Below, piece by piece: positions 1 through 64,000 of a stretch of 64,000 nt of DNA. Each line of letters starts with the position of its first letter. Positions within the stretch are counted from its first letter, which is position 1. Source of the DNA: Pleurocapsa sp. PCC 7327 (GTDB taxonomy: Bacteria; Cyanobacteriota; Cyanobacteriia; Cyanobacteriales; Microcystaceae); assembly GCF_000317025.1 (NCBI RefSeq), contig NC_019689.1:1465501-1529500 (forward strand). The letters are read 5' to 3'. The notes below the pieces were generated by a model. The model saw only the letters and a program-made list of their open reading frames with translations, ran no database searches and was not told where the DNA came from. Made by a program: the position numbers and the translations under genes.

Positions 1-1642
1 GTGTAGCTGCTACGATGTTGCCAAACTCTGTTTTGTACCCAAGCAACCAAAGCAAACCGCCATCGTTCTTAATCATGGGGTTAGGGGGCGGCATCTCGCA
101 GTTAAGTTGACGAGCATAAAGTTTCTGTCCTTTGCCAAGGTTAATTGGTGTAGAAACGACGTTTTCAATGAACCAGGTGCTGGTCTTAGGAGTGCTCAGC
201 AAGACTGGTCCGATAGAGTGCCGAACTACTACAGGCTGCGATGCTGCATTCTCCAGTCCGCCACCTTCAAAATTGAACCTCTCAAAAATGACTGGATGCT
301 CGTTATTCTCGAAACGGAATAAAATCCCATCGGGGCGAAGCCAAGAATTGAAGCCGATGATGCGGCGCACGTTGCCGCGTACTATTACTGGTTTAGTTAA
401 GTTGTAGTATCCCCAAGGAAAGTAAATCGTGGTTTTACCTGAGTCGATCGCCTTTTGGATGCCATCGGAGTCGTCTTGGTCGTCATCGCGTTTGGCACCG
501 TAAGCTTCAACGTTTGCCCAGTTGTTCGAGTTATTATCGAAGAACTGCGGTGTCTCCTCAATAGCCAGGTTTAGGCTTTTCTGCGGCGAATCGAACAGGC
601 TTATCGGTGCAGTAGAAACAAATTCCTCTATTTTGGGACCGGCGATGAGTCGATCTGAGCTTCGAATGGCAGCTTGATAACCTTCGACACTGACATTTCG
701 TACAAAAATGTTAGTGGAATTTTCAATCGCTACAGCCTGCGGCGAACCGCCGCGAAGCTCCGAGTCAATCAAAACGATGGGTCCCGACCAGTCACCGCCG
801 TTCCTGATGGCAGGCACTGAATTGATGCTAGTCAGCTTGCGGATAGCTAGCACGAGGTCTTGATTCTCAATCCCGACCACATTCTGGTTCTCCAGTTGGA
901 TATTCTCAAGGATAACGTTGTAGAGAGCAGAACCGCCACGAATACCGATGTCAAAGCCTTTAACTGTCAAGTTTTTAATCAGACAGGGACCGACCTCGCG
1001 GGTCAAGTCTAGTCCAACGGCTCCTTTGCCGTCGCCAGAGACGATCGCAACGTTCTCCATTGCGCCAGTGTTGCTAGCATTGAAATCAACCCCAATAGCG
1101 CCAGGATTGCCCTTGCCGATATCGAAGGTCATGTCAAAAATGTAGTTATTGTGGGCGCGATTGCCAGCCCCAAGCTCTCCAGTTCCTAGCGATCCCGCTC
1201 TGGTTAGAGGTTTGGGTTGTGTTGGGTCGCTAAAGCCAGCGGTGTTGTCCTTTAGCTTGATAGTAGTTTTGCCAGAACCTTCGCCTTGCCAGGTGAGAAA
1301 AGCACCAAATATCCCATCTGCGCCCTTCCATTCGATCGCGTCGCTGACCAAATACGTCCCTGTTGGGAAGAACAGCGTCCGATGTTGGGTCAAGTTTTCC
1401 TGTACCGCTTGGCGAATGGCTGCCGTGTCGTCGGTAACGCCGTCGCCCTTGGCGCCGTAGTCCCGCACGTTCACCAGGTTGGCATCGGTGGGATAGATAA
1501 CCCTTGGATGAATTACCTTTGTGGTTACTGATGTAGTTACCGAACTGCTCATTCCTGAAAGACAAGAAGGAAACGCGATCGCCAATAGCAGACCGCACAA
1601 GACCAGAGAGCAAAATGTAACGATGGCAAAGCGAGAACGCAT
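1..1642 (-). CDS. Secreted two-module pectate-lyase-like beta-helix protein, 3' end outside window
   Basis: The frame is open from an ATG at 1642 to the left edge (547 codons), so the C-terminus lies outside the window. Residues 1-27 look like a signal peptide (basic start, hydrophobic core). Two copies of the pectate-lyase-superfamily (PF12708-type) entry motif are visible: VRDYGAKGDGVTDD near residues 59-72 and VEAYGAKRDDDQDD near residue 375, each followed by an 'xxYFPxGxY' strand. Between them are Asn/Gly-rich beta-helix rungs. Such proteins bind or cleave polysaccharides outside the cell. As the last visible gene of the polysaccharide locus it may be a lyase, hydrolase or anchoring protein; the substrate cannot be read from sequence. 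Confidence 0.85.
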   Translation of the reverse strand, partial: MRSRFAIVTFCSLVLCGLLLAIAFPSCLSGMSSSVTTSVTTKVIHPRVIYPTDANLVNVRDYGAKGDGVTDDTAAIRQAVQENLTQHRTLFFPTGTYLVSDAIEWKGADGIFGAFLTWQGEGSGKTTIKLKDNTAGFSDPTQPKPLTRAGSLGTGELGAGNRAHNNYIFDMTFDIGKGNPGAIGVDFNASNTGAMENVAIVSGDGKGAVGLDLTREVGPCLIKNLTVKGFDIGIRGGSALYNVILENIQLENQNVVGIENQDLVLAIRKLTSINSVPAIRNGGDWSGPIVLIDSELRGGSPQAVAIENSTNIFVRNVSVEGYQAAIRSSDRLIAGPKIEEFVSTAPISLFDSPQKSLNLAIEETPQFFDNNSNNWANVEAYGAKRDDDQDDSDGIQKAIDSGKTTIYFPWGYYNLTKPVIVRGNVRRIIGFNSWLRPDGILFRFENNEHPVIFERFNFEGGGLENAASQPVVVRHSIGPVLLSTPKTSTWFIENVVSTPINLGKGQKLYARQLNCEMPPPNPMIKNDGGLLWLLGYKTEFGNIVAAT

Positions 1643-1701
1643 GGTTGAAACTTTGTGCTTTTAAGATCTCGATTTAGGTAAAGCGTAATCCTGCCCAATT
1701 C

Positions 1702-3051
1702 TTATAATCGCGAGTAAATACGCTTGTTGATTTGATGTTCTTGCCATCGCAGACCAATGAGGCTGGCGATGTAAAGCATATAAGCGGGTTCTTCCATTTG
1801 GGTAAAAATCAAGCCGCAGACGAATACGGTAAGCATGAAGTACTTAGGCAGATCGTCCAAACAAAGTCTCCTCCACACAATAGAGCAAAGATATAAGTAG
1901 GCTCCCAACCCGATAAATCCAAAATCGCCCCAGATGCCTGCCCAACCCCAAAAAGGAGCAAAAAAGCTACTGCCATTCGCCAGCCAGCTTTCGGCTACGT
2001 CTTTCCAAACAATTTCGCTGACGGGAACGGTCTCGCCAATAGGAACCCTGGTGGCTCCCAGTGGGGATAGCAAGGAACTGTAGTCTCTCAGCATCCACCC
2101 TCCCATTCGGCTGACGGTGTGACCGGGACCGAGTCCGAACAACCAATTGACAGGCGAACGAAAGTAGGAGACGATTGTACGAATTCCTGTAAGCTTCAGT
2201 TTTGTCGCTTCGCCGTCCGGTCCGTACATTTCTGGTCTAGCCCAAGTAGTAAAACCGCTGAGAGCCTCGATGTTTTGCACAGCCCAGAGAAACACCACAA
2301 TAAATAAGATTATGCCTATTATATACAGCAGCGCTTTGCCAATCTGTTCGACATTGGCGATCGCCAGAATAAGAAATGCTAAGGCAAAGATCGGCACAAT
2401 CTGTTTGGCATCTGCTAATTGAATGTTTAAAAAACCAGCAACTAACACCGATGCTCTTAGCCACATGGGTTTTGTCTTAGCCGTTACAAAATAGTAGATG
2501 GCAAACGTACAAGAAACCGAAGCCCCGACAACATGCCCGGAACCCGACCGATAAAAAACCCCTTGGATATTGTCGCAATCTCCCGGTAAATGGCAAAAAC
2601 CCAAACCATATTGAACATAGATCAGAAATAGATGAAAAAAGACAAAACCTGTCATCCACCCTCGAATCCGCTCAAGGCTTTCCGAGGACATCGGAAGGCT
2701 AATTGTCGCAATCAGCAGCATGAATGGCTCAGCCAAAAGTAAAAACCCAAAGACTACATTGACAGCTCCCGCACCATTCCAAAGGGCACTAGCGAAACCA
2801 ACCGTCAGCAAGATCCACAAGCCAACCAGAAGTTGTTTAACAACTGCGATTTGCTTTCGGTCTGTAGGGCGAGTTTTGACTAAGGCAAAGATGAAGGCAA
2901 AAGGAACGGCAACGAAGTGAAAGAAATTAACGATTGATGGCGCTCCTGCCGAGTCAAGCAGGCGCGGGAAAAAAGCCGTTGCGAATGCAAATAGAATGAT
3001 TGTAGAAGTTTTGATAGATTCTTTTCTTTTGAGTGAAGTACTTGTGTTCAT
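1702..3051 (-). CDS. Wzy/O-antigen-ligase-like membrane protein
   Basis: The 449-residue protein is highly hydrophobic, with roughly ten membrane segments and a long extracytoplasmic stretch around residues 255-360. This layout is typical of Wzy polymerases and WaaL-type ligases, which join lipid-linked repeat units on the periplasmic face of the inner membrane. There is little sequence conservation in these families, so the call rests on topology, size and position among glycosyltransferases, a cupin and Wza/Wzc-type genes. It lies between the exostosin gene and the secreted beta-helix gene on the same strand. A ligase role is the main alternative. Confidence 0.7.
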   Translation of the reverse strand: MNTSTSLKRKESIKTSTIILFAFATAFFPRLLDSAGAPSIVNFFHFVAVPFAFIFALVKTRPTDRKQIAVVKQLLVGLWILLTVGFASALWNGAGAVNVVFGFLLLAEPFMLLIATISLPMSSESLERIRGWMTGFVFFHLFLIYVQYGLGFCHLPGDCDNIQGVFYRSGSGHVVGASVSCTFAIYYFVTAKTKPMWLRASVLVAGFLNIQLADAKQIVPIFALAFLILAIANVEQIGKALLYIIGIILFIVVFLWAVQNIEALSGFTTWARPEMYGPDGEATKLKLTGIRTIVSYFRSPVNWLFGLGPGHTVSRMGGWMLRDYSSLLSPLGATRVPIGETVPVSEIVWKDVAESWLANGSSFFAPFWGWAGIWGDFGFIGLGAYLYLCSIVWRRLCLDDLPKYFMLTVFVCGLIFTQMEEPAYMLYIASLIGLRWQEHQINKRIYSRL

Positions 3052-3084
3052 TGACTTGCCCAGCGCCTGCGGGTGCCGTTCTCA

Positions 3085-4188
3085 TTAGCTGATTTTTGAT
3101 AATAATCTACGTTCTTCTTGGCTTCGAGCGGAGAATGCTACGGGAATATGACGGTATAGGTTGGCAAAGAATCCCTTAGGAGATATTCTCTCTTCCCAGA
3201 TCCGGCGGCACTGATGCTGCAAATCTATAAATTCCTGAGGCGAGAGGTTGTCATGAAATTCAGCTATCTTCTCGGCAATAAATGGAAGTTCGCTCTCATC
3301 GACCCAGACGCAGTATTGCTTCCAATCAATCTCGAAGTCGTAGGGAAGGACGCAATCCGTATCTAGAAAAACTGGTATTCGTCCGCAGCAGAGGGCTTCA
3401 TAGAAGCGAAACGAGTAGTTTCCAGACCCCCGACAACAGAAGACATAATCGCTGTCTCTCATATTTTGTACGAATTCCTGCTGAATTTTCTCCTGTAAGG
3501 CCAAGTTGGGTTCGTGGAAAAAAAGTCGGTTTCTCTTGACGAAATTAGCTTCAATTAACGGACTTTTGGACAGGATAGACAACGCTAGAGTTCTTAAAAC
3601 ATGACCTATATGATATCTTGGGATTTTTCGCTGTACGAATAACTTTTCACTCCAGTGCAAAAAGAATTTTAAGTAGGTTTTAAGCGTTTTGCTGACCGAA
3701 AAACCGCAGAATCCCACGACGGGTTTCGCTTGCTTTCGCCTGATGGGAAGCTGATTATTAAAATATTTCTCAAGCAAGTCTTGGCTCCAAGCAGGAAAAG
3801 CAAAATCATTGACTCGTTTAACAGAGCGATATAGTGAATGGCGAAAGACCAGATCGCTTTCGACAGGTAATTCAAGATGGGAACAATCACCGCTGAAAAA
3901 GCTGATTACTGGTTTCTTGGCTTGTTTGGCTTTTTTCACCAGTCGAATTGGCGAACTCAAATTTTCAGAACTAAACACTGGCTCCCAATTAACGGGAATG
4001 ACGGCTAGATCGGCTTCTTCTAAAGAAGACATTTCAAACAACGAACGACCCATCTCTACATAAGGGTCGAAAATTCTGCTCCAAGAGCTTTCAGGCGGCT
4101 TGCCCCAAAAGGGGAATAGTATTGGCTCGTAGGTTGTTTCTTGCGGGATGCAGTTCCGTTCGGAGAAAATTTTCAGTTTCATAAGCAT
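3085..4188 (-). CDS. Exostosin (GT47)-family glycosyltransferase
   Basis: A 367-residue protein. The C-terminal third carries the exostosin-type signature: a stretch reading SDYVFCCRGSGNYSFRFYE followed by ALCCGRIPVFLDT and 'LPYDFEIDWKQ' (about residues 255-310), as in bacterial GT47-like proteins. It probably adds a sugar to the repeat unit at the cytoplasmic face of the membrane. The start reads Met-Leu-Met; the second ATG (4182) overlaps, as ATGA, the stop of a short upstream open frame (4179-4352) and may be the true start. The DNA is somewhat more A/T-rich than the neighbouring GT4 genes, as is common for polysaccharide genes acquired by exchange. Confidence 0.8.
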   Translation of the reverse strand: MLMKLKIFSERNCIPQETTYEPILFPFWGKPPESSWSRIFDPYVEMGRSLFEMSSLEEADLAVIPVNWEPVFSSENLSSPIRLVKKAKQAKKPVISFFSGDCSHLELPVESDLVFRHSLYRSVKRVNDFAFPAWSQDLLEKYFNNQLPIRRKQAKPVVGFCGFSVSKTLKTYLKFFLHWSEKLFVQRKIPRYHIGHVLRTLALSILSKSPLIEANFVKRNRLFFHEPNLALQEKIQQEFVQNMRDSDYVFCCRGSGNYSFRFYEALCCGRIPVFLDTDCVLPYDFEIDWKQYCVWVDESELPFIAEKIAEFHDNLSPQEFIDLQHQCRRIWEERISPKGFFANLYRHIPVAFSARSQEERRLLSKIS

Positions 4189-4352
4189 ATTGCTGAGTTG
4201 TCTGAAAAATTACCTCGGCACTGAAATCTAAGTAGATGCTCCAACGATTCTACGCCTCGAACGGTAAAATCAAGGGGAACATAACGGCGCATAGAGGGTT
4301 TTGAAGGCATCTTGGCGAGCAATAGTCGCAAACCGTCAAAATATCTTTCGTC
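4179..4352 (-). pseudogene. Possible remnant of a lost gene between two glycosyltransferases
   Basis: Between the GT4 gene ending at 4351 and the exostosin gene there is an uninterrupted minus-strand frame of about 57 codons. Its visible segment includes MRRYVPLDFTVRGVESLEHL. It starts inside the tail of the upstream gene in another frame and its TGA overlaps the exostosin second ATG as ATGA. It could be the C-terminal stub of a deleted gene. An open stretch this short can also arise by chance, so confidence is low and no family is recognised. Confidence 0.3.
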
Positions 4353-5547
4353 AACTTACAGGATCGGCAATGGCAAGTTGCGTGCAAGGATAACGAACCC
4401 GCTTGTAGATCTCGATAAGTTGTTGGTAGTTTTTCTCGGCAGTGTATTTGGTTTCATATTCCAGACGAGCTTCTCGACGCATCCGGGCAAGTTCTTTTGG
4501 GCGTGCTAGCAGCCAATCTACTTTGGCTGCCAAATCTTCTGGGTCGCCAGGACAAAAATGGAGACCAGTTCGATCGCGCTCGACCAGCTCGGCGAGCGCG
4601 CCTAGCCCCGCGGCAACTACAGGCGTTCCTTTGGCGAAAGCCTCGACTGCCACGCGACCGAAGGTTTCATACCATTTTGACGGAAAGATTAACATCGCTG
4701 CCTCTCCCATGAGATGATACACTTCCGACATGGGTCTGCGTCCCAACCATTCCACTTGAGAAAGTCGTTTGGTTGCTTCGATTACCTGACCGGCCAAGGG
4801 GCCATCGCCAATAATCCTGAGAGGAATTCGTCCATCTAGACGTTCCCAGGCTGCCAGCAGAGTGTCTATGCCTTTTTCTACCGAAAGCCGACCTACATAT
4901 AAGGCATAGCCACCATTTCCTTGACCGATTCCGGGGTCGGGATGAACAAAATTGGGTTTGACGACAATCTTGTCTGCTGGTAGTCCCCCTTTGATAAATT
5001 TCTGTCGGGCAAATTCAGTGAGAGCGATATAGCAATCCACCATCTCCGTCCAGGTAGACATGGCACGATGAACTGTCAGCATGAGAGCAGTTGCGCCAGT
5101 AGCTGCCCGACTGCCTCGATAGCAGCCATGCAAGATGCCGGGCCAGGGAATGGATTTTCCGCAACAGTCTTCACAGATACGCCCTTCTCGGAAAAGGAGG
5201 GCATTGGGGCACAAAAGGCGGTAGTTGTGCAAAGTTTGTACGACGGGGACTCCTTTAGTTTTAGCTGCATAATAAATCGAGGGAGAGATCGGAGGAAAAA
5301 AGTTGTGTACGTGTACCACATTATAGGAGTGTTCTGTTAGACGACGGCTGGCGATTTGATAGGCTTCATCAGACCAAATCGTCTTCAGGGCCATGCGCCA
5401 GAGAGCCGAGTCCGCTACGCAATCGTTGCTCTCCTCGTACACCTCAACTCGGTGTCCCATCTCCCGTAAAAGACCGCTTTCGGACTCAAACACTTCTTCC
5501 TCTCCGCCACGAATCTGATAGCGACTGTGTACGCTCAGAATTTGCAT
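4351..5547 (-). CDS. GT4-family glycosyltransferase
   Basis: A 398-residue GT-B enzyme. The N-terminal acceptor domain opens with SVHSRYQIRGGEEEVF, where the GGEE loop is typical of retaining GT4 enzymes. The donor domain carries YVGRLSVEKGIDTLLAAW near residue 215 and the ETFGRVAVEAFAKGTPVVA segment with the E-x7-E nucleotide-sugar motif near residues 300-315. It is predicted to transfer a sugar from an activated nucleotide donor to a lipid-linked intermediate at the cytoplasmic membrane face. It lies in a run of same-strand glycosyltransferases. Donor and acceptor cannot be assigned. Confidence 0.9.
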   Translation of the reverse strand: MQILSVHSRYQIRGGEEEVFESESGLLREMGHRVEVYEESNDCVADSALWRMALKTIWSDEAYQIASRRLTEHSYNVVHVHNFFPPISPSIYYAAKTKGVPVVQTLHNYRLLCPNALLFREGRICEDCCGKSIPWPGILHGCYRGSRAATGATALMLTVHRAMSTWTEMVDCYIALTEFARQKFIKGGLPADKIVVKPNFVHPDPGIGQGNGGYALYVGRLSVEKGIDTLLAAWERLDGRIPLRIIGDGPLAGQVIEATKRLSQVEWLGRRPMSEVYHLMGEAAMLIFPSKWYETFGRVAVEAFAKGTPVVAAGLGALAELVERDRTGLHFCPGDPEDLAAKVDWLLARPKELARMRREARLEYETKYTAEKNYQQLIEIYKRVRYPCTQLAIADPVS

Positions 5548-5619
5548 GAGACTTAATCCTCTTTTAGTTGGAAAACGCGAGTTCGATGCAGTCTCAACTT
5601 TTTCGGCAACGCCTAATTT

Positions 5620-6894
5620 TCAAACAATTTTGGGGTTAATCGTTTGGGCGATCGCTTTTTGGCGAGCGACGATCTCTTCGTAAAGCTGCACCAGGCGCTT
5701 GCCTTTGACTTGCCAGCTATGATGGTTTTTGACTAACAGTTGTCCGCTCCGTCCCATGCTTTTCCGAAGCTGGGAGTCTCGAACTAAGCGAACCATTGCT
5801 TCTGCCATGTCGCTGACGGTTTCATCGGGCGTGCGAGCTGGAATTTTAAATCCAGTTTTCTCAGTTACTTGAACGGCTGGCCCTCCTAAATCGAGGCAGA
5901 TGACCGGGCGACCTGCTGCCATTGCCTCCAAACACACCCAGCCCCCTGAGTCATGCAAGCTAGGATGAACCAAGACATGACATTCCTCTAACTTACGCAG
6001 CGTTTCTTCTCTTGGCAGTCTGCCCCAAAATTTAACCTGTGAAGCAATTCCCAGTTTCTGAGCCAGAATTGTCAGCCGCTCCCGTTCGGGACCGTCGCCT
6101 AGCAACCAATACTCGGCATCAGGCAAGTTGGCTTTGGCAAAGGCACGCAATCCTAGGTGAAAGCCTTTCCAATGCAAAAGCCGACCCATGCTAATAAATC
6201 TTACGGGAGATCCTTCGGGCATCTCGTACTGGGCAAGACGCGCGATTTCGTCTTCTGAAAGACCCGATTCTGGAAGAACTTGCACGTCTGTCGCCCCCAT
6301 TTTGAGCAATCGCTTGGCTGTATCTTCGGTTGTGGCGCGGATAGCAGCACTTCTCTTGGCAGTCAGATATACGAAGGGATCGCGTTCGCCAATCCAGCGT
6401 ACAAAGCTGCGTGCGGTTTCGTATGCTCTAGCTCGAAAGCTAAAATCCTGCCAAAAAGCTCCAGGTGCGGATTCCCCACCACCTACCGGACCCCAGACAA
6501 AAGGTACGGGCAGCAAGGCAAGAAAGCTGGGACTTGAGTACTTGACAAAAGTCACGTGATGTGAAATTTCAAACCCGATTTCCCGATGTAGGCGACGGGC
6601 AACAAAATAAGCATAAATCTGCCAGAGATAGTAGTGGATTTGCATGGCGCCGCTTTGACCCCAGCGCATGCTATCCTTCCAGAAGGGGAGAGCAAAGTAA
6701 ACAAAGTGTAAGTTAGGAATGGGATGGCGAGCTAGTTCGGCTTCAATGATTTCCCTACTTTCATCTGGGCGAGTCAACACCCAGACATCGTGGTACTTGG
6801 CGACTTCTCGAGCAACATTCCAACCCACTCCGGGCTCAGATCCTCTACCAGGCTCGCAAGAATAGGCGGACATCAAAACTTTTAGTCGTTTCAT
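5620..6894 (-). CDS. GT4-family glycosyltransferase
   Basis: A 424-residue GT-B protein opening with MKRLKVLMSAYSCEPGRGSE, a frequent N-terminal pattern in cyanobacterial GT4 enzymes. The C-terminal domain has SMGRLLHWKGFHLGLRAF near residue 235 and CLEAMAAGRPVICLDLGGPA near residues 335-355, the nucleotide-sugar site. Its ATG overlaps the stop of the upstream GT2 gene as ATGA (6891-6894), which fixes the start and implies translational coupling. It probably adds one residue of the exported repeat unit. Confidence 0.9.
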   Translation of the reverse strand: MKRLKVLMSAYSCEPGRGSEPGVGWNVAREVAKYHDVWVLTRPDESREIIEAELARHPIPNLHFVYFALPFWKDSMRWGQSGAMQIHYYLWQIYAYFVARRLHREIGFEISHHVTFVKYSSPSFLALLPVPFVWGPVGGGESAPGAFWQDFSFRARAYETARSFVRWIGERDPFVYLTAKRSAAIRATTEDTAKRLLKMGATDVQVLPESGLSEDEIARLAQYEMPEGSPVRFISMGRLLHWKGFHLGLRAFAKANLPDAEYWLLGDGPERERLTILAQKLGIASQVKFWGRLPREETLRKLEECHVLVHPSLHDSGGWVCLEAMAAGRPVICLDLGGPAVQVTEKTGFKIPARTPDETVSDMAEAMVRLVRDSQLRKSMGRSGQLLVKNHHSWQVKGKRLVQLYEEIVARQKAIAQTINPKIV

Positions 6895-7799
6895 AGGCTA
6901 TCTCCAACCTCGATGGTTTTGGGTCTTAGCCCTAACATCAATTGCAGTTTTGCCCACTTTCCTAACCATAAAATTAGCTTAAGCGTAAAAAATGACAGTC
7001 CTAGAAGCGGACCATACCGTTCTGTTTGATAGAAGAATGCAGTGGGTAAACGATAGGGAGATTTTTTACTCCAAAATAAAGCTTTAAAGGTTGCAACTGG
7101 AGTCAAACCGGGACGAAAATAGCTATGAAAATCGAGTTTTGGGTGAACGGGACCAAAGAGGTTGACCTTGAGATCTCCCACAACGCAGGCTTTAAATCCA
7201 GCGCGAGTGGCTCTCAAAATATACGTATCATCCCCCGAATAATGAGGAAATTTGTAGGTATCTGGAGGACCTATCTTGCGGAAGACAGAAGCAGGAATGC
7301 CTACGCACCAGCCAGATAAGCCATCGACGTAAATTACTTCTCCTGGACGAGCAGCACAACCTTTGCGACCTTTAAAAGCATTGTGGGTGCTGATGGATAA
7401 ACTAGAAGACATACGAACATAGCAGCTAGGTCCGACAATGGTGTCTGGATGAGCCTGCATAAACGCTATTAACTGCGATAGGGCATCCGGTTCGGGAAAA
7501 CAGTCATCATTAAGCCAGATGAAATATTTGGCTCCCTGTTGGGAGGCATAGTGCATAGCCTTTGCCATTGCTCCCGTCCACCAGAGATCTCCGTTACCTG
7601 GTAAAACGGCAACATCTGGGTAGAGAGCATTGACCGCTTCCGCCGTCCCGTCAGTAGAACCATCGTCTACAATGACAACGTGATAGCGCTGTAAATCTCC
7701 GGACTTTTTGAGATTGTCCAAACACGCTAAAGTCGTCTCTTTGCGATTGTAAACGGGAATGAGAATGTAGACAGGCTCTTTGAAATGAGCTTGAGACAT
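6891..7799 (-). CDS. GT2-family glycosyltransferase
   Basis: A 302-residue GT-A enzyme. VIVDDGSTDGT near residues 44-54 binds the nucleotide and WLNDDCFPEP near residue 98 supplies the metal-binding acidic motif. A LSGWCVGIP stretch and a FPHYSGDDTYILRA stretch (about residues 165-215) match the rhamnosyltransferase-like branch of GT2. The last 70 residues include a hydrophobic region that may hold the enzyme at the membrane. It overlaps the next gene by 4 bp. The sugar is not determinable; rhamnose is a plausible inference only. Confidence 0.88.
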   Translation of the reverse strand: MSQAHFKEPVYILIPVYNRKETTLACLDNLKKSGDLQRYHVVIVDDGSTDGTAEAVNALYPDVAVLPGNGDLWWTGAMAKAMHYASQQGAKYFIWLNDDCFPEPDALSQLIAFMQAHPDTIVGPSCYVRMSSSLSISTHNAFKGRKGCAARPGEVIYVDGLSGWCVGIPASVFRKIGPPDTYKFPHYSGDDTYILRATRAGFKACVVGDLKVNLFGPVHPKLDFHSYFRPGLTPVATFKALFWSKKSPYRLPTAFFYQTERYGPLLGLSFFTLKLILWLGKWAKLQLMLGLRPKTIEVGDSL

Positions 7800-7843
7800 A
7801 TTGAATCTTTGTAAAAAAACTCTAAGAGGATGTATTGTTTTGT

Positions 7844-9034
7844 TTATCGCTTATTCAGAACGAATTCAACAATTTCAGCTAAATGCTTTGATACAGCTTC
7901 TGGGGTATGATTGGTCATAATCTGCTTGGATTTTTCTCCCATTGGCTCGATCGCGTCGACGCGATCGATAAAGCGACTCATTAATTGTGCTAATTGTTCG
8001 GGATTGCGAGGATCGAACGCATAGCCATTCTCCCCATCGACTACCAGTTCTACTGCTCCTGCCCATTTGGAACAGAGAATGGGTTTGCCAAATATCATGG
8101 CTTCGACTGCAACTAAACCCCAAACATCCTCGATGGTAGGAAAAACAAAAACATCGGCTAGCTGAAAATAGGCTCCTACTCGTTCATACTTGACAGCGCC
8201 AACCCATTTGACTTGTTTTCCTAAGTTATGGGTTTTGACAAACTCTTCTAGTTCTAAGCGCTGCGACCCATCCCCAACCACGAGCAACGAGTAGTCTCGA
8301 TATCCCCGCTCTTCAAGCAAGGAGCAAGCTTGTAATAATTCATGCAAACCCTTTCTCGGAATGAGATGTCCGACAAAGAGAAATACGGGATGCTGCAATT
8401 GTAATTCAGCCAGGTCGAGGTTTTCAGAGTTTTGGGAGTAGGTTTTTGGATGGGGAACCAGATAGGGTCTGGCAAAAACCTTGTCCGCGCTAGCTCCGAG
8501 TATCTCCGTTAAATAGGTTTTTCCGATACGGTTATTGGTTACGAAGGCATCTGCTATCCTGGCGATTAACCGACGCTGGGATAGGCGCAGCCATGACTTT
8601 TGATAGTCCACTCCTGGCGAACTGCCATCGTAGAGAACGACCACTCGCCACCTGCACCACACTTTTAGCAGCAAAGCAAGAATAGTCCAAATAGAAAACC
8701 CCGTAGAGAAAACTATATCGGGATGAAACTCGAACAGGGGAGCGACAACGCGCGGAGACAAGTAGGTAAAGGAAGGCTTGTAGGTTTTAGACGTTCCAGG
8801 AATTGATAGGACTTTTATGCTTCCTACTTGCTTGACAGCGAAGGAATCTTCAAATCCAGGGAGAAAGCCGGGCCAATCGGCAGTAAATACCCTTGTCTGC
8901 GGAAAAAGACGGGTAAACTCGCTCATTATCGGCTGGTAGTAAGCTCCTGCTCCTTGCAGAAGCCAAGCGACTCGTGGGGAATTCTTGATACTACTCACCT
9001 GAGATATCTCTAAAGCCGCACCATCGTTAATCAT
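7844..9034 (-). CDS. GT4-family glycosyltransferase
   Basis: The frame opens with a TTG at 9058, but the ATG at 9034 (giving MINDGAALEIS) is a better start, for 396 residues. Motifs: RVAWLLQGAGAYYQP in the N-terminal domain, FVGHLIPRKGLHELLQACS near residue 220, and 'VEAMIFGKPILCSKWAGAVELV' split across the E-x7-E donor site near residue 330. It is a retaining GT-B glycosyltransferase of the polysaccharide run, expected to act at the cytoplasmic face of the inner membrane. Specificity is unknown. Confidence 0.88.
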   Translation of the reverse strand: MINDGAALEISQVSSIKNSPRVAWLLQGAGAYYQPIMSEFTRLFPQTRVFTADWPGFLPGFEDSFAVKQVGSIKVLSIPGTSKTYKPSFTYLSPRVVAPLFEFHPDIVFSTGFSIWTILALLLKVWCRWRVVVLYDGSSPGVDYQKSWLRLSQRRLIARIADAFVTNNRIGKTYLTEILGASADKVFARPYLVPHPKTYSQNSENLDLAELQLQHPVFLFVGHLIPRKGLHELLQACSLLEERGYRDYSLLVVGDGSQRLELEEFVKTHNLGKQVKWVGAVKYERVGAYFQLADVFVFPTIEDVWGLVAVEAMIFGKPILCSKWAGAVELVVDGENGYAFDPRNPEQLAQLMSRFIDRVDAIEPMGEKSKQIMTNHTPEAVSKHLAEIVEFVLNKR

Positions 9035-9090
9035 TTGCTTTATAACTCGCTCTGTCAAAATACCTATTTTCTATAAAATAAAGGGGGATG

Positions 9091-10428
9091 CTATGCCGTC
9101 AAAAGATGCTGCAATATCGAACTGGCAAAGTTTTCAGCTGAATTCTGTTCTGCGAAGGCTTTCATTTTGGCGCGATCGCCCAACTTATCCGTTCCTTGGA
9201 GCAAAAATTGAGTGATTCCCTTGGCAATTTCGCTGGGAACTGTCGAGTCTACCGTTAATCCCAGCTGCCAGCGATGAGCAATTTCTCCCATCAAACCGTA
9301 ATCGGATACTAAAAGTGGTTTCTGGGCTGCTGCCGCTTGCACTAAAGTGCCGCTCATGCCAACGTGACGCTGGTAGGGAGCCAAAATGACGTCTGCGCTT
9401 TGGAAGTAGAGTTGAACTTCTCGTTCGGGGATAAACCCATCGCGAACGACAATCTGCACGGGGAGAGACTGAGTAATTTCTGCGATTCGCTTTTGTATTG
9501 GCGACTCATCGGTGAGAAATATTTGACCGACCAACAAAAGACAGAGTTTTTGACAGAGGCTAGGCGATAAGGTTGAAATGGCTTCTAGCAGTTCGCGAAT
9601 CCCTTTGCGCCCATCGTATAATGCCCCGAATAAGAGAAATGCCTGTCTGCCCGGCTCTATCCCTAAGCTCGTTCTGAATTGCTTTAGCTTTTCTTGTTGA
9701 GGCATTTCGTACACCTGAACGGGATCTGGCAAATGAATCGTTTTTACTTGAGAGCCAAATCGCTCCATAAATCTGATAACAAAAGGATCGAGACAAAATA
9801 AATTGCGGAGCCTGGGGTGATGCATGACGCGAGGCAGGATAATGTATTTTTCCCGCCAGTGCTGCAAGCGATTCTTCCAAGTTGGCACGTAGCCAGCAAA
9901 GGTATTGTAATGAAAGGTCGGTCGGAAATAGATGCCTGAGAAGGAACAGGGTAGGGACGCTCCCGAAGCGATCGCTGCTTGAAAAGAATCAAAATATAAG
10001 AGCAGACAGCTATCGGCTTTGAGTAAAGTTGCGTACTTGCGCAGCAGTTTCCACTCTTGAAAGGAACGCAGGGCACGGTGGACGAAAGATTTTCTGGGAA
10101 TCAGAGCCGCCTCTTCCCCTGGAGTAATGCTTACAAAGTTTAGGTTTTTCCGATCGTAACTCGAAGCAATCTCTATGACATCGGGATGGTGTCGCACAAA
10201 AGTTGGCGAAACAACAAAGTTGAGATATCCTGGTAATTCTTCTTTACGCCAGTACTCAGCCAGATGCCGAATATAGCTTGCATAATGTCCGCCGTAGGCG
10301 AGTTCAAAGACTAGGAGTTGGCGAGCGCCAAGCTCTAAATCCTGGCGCTCTGGGTTTTGGGCATTCTCCCTTAAACTACCTGGCTTCTCAACCTTGTCAG
10401 CTGGTGTTGTCAAAGACTCAGTTTGCAT
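9091..10428 (-). CDS. Glycosyltransferase of the GT-B fold
   Basis: A 445-residue protein. The first 35 residues are polar and probably disordered, then LVFELAYGGHYASYIRHLAE opens the Rossmann fold; this GGH-x-Y-I pattern is seen in a cyanobacterial glycosyltransferase subgroup. The C-terminal domain has LLFGALYDGRKGIRELLEA near residue 265 and GMSGTLVQAAAAQKPLLVSD near residue 370, where a Gln replaces the usual first Glu of the E-x7-E motif. That substitution suggests an atypical donor site. It starts 8 bp after the stop of the next gene upstream, consistent with one transcript. Confidence 0.8.
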   Translation of the reverse strand: MQTESLTTPADKVEKPGSLRENAQNPERQDLELGARQLLVFELAYGGHYASYIRHLAEYWRKEELPGYLNFVVSPTFVRHHPDVIEIASSYDRKNLNFVSITPGEEAALIPRKSFVHRALRSFQEWKLLRKYATLLKADSCLLLYFDSFQAAIASGASLPCSFSGIYFRPTFHYNTFAGYVPTWKNRLQHWREKYIILPRVMHHPRLRNLFCLDPFVIRFMERFGSQVKTIHLPDPVQVYEMPQQEKLKQFRTSLGIEPGRQAFLLFGALYDGRKGIRELLEAISTLSPSLCQKLCLLLVGQIFLTDESPIQKRIAEITQSLPVQIVVRDGFIPEREVQLYFQSADVILAPYQRHVGMSGTLVQAAAAQKPLLVSDYGLMGEIAHRWQLGLTVDSTVPSEIAKGITQFLLQGTDKLGDRAKMKAFAEQNSAENFASSILQHLLTA

Positions 10429-10436
10429 GTAACGAT

Positions 10437-11738
10437 CTAGGAAATAATAACTTTCTCAGCTGTAGTATTTAAAGGCTCCAGGGCTGCTTTCTTCTCGCGA
10501 TCGCGTCCCTCTAAAATTTCGCTGTAAACAGACAAGTAGCGACGTGCTTGTAACTCTAGGGCAAATTCTCGCTCGGCTTTCTCGCGAGCGCTAAAGCGCA
10601 GTTTTTGATGGCGTTCTGCATCTTCTAGCACCCAAGCAATTCCTTGCGCTAAATCTTCAATTTCAAAGGGATTCGCTAGATAACCGTTTTGCTGATGGTC
10701 AACAATGTCTTTCAATCCCGTCGCCTTAAAAGCAACGACTGGCGTAGCGCAAGCAAGCGACTCGGAAGCCGTTTGTCCCCAAGATTCCTGAATTGATGGC
10801 ACGACCATGACATCTGCTGCCGAATAGGCACGAACCAATGAGGTGCCATCTAATGGGCCCAGGTAGTGCGCTTTAAAGCCTAAATCGATGGGATTGTCGG
10901 GTTCCGATGACCCAAAGACAATCAGTTCTATTCGCTCTCGCCATCCAGCCTTACTTAGGTTCTGTAGGGCTGGAACTAGAAGCTGAAACCCTTTCCGGCG
11001 ATCTCGAGTAGCGCTGAGCGCTCCAAAAAGAACGAGTTGCTTGTCCTGAGGTAACCTTAGAAGTTCGCGAGCCTTTTGCCGATCGAGAGGCTTATATTGT
11101 TCGGTATCGAGACAAAAAGGTATCACTTCGACTCGTCGATTCTTGAAAAGGGAGCTAGAACTCGCACAATTAGCCATCCACGTGCTAGGCGCAACAACGG
11201 TTAAATTAATATCCTTCCAAGCCTGGGCTTTACGTTGCCATACCCAGCGCGATAAATCCGATTCCTTGATGCTACGAAGCTGAGGACAAGCACCGCAAGA
11301 ATGGATGTAGCGATCGCACTCTTGGCTGTAGTGACAGCCTCCAGTAAACGGCCACATATCTTGGAGCGTCCAAACCAGAGGAACCTGAAGATTTTTGAGG
11401 TCTTCTATTCTTAAAAACTCCCAGCCAACCCAATGTAGATTGATGACGTTAGCCTTGAAACTTTTAATTCGATTCTGAATTAAAGAAGGGGTTGCATTGA
11501 TTGAAAAGGTGTTGTTATGCCCCCAAATTTGGCTGATTGTCCTGCCAAATAATTTTTCCTGGATCTTTTTGAAGAAGGCGGTTGGCTTGTCTAATTCGAT
11601 AACCGATTGATGCTGTGACCCTTTTTGGAAAACTAGCATCGAAGAATCTGCTCTTTCCTTGAGTAGTCCGAGGTGCAAGCGCGAAGCAGCGTGTCCGGCC
11701 CCCGAACTTTCATGCATTGCTAAATGTAGAATTTTCAT
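10437..11738 (-). CDS. GT4-family glycosyltransferase, WcaC-like
   Basis: A 433-residue GT-B protein. It opens MKILHLAMHESSGAGHAASRL and contains the segment NLHWVGWEFLRIEDL, followed by VWTLQDMWPFTGGCHYSQEC and a CGACPQL motif (about residues 95-160), the pattern typical of WcaC-like glycosyltransferases. The donor domain has FGALSATRDRRKGFQLL near residue 230 and WGQTASESLACATPVVAFKA near residue 320. It is expected to extend the repeat unit; the sugar is not readable. The polar C-terminal 25 residues are probably flexible. Confidence 0.88.
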   Translation of the reverse strand: MKILHLAMHESSGAGHAASRLHLGLLKERADSSMLVFQKGSQHQSVIELDKPTAFFKKIQEKLFGRTISQIWGHNNTFSINATPSLIQNRIKSFKANVINLHWVGWEFLRIEDLKNLQVPLVWTLQDMWPFTGGCHYSQECDRYIHSCGACPQLRSIKESDLSRWVWQRKAQAWKDINLTVVAPSTWMANCASSSSLFKNRRVEVIPFCLDTEQYKPLDRQKARELLRLPQDKQLVLFGALSATRDRRKGFQLLVPALQNLSKAGWRERIELIVFGSSEPDNPIDLGFKAHYLGPLDGTSLVRAYSAADVMVVPSIQESWGQTASESLACATPVVAFKATGLKDIVDHQQNGYLANPFEIEDLAQGIAWVLEDAERHQKLRFSAREKAEREFALELQARRYLSVYSEILEGRDREKKAALEPLNTTAEKVIIS

Positions 11739-11930
11739 TGGAAATTAGCTATGGAGTTGGGTTAATCGAGCCACTAGTCGTTCCTGCGAAAAAGACGACT
11801 AATTTAAGTCTTGCTATCTTAAATGTTGATGATTGGTTAATAGATTTAGGCAGCAGCGTTCTCGATCTTTCTCTTTCAAACTTTCAGACTTTTTGGGACT
11901 GCTACAGTACTAATTATCTTCTCAAATAAT

Positions 11931-12752
11931 TTAGTCAATCAATGATGACTTCATAATACAATCGAATTCTACTGCCGCCAAACTCTTAGCATATCTTGAG
12001 ACGCAAAAGAGTCCGGTTACTTGAAATCCTAAAGACTCAAAAAAATGAAGTGAATCTAGGTAGCCCGGCATTCCTTGATACAGTTGAATAAATGAAATTT
12101 CTGATTGAAGTCCGATGGCTTTCTGAATTGTTTCTTTTCCACCCTTTAAAACTTCAAGATCGTAACCCTGAGTATCAAGCTTAATAAATAGCCTACACTC
12201 AATACCCAAATCTTTAACGATTTCATTGTAGACATTATCCAGTCTTTTGATTTCTACTTCTTCCCTTCCTGCAATCGTATAAGATTCTGTTGGAAGATCG
12301 GCTTGGCTGCACAATTTACTTATATTGCTAGTACTAACTTCTTCATTTTCATAAGTTAAAAATGAGTTAAAAAGCGATGTACCAAACAAATTAATTTCAG
12401 ATTTTTTATTTTCGGTACCCAATGCGAGTTTGTATGCCTTCCATTTAGGGTCTCTACTAGCAGATTTTTCCAATATTGAGTATGTTGCCGACACTGGTTC
12501 AAAGGAAATTATGTAGCCATCATAACCAAGCCCTCTCAAATTTCTTGCATACTGTCCTTCATTTGCTCCAATATCAAAAACACAATTGATATTCATGCGG
12601 TCAAAAATGTATTGAAGATGTGCATTTCTTGCATATTCATTTGCTCGCTCGTCTTTCACTCTAAAGTTATGCCCATGGTAAACTATTTCATAACCCATAG
12701 TTCTCAATGTCTTGCTTAGTATTTCTTTCATCAAGCCTTTGATTCGCTTCAT
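11931..12752 (-). CDS. FkbM-family methyltransferase
   Basis: A 273-residue SAM-dependent methyltransferase. The FkbM pattern is clear: VFDIGANEGQYARNLR near residues 57-72 (motif I), IISFEPVSATY near 81-91, and FIKLDTQGYDLEVLKGG near 190-206. FkbM-type enzymes O-methylate sugars or related hydroxyls; here the likely target is a residue of the exported polysaccharide. The gene is distinctly more A/T-rich than its neighbours and is flanked by about 190 bp and 160 bp of non-coding DNA, which suggests separate acquisition. Confidence 0.9.
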   Translation of the reverse strand: MKRIKGLMKEILSKTLRTMGYEIVYHGHNFRVKDERANEYARNAHLQYIFDRMNINCVFDIGANEGQYARNLRGLGYDGYIISFEPVSATYSILEKSASRDPKWKAYKLALGTENKKSEINLFGTSLFNSFLTYENEEVSTSNISKLCSQADLPTESYTIAGREEVEIKRLDNVYNEIVKDLGIECRLFIKLDTQGYDLEVLKGGKETIQKAIGLQSEISFIQLYQGMPGYLDSLHFFESLGFQVTGLFCVSRYAKSLAAVEFDCIMKSSLID

Positions 12753-12914
12753 AGGTTTTAACTCCCAAACAAAATATCTGATAGCGGGAAGCAGATGAAA
12801 CTCGACTTTATGAATATGAAAAAGTTGTACCTTACAATTGCAAGAATCTTAGGAAAGCCCTTTAAGTGACTCCATCGATTAACCAAGATGAGCGAACAAA
12901 ATAACCACCAGTAG

Positions 12915-14075
12915 TTAGAACGATCGAGTTGGCTTGCACAGATCGATTTGCGCCACCTCTATCATCGTCTGACAAAGATTCTGCCAGTGCAACTTAAAGG
13001 AAGCGTGAGTTTCGCAGAAGTCCAGACATCTTCGACGGTACGCTTCCCGATTGCCCATGATTTGCTTTATAGCATCTGGAATTTCCGCAAAATTTCTAAT
13101 CAATACCCCTAATTGATATTTCCGAATGAACTCAAAGGAGGAAAGCTCAGTTGCAATTACTGGACAACCGCATGCCAGACTCCGCATTAACTTGCCTGAA
13201 GAGAAGCCAACCAATTCAATGTTTGGACCAGTGTTGCAGTAGAGAGCAAAGTTTCCTTCGCAGTAGGATACTAACGAATTCAAGAGATTTTCTGGTAATG
13301 GCTCGTCGCTCCAAAAGATGCGATCGCTCATTTTAAGATGCGAGTATTGTTGCCAAAACGTCTCAATCTCACGTTTTGAACGACTGTTCACTACCAAAAC
13401 TGCTAGATCGGGCCAATAAGGTACGGTTTTCAGTAATTCTGGCACCTGCGCCCAGACAGTCACCGAACCCGCATACAAAAAAGGAATTGAACCTTTGGGT
13501 AGCTTAAGGCGTTTGTGCCAGTCAATCGGCTTATTGGAGAAATGAACGATTGGGATATTTGGAAGAACCACATGGGGCGTTGTTATCGAAAGTTGAAGTT
13601 CCTGACACAATGGCTGAAAGCGTTGGGCATCAGGAACAACAATCAAGATAGCTTCCTTTACTGCCTGGCGTTCCAGCGGTTCCCAGAGGGGATTGTTCCA
13701 GTGGCTGGGAAATTCGTCGTTGAGATAGACGAAAGGGCACTGACTCGCTTTTGCCATCAGCGAGCCAATGTAAGCACCAATCTGACCCAATCCAAATACA
13801 CAATAGTAGTTTCGACACCAATGGTAGCGAAACCTGAACCAGTCTGGTCGCAAGTTGTTGAAGAGGTTGTATCGCGACTCAATAGAATAGTAAATTCTGA
13901 CGTTTTTCGGCAGTAAGCTAGCATAGTTCCGGGAGGGCCTTTCCCACAGATAAAGATCGATTTCCCAACCAACTCTTGCCAGTTCCAACACAGAGTTGAG
14001 CGAGAAAGGCATGGTTTCCAGTCGAGCGCTCTTTGGACCGTAGGGGTAATGAATGTAGGCAATTCTCTTACTCAT
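12915..14075 (-). CDS. GT-B glycosyltransferase, divergent
   Basis: The frame extends upstream to 14105, but the ATG at 14075 (MSKRIAYIHYPYGP) overlaps the previous gene's stop as ATGA and is the likely start, giving 386 residues. The N-terminal half has VFGLGQIGAYIGSLMA, and the C-terminal half has PFLYAGSVTVWAQVPELL near residue 195 and GFSSGKLMRSLACGCPVIA near residue 295, recognisable as a GT4-like donor domain lacking the canonical E-x7-E pair. It follows the SAM methyltransferase gene and is probably cotranscribed with it. Confidence 0.8.
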   Translation of the reverse strand: MSKRIAYIHYPYGPKSARLETMPFSLNSVLELARVGWEIDLYLWERPSRNYASLLPKNVRIYYSIESRYNLFNNLRPDWFRFRYHWCRNYYCVFGLGQIGAYIGSLMAKASQCPFVYLNDEFPSHWNNPLWEPLERQAVKEAILIVVPDAQRFQPLCQELQLSITTPHVVLPNIPIVHFSNKPIDWHKRLKLPKGSIPFLYAGSVTVWAQVPELLKTVPYWPDLAVLVVNSRSKREIETFWQQYSHLKMSDRIFWSDEPLPENLLNSLVSYCEGNFALYCNTGPNIELVGFSSGKLMRSLACGCPVIATELSSFEFIRKYQLGVLIRNFAEIPDAIKQIMGNREAYRRRCLDFCETHASFKLHWQNLCQTMIEVAQIDLCKPTRSF

Positions 14076-14842
14076 CGGTCTCGCACCACATAATAAACAC
14101 CCCAAGTGTCAAATCCTGGCTCCCGGTCAGTAATCCACTCCCGGCTGATTACAGCCTCCAAATCAGCTTCTGCAAGAAGTAAGTCTACTTCCGATCGAAA
14201 TAGATAACGCATCCGGTGGGTTTCCCTGACTTCCTCTACAACCCCACTACTCTTGTCGCGAATGAAAACATGATAGTTGACATCTACTAAATTATCGTTT
14301 GGGTAAAGTATAGGCTCTGCAATGCGGGTAACTTGAATCGCTTCATCTTCCAAACGTTTCACGCGCACAGTAGGGCGAGCAGTGAGCACTGCCGGTCCAT
14401 ACCAGCAATCGAAAATGAAAATTCCACCGGGCTTCAGATGAGATTTTACAGTGGAAAATATAGCTCGCAAGTCCTCAATGGTCGATTGATAGCTGACTAC
14501 ATGAAACAAGGAAATGACCGCATCAAATTGTTTGTTCAGACGAACCTCACGGACATCGCCTTGGCACAATTCCAGTTGACCTGCTAGTCGATCGGACATT
14601 TGGGAAAGACGCTGCTTAGCCTTTTGGAGCATTTCATGACTCAAGTCCACCCCATTAATGTAATAGCCCTCTTTTGCCAACAGAATGGCATGAGTTCCAG
14701 TACCACAACCCAACTCTAAAATCGATTGACTACCCGGGGCATAGGTTTGGAGCAATTGATTGACAAACTGTGCTTCCCCAGCATAGTCTTTATCCCGATA
14801 GAGCAAATCGTAGTAACGGGCATAATTGCCAAATACACTCAT
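14072..14842 (-). CDS. Class I SAM-dependent methyltransferase
   Basis: The start is set at the ATG at 14842 (MSVFGNYARYYDLLYRDKDY), which overlaps the aminotransferase stop as ATGA; the extra 37 upstream codons are an out-of-frame reading of that gene. Motif I is SILELGCGTGTHAILLA near residues 41-57, then GVDLSHEML and PGGIFIFDCWYGP. Proteins of this type in nucleotide-sugar clusters commonly methylate the amino or hydroxyl group of a deoxysugar. Its coupling to the DegT-type aminotransferase suggests it acts on the amino sugar that enzyme makes (inference). Confidence 0.9.
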   Translation of the reverse strand: MSVFGNYARYYDLLYRDKDYAGEAQFVNQLLQTYAPGSQSILELGCGTGTHAILLAKEGYYINGVDLSHEMLQKAKQRLSQMSDRLAGQLELCQGDVREVRLNKQFDAVISLFHVVSYQSTIEDLRAIFSTVKSHLKPGGIFIFDCWYGPAVLTARPTVRVKRLEDEAIQVTRIAEPILYPNDNLVDVNYHVFIRDKSSGVVEEVRETHRMRYLFRSEVDLLLAEADLEAVISREWITDREPGFDTWGVYYVVRDR

Positions 14843-15954
14843 TGAATTACCTCTCTCAAAACTTGAGCCACTTGCCCGATCTGCTCGTCGGTCAATGCCA
14901 TACCGCTGGGAATATAGAAACCTCGACGAGCGAGTTTTTCTGCGATCGGACATGATACGCCCTCAAACAAGCCCATCCGGCGGAAAACTGGCTGCTCGTG
15001 CATGCACCAAAAGAAGGGACGAGTACCAATTTTATACTGTCCCAAACGGTGCATTGCCTCCTTCGCATCAAAAGGCACCTCATCATTTAAGACAATTCCA
15101 TATACCCAGTAAATATTAGTAGCATAATCGGTCTTAGGAAGCGGGAGCTGCAGTTGAGGAATGTTCGACAGCAGTTTGGTGTAGAGTTGTCCTATGTGAC
15201 GTTTGCGAGCTACAAACTCATCGAGCCGCTCTAACTGGGCAACCCCTATTGCTGCCTGTAGGTTAGTCATGCGAAAGTTCCAACCCAATTCTTCATGGAC
15301 GAATCGTTGATGGGGTTGGAAGCACAAGTTTCTCAAAGAGCGGCAGCGTTCCGCCAGATGCTCGTCATCTGTGAGTATCATTCCCCCTTCGCCTGTAGTG
15401 ATGTGCTTGTTTGGGTAGAAGCTAAATGTACTGATAGTGCCAAAACTGCCACAGGGACGATCCCGGTAAGTCTGTCCGTGCATTTCGGCGGCATCTTCTA
15501 TAACGTACAAGCCATACTTATCTGCCAGTGCCAGCACTGGATCCATGTTTACGGGCAAACCATAAATGTGGACGACCATAATGGCTTTAGTTCTAGGGGT
15601 AATCTTGGCTTCAATCTGGCGAACGTCCATGTTCCAAGTATCGGAGATGCAATCCACCACAACTGGCACAGCTCCCACCCGGACGATCGCTGCGGCACAG
15701 GAAATAATCGTGAAGGTTGGCAAAATTACCTCATCGCCTTTGCCAATTTTGAGGGCAGCGATCGCCGCATCAATAGCAACAGAACCATTGCTTACTGCAA
15801 TCCCGTATTTACGCCCTACACGGGCAGCAAACTGTTCTTCGAATTGCCTAATAAACGGACCCTCTGAGGAAATCCAACCCGTATCGATACATTTATTAAG
15901 ATACTTCTTTTCGTTTCCGTCTAAAAGGGGTTCGTTAACTGGAATTGGTTTCAT
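14839..15954 (-). CDS. DegT/DnrJ/EryC1/StrS aminotransferase, perosamine-synthase-like
   Basis: A 371-residue PLP enzyme that forms 4-amino or 3-amino deoxysugars on nucleotide carriers. The internal-aldimine lysine is in STFSFYPNKHITTGEGGM (Lys near residue 183). VIEDAAEMHGQTY supplies the Asp/Ala that holds the PLP ring and GWNFRMTNLQAAIGVAQL is the conserved subunit-interface motif. The N-terminal IPVNEPLLDGNEKKYLNKCI and overall pattern resemble GDP-perosamine synthases (RfbE/Per). No GDP-mannose dehydratase is visible here, so the substrate must come from elsewhere. Its last codons overlap the methyltransferase start. Confidence 0.92.
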   Translation of the reverse strand: MKPIPVNEPLLDGNEKKYLNKCIDTGWISSEGPFIRQFEEQFAARVGRKYGIAVSNGSVAIDAAIAALKIGKGDEVILPTFTIISCAAAIVRVGAVPVVVDCISDTWNMDVRQIEAKITPRTKAIMVVHIYGLPVNMDPVLALADKYGLYVIEDAAEMHGQTYRDRPCGSFGTISTFSFYPNKHITTGEGGMILTDDEHLAERCRSLRNLCFQPHQRFVHEELGWNFRMTNLQAAIGVAQLERLDEFVARKRHIGQLYTKLLSNIPQLQLPLPKTDYATNIYWVYGIVLNDEVPFDAKEAMHRLGQYKIGTRPFFWCMHEQPVFRRMGLFEGVSCPIAEKLARRGFYIPSGMALTDEQIGQVAQVLREVIQ

Positions 15955-15982
15955 CTAAGATCTTGCACTCTTCGCAATAGGT

Positions 15983-16074
15983 GCCTGGAAATCAATTTCC
16001 AGGCTTACATATTAAGTCCATTAAAACTCAGAGCCTGCGCTTTGGCATCAACGCCTAGAACTTTAGTTCTAGGC
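15983..16074. repeat. Pair of near-identical 22-bp palindromes in an intergenic region
   Basis: Two perfect inverted repeats lie 70 bp apart between the cupin and aminotransferase genes. One has arms GCCTGGAAAT/ATTTCCAGGC with a CA spacer (15983-16004); the other has arms GCCTAGAACT/AGTTCTAGGC with a TT spacer (16053-16074). Both share the 10-2-10 geometry and the same outer GCCT/AGGC. They could be REP-like dispersed elements or processing and termination hairpins inside the operon. No reading frame runs through them. Confidence 0.6.
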
Positions 16075-16178
16075 TCAAAGCTCAACTCTATCAATAAAAT
16101 CGACTGAAATTCCTATCGGGTCTTCTTTAGAAGACTTTTTCTAGCAGTTGTTGAGAATGGTGGAAGATCTGAGTTTCA

Positions 16179-16622
16179 TCAAACTTTGTTTAGTTCCACA
16201 ATTTTTGCCTGTTCCGCAGCGATTCCTATAAAGCGTGTCTTATCATGTTCGCCGACGTAGGGTCCCTGTTTGACTTCAATCATCTCGACTTCTTCGAGTA
16301 CCTCAAAACCGTGACCGCCGGTAACTAAGAGAATCACATCGCCTGATTCGAGGATACGGCTCTCTAGATATTGCTGTTGGTCATTATAAAAGTCCACTCG
16401 CAACATACCCTTTTTGATGAAGAGAACTTCTTGAGTGTATTTCACCTCGCGAGGCACTGGATTATGCACATGGGGTTGGATAATCTTGCCAATTGGATGG
16501 CGCATATACGCCATCTGTTGAGATAATTCGCTTGGAGTAAAGAAGTGAATCCCCGGCTTGTTAAACTGATTAGATACGATCAGAGCCAGCAGTTGATTTT
16601 GATAAATAATCTTTTCAACCAT
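16179..16622 (-). CDS. Cupin-domain protein of the polysaccharide locus
   Basis: A 147-residue single-domain cupin. Cupin motif 1 is visible as QPHVHNPVPREVKYTQEVLF (about residues 49-68), with a metal-binding His pair and Glu, and motif 2 as SGDVILLVTGGHGFEVLE (about 93-110) with the third His. The family includes sugar epimerases and isomerases and non-catalytic sugar-binding proteins. Small proteins of this kind recur in nucleotide-sugar and exopolysaccharide loci, often beside FkbM and DegT genes. A sugar-nucleotide isomerase role is plausible but unproven. Confidence 0.75.
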   Translation of the reverse strand: MVEKIIYQNQLLALIVSNQFNKPGIHFFTPSELSQQMAYMRHPIGKIIQPHVHNPVPREVKYTQEVLFIKKGMLRVDFYNDQQQYLESRILESGDVILLVTGGHGFEVLEEVEMIEVKQGPYVGEHDKTRFIGIAAEQAKIVELNKV

Positions 16623-16652
16623 GATGTAAATCTGCCTTCATGATAAATCTTG

Positions 16653-17702
16653 TTAGTTAGCAGCAACTTGAGCCGAATTTTTTACGCTATCTTTTTTAGT
16701 AGGTAGTAGGAAATTGAATAATTGTTTTGCCTCTCGATTTAGTCGGCGCCAGAGGCGTCTCCAAATAGAAAATCGCCAGCCCGACCATGCCGTCATATCA
16801 ACGTACTTAAAGAACAGGTGCCTGAATGGATGTTCTTCACGGGAGTTCCATGGCTTGGCAGATCCTCCAAAATGGATGATGTAAGGATTGTAGACTAACT
16901 CATTATAGACGTCCTCTGTATAAGGGCTATCCTGCCAAGATTGGAAGCGATAGATGGTAGGGATCTGATTCCAAGCGGGATGTAGTTCTCCCCAACGATC
17001 GGCGAGTACGGCATTCAAAACGTCCTGATCGTGCCATCGCACGTATTCTCGTTTTTCTCTTAGGTATTTCAAAGCTTTAGCACTGATGTTGTCTGCCCGC
17101 CATTTGGCAACATCGATCGCCAAAACTCCGGAGTTGAAGTATTTAGCATCTGGGGACAAACCCAATTCTTTATAATTTAATAGCCCGGTTGGTGCAGACA
17201 CGGTTAATACTGTCAGATCCTGTGCTGCCAATAGATAATTTTCTCCGATGTCTAGATCCCACAGATGCCCGATATTGGTATTCAGAATTAGATCGCAATC
17301 GAGATAGATCGCCTTCTTGATTTCATCAGGTATCAGCTCGGGAATGACAAGTCTGTAGTATGCAGCGATTGTAAGGTGTTTCGGTTCCGTAATGTTTCCA
17401 ATCGAAAAATCTCGAAGAACTTGAATGTCTCCAAGCAAGGCATCCGGTTGCGGTAGCCACCTAACTTCACATCGATTTGGATGGAGACCTTTGACAATCT
17501 TGCGCTTGTTGTAATCCTCGATCCCTCCATCAATAATAAACAGGAGCAGTTTTCGATCCGCACTAAGATTGTCAAGGATAGAATGCATTGTTACAGCGAC
17601 CTGCATTGCATACCCATTATCAGCGGCACATACTACAACAATTGTATTAGGGTCTGGGGTGTTCGCAGTACCTTGATTGGTAGTTAAATTAGCAGTCTTC
17701 AT
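16653..17702 (-). CDS. GT8-family glycosyltransferase
   Basis: The start is taken at the ATG at 17702 (MKTANLTTNQ); the frame also opens with an upstream TTG at 17741. VVVCAADNGYAMQVAVTMHS is the donor-binding start, KKAIYLDCDLILN holds the DxD metal motif (DCD), and YFNSGVLAIDVAKW and HFGGSAKPW are the conserved LgtC-type GT8 motifs. The C-terminal 60 residues are basic and hydrophobic, as in LgtC-like enzymes that bind the membrane. The enzyme probably transfers hexose or hexuronic acid to the growing unit. Confidence 0.92.
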   Translation of the reverse strand: MKTANLTTNQGTANTPDPNTIVVVCAADNGYAMQVAVTMHSILDNLSADRKLLLFIIDGGIEDYNKRKIVKGLHPNRCEVRWLPQPDALLGDIQVLRDFSIGNITEPKHLTIAAYYRLVIPELIPDEIKKAIYLDCDLILNTNIGHLWDLDIGENYLLAAQDLTVLTVSAPTGLLNYKELGLSPDAKYFNSGVLAIDVAKWRADNISAKALKYLREKREYVRWHDQDVLNAVLADRWGELHPAWNQIPTIYRFQSWQDSPYTEDVYNELVYNPYIIHFGGSAKPWNSREEHPFRHLFFKYVDMTAWSGWRFSIWRRLWRRLNREAKQLFNFLLPTKKDSVKNSAQVAAN

Positions 17703-17753
17703 AATTTTAAGCTTTCGATGTAGGCTATTAAAAAATCGCAATCTTTATACTCT

Positions 17754-19577
17754 TTACGAGCTGAAATCCGCTATGGTATGTTTGGCAGCAACAACTTCTT
17801 GATAGCTACCCGACCTAGCTATTTGACCTTTCTCTAGTAAATAAATGCGATCGCAATGCTCGATTGTCGAGAGACGATGAGCAATAATAATCATGGTTTT
17901 TGTCCCACTTAGCGATTTAATGGCTTCGCTTACCAGACTTTCGGTTTCGTTATCCAGAGCCGCCGTCGCTTCATCAAGTACCAGAATTTCCCGTTCGTGA
18001 TAAAGTGCCCTAGCAATTCCAACTCGCTGACGCTGACCTCCAGACAAACGAACTCCTCGTTCGCCAACAATGGTCTTAATACCATCTGGAAGGTCATCAA
18101 TTAGTTCTGTAAGCTGCGCTGCTTGAATGGCTTTTTCCAAGCGTGCTCGATCGATTTGTTCGTCCGGAACGCCAAATGCAATGTTTCGTTCAATAGTGTC
18201 ATCTATCAGAAAAATAGATTGGGGAATATAGCCAATCAAATTCTGCCAGGAGCGCAAATTATGACTTATAGATACACCATCGATTTGAATATCTCCACTT
18301 TCAGGCGTTAAAAGACCTAAAATCACATCGACTAATGTTGTCTTTCCCGCTCCAGATTTTCCAATTAAACCAATAGACTCTCCTTTCTTAATGACTATCG
18401 AGATATCTTTAAGAGAAGGTTCTGAGATCTCAGGATAACAATAGGTTACTTTATCTAGAATTATTCGATCGCTGAAAGCCATAACAGGCTCCTGTTTATT
18501 GCCAACCAGCCATAGATTTTTACTATTGTTTTGAAGTGTCCTTTCTCTCCCTTCAAATTCCGCTTTTTCTATCTCTTTCAAATCTAGATAAAGTCGATCG
18601 ATGACGTAGCTAGAGTTTTTGATCCCGCTAAATGACTGCATAAAACTACTGGCTGCTGGTAGCAATCGAACTGAAGCCATTCCAAATACTCCTAAAGTTG
18701 CAGTTAGGTGTTCTGCACTTTGATGGGAAATCAGATGGACAATTGTAAAGCCTACTAGAAAGGTAATTAGTAGAGGCTCTAGCATATAGCGTGGCAAGAG
18801 AGAAAAAGCATTGAATGATGCCACAGCATTTTTAAATTTTTCGGCTTGTTCGGAAAGCTGACCCTCAAAATAAGATTCACAACCAATAACCCTGGTTTCC
18901 TTAAATCCTCCCAATCCGTGGTTGATAATACGAATCATCTCGATATCAGCCTCATGGGCTTCTTTCCCCCAGCGAGTTACCTTATCTTTGAACTGATAGA
19001 GTAAGGAAGATACAAGAAGTAAAACTATTAAAATGATGGCTGTAGCTGTTAAATCTGTCTTGAGAAGCAGTAAGGTCAGAGCACAGATAACAATAAAATG
19101 AGAGGCTGAAAAAAGAATGGGCATCAAAATGCCATTGGCAAAATTAAAAGTTTCCCTGACAATTGTTTGGATTGATACGGCTGTATTTCGATTTAAATGG
19201 AAAGCATAATCGGTACTTAAATATGCATGCATCAATCTAGAGCGTAAATCCACCTGTTGTTTAAAGCCAAATTCAAAAATATACTTCTGAATCTGAAACC
19301 CTAAGAAGGATTTAAAGTACAAGATGCCGAGAATGGCTAAACCAAACAAGCAAATCAACTGGACTCGATCTTGAAATCCTAGTTGTACGTAAATCCAACT
19401 CAACCAGGAATTCTGCTCGATTAGCTCTAAATTAGTAGCCAATGCTATAAATGGTCCGATGAGTCCAATTCCTAAGGTTTCTAGCAGGGAAACAAACAAA
19501 AATAAAAAGACAAGAAAAACAAGCTGTTTTTTCTTTCCTGCCAGAATATATAAAAATCTAGAAAAAGATCTGAGCAT
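17754..19577 (-). CDS. ABC half-transporter (MsbA/PglK type)
   Basis: A 607-residue fused exporter: about six membrane segments in residues 15-310, then the ATPase domain. Walker A is GLIGKSGAGKTTLVDV (about residues 401-416), the signature is LSGGQRQRVGIARAL, and Walker B is ILVLDEATAALD, with the H-loop in IIIAHRLST. In PglK-type systems such a homodimer flips lipid-linked oligosaccharide across the inner membrane. No Wzx-type MATE flippase is visible in this locus, so this protein is the best candidate for repeat-unit translocation (inference). A general lipid or drug exporter is the alternative. Confidence 0.9.
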   Translation of the reverse strand: MLRSFSRFLYILAGKKKQLVFLVFLFLFVSLLETLGIGLIGPFIALATNLELIEQNSWLSWIYVQLGFQDRVQLICLFGLAILGILYFKSFLGFQIQKYIFEFGFKQQVDLRSRLMHAYLSTDYAFHLNRNTAVSIQTIVRETFNFANGILMPILFSASHFIVICALTLLLLKTDLTATAIILIVLLLVSSLLYQFKDKVTRWGKEAHEADIEMIRIINHGLGGFKETRVIGCESYFEGQLSEQAEKFKNAVASFNAFSLLPRYMLEPLLITFLVGFTIVHLISHQSAEHLTATLGVFGMASVRLLPAASSFMQSFSGIKNSSYVIDRLYLDLKEIEKAEFEGRERTLQNNSKNLWLVGNKQEPVMAFSDRIILDKVTYCYPEISEPSLKDISIVIKKGESIGLIGKSGAGKTTLVDVILGLLTPESGDIQIDGVSISHNLRSWQNLIGYIPQSIFLIDDTIERNIAFGVPDEQIDRARLEKAIQAAQLTELIDDLPDGIKTIVGERGVRLSGGQRQRVGIARALYHEREILVLDEATAALDNETESLVSEAIKSLSGTKTMIIIAHRLSTIEHCDRIYLLEKGQIARSGSYQEVVAAKHTIADFSS

Positions 19578-19613
19578 TAGGGTTAAGAGTCAACTATTAG
19601 AAGGTAAAACAAG

Positions 19614-19799
19614 TTAGAGATTTTCGTTGGTTGACTTATTTGATAATTGCCTAATGGGAGAAATTGTGAGATTTCTAATGCATTCCCTAATTACATCGGT
19701 ATAGCTTCTGCCTGTTACTTTACAGTAAGCTTCTAGCTTCTCGATTTCGGGTTTGCTAAAGCCTATGGTGATGCGCTTTTCGATTAGTTTTCTCTTCAC
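19614..19799 (-). CDS. Small ribbon-helix-helix-like protein
   Basis: A protein of about 61 residues if the GTG at 19799 is used (a TTG at 19826 would add nine). RITIGFSKPEIEKLEAYCKV followed by TGRSYTDVIRECIRNL fits a CopG/Arc-type ribbon-helix-helix fold: one beta strand, then two helices separated by a Gly/Ser turn. Such proteins bind operator DNA as dimers. It sits just upstream of the ABC transporter gene on the same strand with no toxin-like partner in view. It may regulate the locus or be an orphan antitoxin. Confidence 0.6.
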   Translation of the reverse strand: MKRKLIEKRITIGFSKPEIEKLEAYCKVTGRSYTDVIRECIRNLTISPIRQLSNKSTNENL

Positions 19800-19826
19800 T
19801 GTCAAGACGTTGCTATCGACTAACAA

Positions 19827-20634
19827 AAAAGCTCTAGCCCAGATGGTACTAGAGATTAGTGGTTCTACTTCTTTAGAGAACAGTCGGGCAAATATTTTCG
19901 ACCTTTACCTCATCCGTCGCTATTGATTTGAACTAACATTTAGAGTATCTTTCTTTAACTTGTTCCCTAGCCTGGATAACCACTTAAGAAGGTTGAATCA
20001 AAGAGCTTAAGCTTTTTACTTAACCTTCCATCTAAGTCTTTTGCACTCTAAATTGAATGAAAAATCAATTAAAAAGGCTTTTCTATAAATTTTTAGAGGA
20101 CATCCTAAAAGTCCATTTTGTTATTTTGAGTGCAGTAGAACGTAACAAACAATCTCTCTTTGGAGTTGGTATACTCAGATGCTTCGCTTCGCTATTGCGA
20201 CGCTCAGCATGACATCCTATCCCTTTGGGACAATCTGCTAGCTTTAACTTAATTTTTTCTTAGTAAAAAGCTTTTTCTGAAAAAAGACAATACAAGCCTA
20301 CCCTCTAGAATTACTCAAGCGCACTCGCAGGTGTCTTCTCAAGCAATTCACAGCAGCTTAGCTGCTGGAAGAAACAGTATGATATTAAGCATCACTTATT
20401 TATCTATTCGACATCAAAGATAGCTTTACTACACATAAGATGTCAAGTATATTTACCAACTAATTTTTTGCCTCTATCAAATGATAAAAATTCAATCGGG
20501 TCAGTAGATTTTAAATCAATTCACCACTACGATCCCGCACCTGCAAGGCAAGGATTTGGAGTAGAGGAAGAATTTTTTCCCTTTCCAAGGCTAAAACTGA
20601 TGGTCTGGAACCTCAGTCGCTCAATTGTGAATTG
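19827..20634. other. 808-bp gene-free stretch with one short hairpin
   Basis: No convincing reading frame or RNA gene was found on either strand. The only clear structure is a 7-bp inverted repeat, CAGCAGC-TTA-GCTGCTG, at 20351-20367. It lies downstream of the pentapeptide gene on the minus strand and could end its transcript. The segment 20160-20220 (TGCTTCGCTTCGC and onward) has the low-complexity look of degenerate dispersed repeats. Confidence 0.5.
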
Positions 20635-21198
20635 TTAATATCCTTCACAGGTCTGCATTCCAGCACTGATGGGATCGAAATCATCTGGAAAAATTGTTTT
20701 TTCATCGTACTTAGCTCTCTCCAAGCAAGCCCCTTTTAAACTCGCTCCTGTGAGGTTTGCACCAATCAGGTAAGCTCCTCTCAAGTTCGCTCTCCATAAG
20801 TCGCATTGAACCAAATTGACCTCTTTAAGGTAAGCTCGCTCTAGGTTGGCGATACAGAGTTTTGCTTTCCAAAGGTAAGCTCCGTTCAAATTGGCACCGC
20901 TCAGGTCGGTTTCTTCTAGGTTAGCTTGACCGAGATCGATCTTCCACATTTCAGCGCCGCTCAGGTTAGCTTCTCTGAGATTGGAGCGAGCTAGATTGGT
21001 TCTGTAGAGGCAACTTCCTTTTAGGTTAGCTCGGTAAAGATTAGCTCCCTCCAAATTAGCTTCCTCTAAATCGGCATCTATCAAGCAGACTTCTTTCAAA
21101 TCGGCAGCATGGAGATTGATTCTTTTAAAATCTCTTTCTCCTGCCCAATATTGTCTTAGCAGTTGCTCGACATTAGTCATTTCTACATTTTTCACCAT
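20635..21198 (-). CDS. Pentapeptide-repeat protein
   Basis: A 187-residue protein built almost wholly of A(N/D)Lxx repeats from about residue 25 to 165, for example ANLEGANLYRANLKG and SNLREANLSGAEMWK. These fold into a right-handed quadrilateral beta-helix. A short tail ends in CEGY. No signal peptide is visible, so it is probably cytoplasmic. Such proteins are abundant in cyanobacteria and most have no known function. It sits between the Wzc-like gene and the ABC transporter but is separated from both by non-coding DNA, so a polysaccharide role is uncertain. Confidence 0.9.
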   Translation of the reverse strand: MVKNVEMTNVEQLLRQYWAGERDFKRINLHAADLKEVCLIDADLEEANLEGANLYRANLKGSCLYRTNLARSNLREANLSGAEMWKIDLGQANLEETDLSGANLNGAYLWKAKLCIANLERAYLKEVNLVQCDLWRANLRGAYLIGANLTGASLKGACLERAKYDEKTIFPDDFDPISAGMQTCEGY

Positions 21199-21365
21199 AA
21201 GCTCTCACTGGTTGAACCGGATCTCATCGCGCTACCAAAAGTTGGCAGTTGGTTTGAGAAAAACTTATCATTAATTGTGTCCCCAGGATCGATCCGGATT
21301 CACTTATATGTGAGATATGTGAGAGAGCGATCGCGTCAAGCGTCGAGAATTCTGGCTCGCCGGAC

Positions 21366-21406
21366 AAAAAACAATTTTTCAGCCATTCAAATCAATTGTT
21401 TTTTTT
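21366..21406 (-). terminator. Possible intrinsic terminator after the Wzc-like gene
   Basis: An A/T-rich inverted repeat (AACAATT ... AATTGTT) is followed on the minus strand by a T run, about 50 bp beyond the stop of the Wzc-like gene. The stem is short and weak, so this is tentative. Confidence 0.35.
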
Positions 21407-21453
21407 TCAGGGCAAGAAGCCCGCAAGACTCGACAAAAATTTTAGAGAAAAAA

Positions 21454-23625
21454 CTAATAAGCTACCCGCTCTTTTGTCAATTCCTCTCGACGAGAAGCCG
21501 ACACCGAATTTCTCGCCATATTAGCCACCACTCCTAAAATTGGCGTGCCGGATATCCTTAACTCATCCAGGGCGTGTTCGAGCACTGGGCGTTTTAGCTT
21601 GCCCAATCCGGCAACGAGCAGAATGCCATTAGTATGGTTGGCTAGTAGATAGGGATCGGCAAATTCTGAAAGGGACGAGGCTTTGTAGATAACTAGATCG
21701 AAGGCGGCTTGCAGTCTCTCCATTAACTCCTGCATTTTTACAGAAGCGAGAAATCTGGTTGGATCGGCTGGAATCGATCCAGAGGTCAGAATGTAGAGGT
21801 TATCTTCAAGCGGCGATCGCTGGATGGCATGGTTGAAGTCGAGCGTTTCTGAAGACAGAATATCCGATACCCCTTGTTGGTTGGACAACATCAAGCGATC
21901 GTGCAGGCTGGGATAGCGCAGGTCGACATCTACCAATAAAACTCGCTGACCCATGCTTGCTGCCGTCTGAGCGAGATAGAGAGCAACGGTAGACTTTCCG
22001 TCTTCAGACGAAGCCGAACTGACGACAAGCGATTGGATGGGAGGATTGGATTTGAGCAGACGAATATTGGTGTAGAGAAAGCGGAAAGCTTCCAGAAAAG
22101 CAGGACTCACAGAAAAAGCTTGAGATTTTCCGTTTCTGTCGCTCGGCATCAGAACGCGAGCGGGTCTGTCGATCGGAGCGTAGCGCTCTTCAAGGGGAGA
22201 CCATTTTTCTAAGACTCTTTCAAAAGGAATCACGCCCAGAATTGGTAGCTTGGCGACTTCCTTAACTTCTTGAGAAGTATAGAGTAGATTGCTCAGTTTG
22301 TCTGAGGCTAAAGCCGCTCCCAAACCCAATAGCAACCCTAAAATTACCCCCAACAATAAGTTTTTCCGGAGACTAATAGAGACTGGTACGAGCTCCTCTG
22401 GAGGAGGAGTCAATAACCGCCAAGGCAATTCCTTTTGAGCTGCATCGATTTTCAAGCCCTCGCGCTTAGACAGAAATTGATTTAGGTTTTCTGTGGCGAT
22501 TTCCAGTTCTCGCTGAATGTCATTGTATTGACGCAGAACTAACGACAATTGCTTCACGTCCCGATTGAGACGATCTAGCGTCTGCGTTAAGAGTTTATTT
22601 CGGGTTTCTAGCTGCTGGATGCGATTAGAGGTCTCTCTGGCCACTCTAAGCCCTTCGCGACGAAGCAAGGGCAGTAAATTTTGCCGCTGCTGCTTGAGAG
22701 TCTTCATTTCTGCACTTTCTTCCAGCAGTAAGGCGGAGCTTTTAGCCATTTGACTGTCGATTTCGAGCAACTGGTTGAGTAAGTTCTGATAGCGAGTATT
22801 TTCAGCCAGCGCTGCCAGGGCAACCGAACTAGCTTCCTGTCGCGTCAATTCTTGTTGCATCGAAGTATAAAGCGCTTTGGCTTCATTGAGTTCGAGCTGA
22901 GTTTGCAACTGCTGTTGTTCGAAAGAGCCAATCAAAGTAGACAGTTGTTGACCTTTGATTTCTGGATCGATAATATTGTTCTGCTGCCGGATTTTTTGCA
23001 GTCGCTGTTGCTGAACGGCAACGCTCTCTTGCAATTGAGGCAGTTGTCCTTCAACAAAGTCGATTCCTCGTCGGATCCCAGTCTGACGAGTGTTGAGGCT
23101 ATAGTCCAAATAAGCCTTAGAAACGGTATCTAAAACGGTTTTGACTTGTTTGGGATCTTTATTTTGGTAGGAGACTGTCAAAATTAGGGTTTTTTCTCCC
23201 TTGGTCGTAATGTTTACGTCGTTAAAAAGGGATTCGTAGGTAATCTTTGGATAAAGAGCTTGAAGCTGTTTGACAATGGGAGCCATCACTTCGGGACTCT
23301 TTAATATCTTGAGCTTGACTTCGTCTTCCTGGACAGTATCGATACCTTTATCGCTTATGGTATCGCGGTTAGCCGAAGAGATGACTTTAGACTCAATCGT
23401 CTCTGGCTCGATTAAAATCTCGAACTGACCCTGATAGATCGGATCGTCGGTAATAGCCTTGATTCCAGCTAAAGCTGCGACCCCGAGAGTGATACCAGCA
23501 ATTAAAACTGCCTTACGACGGATAACGGCGATGATTTGCCCTAGATTTAATCCCCCTTCATCACTCTCGTTAAACCGAGCAGCACTGGCTAGCAGCCACG
23601 GGTGAGAATTGCGTTCAGAGTTCAT
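21454..23625 (-). CDS. Wzc/GumC-like chain-length protein with degenerate BY-kinase domain
   Basis: A 723-residue protein. Residues 25-120 form a Wzz domain with a membrane helix near 35-52; long coiled coils cover about 180-400; a second membrane helix (NLLLGVILGLLLGLGAALAS) precedes the cytoplasmic P-loop domain. Walker A is SSASSEDGKSTVAL (GKS at 543-545) and Walker A' is LLVDVDLRYP (Asp566, Asp568). At the Walker B position the usual DTPP reads KASS (Lys648), and the C-terminus ends ERVAY with no tyrosine cluster. It likely sets polymer length with the Wza partner encoded 12 bp upstream, but autokinase activity is doubtful. Confidence 0.9.
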   Translation of the reverse strand: MNSERNSHPWLLASAARFNESDEGGLNLGQIIAVIRRKAVLIAGITLGVAALAGIKAITDDPIYQGQFEILIEPETIESKVISSANRDTISDKGIDTVQEDEVKLKILKSPEVMAPIVKQLQALYPKITYESLFNDVNITTKGEKTLILTVSYQNKDPKQVKTVLDTVSKAYLDYSLNTRQTGIRRGIDFVEGQLPQLQESVAVQQQRLQKIRQQNNIIDPEIKGQQLSTLIGSFEQQQLQTQLELNEAKALYTSMQQELTRQEASSVALAALAENTRYQNLLNQLLEIDSQMAKSSALLLEESAEMKTLKQQRQNLLPLLRREGLRVARETSNRIQQLETRNKLLTQTLDRLNRDVKQLSLVLRQYNDIQRELEIATENLNQFLSKREGLKIDAAQKELPWRLLTPPPEELVPVSISLRKNLLLGVILGLLLGLGAALASDKLSNLLYTSQEVKEVAKLPILGVIPFERVLEKWSPLEERYAPIDRPARVLMPSDRNGKSQAFSVSPAFLEAFRFLYTNIRLLKSNPPIQSLVVSSASSEDGKSTVALYLAQTAASMGQRVLLVDVDLRYPSLHDRLMLSNQQGVSDILSSETLDFNHAIQRSPLEDNLYILTSGSIPADPTRFLASVKMQELMERLQAAFDLVIYKASSLSEFADPYLLANHTNGILLVAGLGKLKRPVLEHALDELRISGTPILGVVANMARNSVSASRREELTKERVAY

Positions 23626-23637
23626 GATCGTTCCTGT

Positions 23638-25485
23638 TTAATCAAAAAGATTAAATAAAGTAAATGGCAAAGTAAAGATCGAAAAGAATCTTCCTACAGG
23701 GTTTAATACTGCATCGAGCGTATCTGAAATGCCGGCCAGAGAAGAGCGACCAACTACGATCACGTCGTTGTTGTAGAGTACGGGATTATTTTCGTTGTTA
23801 AGCTTTTGGGCAAAATCGATAGAAATTTCTTGTCGAGACACCGTACCGTTTGGGTTAAGGCGGATTAGTTCTACCGTATCATTCTCTGCTCGATTGGTAA
23901 ATCCTCCCGCAGCAAATATGGCTTGATTTAACGGGCTATTTGGGGGAACTTCTACGATTCCGGGTTTCTGGACTTCTCCAACTACGTTAACCTTGATCGT
24001 GTCTGGAGAAAAACTAGCCGCAGCTACTTGAGCGGCTTCTCCAGGATCTTGTGCTGTTGCGAGCGGTACGACAATCGTATCTCCTTCCTGTAATACTGCG
24101 TCTTGACTCGAATCTCCTTGTTGCAGGAGCTTCCAAAGATCGACTGTGATAGTCCGCTGCTCTCCTGTGCTTGTTAGGCGACGAACTTCGACCTGACGAA
24201 CGTTGGCGAGGGGTTTGATCCCGCCAGCTACCTGAATGGCACGAGTTACGGTAGGAGCGACGCTTTCACCCCCACCCGTTCCCCCAGGTACGCCCGCTTG
24301 ACCGGTTCTGGCACTGCCAGTCACCGTATAGGGACCCGGACGAAAAACTTCACCGATTACGGTAATGTTGAGAGGCTGAGTTTTATCGGGAGCAAAACTA
24401 GCAGAACGCAACTGAGAGGCTTGTGCTAGGTTTATCTCTTCCGATGTAGGAACGTAGACGATGTCTCCGTCTTGAAGGAGCAAATCTTGCCGAAAATCGG
24501 CAGCTTGCAAGAGCTGCATGAGGTCTACTTCGACGATTTGTTCGGAACCGGCATGGGTGCGCCGACGAATCTGAACCTTACGAATGTCAGCGAGGGGATT
24601 GATTCCACCAGCTGCTTTGAGTGCCTGCGTGACGGTTGGCAGTCCAGCGCCTTGCTGACCCGGCTGACCTTGGCCTTGAATGGTATGAGTACCTGGCTGC
24701 CGAACCTCGCCCAAAACGGCGATATTGATCGGGCGGTTTCTATCGACAGAAAAGCTAGCTGCTGCTAGCTGGGGAGCTTCTGCCAGGTTAATCTGGCTGG
24801 CAGTCGGGATAAAGATAGTATCGCCATCTCGCAGCGTTAAGTCATTACCGAGATTACCTGTCTGGATTACCTGCCACAGATCGACAGTAATCGTCTGCTG
24901 GGAACCCCGACCTTGGAGACGACTCACTCGAACGTTACGTAAGTCTGCGGCTTGAGTGATTCCTCCAGCAAGCTGCAATGCTTGGGCAATAGTGGGCAAT
25001 TGCCCCCCCGTCCCTCCTTCGCGAGCTTCGCGCGACATGGTGTAGGAACCGGGACGGTTAACTTCTCCGGCAATCCCGATTCTCACCGGACGCGGTGTCA
25101 GCAAGTTAACGGTCACTTGGGGGTCTCGGAGAACCCTTGCACTTGCGTATTTAGCGGCAATAGCTTTGGCTGCTTGTTCTAAGGTCATTCCCCCAACTGG
25201 CACGCTGCCAATTCTGGGTAGGTTGAGCGAACCGTCGATCAAAACCTGATGCTCGCCGCTGTATTGGGGTAACTGAAAGACATCGACGCGAACGCGATCG
25301 CCTGCTCCTAAAATATAAGCCGTTTCGGAAGCACCTGCGCTGGTTTCGGCGGGAGTTAGCGCTACTTCGATAGATGACGATCGAGCTGTTGCGGCTTGAG
25401 GATCGATTGTTATGGCTACGGTTGATACAATTAAACCCGTAGTGAGTAGAATCATCCGTTTGAGCCGATCTAAAGCATTAGACAT
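23638..25485 (-). CDS. Wza-like polysaccharide export protein with tandem SLBB modules
   Basis: The start is set at the ATG at 25485 (MSNALDRLKRMILL), giving 615 residues; an upstream TTG at 25551 would only add a polar leader. A signal peptide (about residues 9-35) precedes the Poly_export domain YILGAGDRVRVDVFQLPQYS. Four SLBB-type beta-grasp modules follow, each opening with a 'V.GEV.RPG' strand. The first three are long tandem units that share a linker of the type EEINLAQASQLRSASF. The protein should form an outer-membrane secretin-like channel for the polymer. It is the first gene of the minus-strand locus, 12 bp before the Wzc-like gene. Confidence 0.9.
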   Translation of the reverse strand: MSNALDRLKRMILLTTGLIVSTVAITIDPQAATARSSSIEVALTPAETSAGASETAYILGAGDRVRVDVFQLPQYSGEHQVLIDGSLNLPRIGSVPVGGMTLEQAAKAIAAKYASARVLRDPQVTVNLLTPRPVRIGIAGEVNRPGSYTMSREAREGGTGGQLPTIAQALQLAGGITQAADLRNVRVSRLQGRGSQQTITVDLWQVIQTGNLGNDLTLRDGDTIFIPTASQINLAEAPQLAAASFSVDRNRPINIAVLGEVRQPGTHTIQGQGQPGQQGAGLPTVTQALKAAGGINPLADIRKVQIRRRTHAGSEQIVEVDLMQLLQAADFRQDLLLQDGDIVYVPTSEEINLAQASQLRSASFAPDKTQPLNITVIGEVFRPGPYTVTGSARTGQAGVPGGTGGGESVAPTVTRAIQVAGGIKPLANVRQVEVRRLTSTGEQRTITVDLWKLLQQGDSSQDAVLQEGDTIVVPLATAQDPGEAAQVAAASFSPDTIKVNVVGEVQKPGIVEVPPNSPLNQAIFAAGGFTNRAENDTVELIRLNPNGTVSRQEISIDFAQKLNNENNPVLYNNDVIVVGRSSLAGISDTLDAVLNPVGRFFSIFTLPFTLFNLFD

Positions 25486-25766
25486 AGGCAGATTTTTATT
25501 TAATTTATAAGACAAGAATATTGTTTTTAACGAGTTAAGTAAAGCAATCAATCGATTTTTAAAGATAAAACCGTTAAAAGCAGGGATCGTTAGGATCGAT
25601 AGGGCATTTTAATCTAGAGAATCTGCCCAACTTTTTTACTATTTCCTGACAAACTAATATCTAAAGTTGAGTAAAAGCTGCATAAATTACTCCTCTAGAT
25701 AGGAACTGGAAAAGAACTTTATAGCTAATGGGAATTGGCTGACTCATAACAAGAGGTTGAGCGGTA

Positions 25767-26660
25767 ATGAATACCCGTGTTTTTGAATTTGACGTAGCGA
25801 CTGTAAAATCACAAGCGCAAGAACTTAAGCTGAGCCGCGTTCAAGGTCGCTATTTTAGCGAAGAGCTTGGCAATGGCGTCGTTTTAGAGATGGTAGCTAT
25901 TCCTGCTGGAATCTACGCGATGGGTTCGCCGGACGATGAAATCGAAAGATACGACAACGAAAGACCTCAACATTGGGTTGCGATCGAACCATTTTTTATG
26001 AGCAAATACCCCATTACCCAAGCTCAGTGGCAGGCAGTCGCTACCTTAGATCCCGTTGAGCTACCCCTCATTCCTAATCCCTCCAAATTCAAAGGAGCCG
26101 ATCGCCCGGTCGAGAAAGTCTCTTGGTACGAAGCCGTCGAGTTTTGCCGGCGACTGTCGGAACTTTATAGCAAAAATTATCGACTTCCTACTGAGGCTGA
26201 ATGGGAATATGCCTGTCGAGCTGGAACGATAACCCCTTTCCATTTTGGGAAAAGACTGCCGCAGCATTTGGCTAACACTCATGGTTCGCAACTGAGAAGT
26301 AAAAAGGTTGAGGGAACCACGCCAGTAGGAGCCTTCGGAGTAGCTAACGCTTTCGGTTTGTATGACATGCACGGGAACGTCTACGAATGGTGTCTCGATC
26401 TCTGGCACGACGATTATGAAGGAGCGCCTGCTGATGGCAGTGCTTGGTTGATTGCCGAGGATCGGGAGGGATTGCGTGTCATTCGCGGTGGGTTTTGGCT
26501 GTCTCATCCTAAACATTGCTGTTCGGCTTATCGCGATTGTTGCGAACCCGATTCTAGGTCAAGCGTTGTTGGTCTTCGAGTGGTTTGCGAAGCACAAAGT
26601 CTTAGCATTTCCTCCCTCAGACCAACTGAGTGCTTGCCCGACGACTCATGTGGTAGCTAA
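25767..26660 (+). CDS. SUMF1/formylglycine-generating-enzyme-domain protein
   Basis: A 297-residue protein with the full SUMF1 fold: LEMVAIPAGIYAMGSPDDE near residue 40, FFMSKYPITQAQWQAV near 75, RLPTEAEWEYACRAGT near 138, GLYDMHGNVYEWCLD near 195, and RGGFWLSHPKHCCSAYRDCC near 240. True formylglycine-generating enzymes oxidise a sulfatase Cys. The many cyanobacterial homologues mostly have unknown targets, and no sulfatase is seen here. A Shine-Dalgarno-like AAGAGG lies 12-17 bases before the start. The last 44 bp overlap the convergent gene at 26617. Confidence 0.88.
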   Translation: MNTRVFEFDVATVKSQAQELKLSRVQGRYFSEELGNGVVLEMVAIPAGIYAMGSPDDEIERYDNERPQHWVAIEPFFMSKYPITQAQWQAVATLDPVELPLIPNPSKFKGADRPVEKVSWYEAVEFCRRLSELYSKNYRLPTEAEWEYACRAGTITPFHFGKRLPQHLANTHGSQLRSKKVEGTTPVGAFGVANAFGLYDMHGNVYEWCLDLWHDDYEGAPADGSAWLIAEDREGLRVIRGGFWLSHPKHCCSAYRDCCEPDSRSSVVGLRVVCEAQSLSISSLRPTECLPDDSCGS

Positions 26661-27021
26661 ATTCACTAACCGATGGATTGGGGATCTCTGGATTGATCGT
26701 GCGAGTCGTAGATTGCCAATCGCTTCTTTTAGCGGGAATTGCTGCTAGCGTACCATCTGCTTGCCTGGAAAGTCGCATCCAAATCGTGCCGTGTTCCTCG
26801 CAAAAGAACTCTTCTAACCAAGCATTGCGGTCTACATAGGCAGAATTTTGGGTTGCTAAAAAGCTGGCTTTTTTTCGGGTGATCCCCAGGTTTTTTTTAA
26901 GCTCTGATATGTCCTGGTAAAACAAATAGTATTTTTGACCCCCTAGACGCCATAGACGTTGTTGACAGCAAGGACAATAGAACTTTTGAATTTGGCTTCT
27001 TTTTTTTCTTTTGTTAGACAT
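26617..27021 (-). CDS. Conserved-type hypothetical protein with CPCC motif
   Basis: A 134-residue protein. A basic N-terminus (SNKRKKRSQ) precedes FYCPCCQQRLWRLGGQKYY; the CPCC knuckle plus FFCEEHGTIW (Cys and His near residues 74-77) could form one zinc site. Residues 95-134 are polar and probably disordered. I recognise no family; small zinc-ribbon proteins of this layout are common in cyanobacteria and usually uncharacterised. It overlaps the convergent SUMF1 gene by 44 bp at the 3' end, which argues for caution about its exact C-terminus. Confidence 0.65.
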   Translation of the reverse strand: MSNKRKKRSQIQKFYCPCCQQRLWRLGGQKYYLFYQDISELKKNLGITRKKASFLATQNSAYVDRNAWLEEFFCEEHGTIWMRLSRQADGTLAAIPAKRSDWQSTTRTINPEIPNPSVSEFSYHMSRRASTQLV

Positions 27022-27543
27022 TTTTTCTAATGAATTAGGGTGAACATAACGTTGAAGCTAATTTGGCTAGGGAACTATTAGTGATTAATTATCTTCTTTT
27101 TCTATGCTATAAGCAATAGCCTTAAAGATGTATAAGATTTTTGTCAAGAATATACTAGCTTGTGTAAAGATTCTGTGAATTCTTTCTGGTTTTTATCTTA
27201 AGGTTAACTATTACTTGAAAGAATCATTGATATTAATTAAGTCAAACTTAAAACTCACAATAAATAAAGTGTTTTATAACACAAACGATTGTTAACTTAC
27301 TGTAATTCTTTAAAAAATCTTTTTAGGAAAAAAGTTAACAAGATCGTTTACTAAGTAAATATACTCAGCAATCTATGAGGCAATCGAAGTTAGCTAGAAA
27401 GTAAGACCGCTAATTATCTAATTTGTCTATTCAAAAAAGCATAAAATAAGCTAATTAGAAAATCAATAAAGAGAAAATTGCTGTTTTTCTCTTATTTTAA
27501 GATATGCAATTTAAATTAAGTTATTTACATGGCAGCAAAATTC
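27022..27543. other. 522-bp A/T-rich gene-free region
   Basis: Strongly A/T-rich DNA upstream of the minus-strand CPCC gene and downstream of the minus-strand protease gene. No reading frame, tRNA or stable hairpin was found. It may hold the promoter of the gene starting at 27021. Confidence 0.5.
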
Positions 27544-28035
27544 CTATGAAGCTATCGTAAATCGATGAGTTTCAAGGAGACAATCGAGCTGTTCTAAGGC
27601 TCGCTCCATACCTTTTTGGGCAGTTGGCGAAAAGCTCTCTCCCAGTTCAAAATTCGTTCCCGGTACGGCGATTAACCAAGCTGGCGGACAATGACCGAAG
27701 ACAGTTCGGGCAAGCAACAGCACCCCGCGCGGATCGCTACTGTGGCTGCTTGGGGTGCCAGAGTCAAGCGGTTCTACCGAGCAAACTTTTACATCTTGTA
27801 CATCTTGCATCTGTGAAGCCAGATAGGCATCGACAAAAATAACAAGTTCTGTCTCGGCAATATCAGCGGCAAGTTCGGGGGTTAATTGATGCCTCCAAAG
27901 CGATCGCACTCCGACTCGATTCTGCCGGGCAACAACTTTAGCGATTTCCTGTCCGACGCCATCATCGCTGCGCAAGTCATTTCCATAGCCAACGATTAGT
28001 ACCTTAGATTGAGTATTGGCGAGATTGTTATTCAT
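27544..28035 (-). CDS. Hydrogenase maturation protease family protein
   Basis: A 163-residue HyaD/HupW/HoxW-type peptidase. VLIVGYGNDLRSDDGVGQEIA (about residues 12-32) carries the conserved GxGN and the first metal-binding Asp; ELVIFVDAYLAS near residue 64 supplies the second Asp, and a His near residue 96 is the likely third ligand. The family removes the C-terminal tail of [NiFe]-hydrogenase large subunits after nickel insertion. No hydrogenase genes are in the window, and hydrogenase-independent relatives are common in cyanobacteria, so the substrate is uncertain. It is separated by 82 bp from the Ycf66 gene upstream. Confidence 0.82.
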   Translation of the reverse strand: MNNNLANTQSKVLIVGYGNDLRSDDGVGQEIAKVVARQNRVGVRSLWRHQLTPELAADIAETELVIFVDAYLASQMQDVQDVKVCSVEPLDSGTPSSHSSDPRGVLLLARTVFGHCPPAWLIAVPGTNFELGESFSPTAQKGMERALEQLDCLLETHRFTIAS

Positions 28036-28117
28036 AATCTTTATCAGAATCTGAATTTATCCCCTAACACTCTTATACTTCAGAGGGCTTCGATCGATTT
28101 CCGGATTGATTGTATAT

Positions 28118-29260
28118 TTATTGTTTATTTTCTTCTGGCGAACTTGGAGAGGGAGAGCTAGAGGAATTAGGGGTTCCCAGTACGTTTTCCTCATCAACCG
28201 ATTTCGAGGTCTCAGAGGTGGAATGTTCTCGTTCTGACTCCGGTAACATTTCCTCGCGGTTCGCCCCAGCATCAACGATTTCCACTGTGGGTTCCGAGGA
28301 AATCTCTGTTAATTTTACTTTCTCGCTCGTTTTCGTTTGGGGACTTTCGGCTTCGGCTCGATGAGCTTCAATATGCGTTTCTTCGTCTCTATCGCGGGAT
28401 CCTACTTCAATTTCTGCTTGGTTAGATGTCTCTGTTTCTGGCTCGGATGTAGCGATCGCGTCTGTAGATTCGACGACAGCCGCAGGTTCTAGAGTTTGGG
28501 GAATGCTTGCGTCCTCATCGGTTTTATTGCTGCTTTCTGTTTCGGCTTCCGACGAATCTAGGGCTGCCGTAATACTTTCTGGTTTGGCGGAAGGGATTTT
28601 GGGTTCGGGCTTTTGCTTGCCAAAACCGAATAGCTTTTTAAAAGAAAAGCTTTCTTTGCTTTGCGTTGCTGGTTTATCTTCAGGAGTCGTCGCGGCTTGA
28701 GTAATTTCCTCTTGTGCCGTCTCGCCTTCTGGGGGGATGGAAATTGCTTCCTCAACGACTGTTTCGCTAGTTGGTTCGGGTATGGGAGGTTCAGAAGGCT
28801 CTGAGGTGACGACTTCTGCTTGGGGTGGCGCTGGTTCCTCAGCTTCTACTTCTGGAGGAGTTTCAACAACTTCTAATGGTGTTTTAGCAGCTGGAGGGGC
28901 AACAGTTATAGGCGGGGGCGAAGGTTGTTTTTTCTTAAAGGCGCTGCTCACACGGTTTTGCAACCACGCTAATAAAGAAAAGCTTTCTATCTCGGCGATC
29001 GCTTCTGGATTAGCGATCGCCCATCTCAATTTTAGAGTTTGCCAGCCGAAGGTCAGGATGAGAGCCGTACCTGCCACTTGACCTAACAACAAGCCTCCTC
29101 GAAGTTGTTGGGCACCAAGCCAGAGGACTAGGGTATAGAATAAGCCAATACCGCTCCAGAGAAAGTCATCTTGGCGATGAAGCTTGGGGCGAAAGAAAGC
29201 GGTTAGGAAAAGGGCTAGGCTGCCAAGTCCGACGACGATCGCTAGGATGTATGCCAGCAT
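28118..29260 (-). CDS. Ycf66-family membrane protein with long acidic tail
   Basis: A 380-residue protein. Residues 1-85 match the Ycf66 domain: a first membrane helix, 'TAFFRPKLHRQDDFLWSGIG' (as in the conserved xVRPELARDHDxFF stretch), then two further helices. From about residue 100 onward the sequence is Pro/Glu/Ser/Thr-rich, acidic and almost certainly disordered, with short basic patches (KKKQPSPPP, FKKLFGFGKQKP). Ycf66 is conserved in cyanobacteria and some plastids, and its function is unresolved; a thylakoid or envelope location is likely. The tail is longer than in typical members and its composition suggests a protein-docking region. Confidence 0.85.
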   Translation of the reverse strand: MLAYILAIVVGLGSLALFLTAFFRPKLHRQDDFLWSGIGLFYTLVLWLGAQQLRGGLLLGQVAGTALILTFGWQTLKLRWAIANPEAIAEIESFSLLAWLQNRVSSAFKKKQPSPPPITVAPPAAKTPLEVVETPPEVEAEEPAPPQAEVVTSEPSEPPIPEPTSETVVEEAISIPPEGETAQEEITQAATTPEDKPATQSKESFSFKKLFGFGKQKPEPKIPSAKPESITAALDSSEAETESSNKTDEDASIPQTLEPAAVVESTDAIATSEPETETSNQAEIEVGSRDRDEETHIEAHRAEAESPQTKTSEKVKLTEISSEPTVEIVDAGANREEMLPESEREHSTSETSKSVDEENVLGTPNSSSSPSPSSPEENKQ

Positions 29261-29509
29261 GATGGGGTTGCTCCTTCGGTGTTCCTCCTATCCCATTGTG
29301 ATGCAAGTTGTCCCTTATCGACAAAAGATTCTTTATCTCTACAGAAGCAATTTTGTCTTACTAGATATCTGCTGAGTTTCACAACCCAAGAGACTCGCGA
29401 TCGCGAGAGCAATAACTTTAACTATAATACCGGATTCAAAAACAGCATGGTAAACTCCACCTGCTTTCCCTTTCTCTAGCGCCAGTTAAGTTAAGTATAG
29501 TAGCGATCG

Positions 29510-31636
29510 CTATTTTTCACTTCGCCACCAAGCGCGTACCAGTTTAATTTCTTCATAGCCGAAGCTTTCTCCTAAAACTTCTTTCAAACTTTTTAGAGAA
29601 TCGGCTCCTTTTGTTTGTATGGCTTGGATAATTAATTCTTGCTTGGCTGGAACCACGAAATCATTAATATCTATCGGCTGATTCGTTTCTATCAGTTCGC
29701 ACAAGTGAGTATAAATAGTCGAGATGGTAAAACCTCGTCTCTGGGCGATTTCTTCTACAGACAAGCCCTGCTGATAAAGTTGTAGAGTCATTTTTTGACT
29801 ATTTGAAGGCAGAGAAACGGGTAGTTTTTGTTCCTGATAAAAGGCACGAATTTCAGAAACAAACTGCTCTCCATACCGTTCGAGTTTGTGAGCGCCAACA
29901 CCAGAAATTTTAGCAAATTCTTGTAAAGTTTTTGGTTGCATTTGCGCCATTAATTTGAGGCTATAATCGGAAAAAATAACGTAAGGGGGAAGAGAATGAA
30001 GATCGGCTATTTGTTTGCGCAATTGCTTTAATCTTTCCAAAAGAATTTCAACTTCTGCTGCTCTGGGATTATAACTTTCTAAAACTTTAGAATTGGAAGG
30101 TGCAGTAACAGCTATTTGCACCGAGCGCATCTTTCGTAGGATTTCCCAACTTCGTTTATTTAATTTCAAAACGGGATAGCCGTCGGTCGTTTCATCGACT
30201 AATCCTTGATGAATTAAAGATCGTCCTAACATTTTCCATTCTTCCACCGTTTTACCTTTGCCAATACCATAGGTAGATAAAAGGTGATGTCCGTATTCTT
30301 CAATTTTTCTTTTGCTCGATCCTCGCAATACATCAATAATATGCATCATGCCGAATCTTTCTTGAGTGCGTGCCACGCAAGAAAGAAATTTTTGCGCTTC
30401 AATCGTCCAATCTTCTATAGGTTTCGGATTTCGACAATTATCGCAGCTAGCACAATTTCCCGGAAATCTTTCGCCAAAATAGCGTAAAATAATTGTGCGG
30501 CGACATTCAGTTCCTTCTGCATAATTAATGACTTGACGTAATTGTTGGCGAGCAATTCTTTGCTCTTGAGGATCGCTTTTTTGGTCGATAATATATTCAA
30601 TTCGTTTGAAATCGCCTAGACTCAAAAATAGCGTGCAATTAGCGGGTTCTCCATCTCTTCCTGCTCGTCCCGATTCTTGATAATAACTCTCTAGATTGCG
30701 GGGTAAATCGTAGTGAATGACAAAGCGAACGTCGGGTTTATCGATTCCCATGCCAAAGGCAATAGTTGCGACGATAACTTTTACGTCATCTCGGATAAAT
30801 CGAGTTTGATTTAAGGTTCTCGCTTCATCGGTTATTCCGGCATGGTAGGGAACGGTTGATATGCCATCTTTTTGCAAGCGAAACGCAATTTCATCGACGT
30901 TGCGACGACTGAGACAATAGACGATTCCCGACCCTTGTTGCGTGCGAATAAGTTTTAATAATTGATTATAGCTACGGCGTTCTTTGGGTTGGACTTCGTA
31001 ATAAATATTGGGACGATTAAAACTAGCCAGATGAATTCCGGGCTGCCGCAGTCCTAATTGTTGAATAATATCTTCTTGTACTCGTTTGGTTGCGGTTGCG
31101 GTCAAGGCAAACATCGGAACGTGAGGATATCTTTGGCGCAGTTGAATCAATTGTCGATACTCTGGGCGAAAATCGTGTCCCCATTCCGAAACGCAATGGG
31201 CTTCATCGATCGCAAAAGCAGTAATACTAATTTTTGTGGCTGCCAAGTCGAGAAAGTTACGAAATCTTTCGCTCAATAGTCTTTCCGGTGCAACGTAGAG
31301 TAATTTAATCTTACCGTCGAGAATGGCAGTTTCTCGCGATCGCACTTCTGGAAACGTAAGACTGCTATTGAGAAACGTTGCCCCAATGCCGTTGTCCTGT
31401 AAGGCATCTACCCGATCTTGCATCAGCGCAATCAGAGGCGACACGACTACGGTGAGTCCGGGTTTCAGTAAGGCAGGCAATTGAAAACAAAGCGATTTTC
31501 CACCACCTGTGGGCATAATGACCAGCAAATCGCGATTTTGTAGCGCTTCTTCAACGATTTTTCGCTGCCCCGGACGAAAATGTTCGTAACCGAAAAAATG
31601 CTTCAAGGCGGCTTCTAGGGAAGGAAACTGTGACAT
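29510..31636 (-). CDS. recQ: ATP-dependent DNA helicase RecQ
   Basis: The start is set at the ATG at 31636 (MSQFPSLEAAL), giving 708 residues; the frame also opens with a TTG 24 bp upstream. Walker A is MPTGGGKSLCFQLP, Walker B is AFAIDEAHCVSEWGHDFRPEY (DEAH plus the RecQ-specific aromatic-rich loop) and motif VI is YYQESGRAGRDGE. The zinc-binding RQC region has CRRTIILRYFGERF and CASCDNCRNPK. An HRDC domain lies at about 525-600 and a C-terminal helix-turn-helix-like segment follows. It unwinds DNA 3' to 5' in recombination and stalled-fork repair. Length is slightly above the usual 600-610 because of the C-terminal extension. Confidence 0.95.
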   Translation of the reverse strand: MSQFPSLEAALKHFFGYEHFRPGQRKIVEEALQNRDLLVIMPTGGGKSLCFQLPALLKPGLTVVVSPLIALMQDRVDALQDNGIGATFLNSSLTFPEVRSRETAILDGKIKLLYVAPERLLSERFRNFLDLAATKISITAFAIDEAHCVSEWGHDFRPEYRQLIQLRQRYPHVPMFALTATATKRVQEDIIQQLGLRQPGIHLASFNRPNIYYEVQPKERRSYNQLLKLIRTQQGSGIVYCLSRRNVDEIAFRLQKDGISTVPYHAGITDEARTLNQTRFIRDDVKVIVATIAFGMGIDKPDVRFVIHYDLPRNLESYYQESGRAGRDGEPANCTLFLSLGDFKRIEYIIDQKSDPQEQRIARQQLRQVINYAEGTECRRTIILRYFGERFPGNCASCDNCRNPKPIEDWTIEAQKFLSCVARTQERFGMMHIIDVLRGSSKRKIEEYGHHLLSTYGIGKGKTVEEWKMLGRSLIHQGLVDETTDGYPVLKLNKRSWEILRKMRSVQIAVTAPSNSKVLESYNPRAAEVEILLERLKQLRKQIADLHSLPPYVIFSDYSLKLMAQMQPKTLQEFAKISGVGAHKLERYGEQFVSEIRAFYQEQKLPVSLPSNSQKMTLQLYQQGLSVEEIAQRRGFTISTIYTHLCELIETNQPIDINDFVVPAKQELIIQAIQTKGADSLKSLKEVLGESFGYEEIKLVRAWWRSEK

Positions 31637-31660
31637 GAAAGAGGTTTGAGGCGCTGACAA

Positions 31661-32006
31661 CGAAATTATTGTAAAACTCTAAATGAGTGAATTGGCAACG
31701 GCGATCGCCCAGAAATACCAAAAACATCTGTATGAGGTGGCACAGTTAGCTTCACACAAATCCAATTGAGCAGTAAGGATGAAGTTCCTAATATGGACGC
31801 AGAGTGCTATTGTGACAACCTCATAACGAGTCATTAGCGTCGGTAACAAAAAAACTGTTAACAGACAAAGCCAACGCAGTTCTGGTTACCTAAAAGCGAG
31901 AGAACATCGGAACTGTTAAAGCAAGGGAAGTAAAGAAGGCGATATAATAAATGGGGAAAATTATATCTACATAGAGATTTCTTCTTTTCCTTAGAATAGA
32001 ATAGAA
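31661..32006. promoter_or_regulatory. Intergenic region between recQ and nblS with a candidate -10 element
   Basis: This divergent spacer should hold the promoters of both genes. A perfect TATAAT lies at 31943-31948, about 60 bp before the TTG start of the histidine kinase gene. A matching -35 box is not evident. No coding frame was found. Confidence 0.4.
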
Positions 32007-33989
32007 TTGAACTTGTTGGATCTCCTCAAAACAATTCGAGAAATTATTGCCCGTTGGTGGTCGGAGTTTACGCTTCAAACCAAGTTAATGGCGGCTGCAA
32101 CATTAGTTGTATCCTTGCTCATGAGCGGTCTGACTTTTTGGGCAGTCAATACCATTCAGCAAGATGCCCGCCTAAACGATACCCGCTTCGGTCGAGATTT
32201 GGGACTCCTGCTAGCTGCTAATGTTGTTCCTTCGATCGCTGAAGACAATTTGACAGAAGTAGCACGCTTCTCCAGTCGTTTTTATCAGAGTACTTCCAGC
32301 GTGCGCTACATGATTTACGCCGACCGGGAAGGCAAGATTTTTTTTGGCATTCCCTACTCGGAAGCTGAAGTAAAAAACTCGCTGACTATCGAACGTCGCA
32401 TACAGCTACCAGAAGATTACGCTGACAGTACCGAACTGCCAATGGTGCGCCAGCATATTACGCCAGATGGAGAAGTGACTGACGTATTCGTCCCCCTCAG
32501 ACACGAAGGGAAATATCTAGGCGTGCTGGCGATCGGCATAAATCCCAATCCGACAGTTGTTGCTTCCTCTAACATAACCAGAGATGTTACAATCGCCGTT
32601 TTTATTTCCATTTGGGCAATGGTTATCTTAGGGGCTGTTTTTAACGCCCTCGCCATTACCAAACCCATTAAAGAGTTATTGGTAGGCGTGAAAAATATCG
32701 CAGCTGGAAACTTTAAACAGAGAATCGATCTGCCCTTTGGCGGCGAACTGGGCGAGTTAATTTTCAGCTTCAACGAGATGGCAGAACGGCTAGAACGCTA
32801 TGAAGAGCAAAATATCGAAGAACTCACGGCGGAGAAAGCCAAGTTAGAAACGCTAGTGTCCACCATTGCCGATGGCGCGATTTTGCTCGATCCCAACTTG
32901 CAATTACTATTAGTCAATCCCACAGCAAGGCGAATGTTGGGTTGGGAAGGGCGAGACGCGATCGGGGCTAACGTTCTCGACCTTTTTCCCTCAGAGTTGA
33001 AGGAACAACTGAGCGAACCACTCCACCAACTCGCTTCCGGTCACGTCCTTAAATCGGAAAATGCCGAGTTAGCAAATGACCTGCCGCCAGCCGAAAATTT
33101 CGATCGCCTGTCTCTAGGTGATAGCAGCACCTCTCCAGAAGAATTTCGCTTGACTATAGCGCAACCTACTCGACGGACTGTTCGCATCTTCTTAACGCAA
33201 GTTCTCGATCGCCATAGCGAGGCGATTAAAGGAATTGCCATGACATTACAGGATGTAACTCGCGAGGCGCAATTAAATGAAGCCAAAAGTCAATTCATCA
33301 GCAATGTCTCTCACGAATTGAGAACGCCTCTGTTTAATATCAAATCATTTATTGAAACCCTTTGCGAATTTGGAAACGATTTAACGGAAAACGAACGTCG
33401 AGAGTTTTTAGAAACAGCTAATCACGAAACCGATCGCCTGACTCGATTGGTCAATGACGTACTCGATTTATCTCGTCTAGAATCTTCAAAAACCTATCAT
33501 CTCGATGCTGTCGATATCGCTCAAATCATCGAACAAACGCTGCGAACCTATCAACTCAATGCCAAGGATAAAGGACTAGAAATCATCCAAGAGGTCGAGC
33601 CAAATTTACCACCTGTTTTGGGTCATTACGATTTATTACTGCAAGTAATAACCAACTTAGTTGGCAATTCTCTCAAGTTTACGGAAGCGGGGGGCAAGAT
33701 TAGCATTCGTGCCTACAAGTTCGATCGCGCAGATCGCAAGTCTCAAGTCAGAGTAGAAGTATCGGATACAGGGATTGGGATCGACCCCGAAGATCGAGAA
33801 GCGATTTTTGAACGTTTCTTCCGCGTTGAAAATCGGGTTCATACCCTAGAGGGAACGGGACTTGGACTGTCAATCGTTAAAAATATTATCGAGAAGCACC
33901 ATAGCAAAGTGCATTTAATTAGCGAGGTGGGAGTAGGAACGACTTTCTGGTTCGATTTATGCATCTATCAAGAACCCGAACAAGCATAG
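32007..33989 (+). CDS. nblS: Membrane sensor histidine kinase NblS (Hik33/DspA/Ycf26)
   Basis: A 660-residue protein with the NblS layout: the signature N-terminus 'TIREIIARWWSEFTLQTKLM', a membrane helix near 28-48, a periplasmic loop with VPSIAEDNLTEVARFSSRFY, a second helix near 195-217, HAMP, PAS (about 275-380), HisKA with NVSHELRTPL (phospho-His436) and HATPase with DTGIGIDPEDREAIFERFF. NblS controls high-light, nutrient and cold responses through RpaB and SrrA-type regulators. The only usable start is a TTG at 32007, since homologues begin at this point and no ATG lies in frame nearby. The gene is monocistronic and divergent from recQ. Confidence 0.95.
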   Translation: MNLLDLLKTIREIIARWWSEFTLQTKLMAAATLVVSLLMSGLTFWAVNTIQQDARLNDTRFGRDLGLLLAANVVPSIAEDNLTEVARFSSRFYQSTSSVRYMIYADREGKIFFGIPYSEAEVKNSLTIERRIQLPEDYADSTELPMVRQHITPDGEVTDVFVPLRHEGKYLGVLAIGINPNPTVVASSNITRDVTIAVFISIWAMVILGAVFNALAITKPIKELLVGVKNIAAGNFKQRIDLPFGGELGELIFSFNEMAERLERYEEQNIEELTAEKAKLETLVSTIADGAILLDPNLQLLLVNPTARRMLGWEGRDAIGANVLDLFPSELKEQLSEPLHQLASGHVLKSENAELANDLPPAENFDRLSLGDSSTSPEEFRLTIAQPTRRTVRIFLTQVLDRHSEAIKGIAMTLQDVTREAQLNEAKSQFISNVSHELRTPLFNIKSFIETLCEFGNDLTENERREFLETANHETDRLTRLVNDVLDLSRLESSKTYHLDAVDIAQIIEQTLRTYQLNAKDKGLEIIQEVEPNLPPVLGHYDLLLQVITNLVGNSLKFTEAGGKISIRAYKFDRADRKSQVRVEVSDTGIGIDPEDREAIFERFFRVENRVHTLEGTGLGLSIVKNIIEKHHSKVHLISEVGVGTTFWFDLCIYQEPEQA

Positions 33990-34024
33990 TTTTGAGCTAA
34001 ATCGGGATGACTGGAGACTGGATA

Positions 34025-36574
34025 TTAGTATTCGCCTTCATAAATCCATTCCAAGTGCAAGTATTCTTTCAGTAAAGAGAGCAACTGCTGTTGGTCTATA
34101 GGTTTTGACAAGAAAGCATTACAGCCAGCACGCAAACAAGTTTCCTCCATCATTTCGATTAGACTGGCTGAAATCGCGATAATTGGCACGTCTTTAATTT
34201 CAGGAATTTCTCGAATTTCTCTCGTCATCGTCAAGCCAGTCTTAACGCTCATCATGATATCGGTCAAGATGAGATTGGGTTTAAGTTGACGGGCAATGGT
34301 CAATCCTTGCTCGCCATTTTTTGCCATCATTACCTCAAACCCCAAGGGTTTGAGCAAACTGAGCAGAAGCGAACGATTTTCTTGTCGGTCGCCTACCACA
34401 AGAATTCTGCGCGGTTTTCCTTGATAACCTTTAATCCGTCCCTTCGGTTGGGTTTCCAAAGCTATCTCGACGACGGGTAAGGCGAGATCGAACCAAAAAG
34501 TCGAACCTTGCTGTAGTTGGCTTGATACTTGTAGTTGGCTGCCCATCAATTCCAACAGTTGTTTGCTAATTGCTAAGCCCAAACCCGTACCGCCTCTCTT
34601 GCGATCGCGATCGCCAACTTGTTCAAAGGGTTGAAAAATTGTCTCTAAATGCGATGGGCTAATTCCCACTCCCGTATCGACGACTTCAAAGCGAATTTGT
34701 TTATGAGGGATGAAATTCGATCTATAGTTCGTGCCGATTTCGCTAACTTTGAGGAGTATTTGTCCTTTGTCGGTAAACTTGACGGCATTGCCGAGCAAAT
34801 TAATTAATACCTGTCTGAGTCGCTTTTCATCGGCTCTTACGCCAGTGGGGATGTCGCCCGTCATCTGGCACTGAAACAGCAGTTTCTTTTCTTGCGCCCG
34901 CATCTCAAAGATGCCACAGATTTCTTCTAAAAAACTAGGAAGATGAAAATCAGTAGGTTCGAGTTCGAGCTTGCTAGCTTCTGCCTTAGAAAAATCTAGA
35001 ATGTCGCTAATTAGCGTTAATAAATAGGTTCCGCTGCGCTGAATAATTTTGGCTCTTTTGGCTTGTTGGGGAGATAGAGCGCGATCGTTCATCAAGATAT
35101 TGGCATAACCAATGACGCTATTGAGAGGAGTGCGCAGTTCGTGGCTTATATTTGCCAAAAACTCACCTTTGGCGCGATTAGCTACTTCTGCGGCTTGTTT
35201 GGCGGTAGCGCTTTCTGAAGCTGCTTTCATCGCTGCTTGCACGGCTTTTTTGAATTGAGCGGTTCTCTGTTCGACGCGGGTTTCTAGTTCTGCGTTGGTC
35301 TTTTGAAGCGCGACAAAAGAGTCTCGAAGTTGCTTAGCCATTTGGTTGAAAGAGCGAGCCAGAATTCTCAGTTCGCTTACCCCTTCGACCTTAACTTGTC
35401 GATCTAGTTGACCGCTCGCAATGGCTTGGGATGCTTGGCTCAATCGCAGAAGCGGTCGGCTAATCCAACGAGACGTATAGATCCCCAAGACAGTTGCTAT
35501 TGCTAGAGCACCCAAGCATAACAAAATCGTAGTTCGAGTATTAGCATTAATTTGTGCCATGAAATCCGATTCTGGCACCGCGATCGCTACTAACCAGTCT
35601 AGACCTAACTCATCTCGCCAAGGGGTGACTCGGACAAACTGGCGTTTGCCATCGAGCATAAACTCAAGCTGTTGACTATTTTGAATTTCATTAAAGCTGC
35701 CGAAATGTTTTCTTAAATAGTCGGCTGTGGCTCGAATTAAAGGATCTTTACTTTCTAGAACATTCAGTCTTTGTGCCTTACCGTTCACCATTTTGTAAGG
35801 TTTTTCAGGACTCGAACTGGCTAACACTAGCCCGTTGCGCTCTAAGATAAAGATTTTGGCTGACGGAGTGACTGCTAAATTGCGCAAGAAATCGCCAATC
35901 CCTGTAAGCCGGAAATCAACGCTCAAGACCCCTTTTAGTTTTTTAGCGTAGTCGTAAATCGGATAGCTAACCGAGATCGACAAAATATCTGGAACGTCAC
36001 TCCAGGGAAAAACTTGACTCCATATCGGTTTGCCTGCCCGAACCGTGTCCGTATACCAAGATTCTGTTAAAGGTTTGTAATCAGAGGTAAAGACTACTTC
36101 GGTGCGATTTCCTTGACTATCGGTTGCGTAGGTATAGTTTTTCCATTTGGTATCGGCGGAAACTTCATCGATGGTAACACCCTTACCTTCCATCCAGCGT
36201 CCCGCGCCTGTATATTCGCCCGTCGTCAGTACGTAACTGATGTAACCCACATCTTCAAATGCTTGCATTTGTTTCCAAAAGTAATGCCCGGTTTTTTTGA
36301 TGTCTCCTAGATTGAGCAGACCCAACCTTACGGCATCCACATTGATTTGATTGATTGCTCGCGGGGTTTTTAAATAACTATCGAGGTGCTGGTCGATCCG
36401 CGAGCTAATTTCTCTCTGTAGCTGACTAGCAAGGTCATTGACAGCCTTTTGTCCGTTTTGTAGGGATAGATATCCTGTCAATCCTACAGCGGCGAAGATT
36501 TGTAAAACAAAGGGCACTAGAAGCAAAAGACGTAACGGGATTTTTTCAAGACTTTTGGCAATCTGCTTGCTCAT
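34025..36574 (-). CDS. Hybrid sensor histidine kinase (dCache-HAMP-HisKA-HATPase-REC)
   Basis: The start is set at the ATG at 36574 (MSKQIAKSLEKIPL; 849 residues); the frame opens with a TTG 9 bp upstream. A membrane helix lies near 15-35, a dCache-like periplasmic sensor with SESWYTDTVRAGKP-type motifs at 40-340, a second helix near 345-365, HAMP, a coiled coil, HisKA with NISHELRTPLNSVIGYA (His478), and HATPase with DTGVGISPSHLETIFQPFEQ. The C-terminal receiver keeps the phospho-acceptor in LILTDIMM (Asp772), but the acidic pair near its N-terminus reads VVGD (Gly728), weakening Mg binding. No dedicated regulator is adjacent. Confidence 0.92.
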   Translation of the reverse strand: MSKQIAKSLEKIPLRLLLLVPFVLQIFAAVGLTGYLSLQNGQKAVNDLASQLQREISSRIDQHLDSYLKTPRAINQINVDAVRLGLLNLGDIKKTGHYFWKQMQAFEDVGYISYVLTTGEYTGAGRWMEGKGVTIDEVSADTKWKNYTYATDSQGNRTEVVFTSDYKPLTESWYTDTVRAGKPIWSQVFPWSDVPDILSISVSYPIYDYAKKLKGVLSVDFRLTGIGDFLRNLAVTPSAKIFILERNGLVLASSSPEKPYKMVNGKAQRLNVLESKDPLIRATADYLRKHFGSFNEIQNSQQLEFMLDGKRQFVRVTPWRDELGLDWLVAIAVPESDFMAQINANTRTTILLCLGALAIATVLGIYTSRWISRPLLRLSQASQAIASGQLDRQVKVEGVSELRILARSFNQMAKQLRDSFVALQKTNAELETRVEQRTAQFKKAVQAAMKAASESATAKQAAEVANRAKGEFLANISHELRTPLNSVIGYANILMNDRALSPQQAKRAKIIQRSGTYLLTLISDILDFSKAEASKLELEPTDFHLPSFLEEICGIFEMRAQEKKLLFQCQMTGDIPTGVRADEKRLRQVLINLLGNAVKFTDKGQILLKVSEIGTNYRSNFIPHKQIRFEVVDTGVGISPSHLETIFQPFEQVGDRDRKRGGTGLGLAISKQLLELMGSQLQVSSQLQQGSTFWFDLALPVVEIALETQPKGRIKGYQGKPRRILVVGDRQENRSLLLSLLKPLGFEVMMAKNGEQGLTIARQLKPNLILTDIMMSVKTGLTMTREIREIPEIKDVPIIAISASLIEMMEETCLRAGCNAFLSKPIDQQQLLSLLKEYLHLEWIYEGEY

Positions 36575-36883
36575 TGCGGGCAATGTTCAAAATGGCGGAA
36601 AAACTTGGAGAAGTAAAAAATTAAATAGATGTTTTTTTCAGTTATCTAATATCCTTCCAATTGTTCTTTGTTTTTAAGCAAATTTAATTTGCAAATAGCA
36701 AAGATGGGTTAATAGTTTTGGAAGAGATCGTAGAATTCTTAGAGTTTATCAATTATATTCTCACGATCGCGGACTTCGATTGAGTTAAAGATTACAAAAA
36801 ATGACTTTTTTGCTTATCTAGTTGCAGTGTTGCGATCGCTTTTGCTTGCAAGCTTATAAGATCGTTGCCTTAAATTTGCGAAC

Positions 36884-36925
36884 GTCGAAGAAACTCCGCC
36901 GTTCCACGACGGAGCTTTCTTCAAC
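36884..36925 (-). terminator. Strong hairpin downstream of the UbiA-type gene
   Basis: An imperfect inverted repeat of about 19 bp. Read as minus-strand RNA it pairs fully apart from two G-U wobbles and one bulged G, with a GGA loop; on the plus strand those wobbles become A-C mismatches, so the minus-strand transcript is the relevant one. It starts 46 bp beyond the stop of the prenyltransferase gene. No U-tract follows, so it may stabilise or process RNA, or be the solitary end of a lost IS200/IS605-like element. The rest of 36584-36970 shows nothing coding. Confidence 0.55.
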
Positions 36926-36970
36926 TTGTCAATTTTTATTGTTTAAGATAACGGGAAAAGTTTTTGTACT

Positions 36971-37855
36971 TTAAAACGGTGGAGCGGCACCTAACAGCCC
37001 TAGCACTCCCAACAGCATACCAATGCGCTCCCAGAAGACAAATCTTTCGTAAGTTCGCTCGCTAGGTTGCTGTTGATAGGGAAACAATGTGGTTCCAAAG
37101 ATCAGCAGCATAACTGAGGAGAATGCTGCAAATAATAGAGGATGCGCCATCGGTAGACCGATGAGAGCGACCGGAATTGATGCACTCAACACGCCAATCA
37201 AACCCCAAGCGATTGAGAAAGCCGTTTGCTCTCCCCACCGATTGGCAACTGTAATAATCCCATAATCGCGATCGCCTTTTGCATCGTGTACGTCCCAAAT
37301 AAGTTCCCTAGCCAAGGCATAGCAGAAGAGAAACCCTAATGGGTAAGACATCGCGAACGGCTTTCCAGCTACCAAACTGCCCAGCAAAATTAGAAAGGCA
37401 ATGATGGTTGCAACGAGTACATTGCCAAGAATACCGCTGTAGGTCAGCAAATGAGAGTAATTCCAAAGTAAAATGATACTGACAGCGACCAGGATAAAGG
37501 AATAAAGCCCCAAAGGAATAGCAGCTATCAGAGCGCAAGTAAATAGAACAACAGCAGCCCACCATGCTTGCTCGATTGAAAGGCGACCGGATGGAAGCGG
37601 TCTGTTAGGATGATTGATTCGATCTTTATTTAGATCCCAATAGTCGTTAATCGCGCAGGCGGCAGCAGTCATACAGAATAAAACACCTGCCGTTAGTAGG
37701 TATAGCTGGAGTGGAAGCGCTGAATTTAGGGCATAAGTCGTGGCACAGCCTGCTAGGGCAGCAACGACACTGACTGGGAGCCGGAAAAGTTCGGCAAACG
37801 CACAAAATTGACTTGTCCCGCTAATAGAATCGGAAGACGAAGGAGTATTCAGCAT
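36971..37855 (-). CDS. UbiA-family prenyltransferase
   Basis: A 294-residue integral membrane protein with about eight or nine helices. The two Asp-rich motifs that bind prenyl diphosphate through Mg are present: 'CAINDYWDLNKDRINHPNRP' (about residues 67-86) and ELIWDVHDAKGDRDYGI (about 184-200). The first motif, NDxxDxxxD followed by INHPNRPLPSG, resembles geranylgeranylglycerol-phosphate-type and homogentisate-type enzymes. The acceptor is not determinable. A transcript-end hairpin follows at 36884-36925. Confidence 0.88.
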   Translation of the reverse strand: MLNTPSSSDSISGTSQFCAFAELFRLPVSVVAALAGCATTYALNSALPLQLYLLTAGVLFCMTAAACAINDYWDLNKDRINHPNRPLPSGRLSIEQAWWAAVVLFTCALIAAIPLGLYSFILVAVSIILLWNYSHLLTYSGILGNVLVATIIAFLILLGSLVAGKPFAMSYPLGFLFCYALARELIWDVHDAKGDRDYGIITVANRWGEQTAFSIAWGLIGVLSASIPVALIGLPMAHPLLFAAFSSVMLLIFGTTLFPYQQQPSERTYERFVFWERIGMLLGVLGLLGAAPPF

Positions 37856-38146
37856 AATTTACCTTCTCAAATAACTATGAGGCAGAAGCCTTAGAGCGGG
37901 ATTTTGAGGGAAATTTCACGCTTGCAGTTCTAGTCGCTACGGTTACGGTTGATGCTAAGTAGGCACAATATTATTATGAGTGAAGCTATCTAAAATCTCG
38001 CTCGCTGGACGAGTGGTGAGTGCATCGACCACGAATGAGAATTTAACGACTGAATCGAACGATAGCCGCTAGCCTTTTAAAAAGGCTATCTCGCGTTTCG
38101 CGTAGAAGCAACTCAACCTATATTCATTGTAGCGATCCTAGATAAA

Positions 38147-39358
38147 CTATTGATTAGATTCTATATTTCTGATTCCCATTTCTCGCAATCCTTGGCGGAG
38201 TCTTGCTGCTTCTTGAGGATTTTGAGATTCGTGAAGGGAAATTGCTTTTTTAAAAGCTTCCATACTTTCCGAGAAATTACCAACTTTTAGAAGAGCGATC
38301 CCTAAATTTTGATAGGCAAAGGCATAATTTGGATTGAGTTTAATCGCGCTTTGATATGCTGCGATCGCTTCTGGAAACTGCCCCATTGCTTTGAGAGTCG
38401 TGCCGAGATTATAATAACCCAATGCAAAGTTAGGATCGATTTTAACAACAATTTCGTAGGCTTTTTGGGCGTTTTGTAAATCTCCGACTTCTTTCAATAA
38501 ACTGCCAAAATTATTGTAAGCACCTATTTTTAGTATTGGTAAAATCGGCTGCTCTATTGCTTTTTGATAATGCTTGGCTGCTTGCTTTAGTTGTTTTTTT
38601 TGGCGGGCGTAAGCATTGCCGAGATGATAATGTAATTCAAATAAAATATGTGCGTCTGCTTGGTTTGATTTTAATCCTTGTTTGAGTAATTTAATGCCTT
38701 CTTTTTCTTTTCCAATTTGTAAATAAAGTCCGCCTAATTTATTACAAATATAGGGATCGTTGGGATAGACGGCAAAAAATTCTTCCATTAACTTTCTAGC
38801 TCGATTATATTTATCCAAAGACGCGATCGCCTCTGGCGTATAACCATAATGAACGATCGCAACTGAGGTTAAATCGATAACTTTCCAGTGAGGTTCTTTT
38901 TTGAGTAATTGAGCAACGCTATCGTCAACGATTGAATGATAGGGACGAGTAAATTTAACTTCTGGATGATTGCGAAATAGGCGCGAAACCAAAGAATAAG
39001 GAGATTGAGCGGCACCGACTTCTTGACGAATTAAATTAATAACGATAGCATCTCGATCTTCCATCGCTTGTCGCATTTGAGGCACGATTTTAGAAGAGAG
39101 TACTTCATCTGCATCTAATACTAAAACCCATTCTCCCCGAACATGTTTTAGGGCTTCATTTCGCGCTGCAGAGAAGTTATTTTGCCAGTTATAATGCAAA
39201 ACTTTTGCACCAAATTCTTTGGCAATTTCTACCGTTTTATCAGTAGACCCCGTATCCATGACTATTATCTCATCAACGACATTTTTGATGCTTTCTAAGC
39301 ATTTCGGCAAAGAAGCTTCTTCGTTGTTGACAATGGCGCAGAAGCTAAGTTTAGTCAT
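38147..39358 (-). CDS. GT2 glycosyltransferase fused to TPR repeats
   Basis: A 403-residue two-domain protein. Residues 1-185 are a GT-A domain of the SunS/WaaE-like type: FCAIVNNEEASLPKCLESI, IIVMDTGSTDKTVEIA, and VLVLDADEVLS as the metal-binding motif. About residues 190-395 are TPR units such as ALGYYNLGTTLKAMGQFPEA and AFAYQNLGIALLKVGNFSE. This fusion is common in cyanobacteria and Gram-positives. The TPR part probably recruits a protein or lipid acceptor. It is separated from the beta-hydroxylase gene by about 100 bp on the same strand. Confidence 0.9.
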   Translation of the reverse strand: MTKLSFCAIVNNEEASLPKCLESIKNVVDEIIVMDTGSTDKTVEIAKEFGAKVLHYNWQNNFSAARNEALKHVRGEWVLVLDADEVLSSKIVPQMRQAMEDRDAIVINLIRQEVGAAQSPYSLVSRLFRNHPEVKFTRPYHSIVDDSVAQLLKKEPHWKVIDLTSVAIVHYGYTPEAIASLDKYNRARKLMEEFFAVYPNDPYICNKLGGLYLQIGKEKEGIKLLKQGLKSNQADAHILFELHYHLGNAYARQKKQLKQAAKHYQKAIEQPILPILKIGAYNNFGSLLKEVGDLQNAQKAYEIVVKIDPNFALGYYNLGTTLKAMGQFPEAIAAYQSAIKLNPNYAFAYQNLGIALLKVGNFSESMEAFKKAISLHESQNPQEAARLRQGLREMGIRNIESNQ

Positions 39359-39462
39359 GGTTATTGCTCGGTTTTTCTTGGGGATTACTCATTCACTATC
39401 TTGTTAAATTTTGCGAGCGGGATAATCTATTAGATAGATCTCCCGATCGCATCGCCAGTTAA

Positions 39463-40287
39463 CTATAGATCTTTAACTACGTTAGCTGCAAATAACTCTT
39501 CTAAGCGGCTATCCCATTTCTTTTGATTTTTGGTTGCATCTTGGATATAGGGCGATATAGCAATCAATTTCAAGAAAAGATCGTTAAAAAACGATAAAGG
39601 AAAGCGCATCGGTCTGACAATATCTATGAATAAAACGACGCGAACGTCATCGGTTTCGTTCCAAGCTTCATGTTGAAAAGAATCATCGAATAACATACAT
39701 TCTCCCTCTTCCCAGTGGCGAATTTCGTCGCCAACACGAAGGCGGCATTTTTCTTTAGGTTCGGGAATTTTTAGACCGAGGAGACAGCGAATCAAACCTT
39801 TATAAGGACCTCGATGTTCCGGGATATGTTTTCCCGGTAATAAAATAGAAAAGAAGGCAGTTTTCATGCCAGGAATTTGTTCGAGAATACGGGTAGTTTC
39901 CGGACAGCGAGCGCAATTTTTTTCAGCTTTAAAACCGTATCCATAAAGGAAATAAGTTTTCCAGAGATTATCTTTACTCGTTCTGTAGGCTTGGTCTGGA
40001 GAAATATCTTGGAAATTTGGTAATTGCTCGCTATACTTTAAGATTTCATCGAGTTCTTGGCGAATAATTTTCCAGTTAGCTTCCAATAGCGGCACCCAAT
40101 CAAAGTGTTCTCTCTTAAAGAAAGGCGTATCGCCAATTAGAGAGTAGCGAGGAATAAGCTTTTCAAGCTGCCAAAGTATCTTTACGCCAATCCCATAGAT
40201 GACAAGATTACGCCATGTCATCTTAAGGTTTTCTAAAGAGAATTTCTTGCTCGATTGAATTTGATTTGAGTTTAAATCACTCCTCAT
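39463..40287 (-). CDS. Aspartyl/asparaginyl beta-hydroxylase-family protein (LpxO-like)
   Basis: The start is set at the ATG at 40287 (MRSDLNSNQIQ; 274 residues); a GTG 18 bp upstream is the alternative. The Fe(II)/2-oxoglutarate fold is recognisable: FSILLPGKHIPEHRGPYKG carries the iron-binding HxEHR-type pattern, CLLGLKIPEPKEKCRLRVG is the 2-oxoglutarate strand, and MLFDDSFQHEAWNETDDVRV gives the second His with the partner Arg. Hydrophobic segments near residues 25-45 and 225-250 suggest membrane association, as in lipid A hydroxylase LpxO. A lipid or peptidyl substrate is possible. Confidence 0.88.
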   Translation of the reverse strand: MRSDLNSNQIQSSKKFSLENLKMTWRNLVIYGIGVKILWQLEKLIPRYSLIGDTPFFKREHFDWVPLLEANWKIIRQELDEILKYSEQLPNFQDISPDQAYRTSKDNLWKTYFLYGYGFKAEKNCARCPETTRILEQIPGMKTAFFSILLPGKHIPEHRGPYKGLIRCLLGLKIPEPKEKCRLRVGDEIRHWEEGECMLFDDSFQHEAWNETDDVRVVLFIDIVRPMRFPLSFFNDLFLKLIAISPYIQDATKNQKKWDSRLEELFAANVVKDL

Positions 40288-40595
40288 GTCCGTGAAAATC
40301 CCCACTAAATCTCAGTAATTGTACGGTATTTGAGTCAATCAAAATCTATCTTATCTAATAAATAATAAAATGTGCGATCGACAAACTGACCACATCTAGC
40401 GTTTAGGAGACGATCGAGATGTTAAGATAATAGCCTAATCCCAAGTGCTTCTGTCTCTGAGAAACCTGTTTAAGGAATAATGCGTCTATCAAGAAAATAG
40501 AGAGAAAAATCCTTAAAGTGGGAATACTAAACATAGCGGAGATACCTCGTTCTGCTCTCACAACCTGCTGTGTTACCTATTTAAATGAATTTTAA

Positions 40596-41585
40596 ATGAA
40601 AAACAAACTTACTCTTATTGTTGTTACTTTTCTGGTCATTGGAATTAGCGTAATTTTTATTTCTAAAACGATGCACCTCGAGCAAGGTGCTTATTTTAAT
40701 GCGATCGCGAAGTTTCAATTGACTTACTGCTTAGCTGCCTTTGCTGCCGCACTTTTCCAAACGATTTTTCAGATTAATCGTCTGTGGGTTCTGTTCCCAA
40801 AAGAAGCTAGATTGAAGTGGACGCATACTGCCCGCGCGTTTACCTACGGACAGTTTCTCAATACCTTCGGACCAAATGGTGCGGGAGACGTTTTGAAAGT
40901 CGTTCTGACCAGAAAACATGAAGATAAAAAAGGTCGCCAAGTCGAAGCCTCGGAATCGAGCGCGATCGTGTTTGTGGTAGACAAACTGGCAGATGTAGGT
41001 TCGATTATTTTACTGGCTCTTATAGCCTTGTCGCAAGCCCCGATCGCGCTTCCCGAAATTAAGTGGAACGAACATGTTAGATTAGTTTTATTGGGCGCGA
41101 TAATTTTATCGATCGTTTTCTATACCCTCTTTTTTGGATTTCGCAAGCGATCGGGCGCGATCGCGCAATGGATTGAGGGGTTCAAAGTAGGACTGCAAGC
41201 CTTGCGAGAACCCAAGCGGTTTTCTAGTGCGCTTCTGATGGGCGCTGGCAATTCTCTAAGCAAAGTCATTGCCTTGCATATTCTGTGCGTTGCTCTGGGA
41301 TTTTCTTTGTCCTATCCCGAACTGGTATTTTCCATCCTTATCCTAAATTTGGGAATTTCAGTACCCATCTCGCCGGGAAATTTGGGGGTATACGAAGCCT
41401 CGCTTGCCTTTGCCCTAAGCAAATTTGGAGCGCCAATGGCTGAGAGTTTAGCAATCGCCACCGTTCACCACGCTTGCCAAATGATAGAAATTGCGGTTTT
41501 GGCATTATTATTCTGGCTGCACGAAAGATGGCAAGATTGGCAAAGAGAATCTAAAGTCCAACCAGTGACCCAGATAAGTAAATAA
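40596..41585 (+). CDS. UPF0104/lysylphosphatidylglycerol-synthase-TM-like membrane protein
   Basis: A 329-residue protein with about eight membrane helices. GQFLNTFGPNGAGDVLKVVL near residues 87-106 and 'LNLGISVPISPGNLGVYEAS' near 250-270 are the conserved loops of the AglD2/LPG-synthase membrane domain (flippase-like). Members without the soluble domain are thought to move lipid-linked substrates or lipids. The DNA contains many HIP1 sites, as expected of a resident gene. It ends 91 bp before the IS element at 41677. Confidence 0.85.
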   Translation: MKNKLTLIVVTFLVIGISVIFISKTMHLEQGAYFNAIAKFQLTYCLAAFAAALFQTIFQINRLWVLFPKEARLKWTHTARAFTYGQFLNTFGPNGAGDVLKVVLTRKHEDKKGRQVEASESSAIVFVVDKLADVGSIILLALIALSQAPIALPEIKWNEHVRLVLLGAIILSIVFYTLFFGFRKRSGAIAQWIEGFKVGLQALREPKRFSSALLMGAGNSLSKVIALHILCVALGFSLSYPELVFSILILNLGISVPISPGNLGVYEASLAFALSKFGAPMAESLAIATVHHACQMIEIAVLALLFWLHERWQDWQRESKVQPVTQISK

Positions 41586-41676
41586 GCATCTTTGAAAGGC
41601 GCGATCGCGTAGCGAGAGTCTCGGTTAATTTGGCAGAAAATGACATAATTTGCCATACTAGAGGAAATAAGTTGAG

Positions 41677-42848
41677 GGGAGCATCCAGTTTTGGAAGATT
41701 TACCATTTATGGGAAAATGTAAAGGGAAATAATCCTGTGCGATCGCTGACAATGAACCAAGAGAAACAAGAACGGATCAAAGCCTGCTTACAAGAATTGT
41801 CAACACTGCTGTATGAAGAAGCAGACAAAAGTAAGCTGACAGACCTTGAAGGCATAGAAAAAACAGTTCGCAGTCAAGTATTAGAACTAGTCAGCCCAGA
41901 AATAGCCCTTTTTTATCGAACAAAAAACTGGAACAAAAGTAGGTAAAACTAGGAAAATAAAAAGCCTAGTAGGGGAACTGAAATTAAAAGCCAAACAGCT
42001 TATTAGACTAGGTTTAAAGCCAAGAACTCGCCTAAGTCCATTACTTCAAAAGTGCTGTTTGAGGTTATCAGCTAACGAATCATACCAAAAAGCAGAAATC
42101 GAGATTGAGGCATTGACAGGAGTAAAAGTTGGTCATTCAACACAACAACAACTAGTGCTGTCACAAGATTTTCAACTACCACTTGCTAAACAATCAGTTT
42201 CAGAAGTCAGCGTAGATGGAGGAAAAGTCCGACTCAGGGGTAAACCGAAAGCAGGCTGCCACTGGCGAGACTATAAAACCGTTCGTCTGCAAGGGATTTA
42301 CTATGGTGCATTTTTTGATGACAACCAATCATTAATTGATTATGTCAATAGCCAACAGTTGTTAGACCCTCTTGTTTGCTTGGGAGATGGACATGATGGT
42401 GTCTGGAATCTGGTGAGAGAATTTGGACAAGACCAGTTTTCTCGCTGTGAAATTTTGGATTGGTATCACCTGAAGGAAAATCTTTATAAAGTTGGTGGTT
42501 CTTTAAAGCGACTCAAAGCTGCGGAAACTCTGTTGTGGCAAGGTCAGGTAGAAGCGGCCAAGACCCTATTTAATCATTGCCGAGGTAAACAAGCTAAAAA
42601 TTTCATCGCTTATCTGGAAAAACATCTCCCTCGCATTGTCAATTACAGCTATTATCAGGCTGAACAATTATGTTCTATCGGTTCAGGGGCAGTTGAATCT
42701 GCAATTAAACAAATTGGTTTAAGGATCAAAATTTCTGGCGCACAGTGGAATGTTGAAAGTGTCAATCACATCCTCTCTGTTCGTTGTGCTTATCTTAATG
42801 GTTTACTTGCTGTCTGATTGGGTGTTTCTTCCAAAAGTGGATGCTCCC
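41677..42848. mobile_element. ISKra4-type insertion sequence with 8-bp target duplication
   Basis: A 1,172-bp element bounded by 22-bp terminal inverted repeats (41677-41698 and 42827-42848; both read inward from GGGAGCATCC, with one mismatch in 22). It is flanked by identical copies of AAGTTGAG at 41669-41676 and 42849-42856, a clean target-site duplication. The transposase lies inside in two frames. Exact ends and target copies imply a fairly recent insertion. The right end is 29 bp before the parD start codon. Confidence 0.93.
41752..42817 (+). CDS. ISKra4-family transposase in two overlapping frames
   Basis: The 5' frame starts at the ATG at 41752 (MNQEKQERIKACLQEL; an upstream GTG at 41737 is possible) and stops at 41946. 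The remainder, from about 41920, is open in the +1 frame through KTGTKVGKTRKIKSL to 42817 and holds the DDE-like core: VSVDGGKVRLRG, LVCLGDGHDGVWNL, ILDWYHLKENLYKV and GSGAVESAIKQIGLRIK, then AQWNVESVNHIL. The join lies at T6 (41909-41914) or A6 (41922-41927), where ribosomal or polymerase slippage could fuse the frames. A simple inactivating indel is the alternative. Confidence 0.85.
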
Positions 42849-42877
42849 AAGTTGAGGAAGTAACGCTTGTAAAAAGC

Positions 42878-43135
42878 ATGAACATTTCCCTACCTGATTC
42901 CATGTAAGCTTATGTTGAACAACAGGTAGCCAATGGCGGTTACAGCAGCGTCAGCGAGTATTTTCGGGAATTGGTGCGTCTCGACCAAAAGCGTAAAGTG
43001 AATGAACCTCTCGAAGCGATGCTTTTGGAAGGTTTGAACTCTGGCGTAGCAACTCAGATGAGCGATCGAGATTGGGAAGACATCCGTCAAGCAGTAAGGG
43101 AGAAAGTTGCTAAGCGAACCAAGAGTAATGGCTAA
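42878..43135 (+). pseudogene. parD: ParD-type antitoxin with premature stop
   Basis: An 85-codon frame reading NISLPDSM-stop-AYVEQQVANGGYSSVSEYFRE, the ribbon-helix-helix pattern of ParD antitoxins (SLPDSM-x-AYVE...GGYSSxSEY). Codon 10 is TAA where homologues usually have a sense codon; one C-to-T change from CAA would explain it. The frame otherwise stays open to 43133-43135. The toxin ATG overlaps its end by 8 bp, a typical parDE arrangement. The IS element 29 bp upstream separates it from its original promoter. It is very likely dead unless the downstream ATG codons give a truncated product. Confidence 0.85.
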
Positions 43136-43175
43136 GGCAACTAAACGACCGCAAGTCATTCGCGATCTGATTGAA
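43128..43175 (+). pseudogene. parE: ParE-type toxin, 5' part (codons 1-16)
   Basis: The codons read MAKATKRPQVIRDLIE and stop matching at 43175, where the restriction-modification cassette begins. Joining this fragment to 45803 restores DLIELATYIGEDNLDACDRF in frame with no base gained or lost. RelE/ParE toxins typically begin with a helix like this. The host gene is broken here by the 2,627-bp insert. Confidence 0.88.
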
Positions 43176-43258
43176 CGGCGAAGTTGTGCGGCGGCAGATC
43201 ACCTTAAACTCTCACCGACAACCTCTGTTCCGTCCGCACCAACGCATTGTTAGGTGGC
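43176..43258 (-). repeat. attC-like recombination site
   Basis: Read on the minus strand, the site starts with GCCACCTAAC (R'' core ACCTAAC, matching RYYYAAC) and then an unpaired spacer. An L'' box TTGGTGCGGACGG follows, then a loop of about 33 nt, and the complementary L' box, to end at the C.G pair at the junction. The R' partner GTTAGGT is at the other cassette end (45794-45802), as expected after integration. Aligned arms differ only by two extra bases (G and A) on one side, equivalent to extrahelical bases. This is the standard attC architecture. Confidence 0.85.
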
Positions 43259-43266
43259 TGTTACTT

Positions 43267-44235
43267 CTACAAACTGCACAGCCAACGAGAAATAGATGCA
43301 ACTTGGTTCTCCTCATTTAGGTTTGCAGCATTACTGAGCATCCCACTTTGTAGTTGCTCCCAAATTTCGCCAGCCATCCTTCTCTCGATCGCTGCCCCTA
43401 CAAAAAAGGTAAGTGGTGAATGACCAGCATCTGCAAAGGCTTGTCGTATACGGTTCAGCGCCGCTTGTGCCGTTTTCCAATGCTCGTCAGCACCGGCTGG
43501 ATCAATTCCGCCCTTCAACTCTCCCAAGGCAATTGTGTAAGGCTCAACTTCAACAGGTTCTATCTTGCTGGATTTATTCGCGGGCAGTGCTTCTGGCGCA
43601 AGATTGAACAAACAGAGATCTACATTACTTTTAACCAACGGAATATTTAGGTTATAGATAAGTGTACGCCTGCCAAGATCACTCTCCCAACTGAGTCCGC
43701 GTAAAGATAACTCAATTTCTGCATCGTCATTTGTCATCGCTATCCACTTTTTTGTCTTTGAATGCTGCCAATGGTAACTTTGACCTGCAATGGTCAGGGT
43801 TGAAAGAATAGCACGAGTCAGTTTCCTTTGGGCGAGCGCTCCACCGACATTACGCATTGAACCACCGAGCGTATCGCCACGAGTCAATAGAAATCTAAAG
43901 ACTAATTCCTCTACAAAATTTGCACCTGCTGGTTCAAGAAAGTTCTTAATTAGACCGTTAATCGCATCAATTTTATCCTCTGCGGTCAAATGAGCAAGAG
44001 ATTTGTCCGATAATCCTGCCGCAGTCAACAGTCCCATCTCGATACCCTGAACGTTTAGCAAATCAGCAGGATTTCTAACTTGATTTGCTGCTGCTTGAAG
44101 TGCCCTTGCCTCTGCAACATAAGGGGTAGCCCGTCGATTCTTCTCAAGTGCAAGTGCCACAAAGCCCGCACGAGTCGCTTCATAGGTTGTTACAAGATCA
44201 TCACTAGACTGAAGATGGTTAAGATAAGCAGTCAT
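43267..44235 (-). CDS. AvaI/BsoBI-family type II restriction endonuclease
   Basis: A 322-residue protein, close in length to the AvaI and BsoBI enzymes. [21 protein letters not shown] near residue 240 supplies the ExK catalytic pair (GELKGG) and the 'GADEHWKTA' helix characteristic of this family; a further acidic residue upstream (SNVDLCLFN) completes the site. AvaI-type enzymes cut CYCGRG. It starts 9 bp after the methyltransferase stop on the same strand, so the pair is an operon. The attC-like site begins 8 bp beyond its stop. Exact specificity needs testing. Confidence 0.85.
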
Positions 44236-44244
44236 AGGATCAGG

Positions 44245-45678
44245 TTACTGTTTTCTCCATACATAAACACATTTTCTCAAGGGATCACGCCCATGATTTC
44301 CCATTTGCTGACTACTGTTACCCTTATCACCAGGCAAAACGAGAATATTTTCAACGATAAAACCTAGTTTCTCTGCAAAGTCAGAGAGGATCATATCCAC
44401 TGAAATACTTACGCCGGAGTAACGCACATTGTCATTGACCATAAATAACAGTGCCCCAGGTTTGAGTACGCGAGAACATTCTTGTATGACACAAGCCATT
44501 TCATAAAAGTAACCTCTCACCATCCTGGGTATTCCGTTATTATTTAATACACCCTGGAGTTTCTGATTATCTAAATAGTCTAGGATGGCTTGCAATAAAG
44601 GTTGTGAATTCGCAGTCTCTAAAGCCAAGTTCCAATTTGGATTGATAGCCAATAGATCTTTCGAGCGATTTTCAACTGTGCAACTTAACATCTCCTGTCG
44701 GAGATCGATTAGTCCCTTTTCAGAAACATCTAACAATGCAAGCTCTAAGGCATAAGTACGAGTGTAGTCATATCGATTGCAATAGGGTGGAGACGTGATA
44801 ACAGCGTCATAAATTGCATCAGGTAAAGTCGGCAGCAATTTTAGGCAAGATCCTTTAAGAAGTTTGATTTCACCTTGTGGTCTCCTAACTGAAAAAAGTT
44901 CTACCTGATGTGTAGGGGGTTCCAGATCATCAATAATTTCTTGGATTTTATTGGTAATAGCATAATCAAAATTTAGGATTTCACCTTTATTGAAAGGCTT
45001 TTTCCCCTGTCCACGACCGGAGCGATAATCCCAACGAAGATATTGTCCATCTTTGCGAGTGTAGCTTATAGACTCTAAAACACATAGTAGAGCAAAGAGC
45101 AAAACCTCTCGAACTCTTTCGCTCTCCTGATAACAAGCTCCGAGGTACTGCTCAATTGCTCTTTTATTTTCTGTAGAATAAGCTCCTTTTGTAATCCTAA
45201 ATTCTGGTAAACAGAACTCTTTATCAGCCTGTTTCCATATTTGCGAACTCAACCAAGTTTTAAGACGTACAAGATCATCGAATGTAAATCCTGTATCAAG
45301 GGCTTTCTTCGTCTCAATAATTTGTTGACCAATTGGTAACAATTCAATGCCATCAGCATTAAGTCCCAAATCACTAGCGGCAAACAAAGCCGTTCCGCTA
45401 CCTGCGAAGGGATCTAGAATCTTGCCCTGATTAAACCCGTATCTTTGAAATAAAAACTCAACAAGAGAAGCGGAGAAGGCTTCTTTGTACTTGTACCATC
45501 GATATATAGGTCTTGTTTTGTTAGCTTGAAAACTTACTAAAAGCCTAGTAAGTGCAGGCTGAACTAAAAACTTAGATTGGAAATGGTGCTGCAATTGCTG
45601 GTCAAGGTTGTCAATTTCCCTAAGAGCAATATTTTGCACTTCAGGAGCAATATCGGAGATGCTTGACAGACTTGCCAC
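44245..45678 (-). CDS. DNA (cytosine-N4) methyltransferase of the R-M pair
   Basis: A 477-residue protein starting with GTG. Motif I is [15 protein letters not shown] near residues 87-101 and motif IV is [15 protein letters not shown] near residues 288-302; the TSPPY form is typical of N4-cytosine enzymes. The order I, long insert, IV is of the alpha-like kind, with residues 110-270 as the probable target-recognition region. The C-terminal segment has [18 protein letters not shown]. It should protect host DNA from the adjacent AvaI-like nuclease. Its promoter must lie in the 124 bp between it and the cassette edge. Confidence 0.88.
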
Positions 45679-45802
45679 AAGTATTAGTCCCCATGAAACA
45701 CAGATCTGCCCATTATACCAGTGCCTCTAGGAGTCTGCCGAATCGAGGTTACATCGAATGACCTCTCAAGATTGCTCTAACAGATATGTGAAAGCCACCT
45801 AA

Positions 45803-46090
45803 CTAGCTACCTACATTGGAGAAGATAATCTAGATGCTTGCGATCGCTTTTTAATAGCTGCCGAAGAAACCTTCAAGCAACTAGCATAAATGCCTGGAAT
45901 AGGGAAACCTTGTCAATTTTCTAATTCTATTCTCGCGGGTATCCGGCAACAGGCTGTAAAAGACTATAGAAAATATCTTGTTTTTTATCGATCTACTGAC
46001 TCAGGAGTGGAAGTTTTCAGGGTTATTTATGGCGCACGTGACATCGAAGCAATCTTAGAAGAAGATTTGAGAAGCGATCGCCTCGATTGA
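45803..46090 (+). pseudogene. parE: ParE-type toxin, 3' part (codons 17-111)
   Basis: Continues the toxin frame: LATYIGEDNLDACDRFLIAAEE, then GCA-TAA-ATG at 45884-45892, then MPGIGKPCQF and FRVIYGARDIEAILEEDLRS, the RelE/ParE core that ends in a conserved 'YGARDIEAI' strand. The in-frame TAA (45887-45889) sits where homologues commonly have Gln or Glu in QLAxMPGIG. One change from CAA or GAA would explain it. So the toxin carries a nonsense mutation as well as the cassette insertion. Confidence 0.88.
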
Positions 46091-46188
46091 CTTTCAAGTC
46101 TAATTTTTTATAATCAGTTGACACGCCAGGGATAATATCGTCAGATAAGTATTCTTTCTAAACCCTGCTGCCTAAGACAGACAAAAAA

Positions 46189-47625
46189 ATGAGCTTTTGT
46201 GAAAAACTCGATCGCGCGATCGCCCGCAATCAAAGTTTACTCGTTGCTGCCCTCGATCCCAATCCCGAAATAATGTCTCCAAACTATCGCGCTGATGGCG
46301 ACCTGGATAAGATGTGGCATTGGTTGCAATCGATTATTGCCGAAACCTCCCATCTTGTCTGCGCCTACAAACCGACTCTCGGCTTTTATGAAGCATTGGG
46401 CATAGAGGGATTTCAATTACTCTCTCAAGTCTTGGCAGCGATTCCTACAGATATTCCCGTCATCCTGGATGCCAAACACGGCGATCTCAATACCAGTACG
46501 GTGCTTGCTCGCACCATTTTTGACGGGTGGCAAGTCGATGCCGTTACCCTCAATCCCTATGCGGGACAAGACCACGTTGCGCCTTTTCTAGTCTACTCCG
46601 ATAAAGGCGTTTTTATTCTCTGCCATACTGCCAATCCCGGTGCAGTTGCCCTGCAAGATTATCCCACCCCGGATTCGCCTTTTTATTTACAAGTCGTCAG
46701 GGAAGCCAAAACTTGGGGATCGCCAGAACAGTTATTTTTGGAAGTAGGAACCGCAGAAGCAGAAGTACTGACCAAAATTCGCTCTCTTGCACCTGAGAGA
46801 ATTATTTTAGTGCGAAGTATTTGGGGAGAGGGCGATCGCCTCAAACAGCTTTTAACGGTTGGACTAAATAACAATGGCGCAGGATTGCTGATTCCCGTCC
46901 CGCAAGGTTTGTTTTTAGAAGACAATTTAGCAGAAAAGATTCGGGCTATTAGAGAAGAAATTAACCAAGTCAAAAGTCAAATTACACCAGCAAATTCTAG
47001 TTGCGATCTTTGGGTACCCGATGTTTGTTTATTAAATCAACATCCCCATCAAGATTTAATTTTGCAACTCTATGATATCGATTGTCTTCTCTTTGGCGAA
47101 TACGTTCAAGCTTCTGGAGCAACTTTTTCTTACTATATCGACTTGCGCCGAATTATTTCTAATCCCCAAATCTTTCATCAAGTACTCAATGCTTATGCTG
47201 AAATTCTACAAAACTTAACCTTCGATCGCCTTGCTGGCATTCCCTACGGTTCTCTGCCAACCGCCACCGGACTATCTTTAAGCCTTCATCGCCCCATGAT
47301 TTATCCGCGCAAAGAAGTTAAAGCACACGGAACTCGTCGTTTAATCGAAGGAAATTTTCATCCTGGAGAAAAAGTAGTCATTATAGACGACATTCTCATC
47401 ACCGGCAAAAGTGCCATGGAAGGCGCAGAAAAACTGAAGTCAGTAGGATTAGAGGTCGAAGATATTGTCGTCTTTATCGACCATGAACGAGGGGTTAAAG
47501 ATAGACTCAAAGAAAATGGCTACCGGGCACATTCTGTGTTAACCATTTCTGAAATTACAGAAACTCTCTACGAAGCAGGACGCCTTAATGAAGAACAATA
47601 TCGTAGTTTGAACCAAAAACATTAA
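46189..47625 (+). CDS. pyrF-pyrE: Bifunctional orotidine-5'-phosphate decarboxylase / orotate phosphoribosyltransferase
   Basis: A 478-residue fusion that performs the last two steps of UMP synthesis. Residues 1-270 are the decarboxylase (pyrF type 2), with VILDAKHGDLN (Lys96, Asp94, Asp99 region) and ILCHTANPGA. After a linker of about 30 residues, positions 310-478 are the phosphoribosyltransferase, with LAGIPYGSLPTATGLSL and the PRPP-binding loop VVIIDDILITGKSA (about 396-409). The order is the reverse of the eukaryotic UMP synthase (PyrE-PyrF). A hairpin shared with the convergent pyrG gene follows. Confidence 0.95.
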   Translation: MSFCEKLDRAIARNQSLLVAALDPNPEIMSPNYRADGDLDKMWHWLQSIIAETSHLVCAYKPTLGFYEALGIEGFQLLSQVLAAIPTDIPVILDAKHGDLNTSTVLARTIFDGWQVDAVTLNPYAGQDHVAPFLVYSDKGVFILCHTANPGAVALQDYPTPDSPFYLQVVREAKTWGSPEQLFLEVGTAEAEVLTKIRSLAPERIILVRSIWGEGDRLKQLLTVGLNNNGAGLLIPVPQGLFLEDNLAEKIRAIREEINQVKSQITPANSSCDLWVPDVCLLNQHPHQDLILQLYDIDCLLFGEYVQASGATFSYYIDLRRIISNPQIFHQVLNAYAEILQNLTFDRLAGIPYGSLPTATGLSLSLHRPMIYPRKEVKAHGTRRLIEGNFHPGEKVVIIDDILITGKSAMEGAEKLKSVGLEVEDIVVFIDHERGVKDRLKENGYRAHSVLTISEITETLYEAGRLNEEQYRSLNQKH

Positions 47626-47628
47626 AAG

Positions 47629-47659
47629 GCGCGGAAGAAAATGTACAGACTTCCCGCGC
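47629..47659. terminator. Hairpin between convergent pyrF-pyrE and pyrG
   Basis: GCGCGGAAG and CTTCCCGCGC form a stem of nine or ten G/C-rich pairs with one bulge and a 12-nt loop, beginning 4 bp after the pyrF-pyrE stop and lying 47 bp before the pyrG stop on the other strand. It can act on both transcripts. No clear U-tract is present on the plus strand. Confidence 0.6.
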
Positions 47660-47705
47660 AGATTAGCAAACTTCTTGTCTATTAGCCCATTTCTGAAATT
47701 GGAAA

Positions 47706-49376
<1,671 letters not shown>

Positions 49377-49410
49377 TCAATACTATAGAAATCCTAAATC
49401 ATTTGTGGAC

Positions 49411-49448
49411 GTAGTGCGAGCGTCCCGCGGGCAAGATCCCCGCACTAC
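49411..49448. repeat. Dispersed palindromic repeat, copy 1
   Basis: Bounded by GTAGTGCG and CGCACTAC with a core reading GCAAGATCCC. A related copy is at 58559-58602. It lies upstream of pyrG and of the gamma-glutamylcyclotransferase-like gene. It resembles a dispersed intergenic element and codes for nothing. Confidence 0.6.
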
Positions 49449-49507
49449 AATTTTTATGAAATTGCTACAATCGATCGTCGATGGTTAGGTTAGTATCGGA
49501 CAAGTAA

Positions 49508-49912
49508 TTGAGACTAAAAGTTTTTGTCTACGGAACGCTAAAACCGGGGGAATGCAATTATCAGTCTTACTGCGCCGATAAGGTGGTAGAGGCAAAAAAG
49601 GCCTATACTTGGGGCGAACTCTATCACCTTCCGCTCGGCTATCCAGCTTTGACCCAAGGAAATCGTAAGGCGATCGGATTCTTGCTTACCTTTGCTGATG
49701 AAGGGGTTTTAGAAAGGCTAGATGAATTGGAAGATTATCATCCGCAGCGATCGCCCCAAGAGAACGAATACGAACGCCACAAACTCCTCGTCTATGACCT
49801 CTCTGGAGAGCCTCTCGGAGAAGCTTGGGGCTACTTGATGGCGCTAGAAAAGGTACGACAATTGGGAGGCGTTCTCGTTCCTTCTGGATGGTGGACTACA
49901 ATCGGTTATTAA
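49508..49912 (+). CDS. Gamma-glutamylcyclotransferase-like (GGCT/AIG2) protein
   Basis: A 134-residue single-domain protein. The substrate-binding loop VFVYGTLKPGECN is at residues 5-17 and the catalytic-type Glu is in LERLDELEDYHPQ near residue 75. Members cleave gamma-glutamyl dipeptides or resolve gamma-glutamylamines with release of 5-oxoproline; bacterial members are mostly untested. The only in-frame start is a TTG at 49508, since an ATG upstream runs into a stop. The spacer after the gene (49913-49997) is a pyrimidine-rich run of CTCCC-type repeats of no evident function. Confidence 0.85.
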   Translation: MRLKVFVYGTLKPGECNYQSYCADKVVEAKKAYTWGELYHLPLGYPALTQGNRKAIGFLLTFADEGVLERLDELEDYHPQRSPQENEYERHKLLVYDLSGEPLGEAWGYLMALEKVRQLGGVLVPSGWWTTIGY

Positions 49913-49997
49913 TTTTGGATTTTGGATGGGTTAGTAGATAGTAGTTAGTAGTTCATTGTCTCCCAACTCCCCTCACGCTCCCCACACTCCTCTGCCT

Positions 49998-50525
49998 TCA
50001 TTTTTTATTTAACTTGTTAAGTTGTTCGGAGGGAAGGAGAGCTGCGGAGGGAATTTCGACAATGGGATGGTTTAGCGCGATCGTCAACTGTTCGGAATCT
50101 AACTCAAGCGGAGCTTGAGGCGCATCCGCAACTCGATGAATGGGAGAATCGTGTCCGAATAGGAGATTGATGGCACCGACAATCACAGCTACGATCGCAG
50201 CTCCTCCGATAAAGATCAGTCGCTTGCCCCGCTGCTGGCGATCGACGCGCTGAAATACTTGTTCTGACAGATCTAAGGCAGATGGAGCAGCTGGCTGTAT
50301 GGGAATGCTATCAATTCCCTGGTGCAATCTCAGCAATTGAGTATACAGTTTTTGGATTTGCGGATCGGTGTCGAGCCACTTTTGAACTTGCTTGCGTTCG
50401 GCGGCGGTCACTTCCCCATCTAGATACGCACTCAACAACTCGAAGCGAGCATATCGTTCGTCTGCTGCGGACGATTCGCAAGCTAGTTGCACATCGTTTT
50501 CACGCTCTTCAAAACTAGATTCCAT
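49998..50525 (-). CDS. Anti-sigma factor (membrane-anchored) partner of the upstream ECF sigma factor
   Basis: The start is taken at the ATG at 50525 (MESSFEERENDVQ; 175 residues). The N-terminal helical domain contains RFELLSAYLDGEVTAAERKQVQKWLDTDP, the ASD-type fold of RseA-like anti-sigma factors (quoted in part only: AYLDGEVTAAERKQ). One membrane helix, LIFIGGAAIVAVIVGAINLL, lies near residues 105-125, and the C-terminal 50 residues would be periplasmic. It follows the sigma gene by about 115 bp on the same strand, as such pairs do. No zinc-binding HxxxCxxC motif is seen. Confidence 0.8.
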   Translation of the reverse strand: MESSFEERENDVQLACESSAADERYARFELLSAYLDGEVTAAERKQVQKWLDTDPQIQKLYTQLLRLHQGIDSIPIQPAAPSALDLSEQVFQRVDRQQRGKRLIFIGGAAIVAVIVGAINLLFGHDSPIHRVADAPQAPLELDSEQLTIALNHPIVEIPSAALLPSEQLNKLNKK

Positions 50526-50639
50526 ACGAACCTCTATTGAGCGAAAATCAAATCGTTTATCGCGGAGACCAGCCTGTAGAATTAATAGGGCAAGCCCACT
50601 CCTCACAAAAATTTAGGCGTTTTTTGAATCGAGCTATTT

Positions 50640-51293
50640 TTATTCTAGATAGTTTTGTAAGACAGATTGCAGTTTGGCTCTGGCTCTGGCAATTCTTGAT
50701 TTTACCGTTCCCAGGGATACGCCTGTCAGTTCGGCAATTTCTTCGTAAGCCATGCCTTCTATTTCTCGAAGTACAATCGTAGTCCGAAAAGCTTCTGGTA
50801 AATCCGCGATCGCCACTCTGAGTCGCTCGTAAAATTCTCGCGTTGCCAGGTTATCGTCAGGGCTAGGATACTCGGAGACAATATCCCAGTCAACTTCCCC
50901 ATCGTCCATGCGGCGCGGGGCATCTAAAGATAGAGGATTGTTGACCCGCTTGCGCTTGCGCAACTCGTCGTAGAACAAATTGGTGGCAATGCGGCTCAGC
51001 CAGCCCCGAAACTTCATCGGTTCGTTCAAACGTTTGATATTGCGATAGACGCGAATCCAAACTTCTTGTGCCAAATCCGCTCGATCTTGCCAGTCGGGGG
51101 CGAGATGATATAAGAGCTTTTCTACATGAGACTGATATCGACGCAGCAGTTCGGCAAAAGCCCCACGTTCGGGCTGGAATCCTTCCTGACAGCGCAAAAT
51201 CAGATCGTAATTAGAAAGTTTGTCAGGAGACACGTCAGTTGGAGATAGTTTTCTCTCAACGTTAGACCAAGATGCAGAGATCGCTTGATTCAT
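50640..51293 (-). CDS. ECF-type RNA polymerase sigma factor, SigG-like
   Basis: The start is set at the ATG at 51293, which has GAGGA upstream, giving 217 residues; a TTG 12 bp earlier is also possible. Region 2 contains RADLAQEVWIRVYRNIKRLN and PMKFRGWLSRIATNLFYDELR; region 4 contains LPEAFRTTIVLREIEGMAYEEIAEL-type helix-turn-helix text (in part: AYEEIAELTGVSLGTVKSRI). It is a cyanobacterial group 4 sigma factor of the SigG type and probably answers envelope or heat stress under control of the anti-sigma factor encoded next. Confidence 0.9.
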   Translation of the reverse strand: MNQAISASWSNVERKLSPTDVSPDKLSNYDLILRCQEGFQPERGAFAELLRRYQSHVEKLLYHLAPDWQDRADLAQEVWIRVYRNIKRLNEPMKFRGWLSRIATNLFYDELRKRKRVNNPLSLDAPRRMDDGEVDWDIVSEYPSPDDNLATREFYERLRVAIADLPEAFRTTIVLREIEGMAYEEIAELTGVSLGTVKSRIARARAKLQSVLQNYLE

Positions 51294-51473
51294 GAATGTC
51301 CTCAAAGCAACATTACTCCTCGTTCGTCTTTAGATCGATTGGCATAACGAAAAGTTCCCATAAAACGAAAATTAAATTCTGACCTATTTTGGCGTAGCTA
51401 TCAGCAGTCGGCGGTTAGATATTCACCCAAAGTTAAGAAAATCAGCCAACAGCCGCTTGCCAATAGCCGATCG

Positions 51474-52022
51474 CTAAACATTTCCCGTAGCACCTCGTTC
51501 GTAATTGGGGGCATAGGATTTTAGCAAGGCACTCATTTCGTCAAGAATATCCTCGCGGGTCTTTTTGCCGATCGCGTTCCGTTCTGGGAAGAATTCTGGT
51601 CTGTTGAGATAGCGACCCATGGCTTCTTGAACTTGTTCGGCAATCAAATCCCGAAGTTCTTCTTTGGCTCTCTGGCGCTGATAATCCGCACCCTCTTCCG
51701 TGGTTGCATAAAGGGGAGGCAAGCGATTGAGGGCATAGGCGGCAATATCGCCAACATCAAGAGCGCTATCATTGCCATCAACTTCTGAAACGCGCTTGAC
51801 GACTTCGCTGATAACCAACTCTTCCATCACATTGATAAACTGTTTGCGAGGCATTGCTACGACTTCGCCCGTCAGCAGCGCCCCCATCAGGCGATCCAAT
51901 GCCATATACTCTTCGACTGCCAGTTCGGAGGAAGTATCGCAGATGCGCCCTACCTCGGCTTCCATCGTTGGCGTGAGATAGCCATCTCTAAGAGCTTGTT
52001 CGACTATTCTTTGAATGCTCAT
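51474..52022 (-). CDS. comFB: ComFB-domain protein (second-messenger receptor family)
   Basis: The start is set at the ATG at 52022 (MSIQRIVEQALRDGYLTP; 182 residues). The ComFB signature lies at about residues 65-115: FINVMEELVISEVVKRV followed by DVGDIAAYALNRLPPLYATT. The usual Cys-x2-Cys zinc knuckle between these parts is absent, which occurs in the cyanobacterial branch. ComFB-type proteins have been reported as cyclic dinucleotide receptors in cyanobacteria. The adjacent hfq gene encodes the Hfq protein that acts on type IV pili, so a link to motility or competence is plausible. Confidence 0.85.
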   Translation of the reverse strand: MSIQRIVEQALRDGYLTPTMEAEVGRICDTSSELAVEEYMALDRLMGALLTGEVVAMPRKQFINVMEELVISEVVKRVSEVDGNDSALDVGDIAAYALNRLPPLYATTEEGADYQRQRAKEELRDLIAEQVQEAMGRYLNRPEFFPERNAIGKKTREDILDEMSALLKSYAPNYERGATGNV

Positions 52023-52102
52023 TGCGTTATTCCCTTGAGTCTTTAAGTGCAATTTAAGCCCGACGATATTTATAGTTCCCAATTAGAACAAAAAGATCGC
52101 AC

Positions 52103-52315
52103 TCAAGCTTTCGGTTTCAGATAGGCGATCGCTCGCCGCCAAATGAGGATTTGCTGCTCGTTTTCATCGACTAAACAGATACAATTAGAATCTTGCCAGA
52201 GGATTTTTCCCACCAGGAGATCGTTGGTGACTAATTTCAATTCAACTTCTCGTTTATCTTTGATCGAACTCTGGATTTGACGAATACTAGGCAAACCTGT
52301 GTTGAATTCAGACAT
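52103..52315 (-). CDS. hfq: Cyanobacterial Hfq-like Sm protein
   Basis: A 70-residue Sm-fold protein. 'LPSIRQIQSSIKDKREVELKL' gives the N-terminal helix and first strand, and LWQDSNCICLVDENEQQILIWRRAIAYL the Sm1/Sm2 strands (in part: LIWRRAIAYLKP). It has the short cyanobacterial form with an altered RNA-binding face; the Synechocystis homologue works through the pilus ATPase PilB1. It is divergent from dapF with a 43-bp spacer, a neighbourhood seen in other cyanobacteria. Confidence 0.92.
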   Translation of the reverse strand: MSEFNTGLPSIRQIQSSIKDKREVELKLVTNDLLVGKILWQDSNCICLVDENEQQILIWRRAIAYLKPKA

Positions 52316-52358
52316 AATACAAAAACCTAATTGTCATAAATAGTTAGGATATCGACAT

Positions 52359-53204
52359 ATGGTCATTGAGTTTACCAAATATCATGGACTTGGCAATGAT
52401 TTTATTTTGCTCGACAATCGCCATCGCTCTGAACCGCTTATCTCGCCAGAGGTAGCGGTACAAATGTGCGATCGCCATTTTGGCATCGGTGCGGATGGAG
52501 TTATTTTTGCCCTTCCCGGACAAGATGGCACGGACTACGCAATGCGGATTTTTAACTCCGACGGTTCCGAACCGGAAATGTGCGGCAATGGCATTCGTTG
52601 TTTGGCGCGATTTATCGCACAGCTAGAAGGAACGGAAGCCGCTGGGAAATCCTATCGCATTCATACCCTAGCAGGAGTCATTACGCCTCGCTTGGAAGGA
52701 GACGAGCAAGTGACGGTCGATATGGGAACGCCTCAGTTGACGGCGGCACAAATTCCAACGACTTTGGGCAATCCCGACGAAAAAGTCATCGAGCAATCTT
52801 TAGAAGTTGCCGGGAAATCTTGGCTGGTAACTTGCGTGAGTATGGGCAATCCTCACTGTATCACCTTTGTAGAAAATACAGACGCGATCGCGCTAGAAAC
52901 GATCGGTTCTCAATTTGAACGCCATCCCGTCTTTCCTCAACGGACAAACACAGAATTCATCCAAGTCATTCGCCCCGATTATCTGAAAATGCGAGTCTGG
53001 GAAAGAGGTGCAGGCGCAACCTTGGCTTGCGGAACGGGGGCTTGCGCTTCCGTCGTGGCTGGCGTGTTGACTCGAAGGAGCAATCGTCTCTGTACCGTCG
53101 AACTTCCTGGCGGCTGTCTCAAAATTCACTGGTCGGAAACTGACGGGCGAGTTTATATGACTGGTTCTGCCAAGCGCGTGTTTTCTGGGAGTTATTTTAT
53201 TTGA
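52359..53204 (+). CDS. dapF: Diaminopimelate epimerase
   Basis: A 281-residue enzyme that interconverts LL- and meso-diaminopimelate for lysine and peptidoglycan synthesis. The two catalytic cysteines are present: Cys75 in [12 protein letters not shown] and Cys224 in [28 protein letters not shown] at the N-terminus is the substrate-binding signature. The length is normal. Its ATG is 43 bp from the divergent hfq start, so the two genes share a promoter region. Confidence 0.97.
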
Positions 53205-53408
53205 CACTCTCCCGAATCGATACCGATTTGCCATTTTGGCAACTAATTTGCGATCGCCTGGGTTAAATTGGTGACACAAATCCATTTAATAAAATGACTG
53301 GCGAACTCTGGGACTCAAAATAACGCACCTGAGTGCATACCCAGAAACCTCCAGTCTTGTCAATTCAACCTTATCAATCCTTATCAATCGAATGAGAGGG
53401 ATAGGTGT

Positions 53409-53843
53409 ATGTCCTCAAATATCTTAGAAAAAGTCAAAGAGTTTTTTGTCAGGCTAGTTAAAGATGACGCTTTCCAATCTCAACTTCAAAATAATTCAAT
53501 CGACGAAGTTAGAAACATCTTACAAGAAGCTGGCTATATTTTCTCAAAAGAAGAATTTGAGACAGCTACGATTGAGCTACTCGATTTAAAAGAACGAGAC
53601 GAATTTCACGAACTGACAGAAGAAGAGTTAGTGACAGCCGTTGGTGGGGTGACTGGGGGTAGCGGGATCTACGGACCCATTCAGGCAATGTACGGAGCAG
53701 TGGTAGGAGATCCCAAGCCCGGTAAGGATTGGGGTTGGCGCTTTCCAAGTCCGTTACCAAAGCCATCACCCATACCTTCTCCCTGGAAGCCGCCAGTTGA
53801 CGTGCAGCCGATGTATGGGGTAGTTGTCTCAAACGATTCATAA
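53409..53843 (+). CDS. Nif11-leader RiPP precursor with XYG splice motifs (spliceotide type)
   Basis: A 144-residue precursor. Residues 1-80 are a Nif11-like leader (EKVKEFFVRLVKDDAFQSQL) ending in LTEEELVTAVGG, the double-Gly cleavage site. The 64-residue core holds IYG at 87-89 and MYG at 94-96 and 135-137, with QAMYGAVV and QPMYGVVV as near repeats around a Pro/Ser/Trp-rich linker. In the PlpA family of Pleurocapsa, the radical SAM splicease removes tyramine from such Met-Tyr-Gly sites, leaving an alpha-keto-beta-amino acid. GAGAGGGATAGG before the ATG is a good ribosome binding site. Confidence 0.88.
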   Translation: MSSNILEKVKEFFVRLVKDDAFQSQLQNNSIDEVRNILQEAGYIFSKEEFETATIELLDLKERDEFHELTEEELVTAVGGVTGGSGIYGPIQAMYGAVVGDPKPGKDWGWRFPSPLPKPSPIPSPWKPPVDVQPMYGVVVSNDS

Positions 53844-53948
53844 TCTTCTCTTTATGCCTGCTAGGACGGACGAGCGCTTTTGTTCTCTAACCAAGTTTTA
53901 GCAGACATTGCGATCGCTCCCTATAGTTGAGATTGAGGTGAATCTGAG

Positions 53949-55211
53949 ATGACTTATCGCAGAACCAGTTATGCCGTTTGGGAAATTACCCTAAAGTGTA
54001 ATTTAGCCTGTAGTCACTGCGGTTCGCGAGCGGGACATACCAGGGCTAAGGAACTCTCGACACAAGAGGCTCTCGATCTCGTCCGGCAGATGGCGGACGT
54101 AGGGATTATAGAGGTGACGTTGATTGGCGGCGAGGCATTTCTTCGTCCAGACTGGCTGCAAATTGCAGAGGCTATTACTAAGGCGGGGATGCTATGCAGT
54201 ATGACGACTGGCGGCTATGGCATTTCGCTGGAGACGGCGCGTAAAATGAAGGCAGCAGGCATCGCTTCGGTTTCGGTTTCCATTGATGGGCTCGAAGAAA
54301 CCCACGATCGCCTGCGGGGAAGAAAAGGCTCCTGGCAAGCTGCTTTTAAGACTATGAGCCACCTGCGAGAAGTCGGGATTTTCTTTGGCTGCAACACCCA
54401 AATCAACCGTCTTTCTGCGCCGGAATTTCCCCTCATTTACGAACGCATTCGCGACGCTGGCGCTAGGGCTTGGCAAATTCAGCTAACCGTACCGATGGGA
54501 AGGGCAGCAGACAATGCCAATATTCTGCTGCAACCTTACGAGTTACTAGATCTCTACCCAATGATAGCCCGCGTAGCCCGTCGGGCACGGCAAGAAGGCG
54601 TTCAGATCCAGCCTGGAAACAATATTGGTTATTATGGTCCTTACGAACGGCTCTTACGGGGACGAGGAAGCGATAGCGAATGGGCATTTTGGCAGGGTTG
54701 CGCTGCCGGACTCTCAACCTTGGGAATCGAGGCAGACGGCGCAATTAAGGGGTGTCCTTCACTGCCAACTTCGGCTTACACCGGCGGAAACATTCGAGAG
54801 CATTCGCTGCGGGAGATCGTTGAAGAATCAGAGCAACTACGTTTCAATCTCGGCGCGGGAACGTCCCAGGGAACTGCTCATCTGTGGGGGTTCTGCCAAA
54901 CCTGCGAGTTTTCAGAACTGTGTCGTGGGGGCTGCACTTGGACTGCCCACGTTTTCTTCAACCGTCGAGGAAACAACCCTTACTGCCATCACCGGGCGCT
55001 CTTTCAAGCAGAGCAAGGCATTCGGGAGCGCGTCGTTCCTAAAGTAGAGGCGCAGGGACTACCTTTTGACAATGGGGAATTCGAGCTAATTGAAGAGCCG
55101 ATTGATGCTCCTTTACCAGAAAACGATCCCCTGCATTTTACATCCGATCTCGTCCAGTGGTCGGCAAGCTGGCAGGAAGAATCCGAGTCGATTGGTGCTG
55201 TAGTTGATTAA
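53949..55211 (+). CDS. Radical SAM/SPASM peptide-modifying enzyme, PlpX-like splicease candidate
   Basis: A 420-residue enzyme. The 4Fe-4S/SAM site CNLACSHC (Cys17, Cys21, Cys24) opens the barrel; TLIGGEAFLRPDW is the GGE motif that binds SAM. The C-terminal SPASM region has Cys residues in QGCAAGLST and IKGCPSLPT, then 'WGFCQTCEFSELCRGGCTW' and PYCHH for auxiliary clusters. It begins 105 bp after the precursor stop and is followed by a small gene with a strong ribosome binding site. Family size and the MYG precursor point to PlpX-type tyramine excision; other SPASM chemistry remains possible. Confidence 0.88.
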   Translation: MTYRRTSYAVWEITLKCNLACSHCGSRAGHTRAKELSTQEALDLVRQMADVGIIEVTLIGGEAFLRPDWLQIAEAITKAGMLCSMTTGGYGISLETARKMKAAGIASVSVSIDGLEETHDRLRGRKGSWQAAFKTMSHLREVGIFFGCNTQINRLSAPEFPLIYERIRDAGARAWQIQLTVPMGRAADNANILLQPYELLDLYPMIARVARRARQEGVQIQPGNNIGYYGPYERLLRGRGSDSEWAFWQGCAAGLSTLGIEADGAIKGCPSLPTSAYTGGNIREHSLREIVEESEQLRFNLGAGTSQGTAHLWGFCQTCEFSELCRGGCTWTAHVFFNRRGNNPYCHHRALFQAEQGIRERVVPKVEAQGLPFDNGEFELIEEPIDAPLPENDPLHFTSDLVQWSASWQEESESIGAVVD

Positions 55212-55245
55212 AATTTGATAGGAAATTACGAGGAGGCGATCGCCG

Positions 55246-55410
55246 ATGGTCGAAAATATAGACAACGAGCGAGAGAAATCGGCAAATGAAATCGAGCCAG
55301 AATCTCTCCTATTGCCCCGTCAAGCTTGGCAAAGTCAAATTGCCTATCTAAAAGCGATTTTGAAAGCCAAACAAGCTCTAGATCGAATAGAAAAAAGGTA
55401 TTTGCGTTAA
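55246..55410 (+). CDS. 54-codon small protein, candidate PlpY-type splicease partner
   Basis: A short frame, ATG at 55246 to TAA at 55410, preceded by GAGGAGG at 55230-55236, a near-consensus ribosome binding site 9 bp before the start. The product begins MVENIDNEREKSANEIEPES; the remainder, from LLLPRQAWQSQIAYLKAIL on, is an amphipathic basic helix. It is 34 bp downstream of the radical SAM gene, same strand. PlpX-type spliceases need a small partner, PlpY. Position, strand and signal support that role; sequence homology could not be checked. Its stop overlaps the convergent RND gene by 4 bp. Confidence 0.6.
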   Translation: MVENIDNEREKSANEIEPESLLLPRQAWQSQIAYLKAILKAKQALDRIEKRYLR

Positions 55411-58400
55411 CTTCTACTGCTATATCCACTCAAATTTTGCACCTTTACTGGAGCTAATTTTTTCTCTCCGGTTAACCGACGCAACCAGCGATAGAAATTA
55501 TAGATATAAGTGAATATAACGGGAACGACCACTAATGTTAGCAAGGTAGAAGTGGCAAACCCCCCAATCGCGGCGACTGCCATGGGACTGCGAACTTCTC
55601 CGTCTGCTCCCAACCCCAGGGCAATGGGCAACATTCCAGCGATCGTAGAGATGGAAGTCATCATAATAGGTCGAAAGCGGGAGATACTAGCATCAAATAC
55701 GCTCTTAAAAAGCGATTTGCCCGCTTTAATTTCTATTAAGGCAAAATCTATTAACAAAATAGCATTTTTGATAACCAATCCTACCAGGAGGACGATCCCG
55801 ATGAGGGCATATAGCCCAAACTCTTTCTGGGTAATCAATAGGGCTAAGAAAGTACCTCCCACCGATAGCGGGAGAGATGCCAAAATGCCAAACGGATAAA
55901 GAAAATTGTTATACAGGAGCACGAGGATGGCATAAATTGAAAGGATTGAGAGTCCCAAAGCGCCTAAAAACCGACCGAAGATCTCGCGCATAATTTTGGC
56001 ATCGCCTGCGGGTTCTTCTGTGACTTCGGGAGGTAGAGAATTCATAGCGGGTAAGGCTCTTACTTTAGCGACGGCTTGTCCGAGGGACAGACCTTGCAAA
56101 TTGGCGCTCAATTCCACCTGTCGATTCCGGTTGAAGCGCTTAATTTCTGCCGGACCGCTGCCTAGGCGAATATCGGCTACCGCGCTGAGGGGAACTAAAG
56201 TGCCGTCATTGCCAGGAATGCGAAGATTTTTCAGAGTTTCAATATCGTTGCGCCGTTTGGGTTCTATCTGAACTCGAATGGGAATTTGTCGGTCGGGAAG
56301 ATTAAATTTTGCCAAGTTAGAATCGTTATCGCCGATGAAGGCAAGCGAGGCAGTTCGGGCGATCGCCTGTACGGAAACGCCTAAATCGGCTGCCCGTTCG
56401 GCATTTGGTATGATGACAATCTCCGGTTTGACCAAACTAATAGTGGAAGTAACCTCTACCAAACCCGGAACTTCGCGCATTTGTCTTTCTACTTCATTGG
56501 CAGTTTTCGTCAGAACGGGAATATTTTCGCTCTTGAGGACGATCGTTAAATCCTTGTTACTGCCCGCCCCGCCTTGGGCGCGAAAACTAACGCGAGCACC
56601 TGGAATTTGCGAAAATGCTTCGCGCATTTCTTCCTGAAATTGTTTCTGGGAGATGTCCCGTTGCTCTTTGGGCGTAAGTTTAACGTAAATAGTTGCATTG
56701 TTAATTCTGTCCTCATTGCCAATGGTAGCTAGAACATTTTCAACGGCAGGCTTATCTTTAAGCAAGCGATAGATTTCTTGGCTGACTTGTTCGGTTTCTT
56801 GAAGCGTAGAGCCGGGGGGCAATTCGACAGATACGGTACTCAACCCCGTATCGCCGCTATTAAATAAGCCTTTGGGAATGAAAGGAATCAGTTGTACGCT
56901 GCCGATGAAAAACGCGATCGCGATTAACATTGTCGTAATCCGATGTCTCAGCGCCCAAGCCAAAATGTTGCGGTAAGGTTGTATGCGATATTGGATTTTT
57001 GAATTTTGAATCGTGGATTTCTTTTTCGGTTTCAAAACATAAGCCGCTAGCATTGGGGTGAGCGTGCAAGCGACGAGGGTAGAAAAAATAGTCGAGACGG
57101 CAATAGTTACGCCAAAAGGCATAAAAAATTGCCCTGCTACCCCTCCCATAAAGGCAACCGGAATGAAAACGGCGATAATTGTGGCAGCCGTCGCCAAGAC
57201 TGCTAAGCCCAATTCTTTTGCACCATCTAATGCCGCTTGCATGGGTTTTTTACCCATCAACAAATGCTGGTCGATAATTTCGATCATGCACACTGCATCG
57301 TCGATTAAGTTCCCAATCGCCAGCGCTAGTGCCAGAAGCGTCATATTATTGAGGGTGTAGCCAAAAACTTTCATCATGCCGAAGGTAGCAATGATGGAAA
57401 GCGGCAGAGACAGCGCCGTAATTAAGGTTACTCGCGCATTCGACAAAAATAACCCGATGGTAATTACTGTCAGCAGGCAGCCAAAGACCAGATCGTTAAT
57501 CATGTCTTGGTAAGAAGCCCGAATCGCATCGGCACGAGTAAAAATTAAATTAAATTTGATATCTTGAGGCAGCGTTTTTTTCAGTTCTTCTATCTTTTGG
57601 CGCACGCCTTCTTCAACGCTGACCAGGGTACTACCCGTACTCCGCCGCACGGAAAAAGCGACCACGGGTTTTCCATTTAGAAATGCCGATTGTCGCGCTT
57701 CGCCACGGTCATCTCTGACTTGACCCAAACTCGATAGCGGGACTGAATCCCCTCCCGGCAATACGATGGGATATTTTTGTAAATCTTCGACGGTTTTGGC
57801 ACTGCCTAAAGTGCGGACGTTTTGTTCGCTGCCGCCGATTTCGGAGCGACCCCCAGGCAAGTTAACATTAAAGTTGCGAATTTGGTCGTTAACTTGAGTC
57901 GCTGTAATGCCATAGGCTTGCAGGCGACTCGGATCGAGATCGACGCGAATTTCTCGGTCGAGTCCGCCGAGGCGATCGATTTGGGCAACGCCCGGAACAT
58001 TGACCAGTTCTCGATTAATTGTGCGATCGAGGAGATCGCTGAGTTCGGCGACGGATCGCTTCTGGGAACTGACGGCGTAAGTCATGACCGCACCGCCAGC
58101 AAATTGTACTCGCTTGACGATGGGGTCGTCGATGTCTTGGGGTAAGTCTTGGCGAATTCGATCGATCGCGTTGCGAACGTCATTGGTAGCGCGATCGCTA
58201 TCCGTTCCCAAGACGAAATTAACGGTTGTGGTAGAAGTGCCGTCGGTAACCGTTGAGGTAAGCTGGTCGATATTGCCGATGCTGGCGATCGCGTCCTCAA
58301 TTTTTTTGGTGACCTCGGATTCGAGTTCTTCCGGTCCTGCGCCGCGTTGCGTTACGGTAACTGTCACCGATGGAACGTCAATATTGGGACTATTATCGAT

Positions 58401-58505
58401 ACCCAGGCTTAAAAACGAAAAAAATCCAACTATTGCTAGAACTAGGAAAGTTACGATAACAGGAATCGGATTTTTAATCGACCAAGCAGAGATATGAAAT
58501 GACAT
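55407..58505 (-). CDS. RND-family efflux permease (AcrB/HAE1 type)
   Basis: A 1,032-residue inner-membrane proton-driven pump. It opens SFHISAWSIKNPIPVIVTFL, has twelve membrane helices and two large periplasmic loops, with 'GATVIAVFIPVAFMGGVAGQ'-like text (TIIAVFIPVAFMGGVAGQFF) in the fourth to sixth helices and ALAIGNLIDDAVCMIEIID with the proton-relay Asp pair. The second half repeats the pattern. The adaptor gene lies upstream on the same strand, so they form a pair; the outer-membrane partner is not in the window. Substrates (drugs, metals or lipids) cannot be told from sequence. Confidence 0.93.
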   Translation of the reverse strand: MSFHISAWSIKNPIPVIVTFLVLAIVGFFSFLSLGIDNSPNIDVPSVTVTVTQRGAGPEELESEVTKKIEDAIASIGNIDQLTSTVTDGTSTTTVNFVLGTDSDRATNDVRNAIDRIRQDLPQDIDDPIVKRVQFAGGAVMTYAVSSQKRSVAELSDLLDRTINRELVNVPGVAQIDRLGGLDREIRVDLDPSRLQAYGITATQVNDQIRNFNVNLPGGRSEIGGSEQNVRTLGSAKTVEDLQKYPIVLPGGDSVPLSSLGQVRDDRGEARQSAFLNGKPVVAFSVRRSTGSTLVSVEEGVRQKIEELKKTLPQDIKFNLIFTRADAIRASYQDMINDLVFGCLLTVITIGLFLSNARVTLITALSLPLSIIATFGMMKVFGYTLNNMTLLALALAIGNLIDDAVCMIEIIDQHLLMGKKPMQAALDGAKELGLAVLATAATIIAVFIPVAFMGGVAGQFFMPFGVTIAVSTIFSTLVACTLTPMLAAYVLKPKKKSTIQNSKIQYRIQPYRNILAWALRHRITTMLIAIAFFIGSVQLIPFIPKGLFNSGDTGLSTVSVELPPGSTLQETEQVSQEIYRLLKDKPAVENVLATIGNEDRINNATIYVKLTPKEQRDISQKQFQEEMREAFSQIPGARVSFRAQGGAGSNKDLTIVLKSENIPVLTKTANEVERQMREVPGLVEVTSTISLVKPEIVIIPNAERAADLGVSVQAIARTASLAFIGDNDSNLAKFNLPDRQIPIRVQIEPKRRNDIETLKNLRIPGNDGTLVPLSAVADIRLGSGPAEIKRFNRNRQVELSANLQGLSLGQAVAKVRALPAMNSLPPEVTEEPAGDAKIMREIFGRFLGALGLSILSIYAILVLLYNNFLYPFGILASLPLSVGGTFLALLITQKEFGLYALIGIVLLVGLVIKNAILLIDFALIEIKAGKSLFKSVFDASISRFRPIMMTSISTIAGMLPIALGLGADGEVRSPMAVAAIGGFATSTLLTLVVVPVIFTYIYNFYRWLRRLTGEKKLAPVKVQNLSGYSSRS

Positions 58506-58558
58506 TTGAGTGATTTTTATTAGTTAATTGTTATTAATTAGGCATCAAGTAAAAATCA

Positions 58559-58602
58559 GTAGTGCGAGCGAGACGCTCGCGCGAGCAAGATGCCCGCACT
58601 AC
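58559..58602. repeat. Dispersed palindromic repeat, copy 2
   Basis: Bounded by GTAGTGCG and CGCACTAC, with the internal palindrome GCGAGCGAGACGCTCGC and a GCAAGATGCCCG core shared with copy 1 at 49411-49448. It lies between the permease and adaptor genes and could form a processing hairpin in their transcript. Confidence 0.6.
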
Positions 58603-58674
58603 GAATTCAAAATTGTTCGACTTATTATTGCAAAACTCTTTAGTTGCAAAACAAAAGTTACTTCCTGGCAGGCG

Positions 58675-58816
58675 ACGAGGAAAAAATAACTTCTTACTAA
58701 TAGCGTTCATTGAAATCAATTTATTGAAAACTAGATATCTTCTGTACGAGGAAAAAATAACTTCTTACTAATAGCGTTCATTGAAATCAATTTATTGAAA
58801 ACTAGATATCTTCTGT
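58675..58816. repeat. 71-bp tandem duplication
   Basis: Two copies of a 71-bp unit beginning ACGAGGAAAAAATAACTTC lie head to tail at 58675-58745 and 58746-58816, with no difference seen. They sit in the spacer upstream of the permease gene. The duplication looks recent and non-coding. Confidence 0.85.
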
Positions 58817-58841
58817 ACGGGTAAGGCATGTTTTGCTCCTA

Positions 58842-60428
58842 CTAGGGACTGATAACTGAGATGCGATCGCCGTCTTTGAGATAGGCTGCTCCTTTAACGA
58901 CGACGCGATCGCCGGCTTGCAATCCCTCGACAATTTCAATGCGATCGCCCGAAAGAAGCTCTCCTGTTTTAACTGGCTGTGCCTTAACGGTTTGGTTTTC
59001 TTGAAGGACATAGGCGATGGAACTACCATCTGCTTGCGGTAAAATGGCTCCCATCGGTGTAGTTAAGCTAGTGGCGGTAGAGGTCGTAATCGAGGCACGC
59101 AAAAACATACCCGGTTTTAAACCACTCTGGGCGGGTAAATCGACTTCCACTGTTGCTTGACGGGATTCTTCATTAACGATGGGGATAATTTCTCTCACTC
59201 GTCCTACCAGTTTCAAGTTACTATCCACATCAGAAGTAATTTCTACCGATTGTCCCATACGGATGAGAGGCAGTTGCGTTTCAGGAACCTTAACTCTCAG
59301 TTCTAAGCGCCCGTTTTCAATGATGGTAAATAGTTTTTCAGAGGTTGAGGTAAGATCGCCGACGCGAGCCTTTCTTTCGGCAATTTTGCCGCTTACAGGC
59401 GCGATGACTCGCGTATCTTTCAACTGTGCCATAACTACTTTAACTTGTCCTTTGGCTTGGGCAAGTTTGGCGGCTGCTTGGGCAATTTCCTCTCGACGGG
59501 CACCCGTTTCTAGTTCTTTGAGTTTTTGCTGTGCTTCTCGCAGTTTTGCTTGTGCTGTATTGAGGGCAGATTGCTTGCTGCGTTCTTCGTTGACGATCTC
59601 GTCGAGGCGATCGCGCGCGATCGCGCCTTCTGCTTCTAGATTCCGATTGCGTTCTACTCGCTTTCTGGCTAATTCTAAATCGGATTCAGCTTGCATTGCT
59701 TCTGCTTGTGCCATTCTCACCTGTTCTCTCGCCCGTTCGATTTCTTCCGAACGATTTCCCGTCCGTAGTTTCTCTAAATTGGCTTCTGCTTCGGCAACGG
59801 CTGCTTGTGCCTGTGTCAATTCTGCCTGGAGAACCGAATCATCGAGTTTAACCAGCAATTGTCCGGCTTTGACAAAATCGCCTTCATCTACTAAAATCTG
59901 CTGAATTTGCAGTCCCGTTGCTTGAGAGGTGACGGGAGTCATTTCAAATGCCGCTACCGTACCCGTCGCTTTCAAGGTGCGATTGACGCGAGAGGTTTTG
60001 ACTTCTGCTACGGTTACGCTTTGAGCAGGAACTCGAACGTTAGCCATAGGTTCGACAGCAGGACTTTTAACTGATTTGTGCCCTGAAAAAGGTAAAAAGC
60101 GAGTTCCTATCAGCGTTATTCCAATGCCAATGCCAACACCTAGCAACACGGCGCGTCCGCCCGATAACCAAGGACGAGAAGGTTTTTCTTGCCGATACTC
60201 GATCGCTTCGTTCTCTTGGTCTTCTTCCAAAGCGATCGAAGAAACAACTGATTTACTTTTTTTTTCACAAGGTAGAGAGGAGGTTTTCCCGTTTTTTTCG
60301 AGGAATAATTTCTCTAGCTGTAACTCATCGTAAAGCTGCGAGGCTAGGTATGGCTCCGATCCATTTGTGTCAGCTATAGGCTTTTTGTCTAACTCAGGAG
60401 TGTTTTCATCAAAGTTTTCTTGAAACAC
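58842..60428 (-). CDS. RND efflux periplasmic adaptor (membrane fusion protein)
   Basis: A 528-residue protein starting with GTG. Residues 1-85 are a polar cytoplasmic extension with KKSKSVVSSIALEEDQ; a membrane helix (about 90-110) is followed by the lipoyl half-motifs, a long coiled-coil hairpin (about 205-330) rich in Ala/Glu such as LTQAQAAVAEAEANLEKLR, and the beta-barrel and membrane-proximal domains with APVSGKIAERKARVGDLTS. It bridges the RND pump to the outer membrane. The extended N-terminus is unusual, since most adaptors begin at the membrane anchor. Confidence 0.88.
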   Translation of the reverse strand: MFQENFDENTPELDKKPIADTNGSEPYLASQLYDELQLEKLFLEKNGKTSSLPCEKKSKSVVSSIALEEDQENEAIEYRQEKPSRPWLSGGRAVLLGVGIGIGITLIGTRFLPFSGHKSVKSPAVEPMANVRVPAQSVTVAEVKTSRVNRTLKATGTVAAFEMTPVTSQATGLQIQQILVDEGDFVKAGQLLVKLDDSVLQAELTQAQAAVAEAEANLEKLRTGNRSEEIERAREQVRMAQAEAMQAESDLELARKRVERNRNLEAEGAIARDRLDEIVNEERSKQSALNTAQAKLREAQQKLKELETGARREEIAQAAAKLAQAKGQVKVVMAQLKDTRVIAPVSGKIAERKARVGDLTSTSEKLFTIIENGRLELRVKVPETQLPLIRMGQSVEITSDVDSNLKLVGRVREIIPIVNEESRQATVEVDLPAQSGLKPGMFLRASITTSTATSLTTPMGAILPQADGSSIAYVLQENQTVKAQPVKTGELLSGDRIEIVEGLQAGDRVVVKGAAYLKDGDRISVISP

Positions 60429-60701
60429 GACTATCCCTCGGGTAATAGGTATAGAAAATTCTTTATGAAGAATTGTTAATTATCGACCTTATCTAATGTA
60501 GCGAAAAAATAGAGCATTGCTGAATGCGATCGCGTCAAACACCGTAAAAAAGTGCGACATATAGCTGTAATCTTTATTTAAACGGTTTTCAGCTTTTATT
60601 ATCAACCTCTCCTTTCCAAATCTCGTCGCAAATCGGTCTGAATTCTACAACCCTAATTGATTGCCATCATCCTGCCAAGCTAATTGTTAGCGATCGCGAT
60701 T

Positions 60702-61377
60702 TTATTGAGATTGAGGAATAGTGAAAGTGACTGTCCTCGCTAGTTTAATCTTTGCGTCAGGCAGGATTCGGAAGGTAACTGACCTGAGTGGTTCGCCTTC
60801 TGTGTATTCAACTGTAAAAAGTCCGGCGCGAATATCCCTTCCTTCTGGGAAGACTCACGTATCTGTTCCCATAACCGTACAGCTTGAGCAGTCTAGTTGA
60901 CTGCTCTTGGGAGCAGTATTTTCCGAGCAACTATCTGACTTGAAAGCGACGCGAGTCGTTTGGCGATTGTTCCATTCGCGCGGCGCAAAGGCTTCTGAGA
61001 ATGGAATTGGAGCGGGAATAAAACTTAAAGCCGCATCGAATAGTCCCGATACAACAAAGTTTTTAACCTCTTTTGTATATAGCAGCTTAACGGTGTTTCT
61101 GTTCTTGTCACTCCGAATCCACTCGCGCTCTTCCCCATCGTTATCGAGTCAAATTTTTAGGACTTGCGGAGGTTCTTTGTGACAGTTAGAATTCTAAGGA
61201 AATTTTTCACACAGCTTCTGGCGATCGACCTCTGACCTCTATTGTGGTAGTTTCTTGTTGTACTGCTGGCGGCTCATTTTCTTGAGCGTGGGTTTTCTGA
61301 ATTATCGTACCGTTGATGATGATTGCGGCTGTTATCAACAGCGCAGGTTTACCTACTTTTCTAGCAAGAATTATCAT
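60702..61377 (-). pseudogene. Decayed secreted-protein gene
   Basis: The first 56 codons encode a signal-peptide-like leader (KPALLITAAIIINGTIIQKT) and stop at TGA. After a +1 shift the frame continues as NCHKEPPQVLKI, stop, LDNDGEEREWIRSDKN, a long coding-like stretch with SFIPAPIPFSEAFAPREWNN and CSSCTVMGTDT, another stop, then VFPEGRDIRAGLFTVEYTEG and a final TIPQSQ-stop. One frameshift and three nonsense codons interrupt a once-continuous gene of about 220 residues. No family is recognised. The DUF2141 gene that follows on the left is not in this frame. Confidence 0.7.
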
Positions 61378-61439
61378 TGTGCTTTATATCCAATAAATTA
61401 AAGGATGACTGCGAATACGAGAACTGCCGCAGCTTTTGA

Positions 61440-61895
61440 CTAGAAGTAATTCAACTGAATCTGAATCTTTGTACTAGAACCCAAGACCAGGACGACAGCA
61501 TCGTTAAACTTGGGCGGCCCCGTGCGTATGACTGGATTTCTAGAAAACCCAAATCCTTCCACCGGAATTCCTAAAGCGTTGCGATTCGCTTCACCATCGT
61601 TATTGGCATCGTGGAGAACTGCGACAGCATAACTGCCGGGTTGCAAATTCTCGAAGGTTACGAGTTGTGGCATGGCTGTAATTGCCATACACTGATTTTG
61701 TACCGCCTCGGTTCCATTACTTGGGAAGCCTTTGCCACTGGCAAATAGACTCAAACAAATTTGCCCTTTTTGGTTTCTCAGTCCATCAACCTCAACGGTT
61801 AATTGGCTGCTGAGTTCGGCTTGGACAGAGGACGGAAGCGCTAAACTTCCCAGTACTGCAAATAATGGAACATTGTCTGGAAATTTTAGCAACAT
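61440..61895 (-). CDS. DUF2141-domain secreted protein
   Basis: A 151-residue protein with a signal peptide ending near SSVQAELSS (residue 26). The DUF2141 domain runs about residues 31-151: LTVEVDGLRNQKGQICLSLF, then LQPGSYAVAVLHDANNDGEAN, whose DxNxDG loop may bind calcium, and FGFSRNPVIRTGPPKFNDAV. These small exported beta-sandwich proteins have no known activity. It lies between a decayed secreted-protein gene and a TetR remnant, so its original operon appears to be eroding. Confidence 0.88.
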   Translation of the reverse strand: MLLKFPDNVPLFAVLGSLALPSSVQAELSSQLTVEVDGLRNQKGQICLSLFASGKGFPSNGTEAVQNQCMAITAMPQLVTFENLQPGSYAVAVLHDANNDGEANRNALGIPVEGFGFSRNPVIRTGPPKFNDAVVLVLGSSTKIQIQLNYF

Positions 61896-61949
61896 AAATT
61901 CCTTCTTTGACTATTGAACGCTCATTAGGTAAGCGAGCGAAAAAAAATA

Positions 61950-62291
61950 TTAGCGGATCTCAATCCCCTCTAGCAAAACAGGAATCATCTCCTCAGCCAT
62001 CTTCTCTTTGGTTGCAGTCTCCCCCGGTTTGTAAACAAAAGGAATGCTTTCTAAGACAGACAAAAAAAAGCCTGTTAGCAATTTGGGATGGACATTGCAG
62101 ATTTTGCCATTAGCTTGAGCTACAGCAAAGAGTTGCATAATCGGTTCAAAGGTTGATTGAAAAGATACTCGCAAAAGACGCTGTTCGGCTTTCTTACTCA
62201 GAGATGGCATATCTGATTGTATCATGCCAAGGAATTTTATCGGCGGTTGGGAGAGAAACCAATCAGCAGCCGCTTGAAGTTGCGATCGCAA
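61950..62291 (-). pseudogene. TetR-type regulator fragment lacking the DNA-binding domain
   Basis: About 113 codons from a TTG at 62291, and about 20 more open upstream to a TAA near 62350. The visible part, such as LQAAADWFLSQPPIKFLGM and LLTGFFLSVLESIPFVYKP, matches the C-terminal ligand-binding helices of TetR-family repressors. The roughly 50-residue N-terminal helix-turn-helix is missing: upstream is only the short spacer to petD. With no DNA-binding domain and no good start, it is most likely the remnant of a truncated gene. Confidence 0.65.
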
Positions 62292-62437
62292 CTCTTTATC
62301 TGCCCGATTGAAAGCATTTTGTAGCCCAACTCGATCTAATGAATTTTGCGGCAGCAGTTGTTAAATAGACTTATCTAACACAAAAAATGCCTGCGATCGC
62401 AAGACAACCGCAGGCACCGGATTAAACTCGACTTGTC

Positions 62438-62920
62438 TTAGAACAAACCGAGAGTCAAGGATTTGTCAATTGGGAAAGTAGCGCCAGCACCCAACCAAAG
62501 TGTTACCACAGTTCCAAACAGGAACATTGCGGTAGCAACTGGACGGCGGAAGGGGTTTTGAAATTTGTTGACGTTTTCGATGAAGGGAATGAGAATCAAC
62601 CCCAGAGGAATCAAAGCTTGGCAAGCGATACCCAACAGTTTATTAGGCAGAATGCGCAAAATTTGGAATACGGGGTAGAGATACCATTCTGGTAGAATTT
62701 CCAAGGGAGTGGCGAAAGGATTGGAAGGTTCGCCAATCATCGCAGGATCGAGAACGGCTAAAGCAACAACTAAGCCAATCGTTCCCAGAATCACAACGGG
62801 GAATACATAAAGTAGGTCGTTGGGCCAAGCAGGTTCGCCATAGTAGTTATGACCCATGCCTTTGGCTAGTTTAGCCCGTAGTTCTGGATCGCTCAGATCC
62901 GGCTTTTTTAAAGTAGCCAT
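62438..62920 (-). CDS. petD: Cytochrome b6f complex subunit IV
   Basis: A 160-residue thylakoid membrane protein with three helices. [20 protein letters not shown] and [20 protein letters not shown] are near-invariant, [19 protein letters not shown] carries the PEWY quinol-site motif, and the last helix ends [12 protein letters not shown]. With cytochrome b6 it forms the quinol-oxidising core that links photosystems II and I. petB lies immediately upstream on the same strand, as in most cyanobacteria. Confidence 0.98.
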
Positions 62921-63000
62921 GCGTTTGTTTTCTCCTTAACTAACTCAGGATCGGTTAATCTTAGTAGATTTAGATTAAATCTCAGTTACCAGCGATCGGG

Positions 63001-63019
63001 TAATAGCTAAAAGCTATTA
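63001..63019. promoter_or_regulatory. Short hairpin in the petB-petD spacer
   Basis: TAATAGCT-AAA-AGCTATTA can form an 8-bp stem. It lies in the 167-bp spacer between petB and petD and may affect stability or processing of the dicistronic transcript. A/T-rich and short, so tentative. Confidence 0.35.
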
Positions 63020-63087
63020 CAGCCATTAGCTATTTAAGATCGATTATCGGATGTCTTTTTACGATCGACTGTTCGCTGTTCACTGAA

Positions 63088-63756
63088 TTATAAGGGACCA
63101 GAGATTCCCTGCTTGCGGATCATCAGGAAGTGACCTAACATAAAGACCGCCATTAACCAAGGGAACACAAAGGTATGCAAACTGTAGAAGCGAGTTAGGG
63201 TTGCTTGTCCGACGCTGCTACCGCCACGAATCAACTCAACCAGTTGGTCTCCCACGACAGGAATAGCTGCGGGTACGCCAGACACGATCTTGACAGCCCA
63301 GTAGCCCACCTGATCCCAAGGTAGAGAGTAGCCCGTTACGCCGAAAGAAACGGTGATTACTGCCATGATGACTCCCGTGATCCAGGTTAACTCGCGAGGC
63401 TTTTTGAAACCGCCAGTTAGGTAAACGCGGAAGACGTGGAGGATCATCATCAGCACCATCATACTGGCAGACCAGCGATGGACGGAGCGGATTAGCCAGC
63501 CGAAGTTTACCTCGTTCATGATGTACTCAACAGAGGAAAAAGCTTCGGTAACGGTTGGCTTGTAGTAGAAAGTCATGGCAAATCCAGTGGCGAACTGGAT
63601 TAGGAAGCAAACCAGGGTAATTCCACCCAAGCAGTAGAAGATGTTGACGTGGGGAGGAACGTATTTGCTGGTAATGTCGTCAGCGATCGCTTGAACTTCC
63701 AAGCGTTCCTCAAACCATTGATAGACTTTAGAATCGGTTACTTGCTTAGAAAACAT
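63088..63756 (-). CDS. petB: Cytochrome b6
   Basis: A 222-residue, four-helix haem protein. '[20 protein letters not shown]' contains Cys42, the covalent haem c(n) ligand, and [20 protein letters not shown] and [20 protein letters not shown] supply the paired haem-ligand histidines. The N-terminus [20 protein letters not shown] is typical of cyanobacterial PetB. It is the first gene of the petBD operon; the promoter should lie in 63757-63970. Confidence 0.98.
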
Positions 63757-64000
63757 TGTTAAAAGATGCCAAACTATTTCGAGTTATCGAGGGTTTGTGC
63801 TTAATCTGCCGTTACAACTTCTCAGATGACGAGAAGCGCTCGTCTTAGCCAATCGAGCCGAAACCTTTACCCTGACTAAGATTTAAGCATTGCGTCTGTT
63901 TCGTATTGTATCACGTCTAAAACGTAACATTTTGTTTCTTTCTTAAAATTGTTTGTAAAATTTGAAAATTACTTGAGAGTCTACCTGCATTTGTCGCGCT
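63757..64000. promoter_or_regulatory. Upstream region of petBD
   Basis: A 244-bp A/T-rich region without a reading frame, reaching the window edge. It must hold the petB promoter and leader, but no single -10/-35 pair stands out enough to be placed. Confidence 0.4.

Follow-up and report, generated by a model that had tools for sequence, protein, structure and literature searches.

A restriction-modification cassette very probably joined by an integron integrase at a secondary site in a parE-like gene of a cyanobacterium

Integrons have been reported in cyanobacteria (PMC2426708, PMC8618304), attC models for this group exist (PMC8352920), and restriction and methylation cassettes have been mentioned (PMC8618304). 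Restriction-modification (R-M) cassettes are described in Xanthomonas (PMC12444791), secondary-site and attG insertion is established in other bacteria (Francia 1993, Recchia 1994, Loot 2024), and off-target recombination is described for a mobile integron (PMC10127599). The locus analyzed here shares with sedentary chromosomal integrons the RYYYAAC-core attC, the extrahelical base, the gene-attC polarity, and the integrases and attI-like junctions found in the genome; it differs from them in that the cassette stands outside any array, has two genes, and carries its own promoter-like site. With the secondary-site and attG insertions the locus shares the single attC at one end and the clean join after G, whereas a natural cyanobacterial event is seen here and a laboratory assay there. 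The nuclease matches the AvaI/BsoBI R-M enzymes (PDB 1dc1) over its full length and retains the D, E-x-K, and H positions; unlike them, it is packaged as a cassette, and its relatives at loci L017 to L026 are without attC in the DNA examined. The Xanthomonas defence cassettes (PMC12444791) are likewise R-M systems carried as cassettes, but the one described here is solitary, cyanobacterial, and common to distant lineages. Papers from 2025 on defence cassettes in Vibrio and in mobile integrons, which PMC12444791 cites, provide a further likeness of the same kind. R-M cassettes, cyanobacterial integrons, and attG insertion are each already in print, and the present locus combines all three in a clear natural example. 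No title on dispersed single cyanobacterial cassettes or on AvaI-type cassettes was present among the matches listed in a literature search that lay mostly outside subscription papers.

The window, i.e., the whole stretch of 64,000 nucleotides that was analyzed, corresponds to positions 1465501-1529500 of a genome that consists of one contig of 4,986,817 bases and whose nearest relatives are cyanobacteria. A sequence-only reading of this DNA had placed an insert at 43176-45802 within a parE-like toxin gene, and these limits were found to be right. The 5′ piece of the gene (43128-43175, plus strand, codons 1-16), which reads MAKATKRPQVIRDLIE and matches an unsplit relative, ends at 43175, and the 3′ piece (45803-46090, plus strand) resumes at 45803 in the same phase, opening LATYIGEDNLDACD. 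In G054, whose genome belongs to the same order, an uninterrupted ParE homologue (locus L079) reads KRPQVIRDLIELATYIAEDSLDAS over the junction; therefore, the insert lies between two adjacent codons with zero bases gained or lost. This is the comparison with an uninterrupted parE that the reading had proposed, and it confirmed the junction. The reading had also described the rejoined frame as continuous, which is correct as to phase and to the absence of lost or gained bases, but the frame is not open, there being an in-frame stop at 45887-45889 in the 3′ piece. The Pfam ParE_toxin model matched the 3′ piece below its cut-off of 23 (E=0.003, 18.5 bits). The parD-like antitoxin frame (42878-43135, plus strand) has an in-frame stop at codon 10, an open relative of it exists, and its match to NCBIfam antidote_CC2985 (E=0.012, 15.7 bits) is far below the cut-off of that model. 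The whole integrated cassette (43176-45802, minus strand) comprises 2627 bp that extend from TTAGGTGGC to CGCCG, its ends being taken from the comparison with two other copies, L012 and L013. The edge sequence GTTAGGTGGC is found at 43249-43258 and its complement at 45794-45803, in agreement with the pair that had been noted at the right edge and inside the left end. On the minus strand, the insertion point lies between a G and the following TT, in a sequence that is neither attI nor attC.

The attC as integrated occupies 43176-43258 on the minus strand and consists of R″ GCCACCTAAC, an L″ arm with an extrahelical G, a loop, and an L′ arm, ending in CGCCG. Sites of this kind were searched for by blastn and with a covariance model instead of a strict RYYYAAC/GTTRRRY scan, which missed true sites at two loci of the same genome (L058 and L059). 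The model was built from 13 cyanobacterial attC, six of this genome and seven from related loci, with the window excluded. It matched 43169-43258 with 83.7 bits (E=2.1e-19), whereas the runner-up, which is the only other match in the 64-kb window, reached 8.6 bits. The score of the site is not fully independent because six of the 13 training rows come from the same genome and all were chosen by likeness to the local attC. In the 13-site alignment the inner arm was paired in 95.7% of the cells, both sides had changed in seven of nine pairs, and the extrahelical base was G at every site (13/13); the outer arm was paired in only 75.6% of the cells because its partner is often part of the next element. 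Slid controls of the whole structure scored far lower. In the excised-circle form, the bottom strand folded at -21.2 kcal/mol compared to a shuffle mean of -11.1, and none of 300 shuffles was as low. The integrated attC folds no better than its shuffles (z -0.13), which is expected since the partner bases are at the opposite end of the cassette, and this fold gives no support; the outer flank of the integrated site shows no fit to GTTRRRY. Comparison with Rfam yielded no attC-like match, its sole match being unrelated and below the gathering score. The refutations set by the sequence-only reading that can be run on sequence did not go against it, and its claim of a cassette that ends in attC, with the order leader, methyltransferase, nuclease, attC, was upheld.

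A blastn search of the same genome with the 93-base attC located an 82% match at 4356183-4356270, and one of the two full intI genes of this genome (469.9 bits; family cut-off 265) lies 3.6 kb from it. The second intI (470.8 bits) is at 2932001. The 14 control genomes contained only weaker matches to the integrase family and zero above the cut-off. The covariance model detected 19 attC in this genome at E<=1 and 15 at E<0.001, six of the 15 being training rows; the genome-wide check that the earlier reading had advised thus returned both integrases and attC sites. The DNA upstream of both intI genes is near-identical as far as GTTAG, where the first cassettes start; beyond this point the two sequences part, as would be seen at an attI junction. 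The products of the intI genes at L058:6669-7640 and L059:9992-10963 differ, by eye, by one residue, and the two genes with their upstream DNA form a putative duplicated integron platform. The first cassette beside one of the integrases (L058:7843-10545, about 4352843-4355545 of the chromosome, G000:C1) carries a second R-M pair, in which a XamI-type nuclease (PF09572, 422.9 bits) is accompanied by an Eco57I-like methylase. At the same locus, the attC at 11180-11275 is oriented opposite to its neighbor, a possible cassette inversion. Elsewhere in this genome (L121:5073-5679) there is a weaker solitary attC of 31.9 bits located directly 3′ of a gene for 174 amino acids, between two longer genes.

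We consider it highly probable that the insert is an integron cassette with a complete AvaI/BsoBI-family type II R-M system that was joined by an integron integrase at a secondary site in parE. Its identity as a cassette is supported by the attC, the exact ends, the unsplit homologue, the integrases and attC of the same genome, and six other loci. In the proposed pathway, a presumed cassette circle would be the substrate, an IntI like those in this genome would join it to an attG-type secondary site in parE, and joining between the G and the TT would split parE with no bases gained or lost. Because just one end has an attC, the cassette would be expected to re-excise inefficiently. The secondary-site insertion in a toxin gene that had been put forward from the letters is in line with the clean join after G, with the recurrence of both ends in L013, and with that of the start in the array at L012. 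The integrase of the host itself likely made the insertion.

A variant of this explanation, which we regard as possible although the less probable course, is that the cassette entered parE elsewhere and that a composite segment (41609-46159) was imported later as a block. The blastn matches of the window with the corresponding locus of a genome of the same genus (G002, L107) stop at 41608 and restart at 46160, and the flanks are 94-97% identical to those of the window; G002 is therefore without the whole segment, made up of a UPF0236-like gene piece, parDE, and the cassette, rather than without just the cassette. Thus, the insertion into parE may have taken place in a different bacterium. The UPF0236-like piece within the segment (42059-42817; 19.9 bits, below the cut-off of 24.3) belongs to a family that we take to be transposase-related. 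However, a deletion in G002 would give the same picture as an import, and the genome of the window itself encodes IntI and contains attC that are closely related.

Two further origins were weighed against insertion of a single cassette by an integrase. That a cassette array once stood here and decayed until only the insert was left is very unlikely: partial intI matches exist near attC at other loci of the same genome, but the ParE frame is split exactly with no extra bases on either side, which is strong counter-evidence, and the window contains no second attC. Even less credible is a transposon or MITE with the GTTAGGTGGC arms as terminal inverted repeats since, although the arms form a 16-nt inverted repeat pair that is 88% complementary, one of them is 73 bases inside the end, no target duplication is seen by eye, the model and the covariation identify both as attC core sites, the same cassette stands in an array at L012, and the insert encodes two proteins, one a nuclease and the other a methylase.

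The cassette, read on the minus strand, consists of a 124-base leader, the methyltransferase gene, the nuclease gene, and attC. The nuclease (43267-44235, minus strand, 322 amino acids) is a type II endonuclease of the AvaI/BsoBI family (Pfam PF09194, 570.9 bits). It aligns with BsoBI (PDB 1dc1) with 371.7 bits over 318 residues, and the D, E-x-K, and H positions that it keeps in this alignment are presumably the catalytic residues. The N4/N6 DNA methyltransferase (44245-45678, minus strand, 477 amino acids, GTG start) matches Pfam PF01555 (E=9.8e-11), and its translation includes the motifs DPFAGSGTA and TSPPY. The leader (45679-45802, minus strand) has a promoter-like site at 45712-45741 formed by TCGGCA, an 18-nt spacer, and TATAAT with TG preceding the -10; one such site was found in the leader versus 0.3 expected. 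The TATAAT is aligned in the leaders of all seven attC-bearing loci (7/7). At the same position, three of six relatives without detected attC have TATACT (L018, L019, and L023), and the other three diverge further (L017, L025, and L026). The promoter may be older than the cassette form. The R-M pair would be expressed from its own predicted promoter and hence would be a stand-alone defence unit. Avoidance of CYCGRG was considered as a sign of an active R-M system and rejected. This sequence is rare in 272 kb of the same genome (23 observed versus 161 expected), and it is avoided as much in G002 and G003 (3 versus 23.4 expected in 40 kb), two genomes of the same genus in which no match to the nuclease was found. 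GRCGYC and GRGCYC are also strongly avoided in the 272 kb of this genome and in the 40 kb of G002 and G003.

A scan of the genome collection with the nuclease identified 47 loci, and the attC model was run on 27 of them (all except L031-L047, L050, L051, and L056). An attC was found downstream of the nuclease gene at six loci, all cyanobacterial (L011-L016). The distance from the nuclease stop to attC is 8 or 9 bases in five of the six and 8 bases in the window. L012 is an array copy with five attC on the plus strand, in which the start of the cassette abuts the end of the preceding attC. It matches the cassette from base 1, and L013 matches bases 1-2627, with both ends exact and unlike flanks; among the six loci, the exact start is seen only in these two. 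In the 472 bases to the left of the L013 cassette no attC was found, and no name was obtained for the gene, if any, that this insertion interrupts. L011 begins with TTAGGTGGC followed by extra bases, and in L014, L015, and L016 the match to the cassette starts only at bases 42, 82, and 6, respectively. The nuclease frame of L016 has an internal stop after 110 amino acids and its attC is weak (31.3 bits), features of a decayed copy. L011 and L013-L016 have one attC each within the 9-13 kb examined, and most of their genomes have further attC elsewhere. The flanks of the window (1500 bases each, searched separately) gave nothing better than E=0.09 against L011-L016, and the flanks of these six loci had zero matches in common when compared with each other. 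A 238-base direct repeat, 75% identical, is located within 1 kb on both sides of the cassette in L014 alone. A target consensus from the three insertions in the window, L013, and L011 was dropped, the number being too small.

L017-L026 together with L049 produced zero attC matches in the DNA examined, and the full-length nuclease matches among them align over little beyond the genes. L048 and L052 match the nuclease only in part, and weak attC lie 2.4 and 0.26 kb downstream in them, respectively. A nuclease tree was built from 20 rows (the window and 19 of the 47 loci), including L049, a row that contains five stops and sits on a long branch. In this tree, the seven attC-bearing rows group together with support of 93/97, a grouping present in 92% of 200 bootstrap trees, just below the line at which the program assigns its star. 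Homologues of the nuclease were found in 12 of 50 genomes of the family, those other than its own being all 51-57% identical, and the same search found none in the three genomes of the same genus. The nuclease is 93, 93, and 90% identical to those of L012, L015, and L016, while the PyrFE identities to these genomes are 57 and 68% (in two pieces), 58%, and 64%; the genomes of the other three attC-bearing loci had no PyrFE match. The difference between 90-93% and 57-68% identity points to a horizontal spread of the cassette among distant cyanobacteria.

For 13 of the 47 nuclease loci, the genome was searched for integrases and attC. Among the matches listed (E<=1e-40), IntI was above the cut-off in one of the 13 genomes, that of L013. 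At E<=0.001, attC was found in 11 of the 13, with up to 60 in one genome and none in two. Across the family, attC was found at E<=1e-4 in 26 of 49 genomes and IntI above the cut-off in eight of 50. A sample of ten genomes with a match, in four contigs or fewer, was drawn from the 49 searched, and in it 36 of 52 attC had no detected neighbor within 10 kb and 31 of 52 had none within 20 kb, counts that are upper estimates because the stricter filters may miss weak sites between strong ones. An earlier sample of six hand-picked genomes had given 30 of 46, and in the genome of the window four of 12 attC were solitary. Solitary attC look common in the family. The siting of the cassette outside an array, which the sequence-only reading had called unusual, is as described but less unusual than it had supposed. 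We propose tentatively, as a view that may well be wrong, that cassettes in these cyanobacteria are mainly dispersed singles and that R-M cassettes with their own promoters travel as stand-alone defence units by means of borrowed integrases and secondary sites.

The locus records cleanly, in a natural genome, an integron cassette that lies outside an array, and for comparison there are the copy in an array, another insertion whose ends are the same, and a homologue of the target that is not split. What deserves follow-up is the wider pattern of dispersal, and the cassette is a way into dispersed cyanobacterial cassettes. How frequently cassettes settle elsewhere in chromosomes, and if self-expressed defence cassettes do so outside arrays more than promoterless ones, are now testable questions. 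In the same family, all eight attC of a contig from a two-contig genome (G067:C1) and six of the 12 in a one-contig genome (G063:C1) were solitary at 10 kb.
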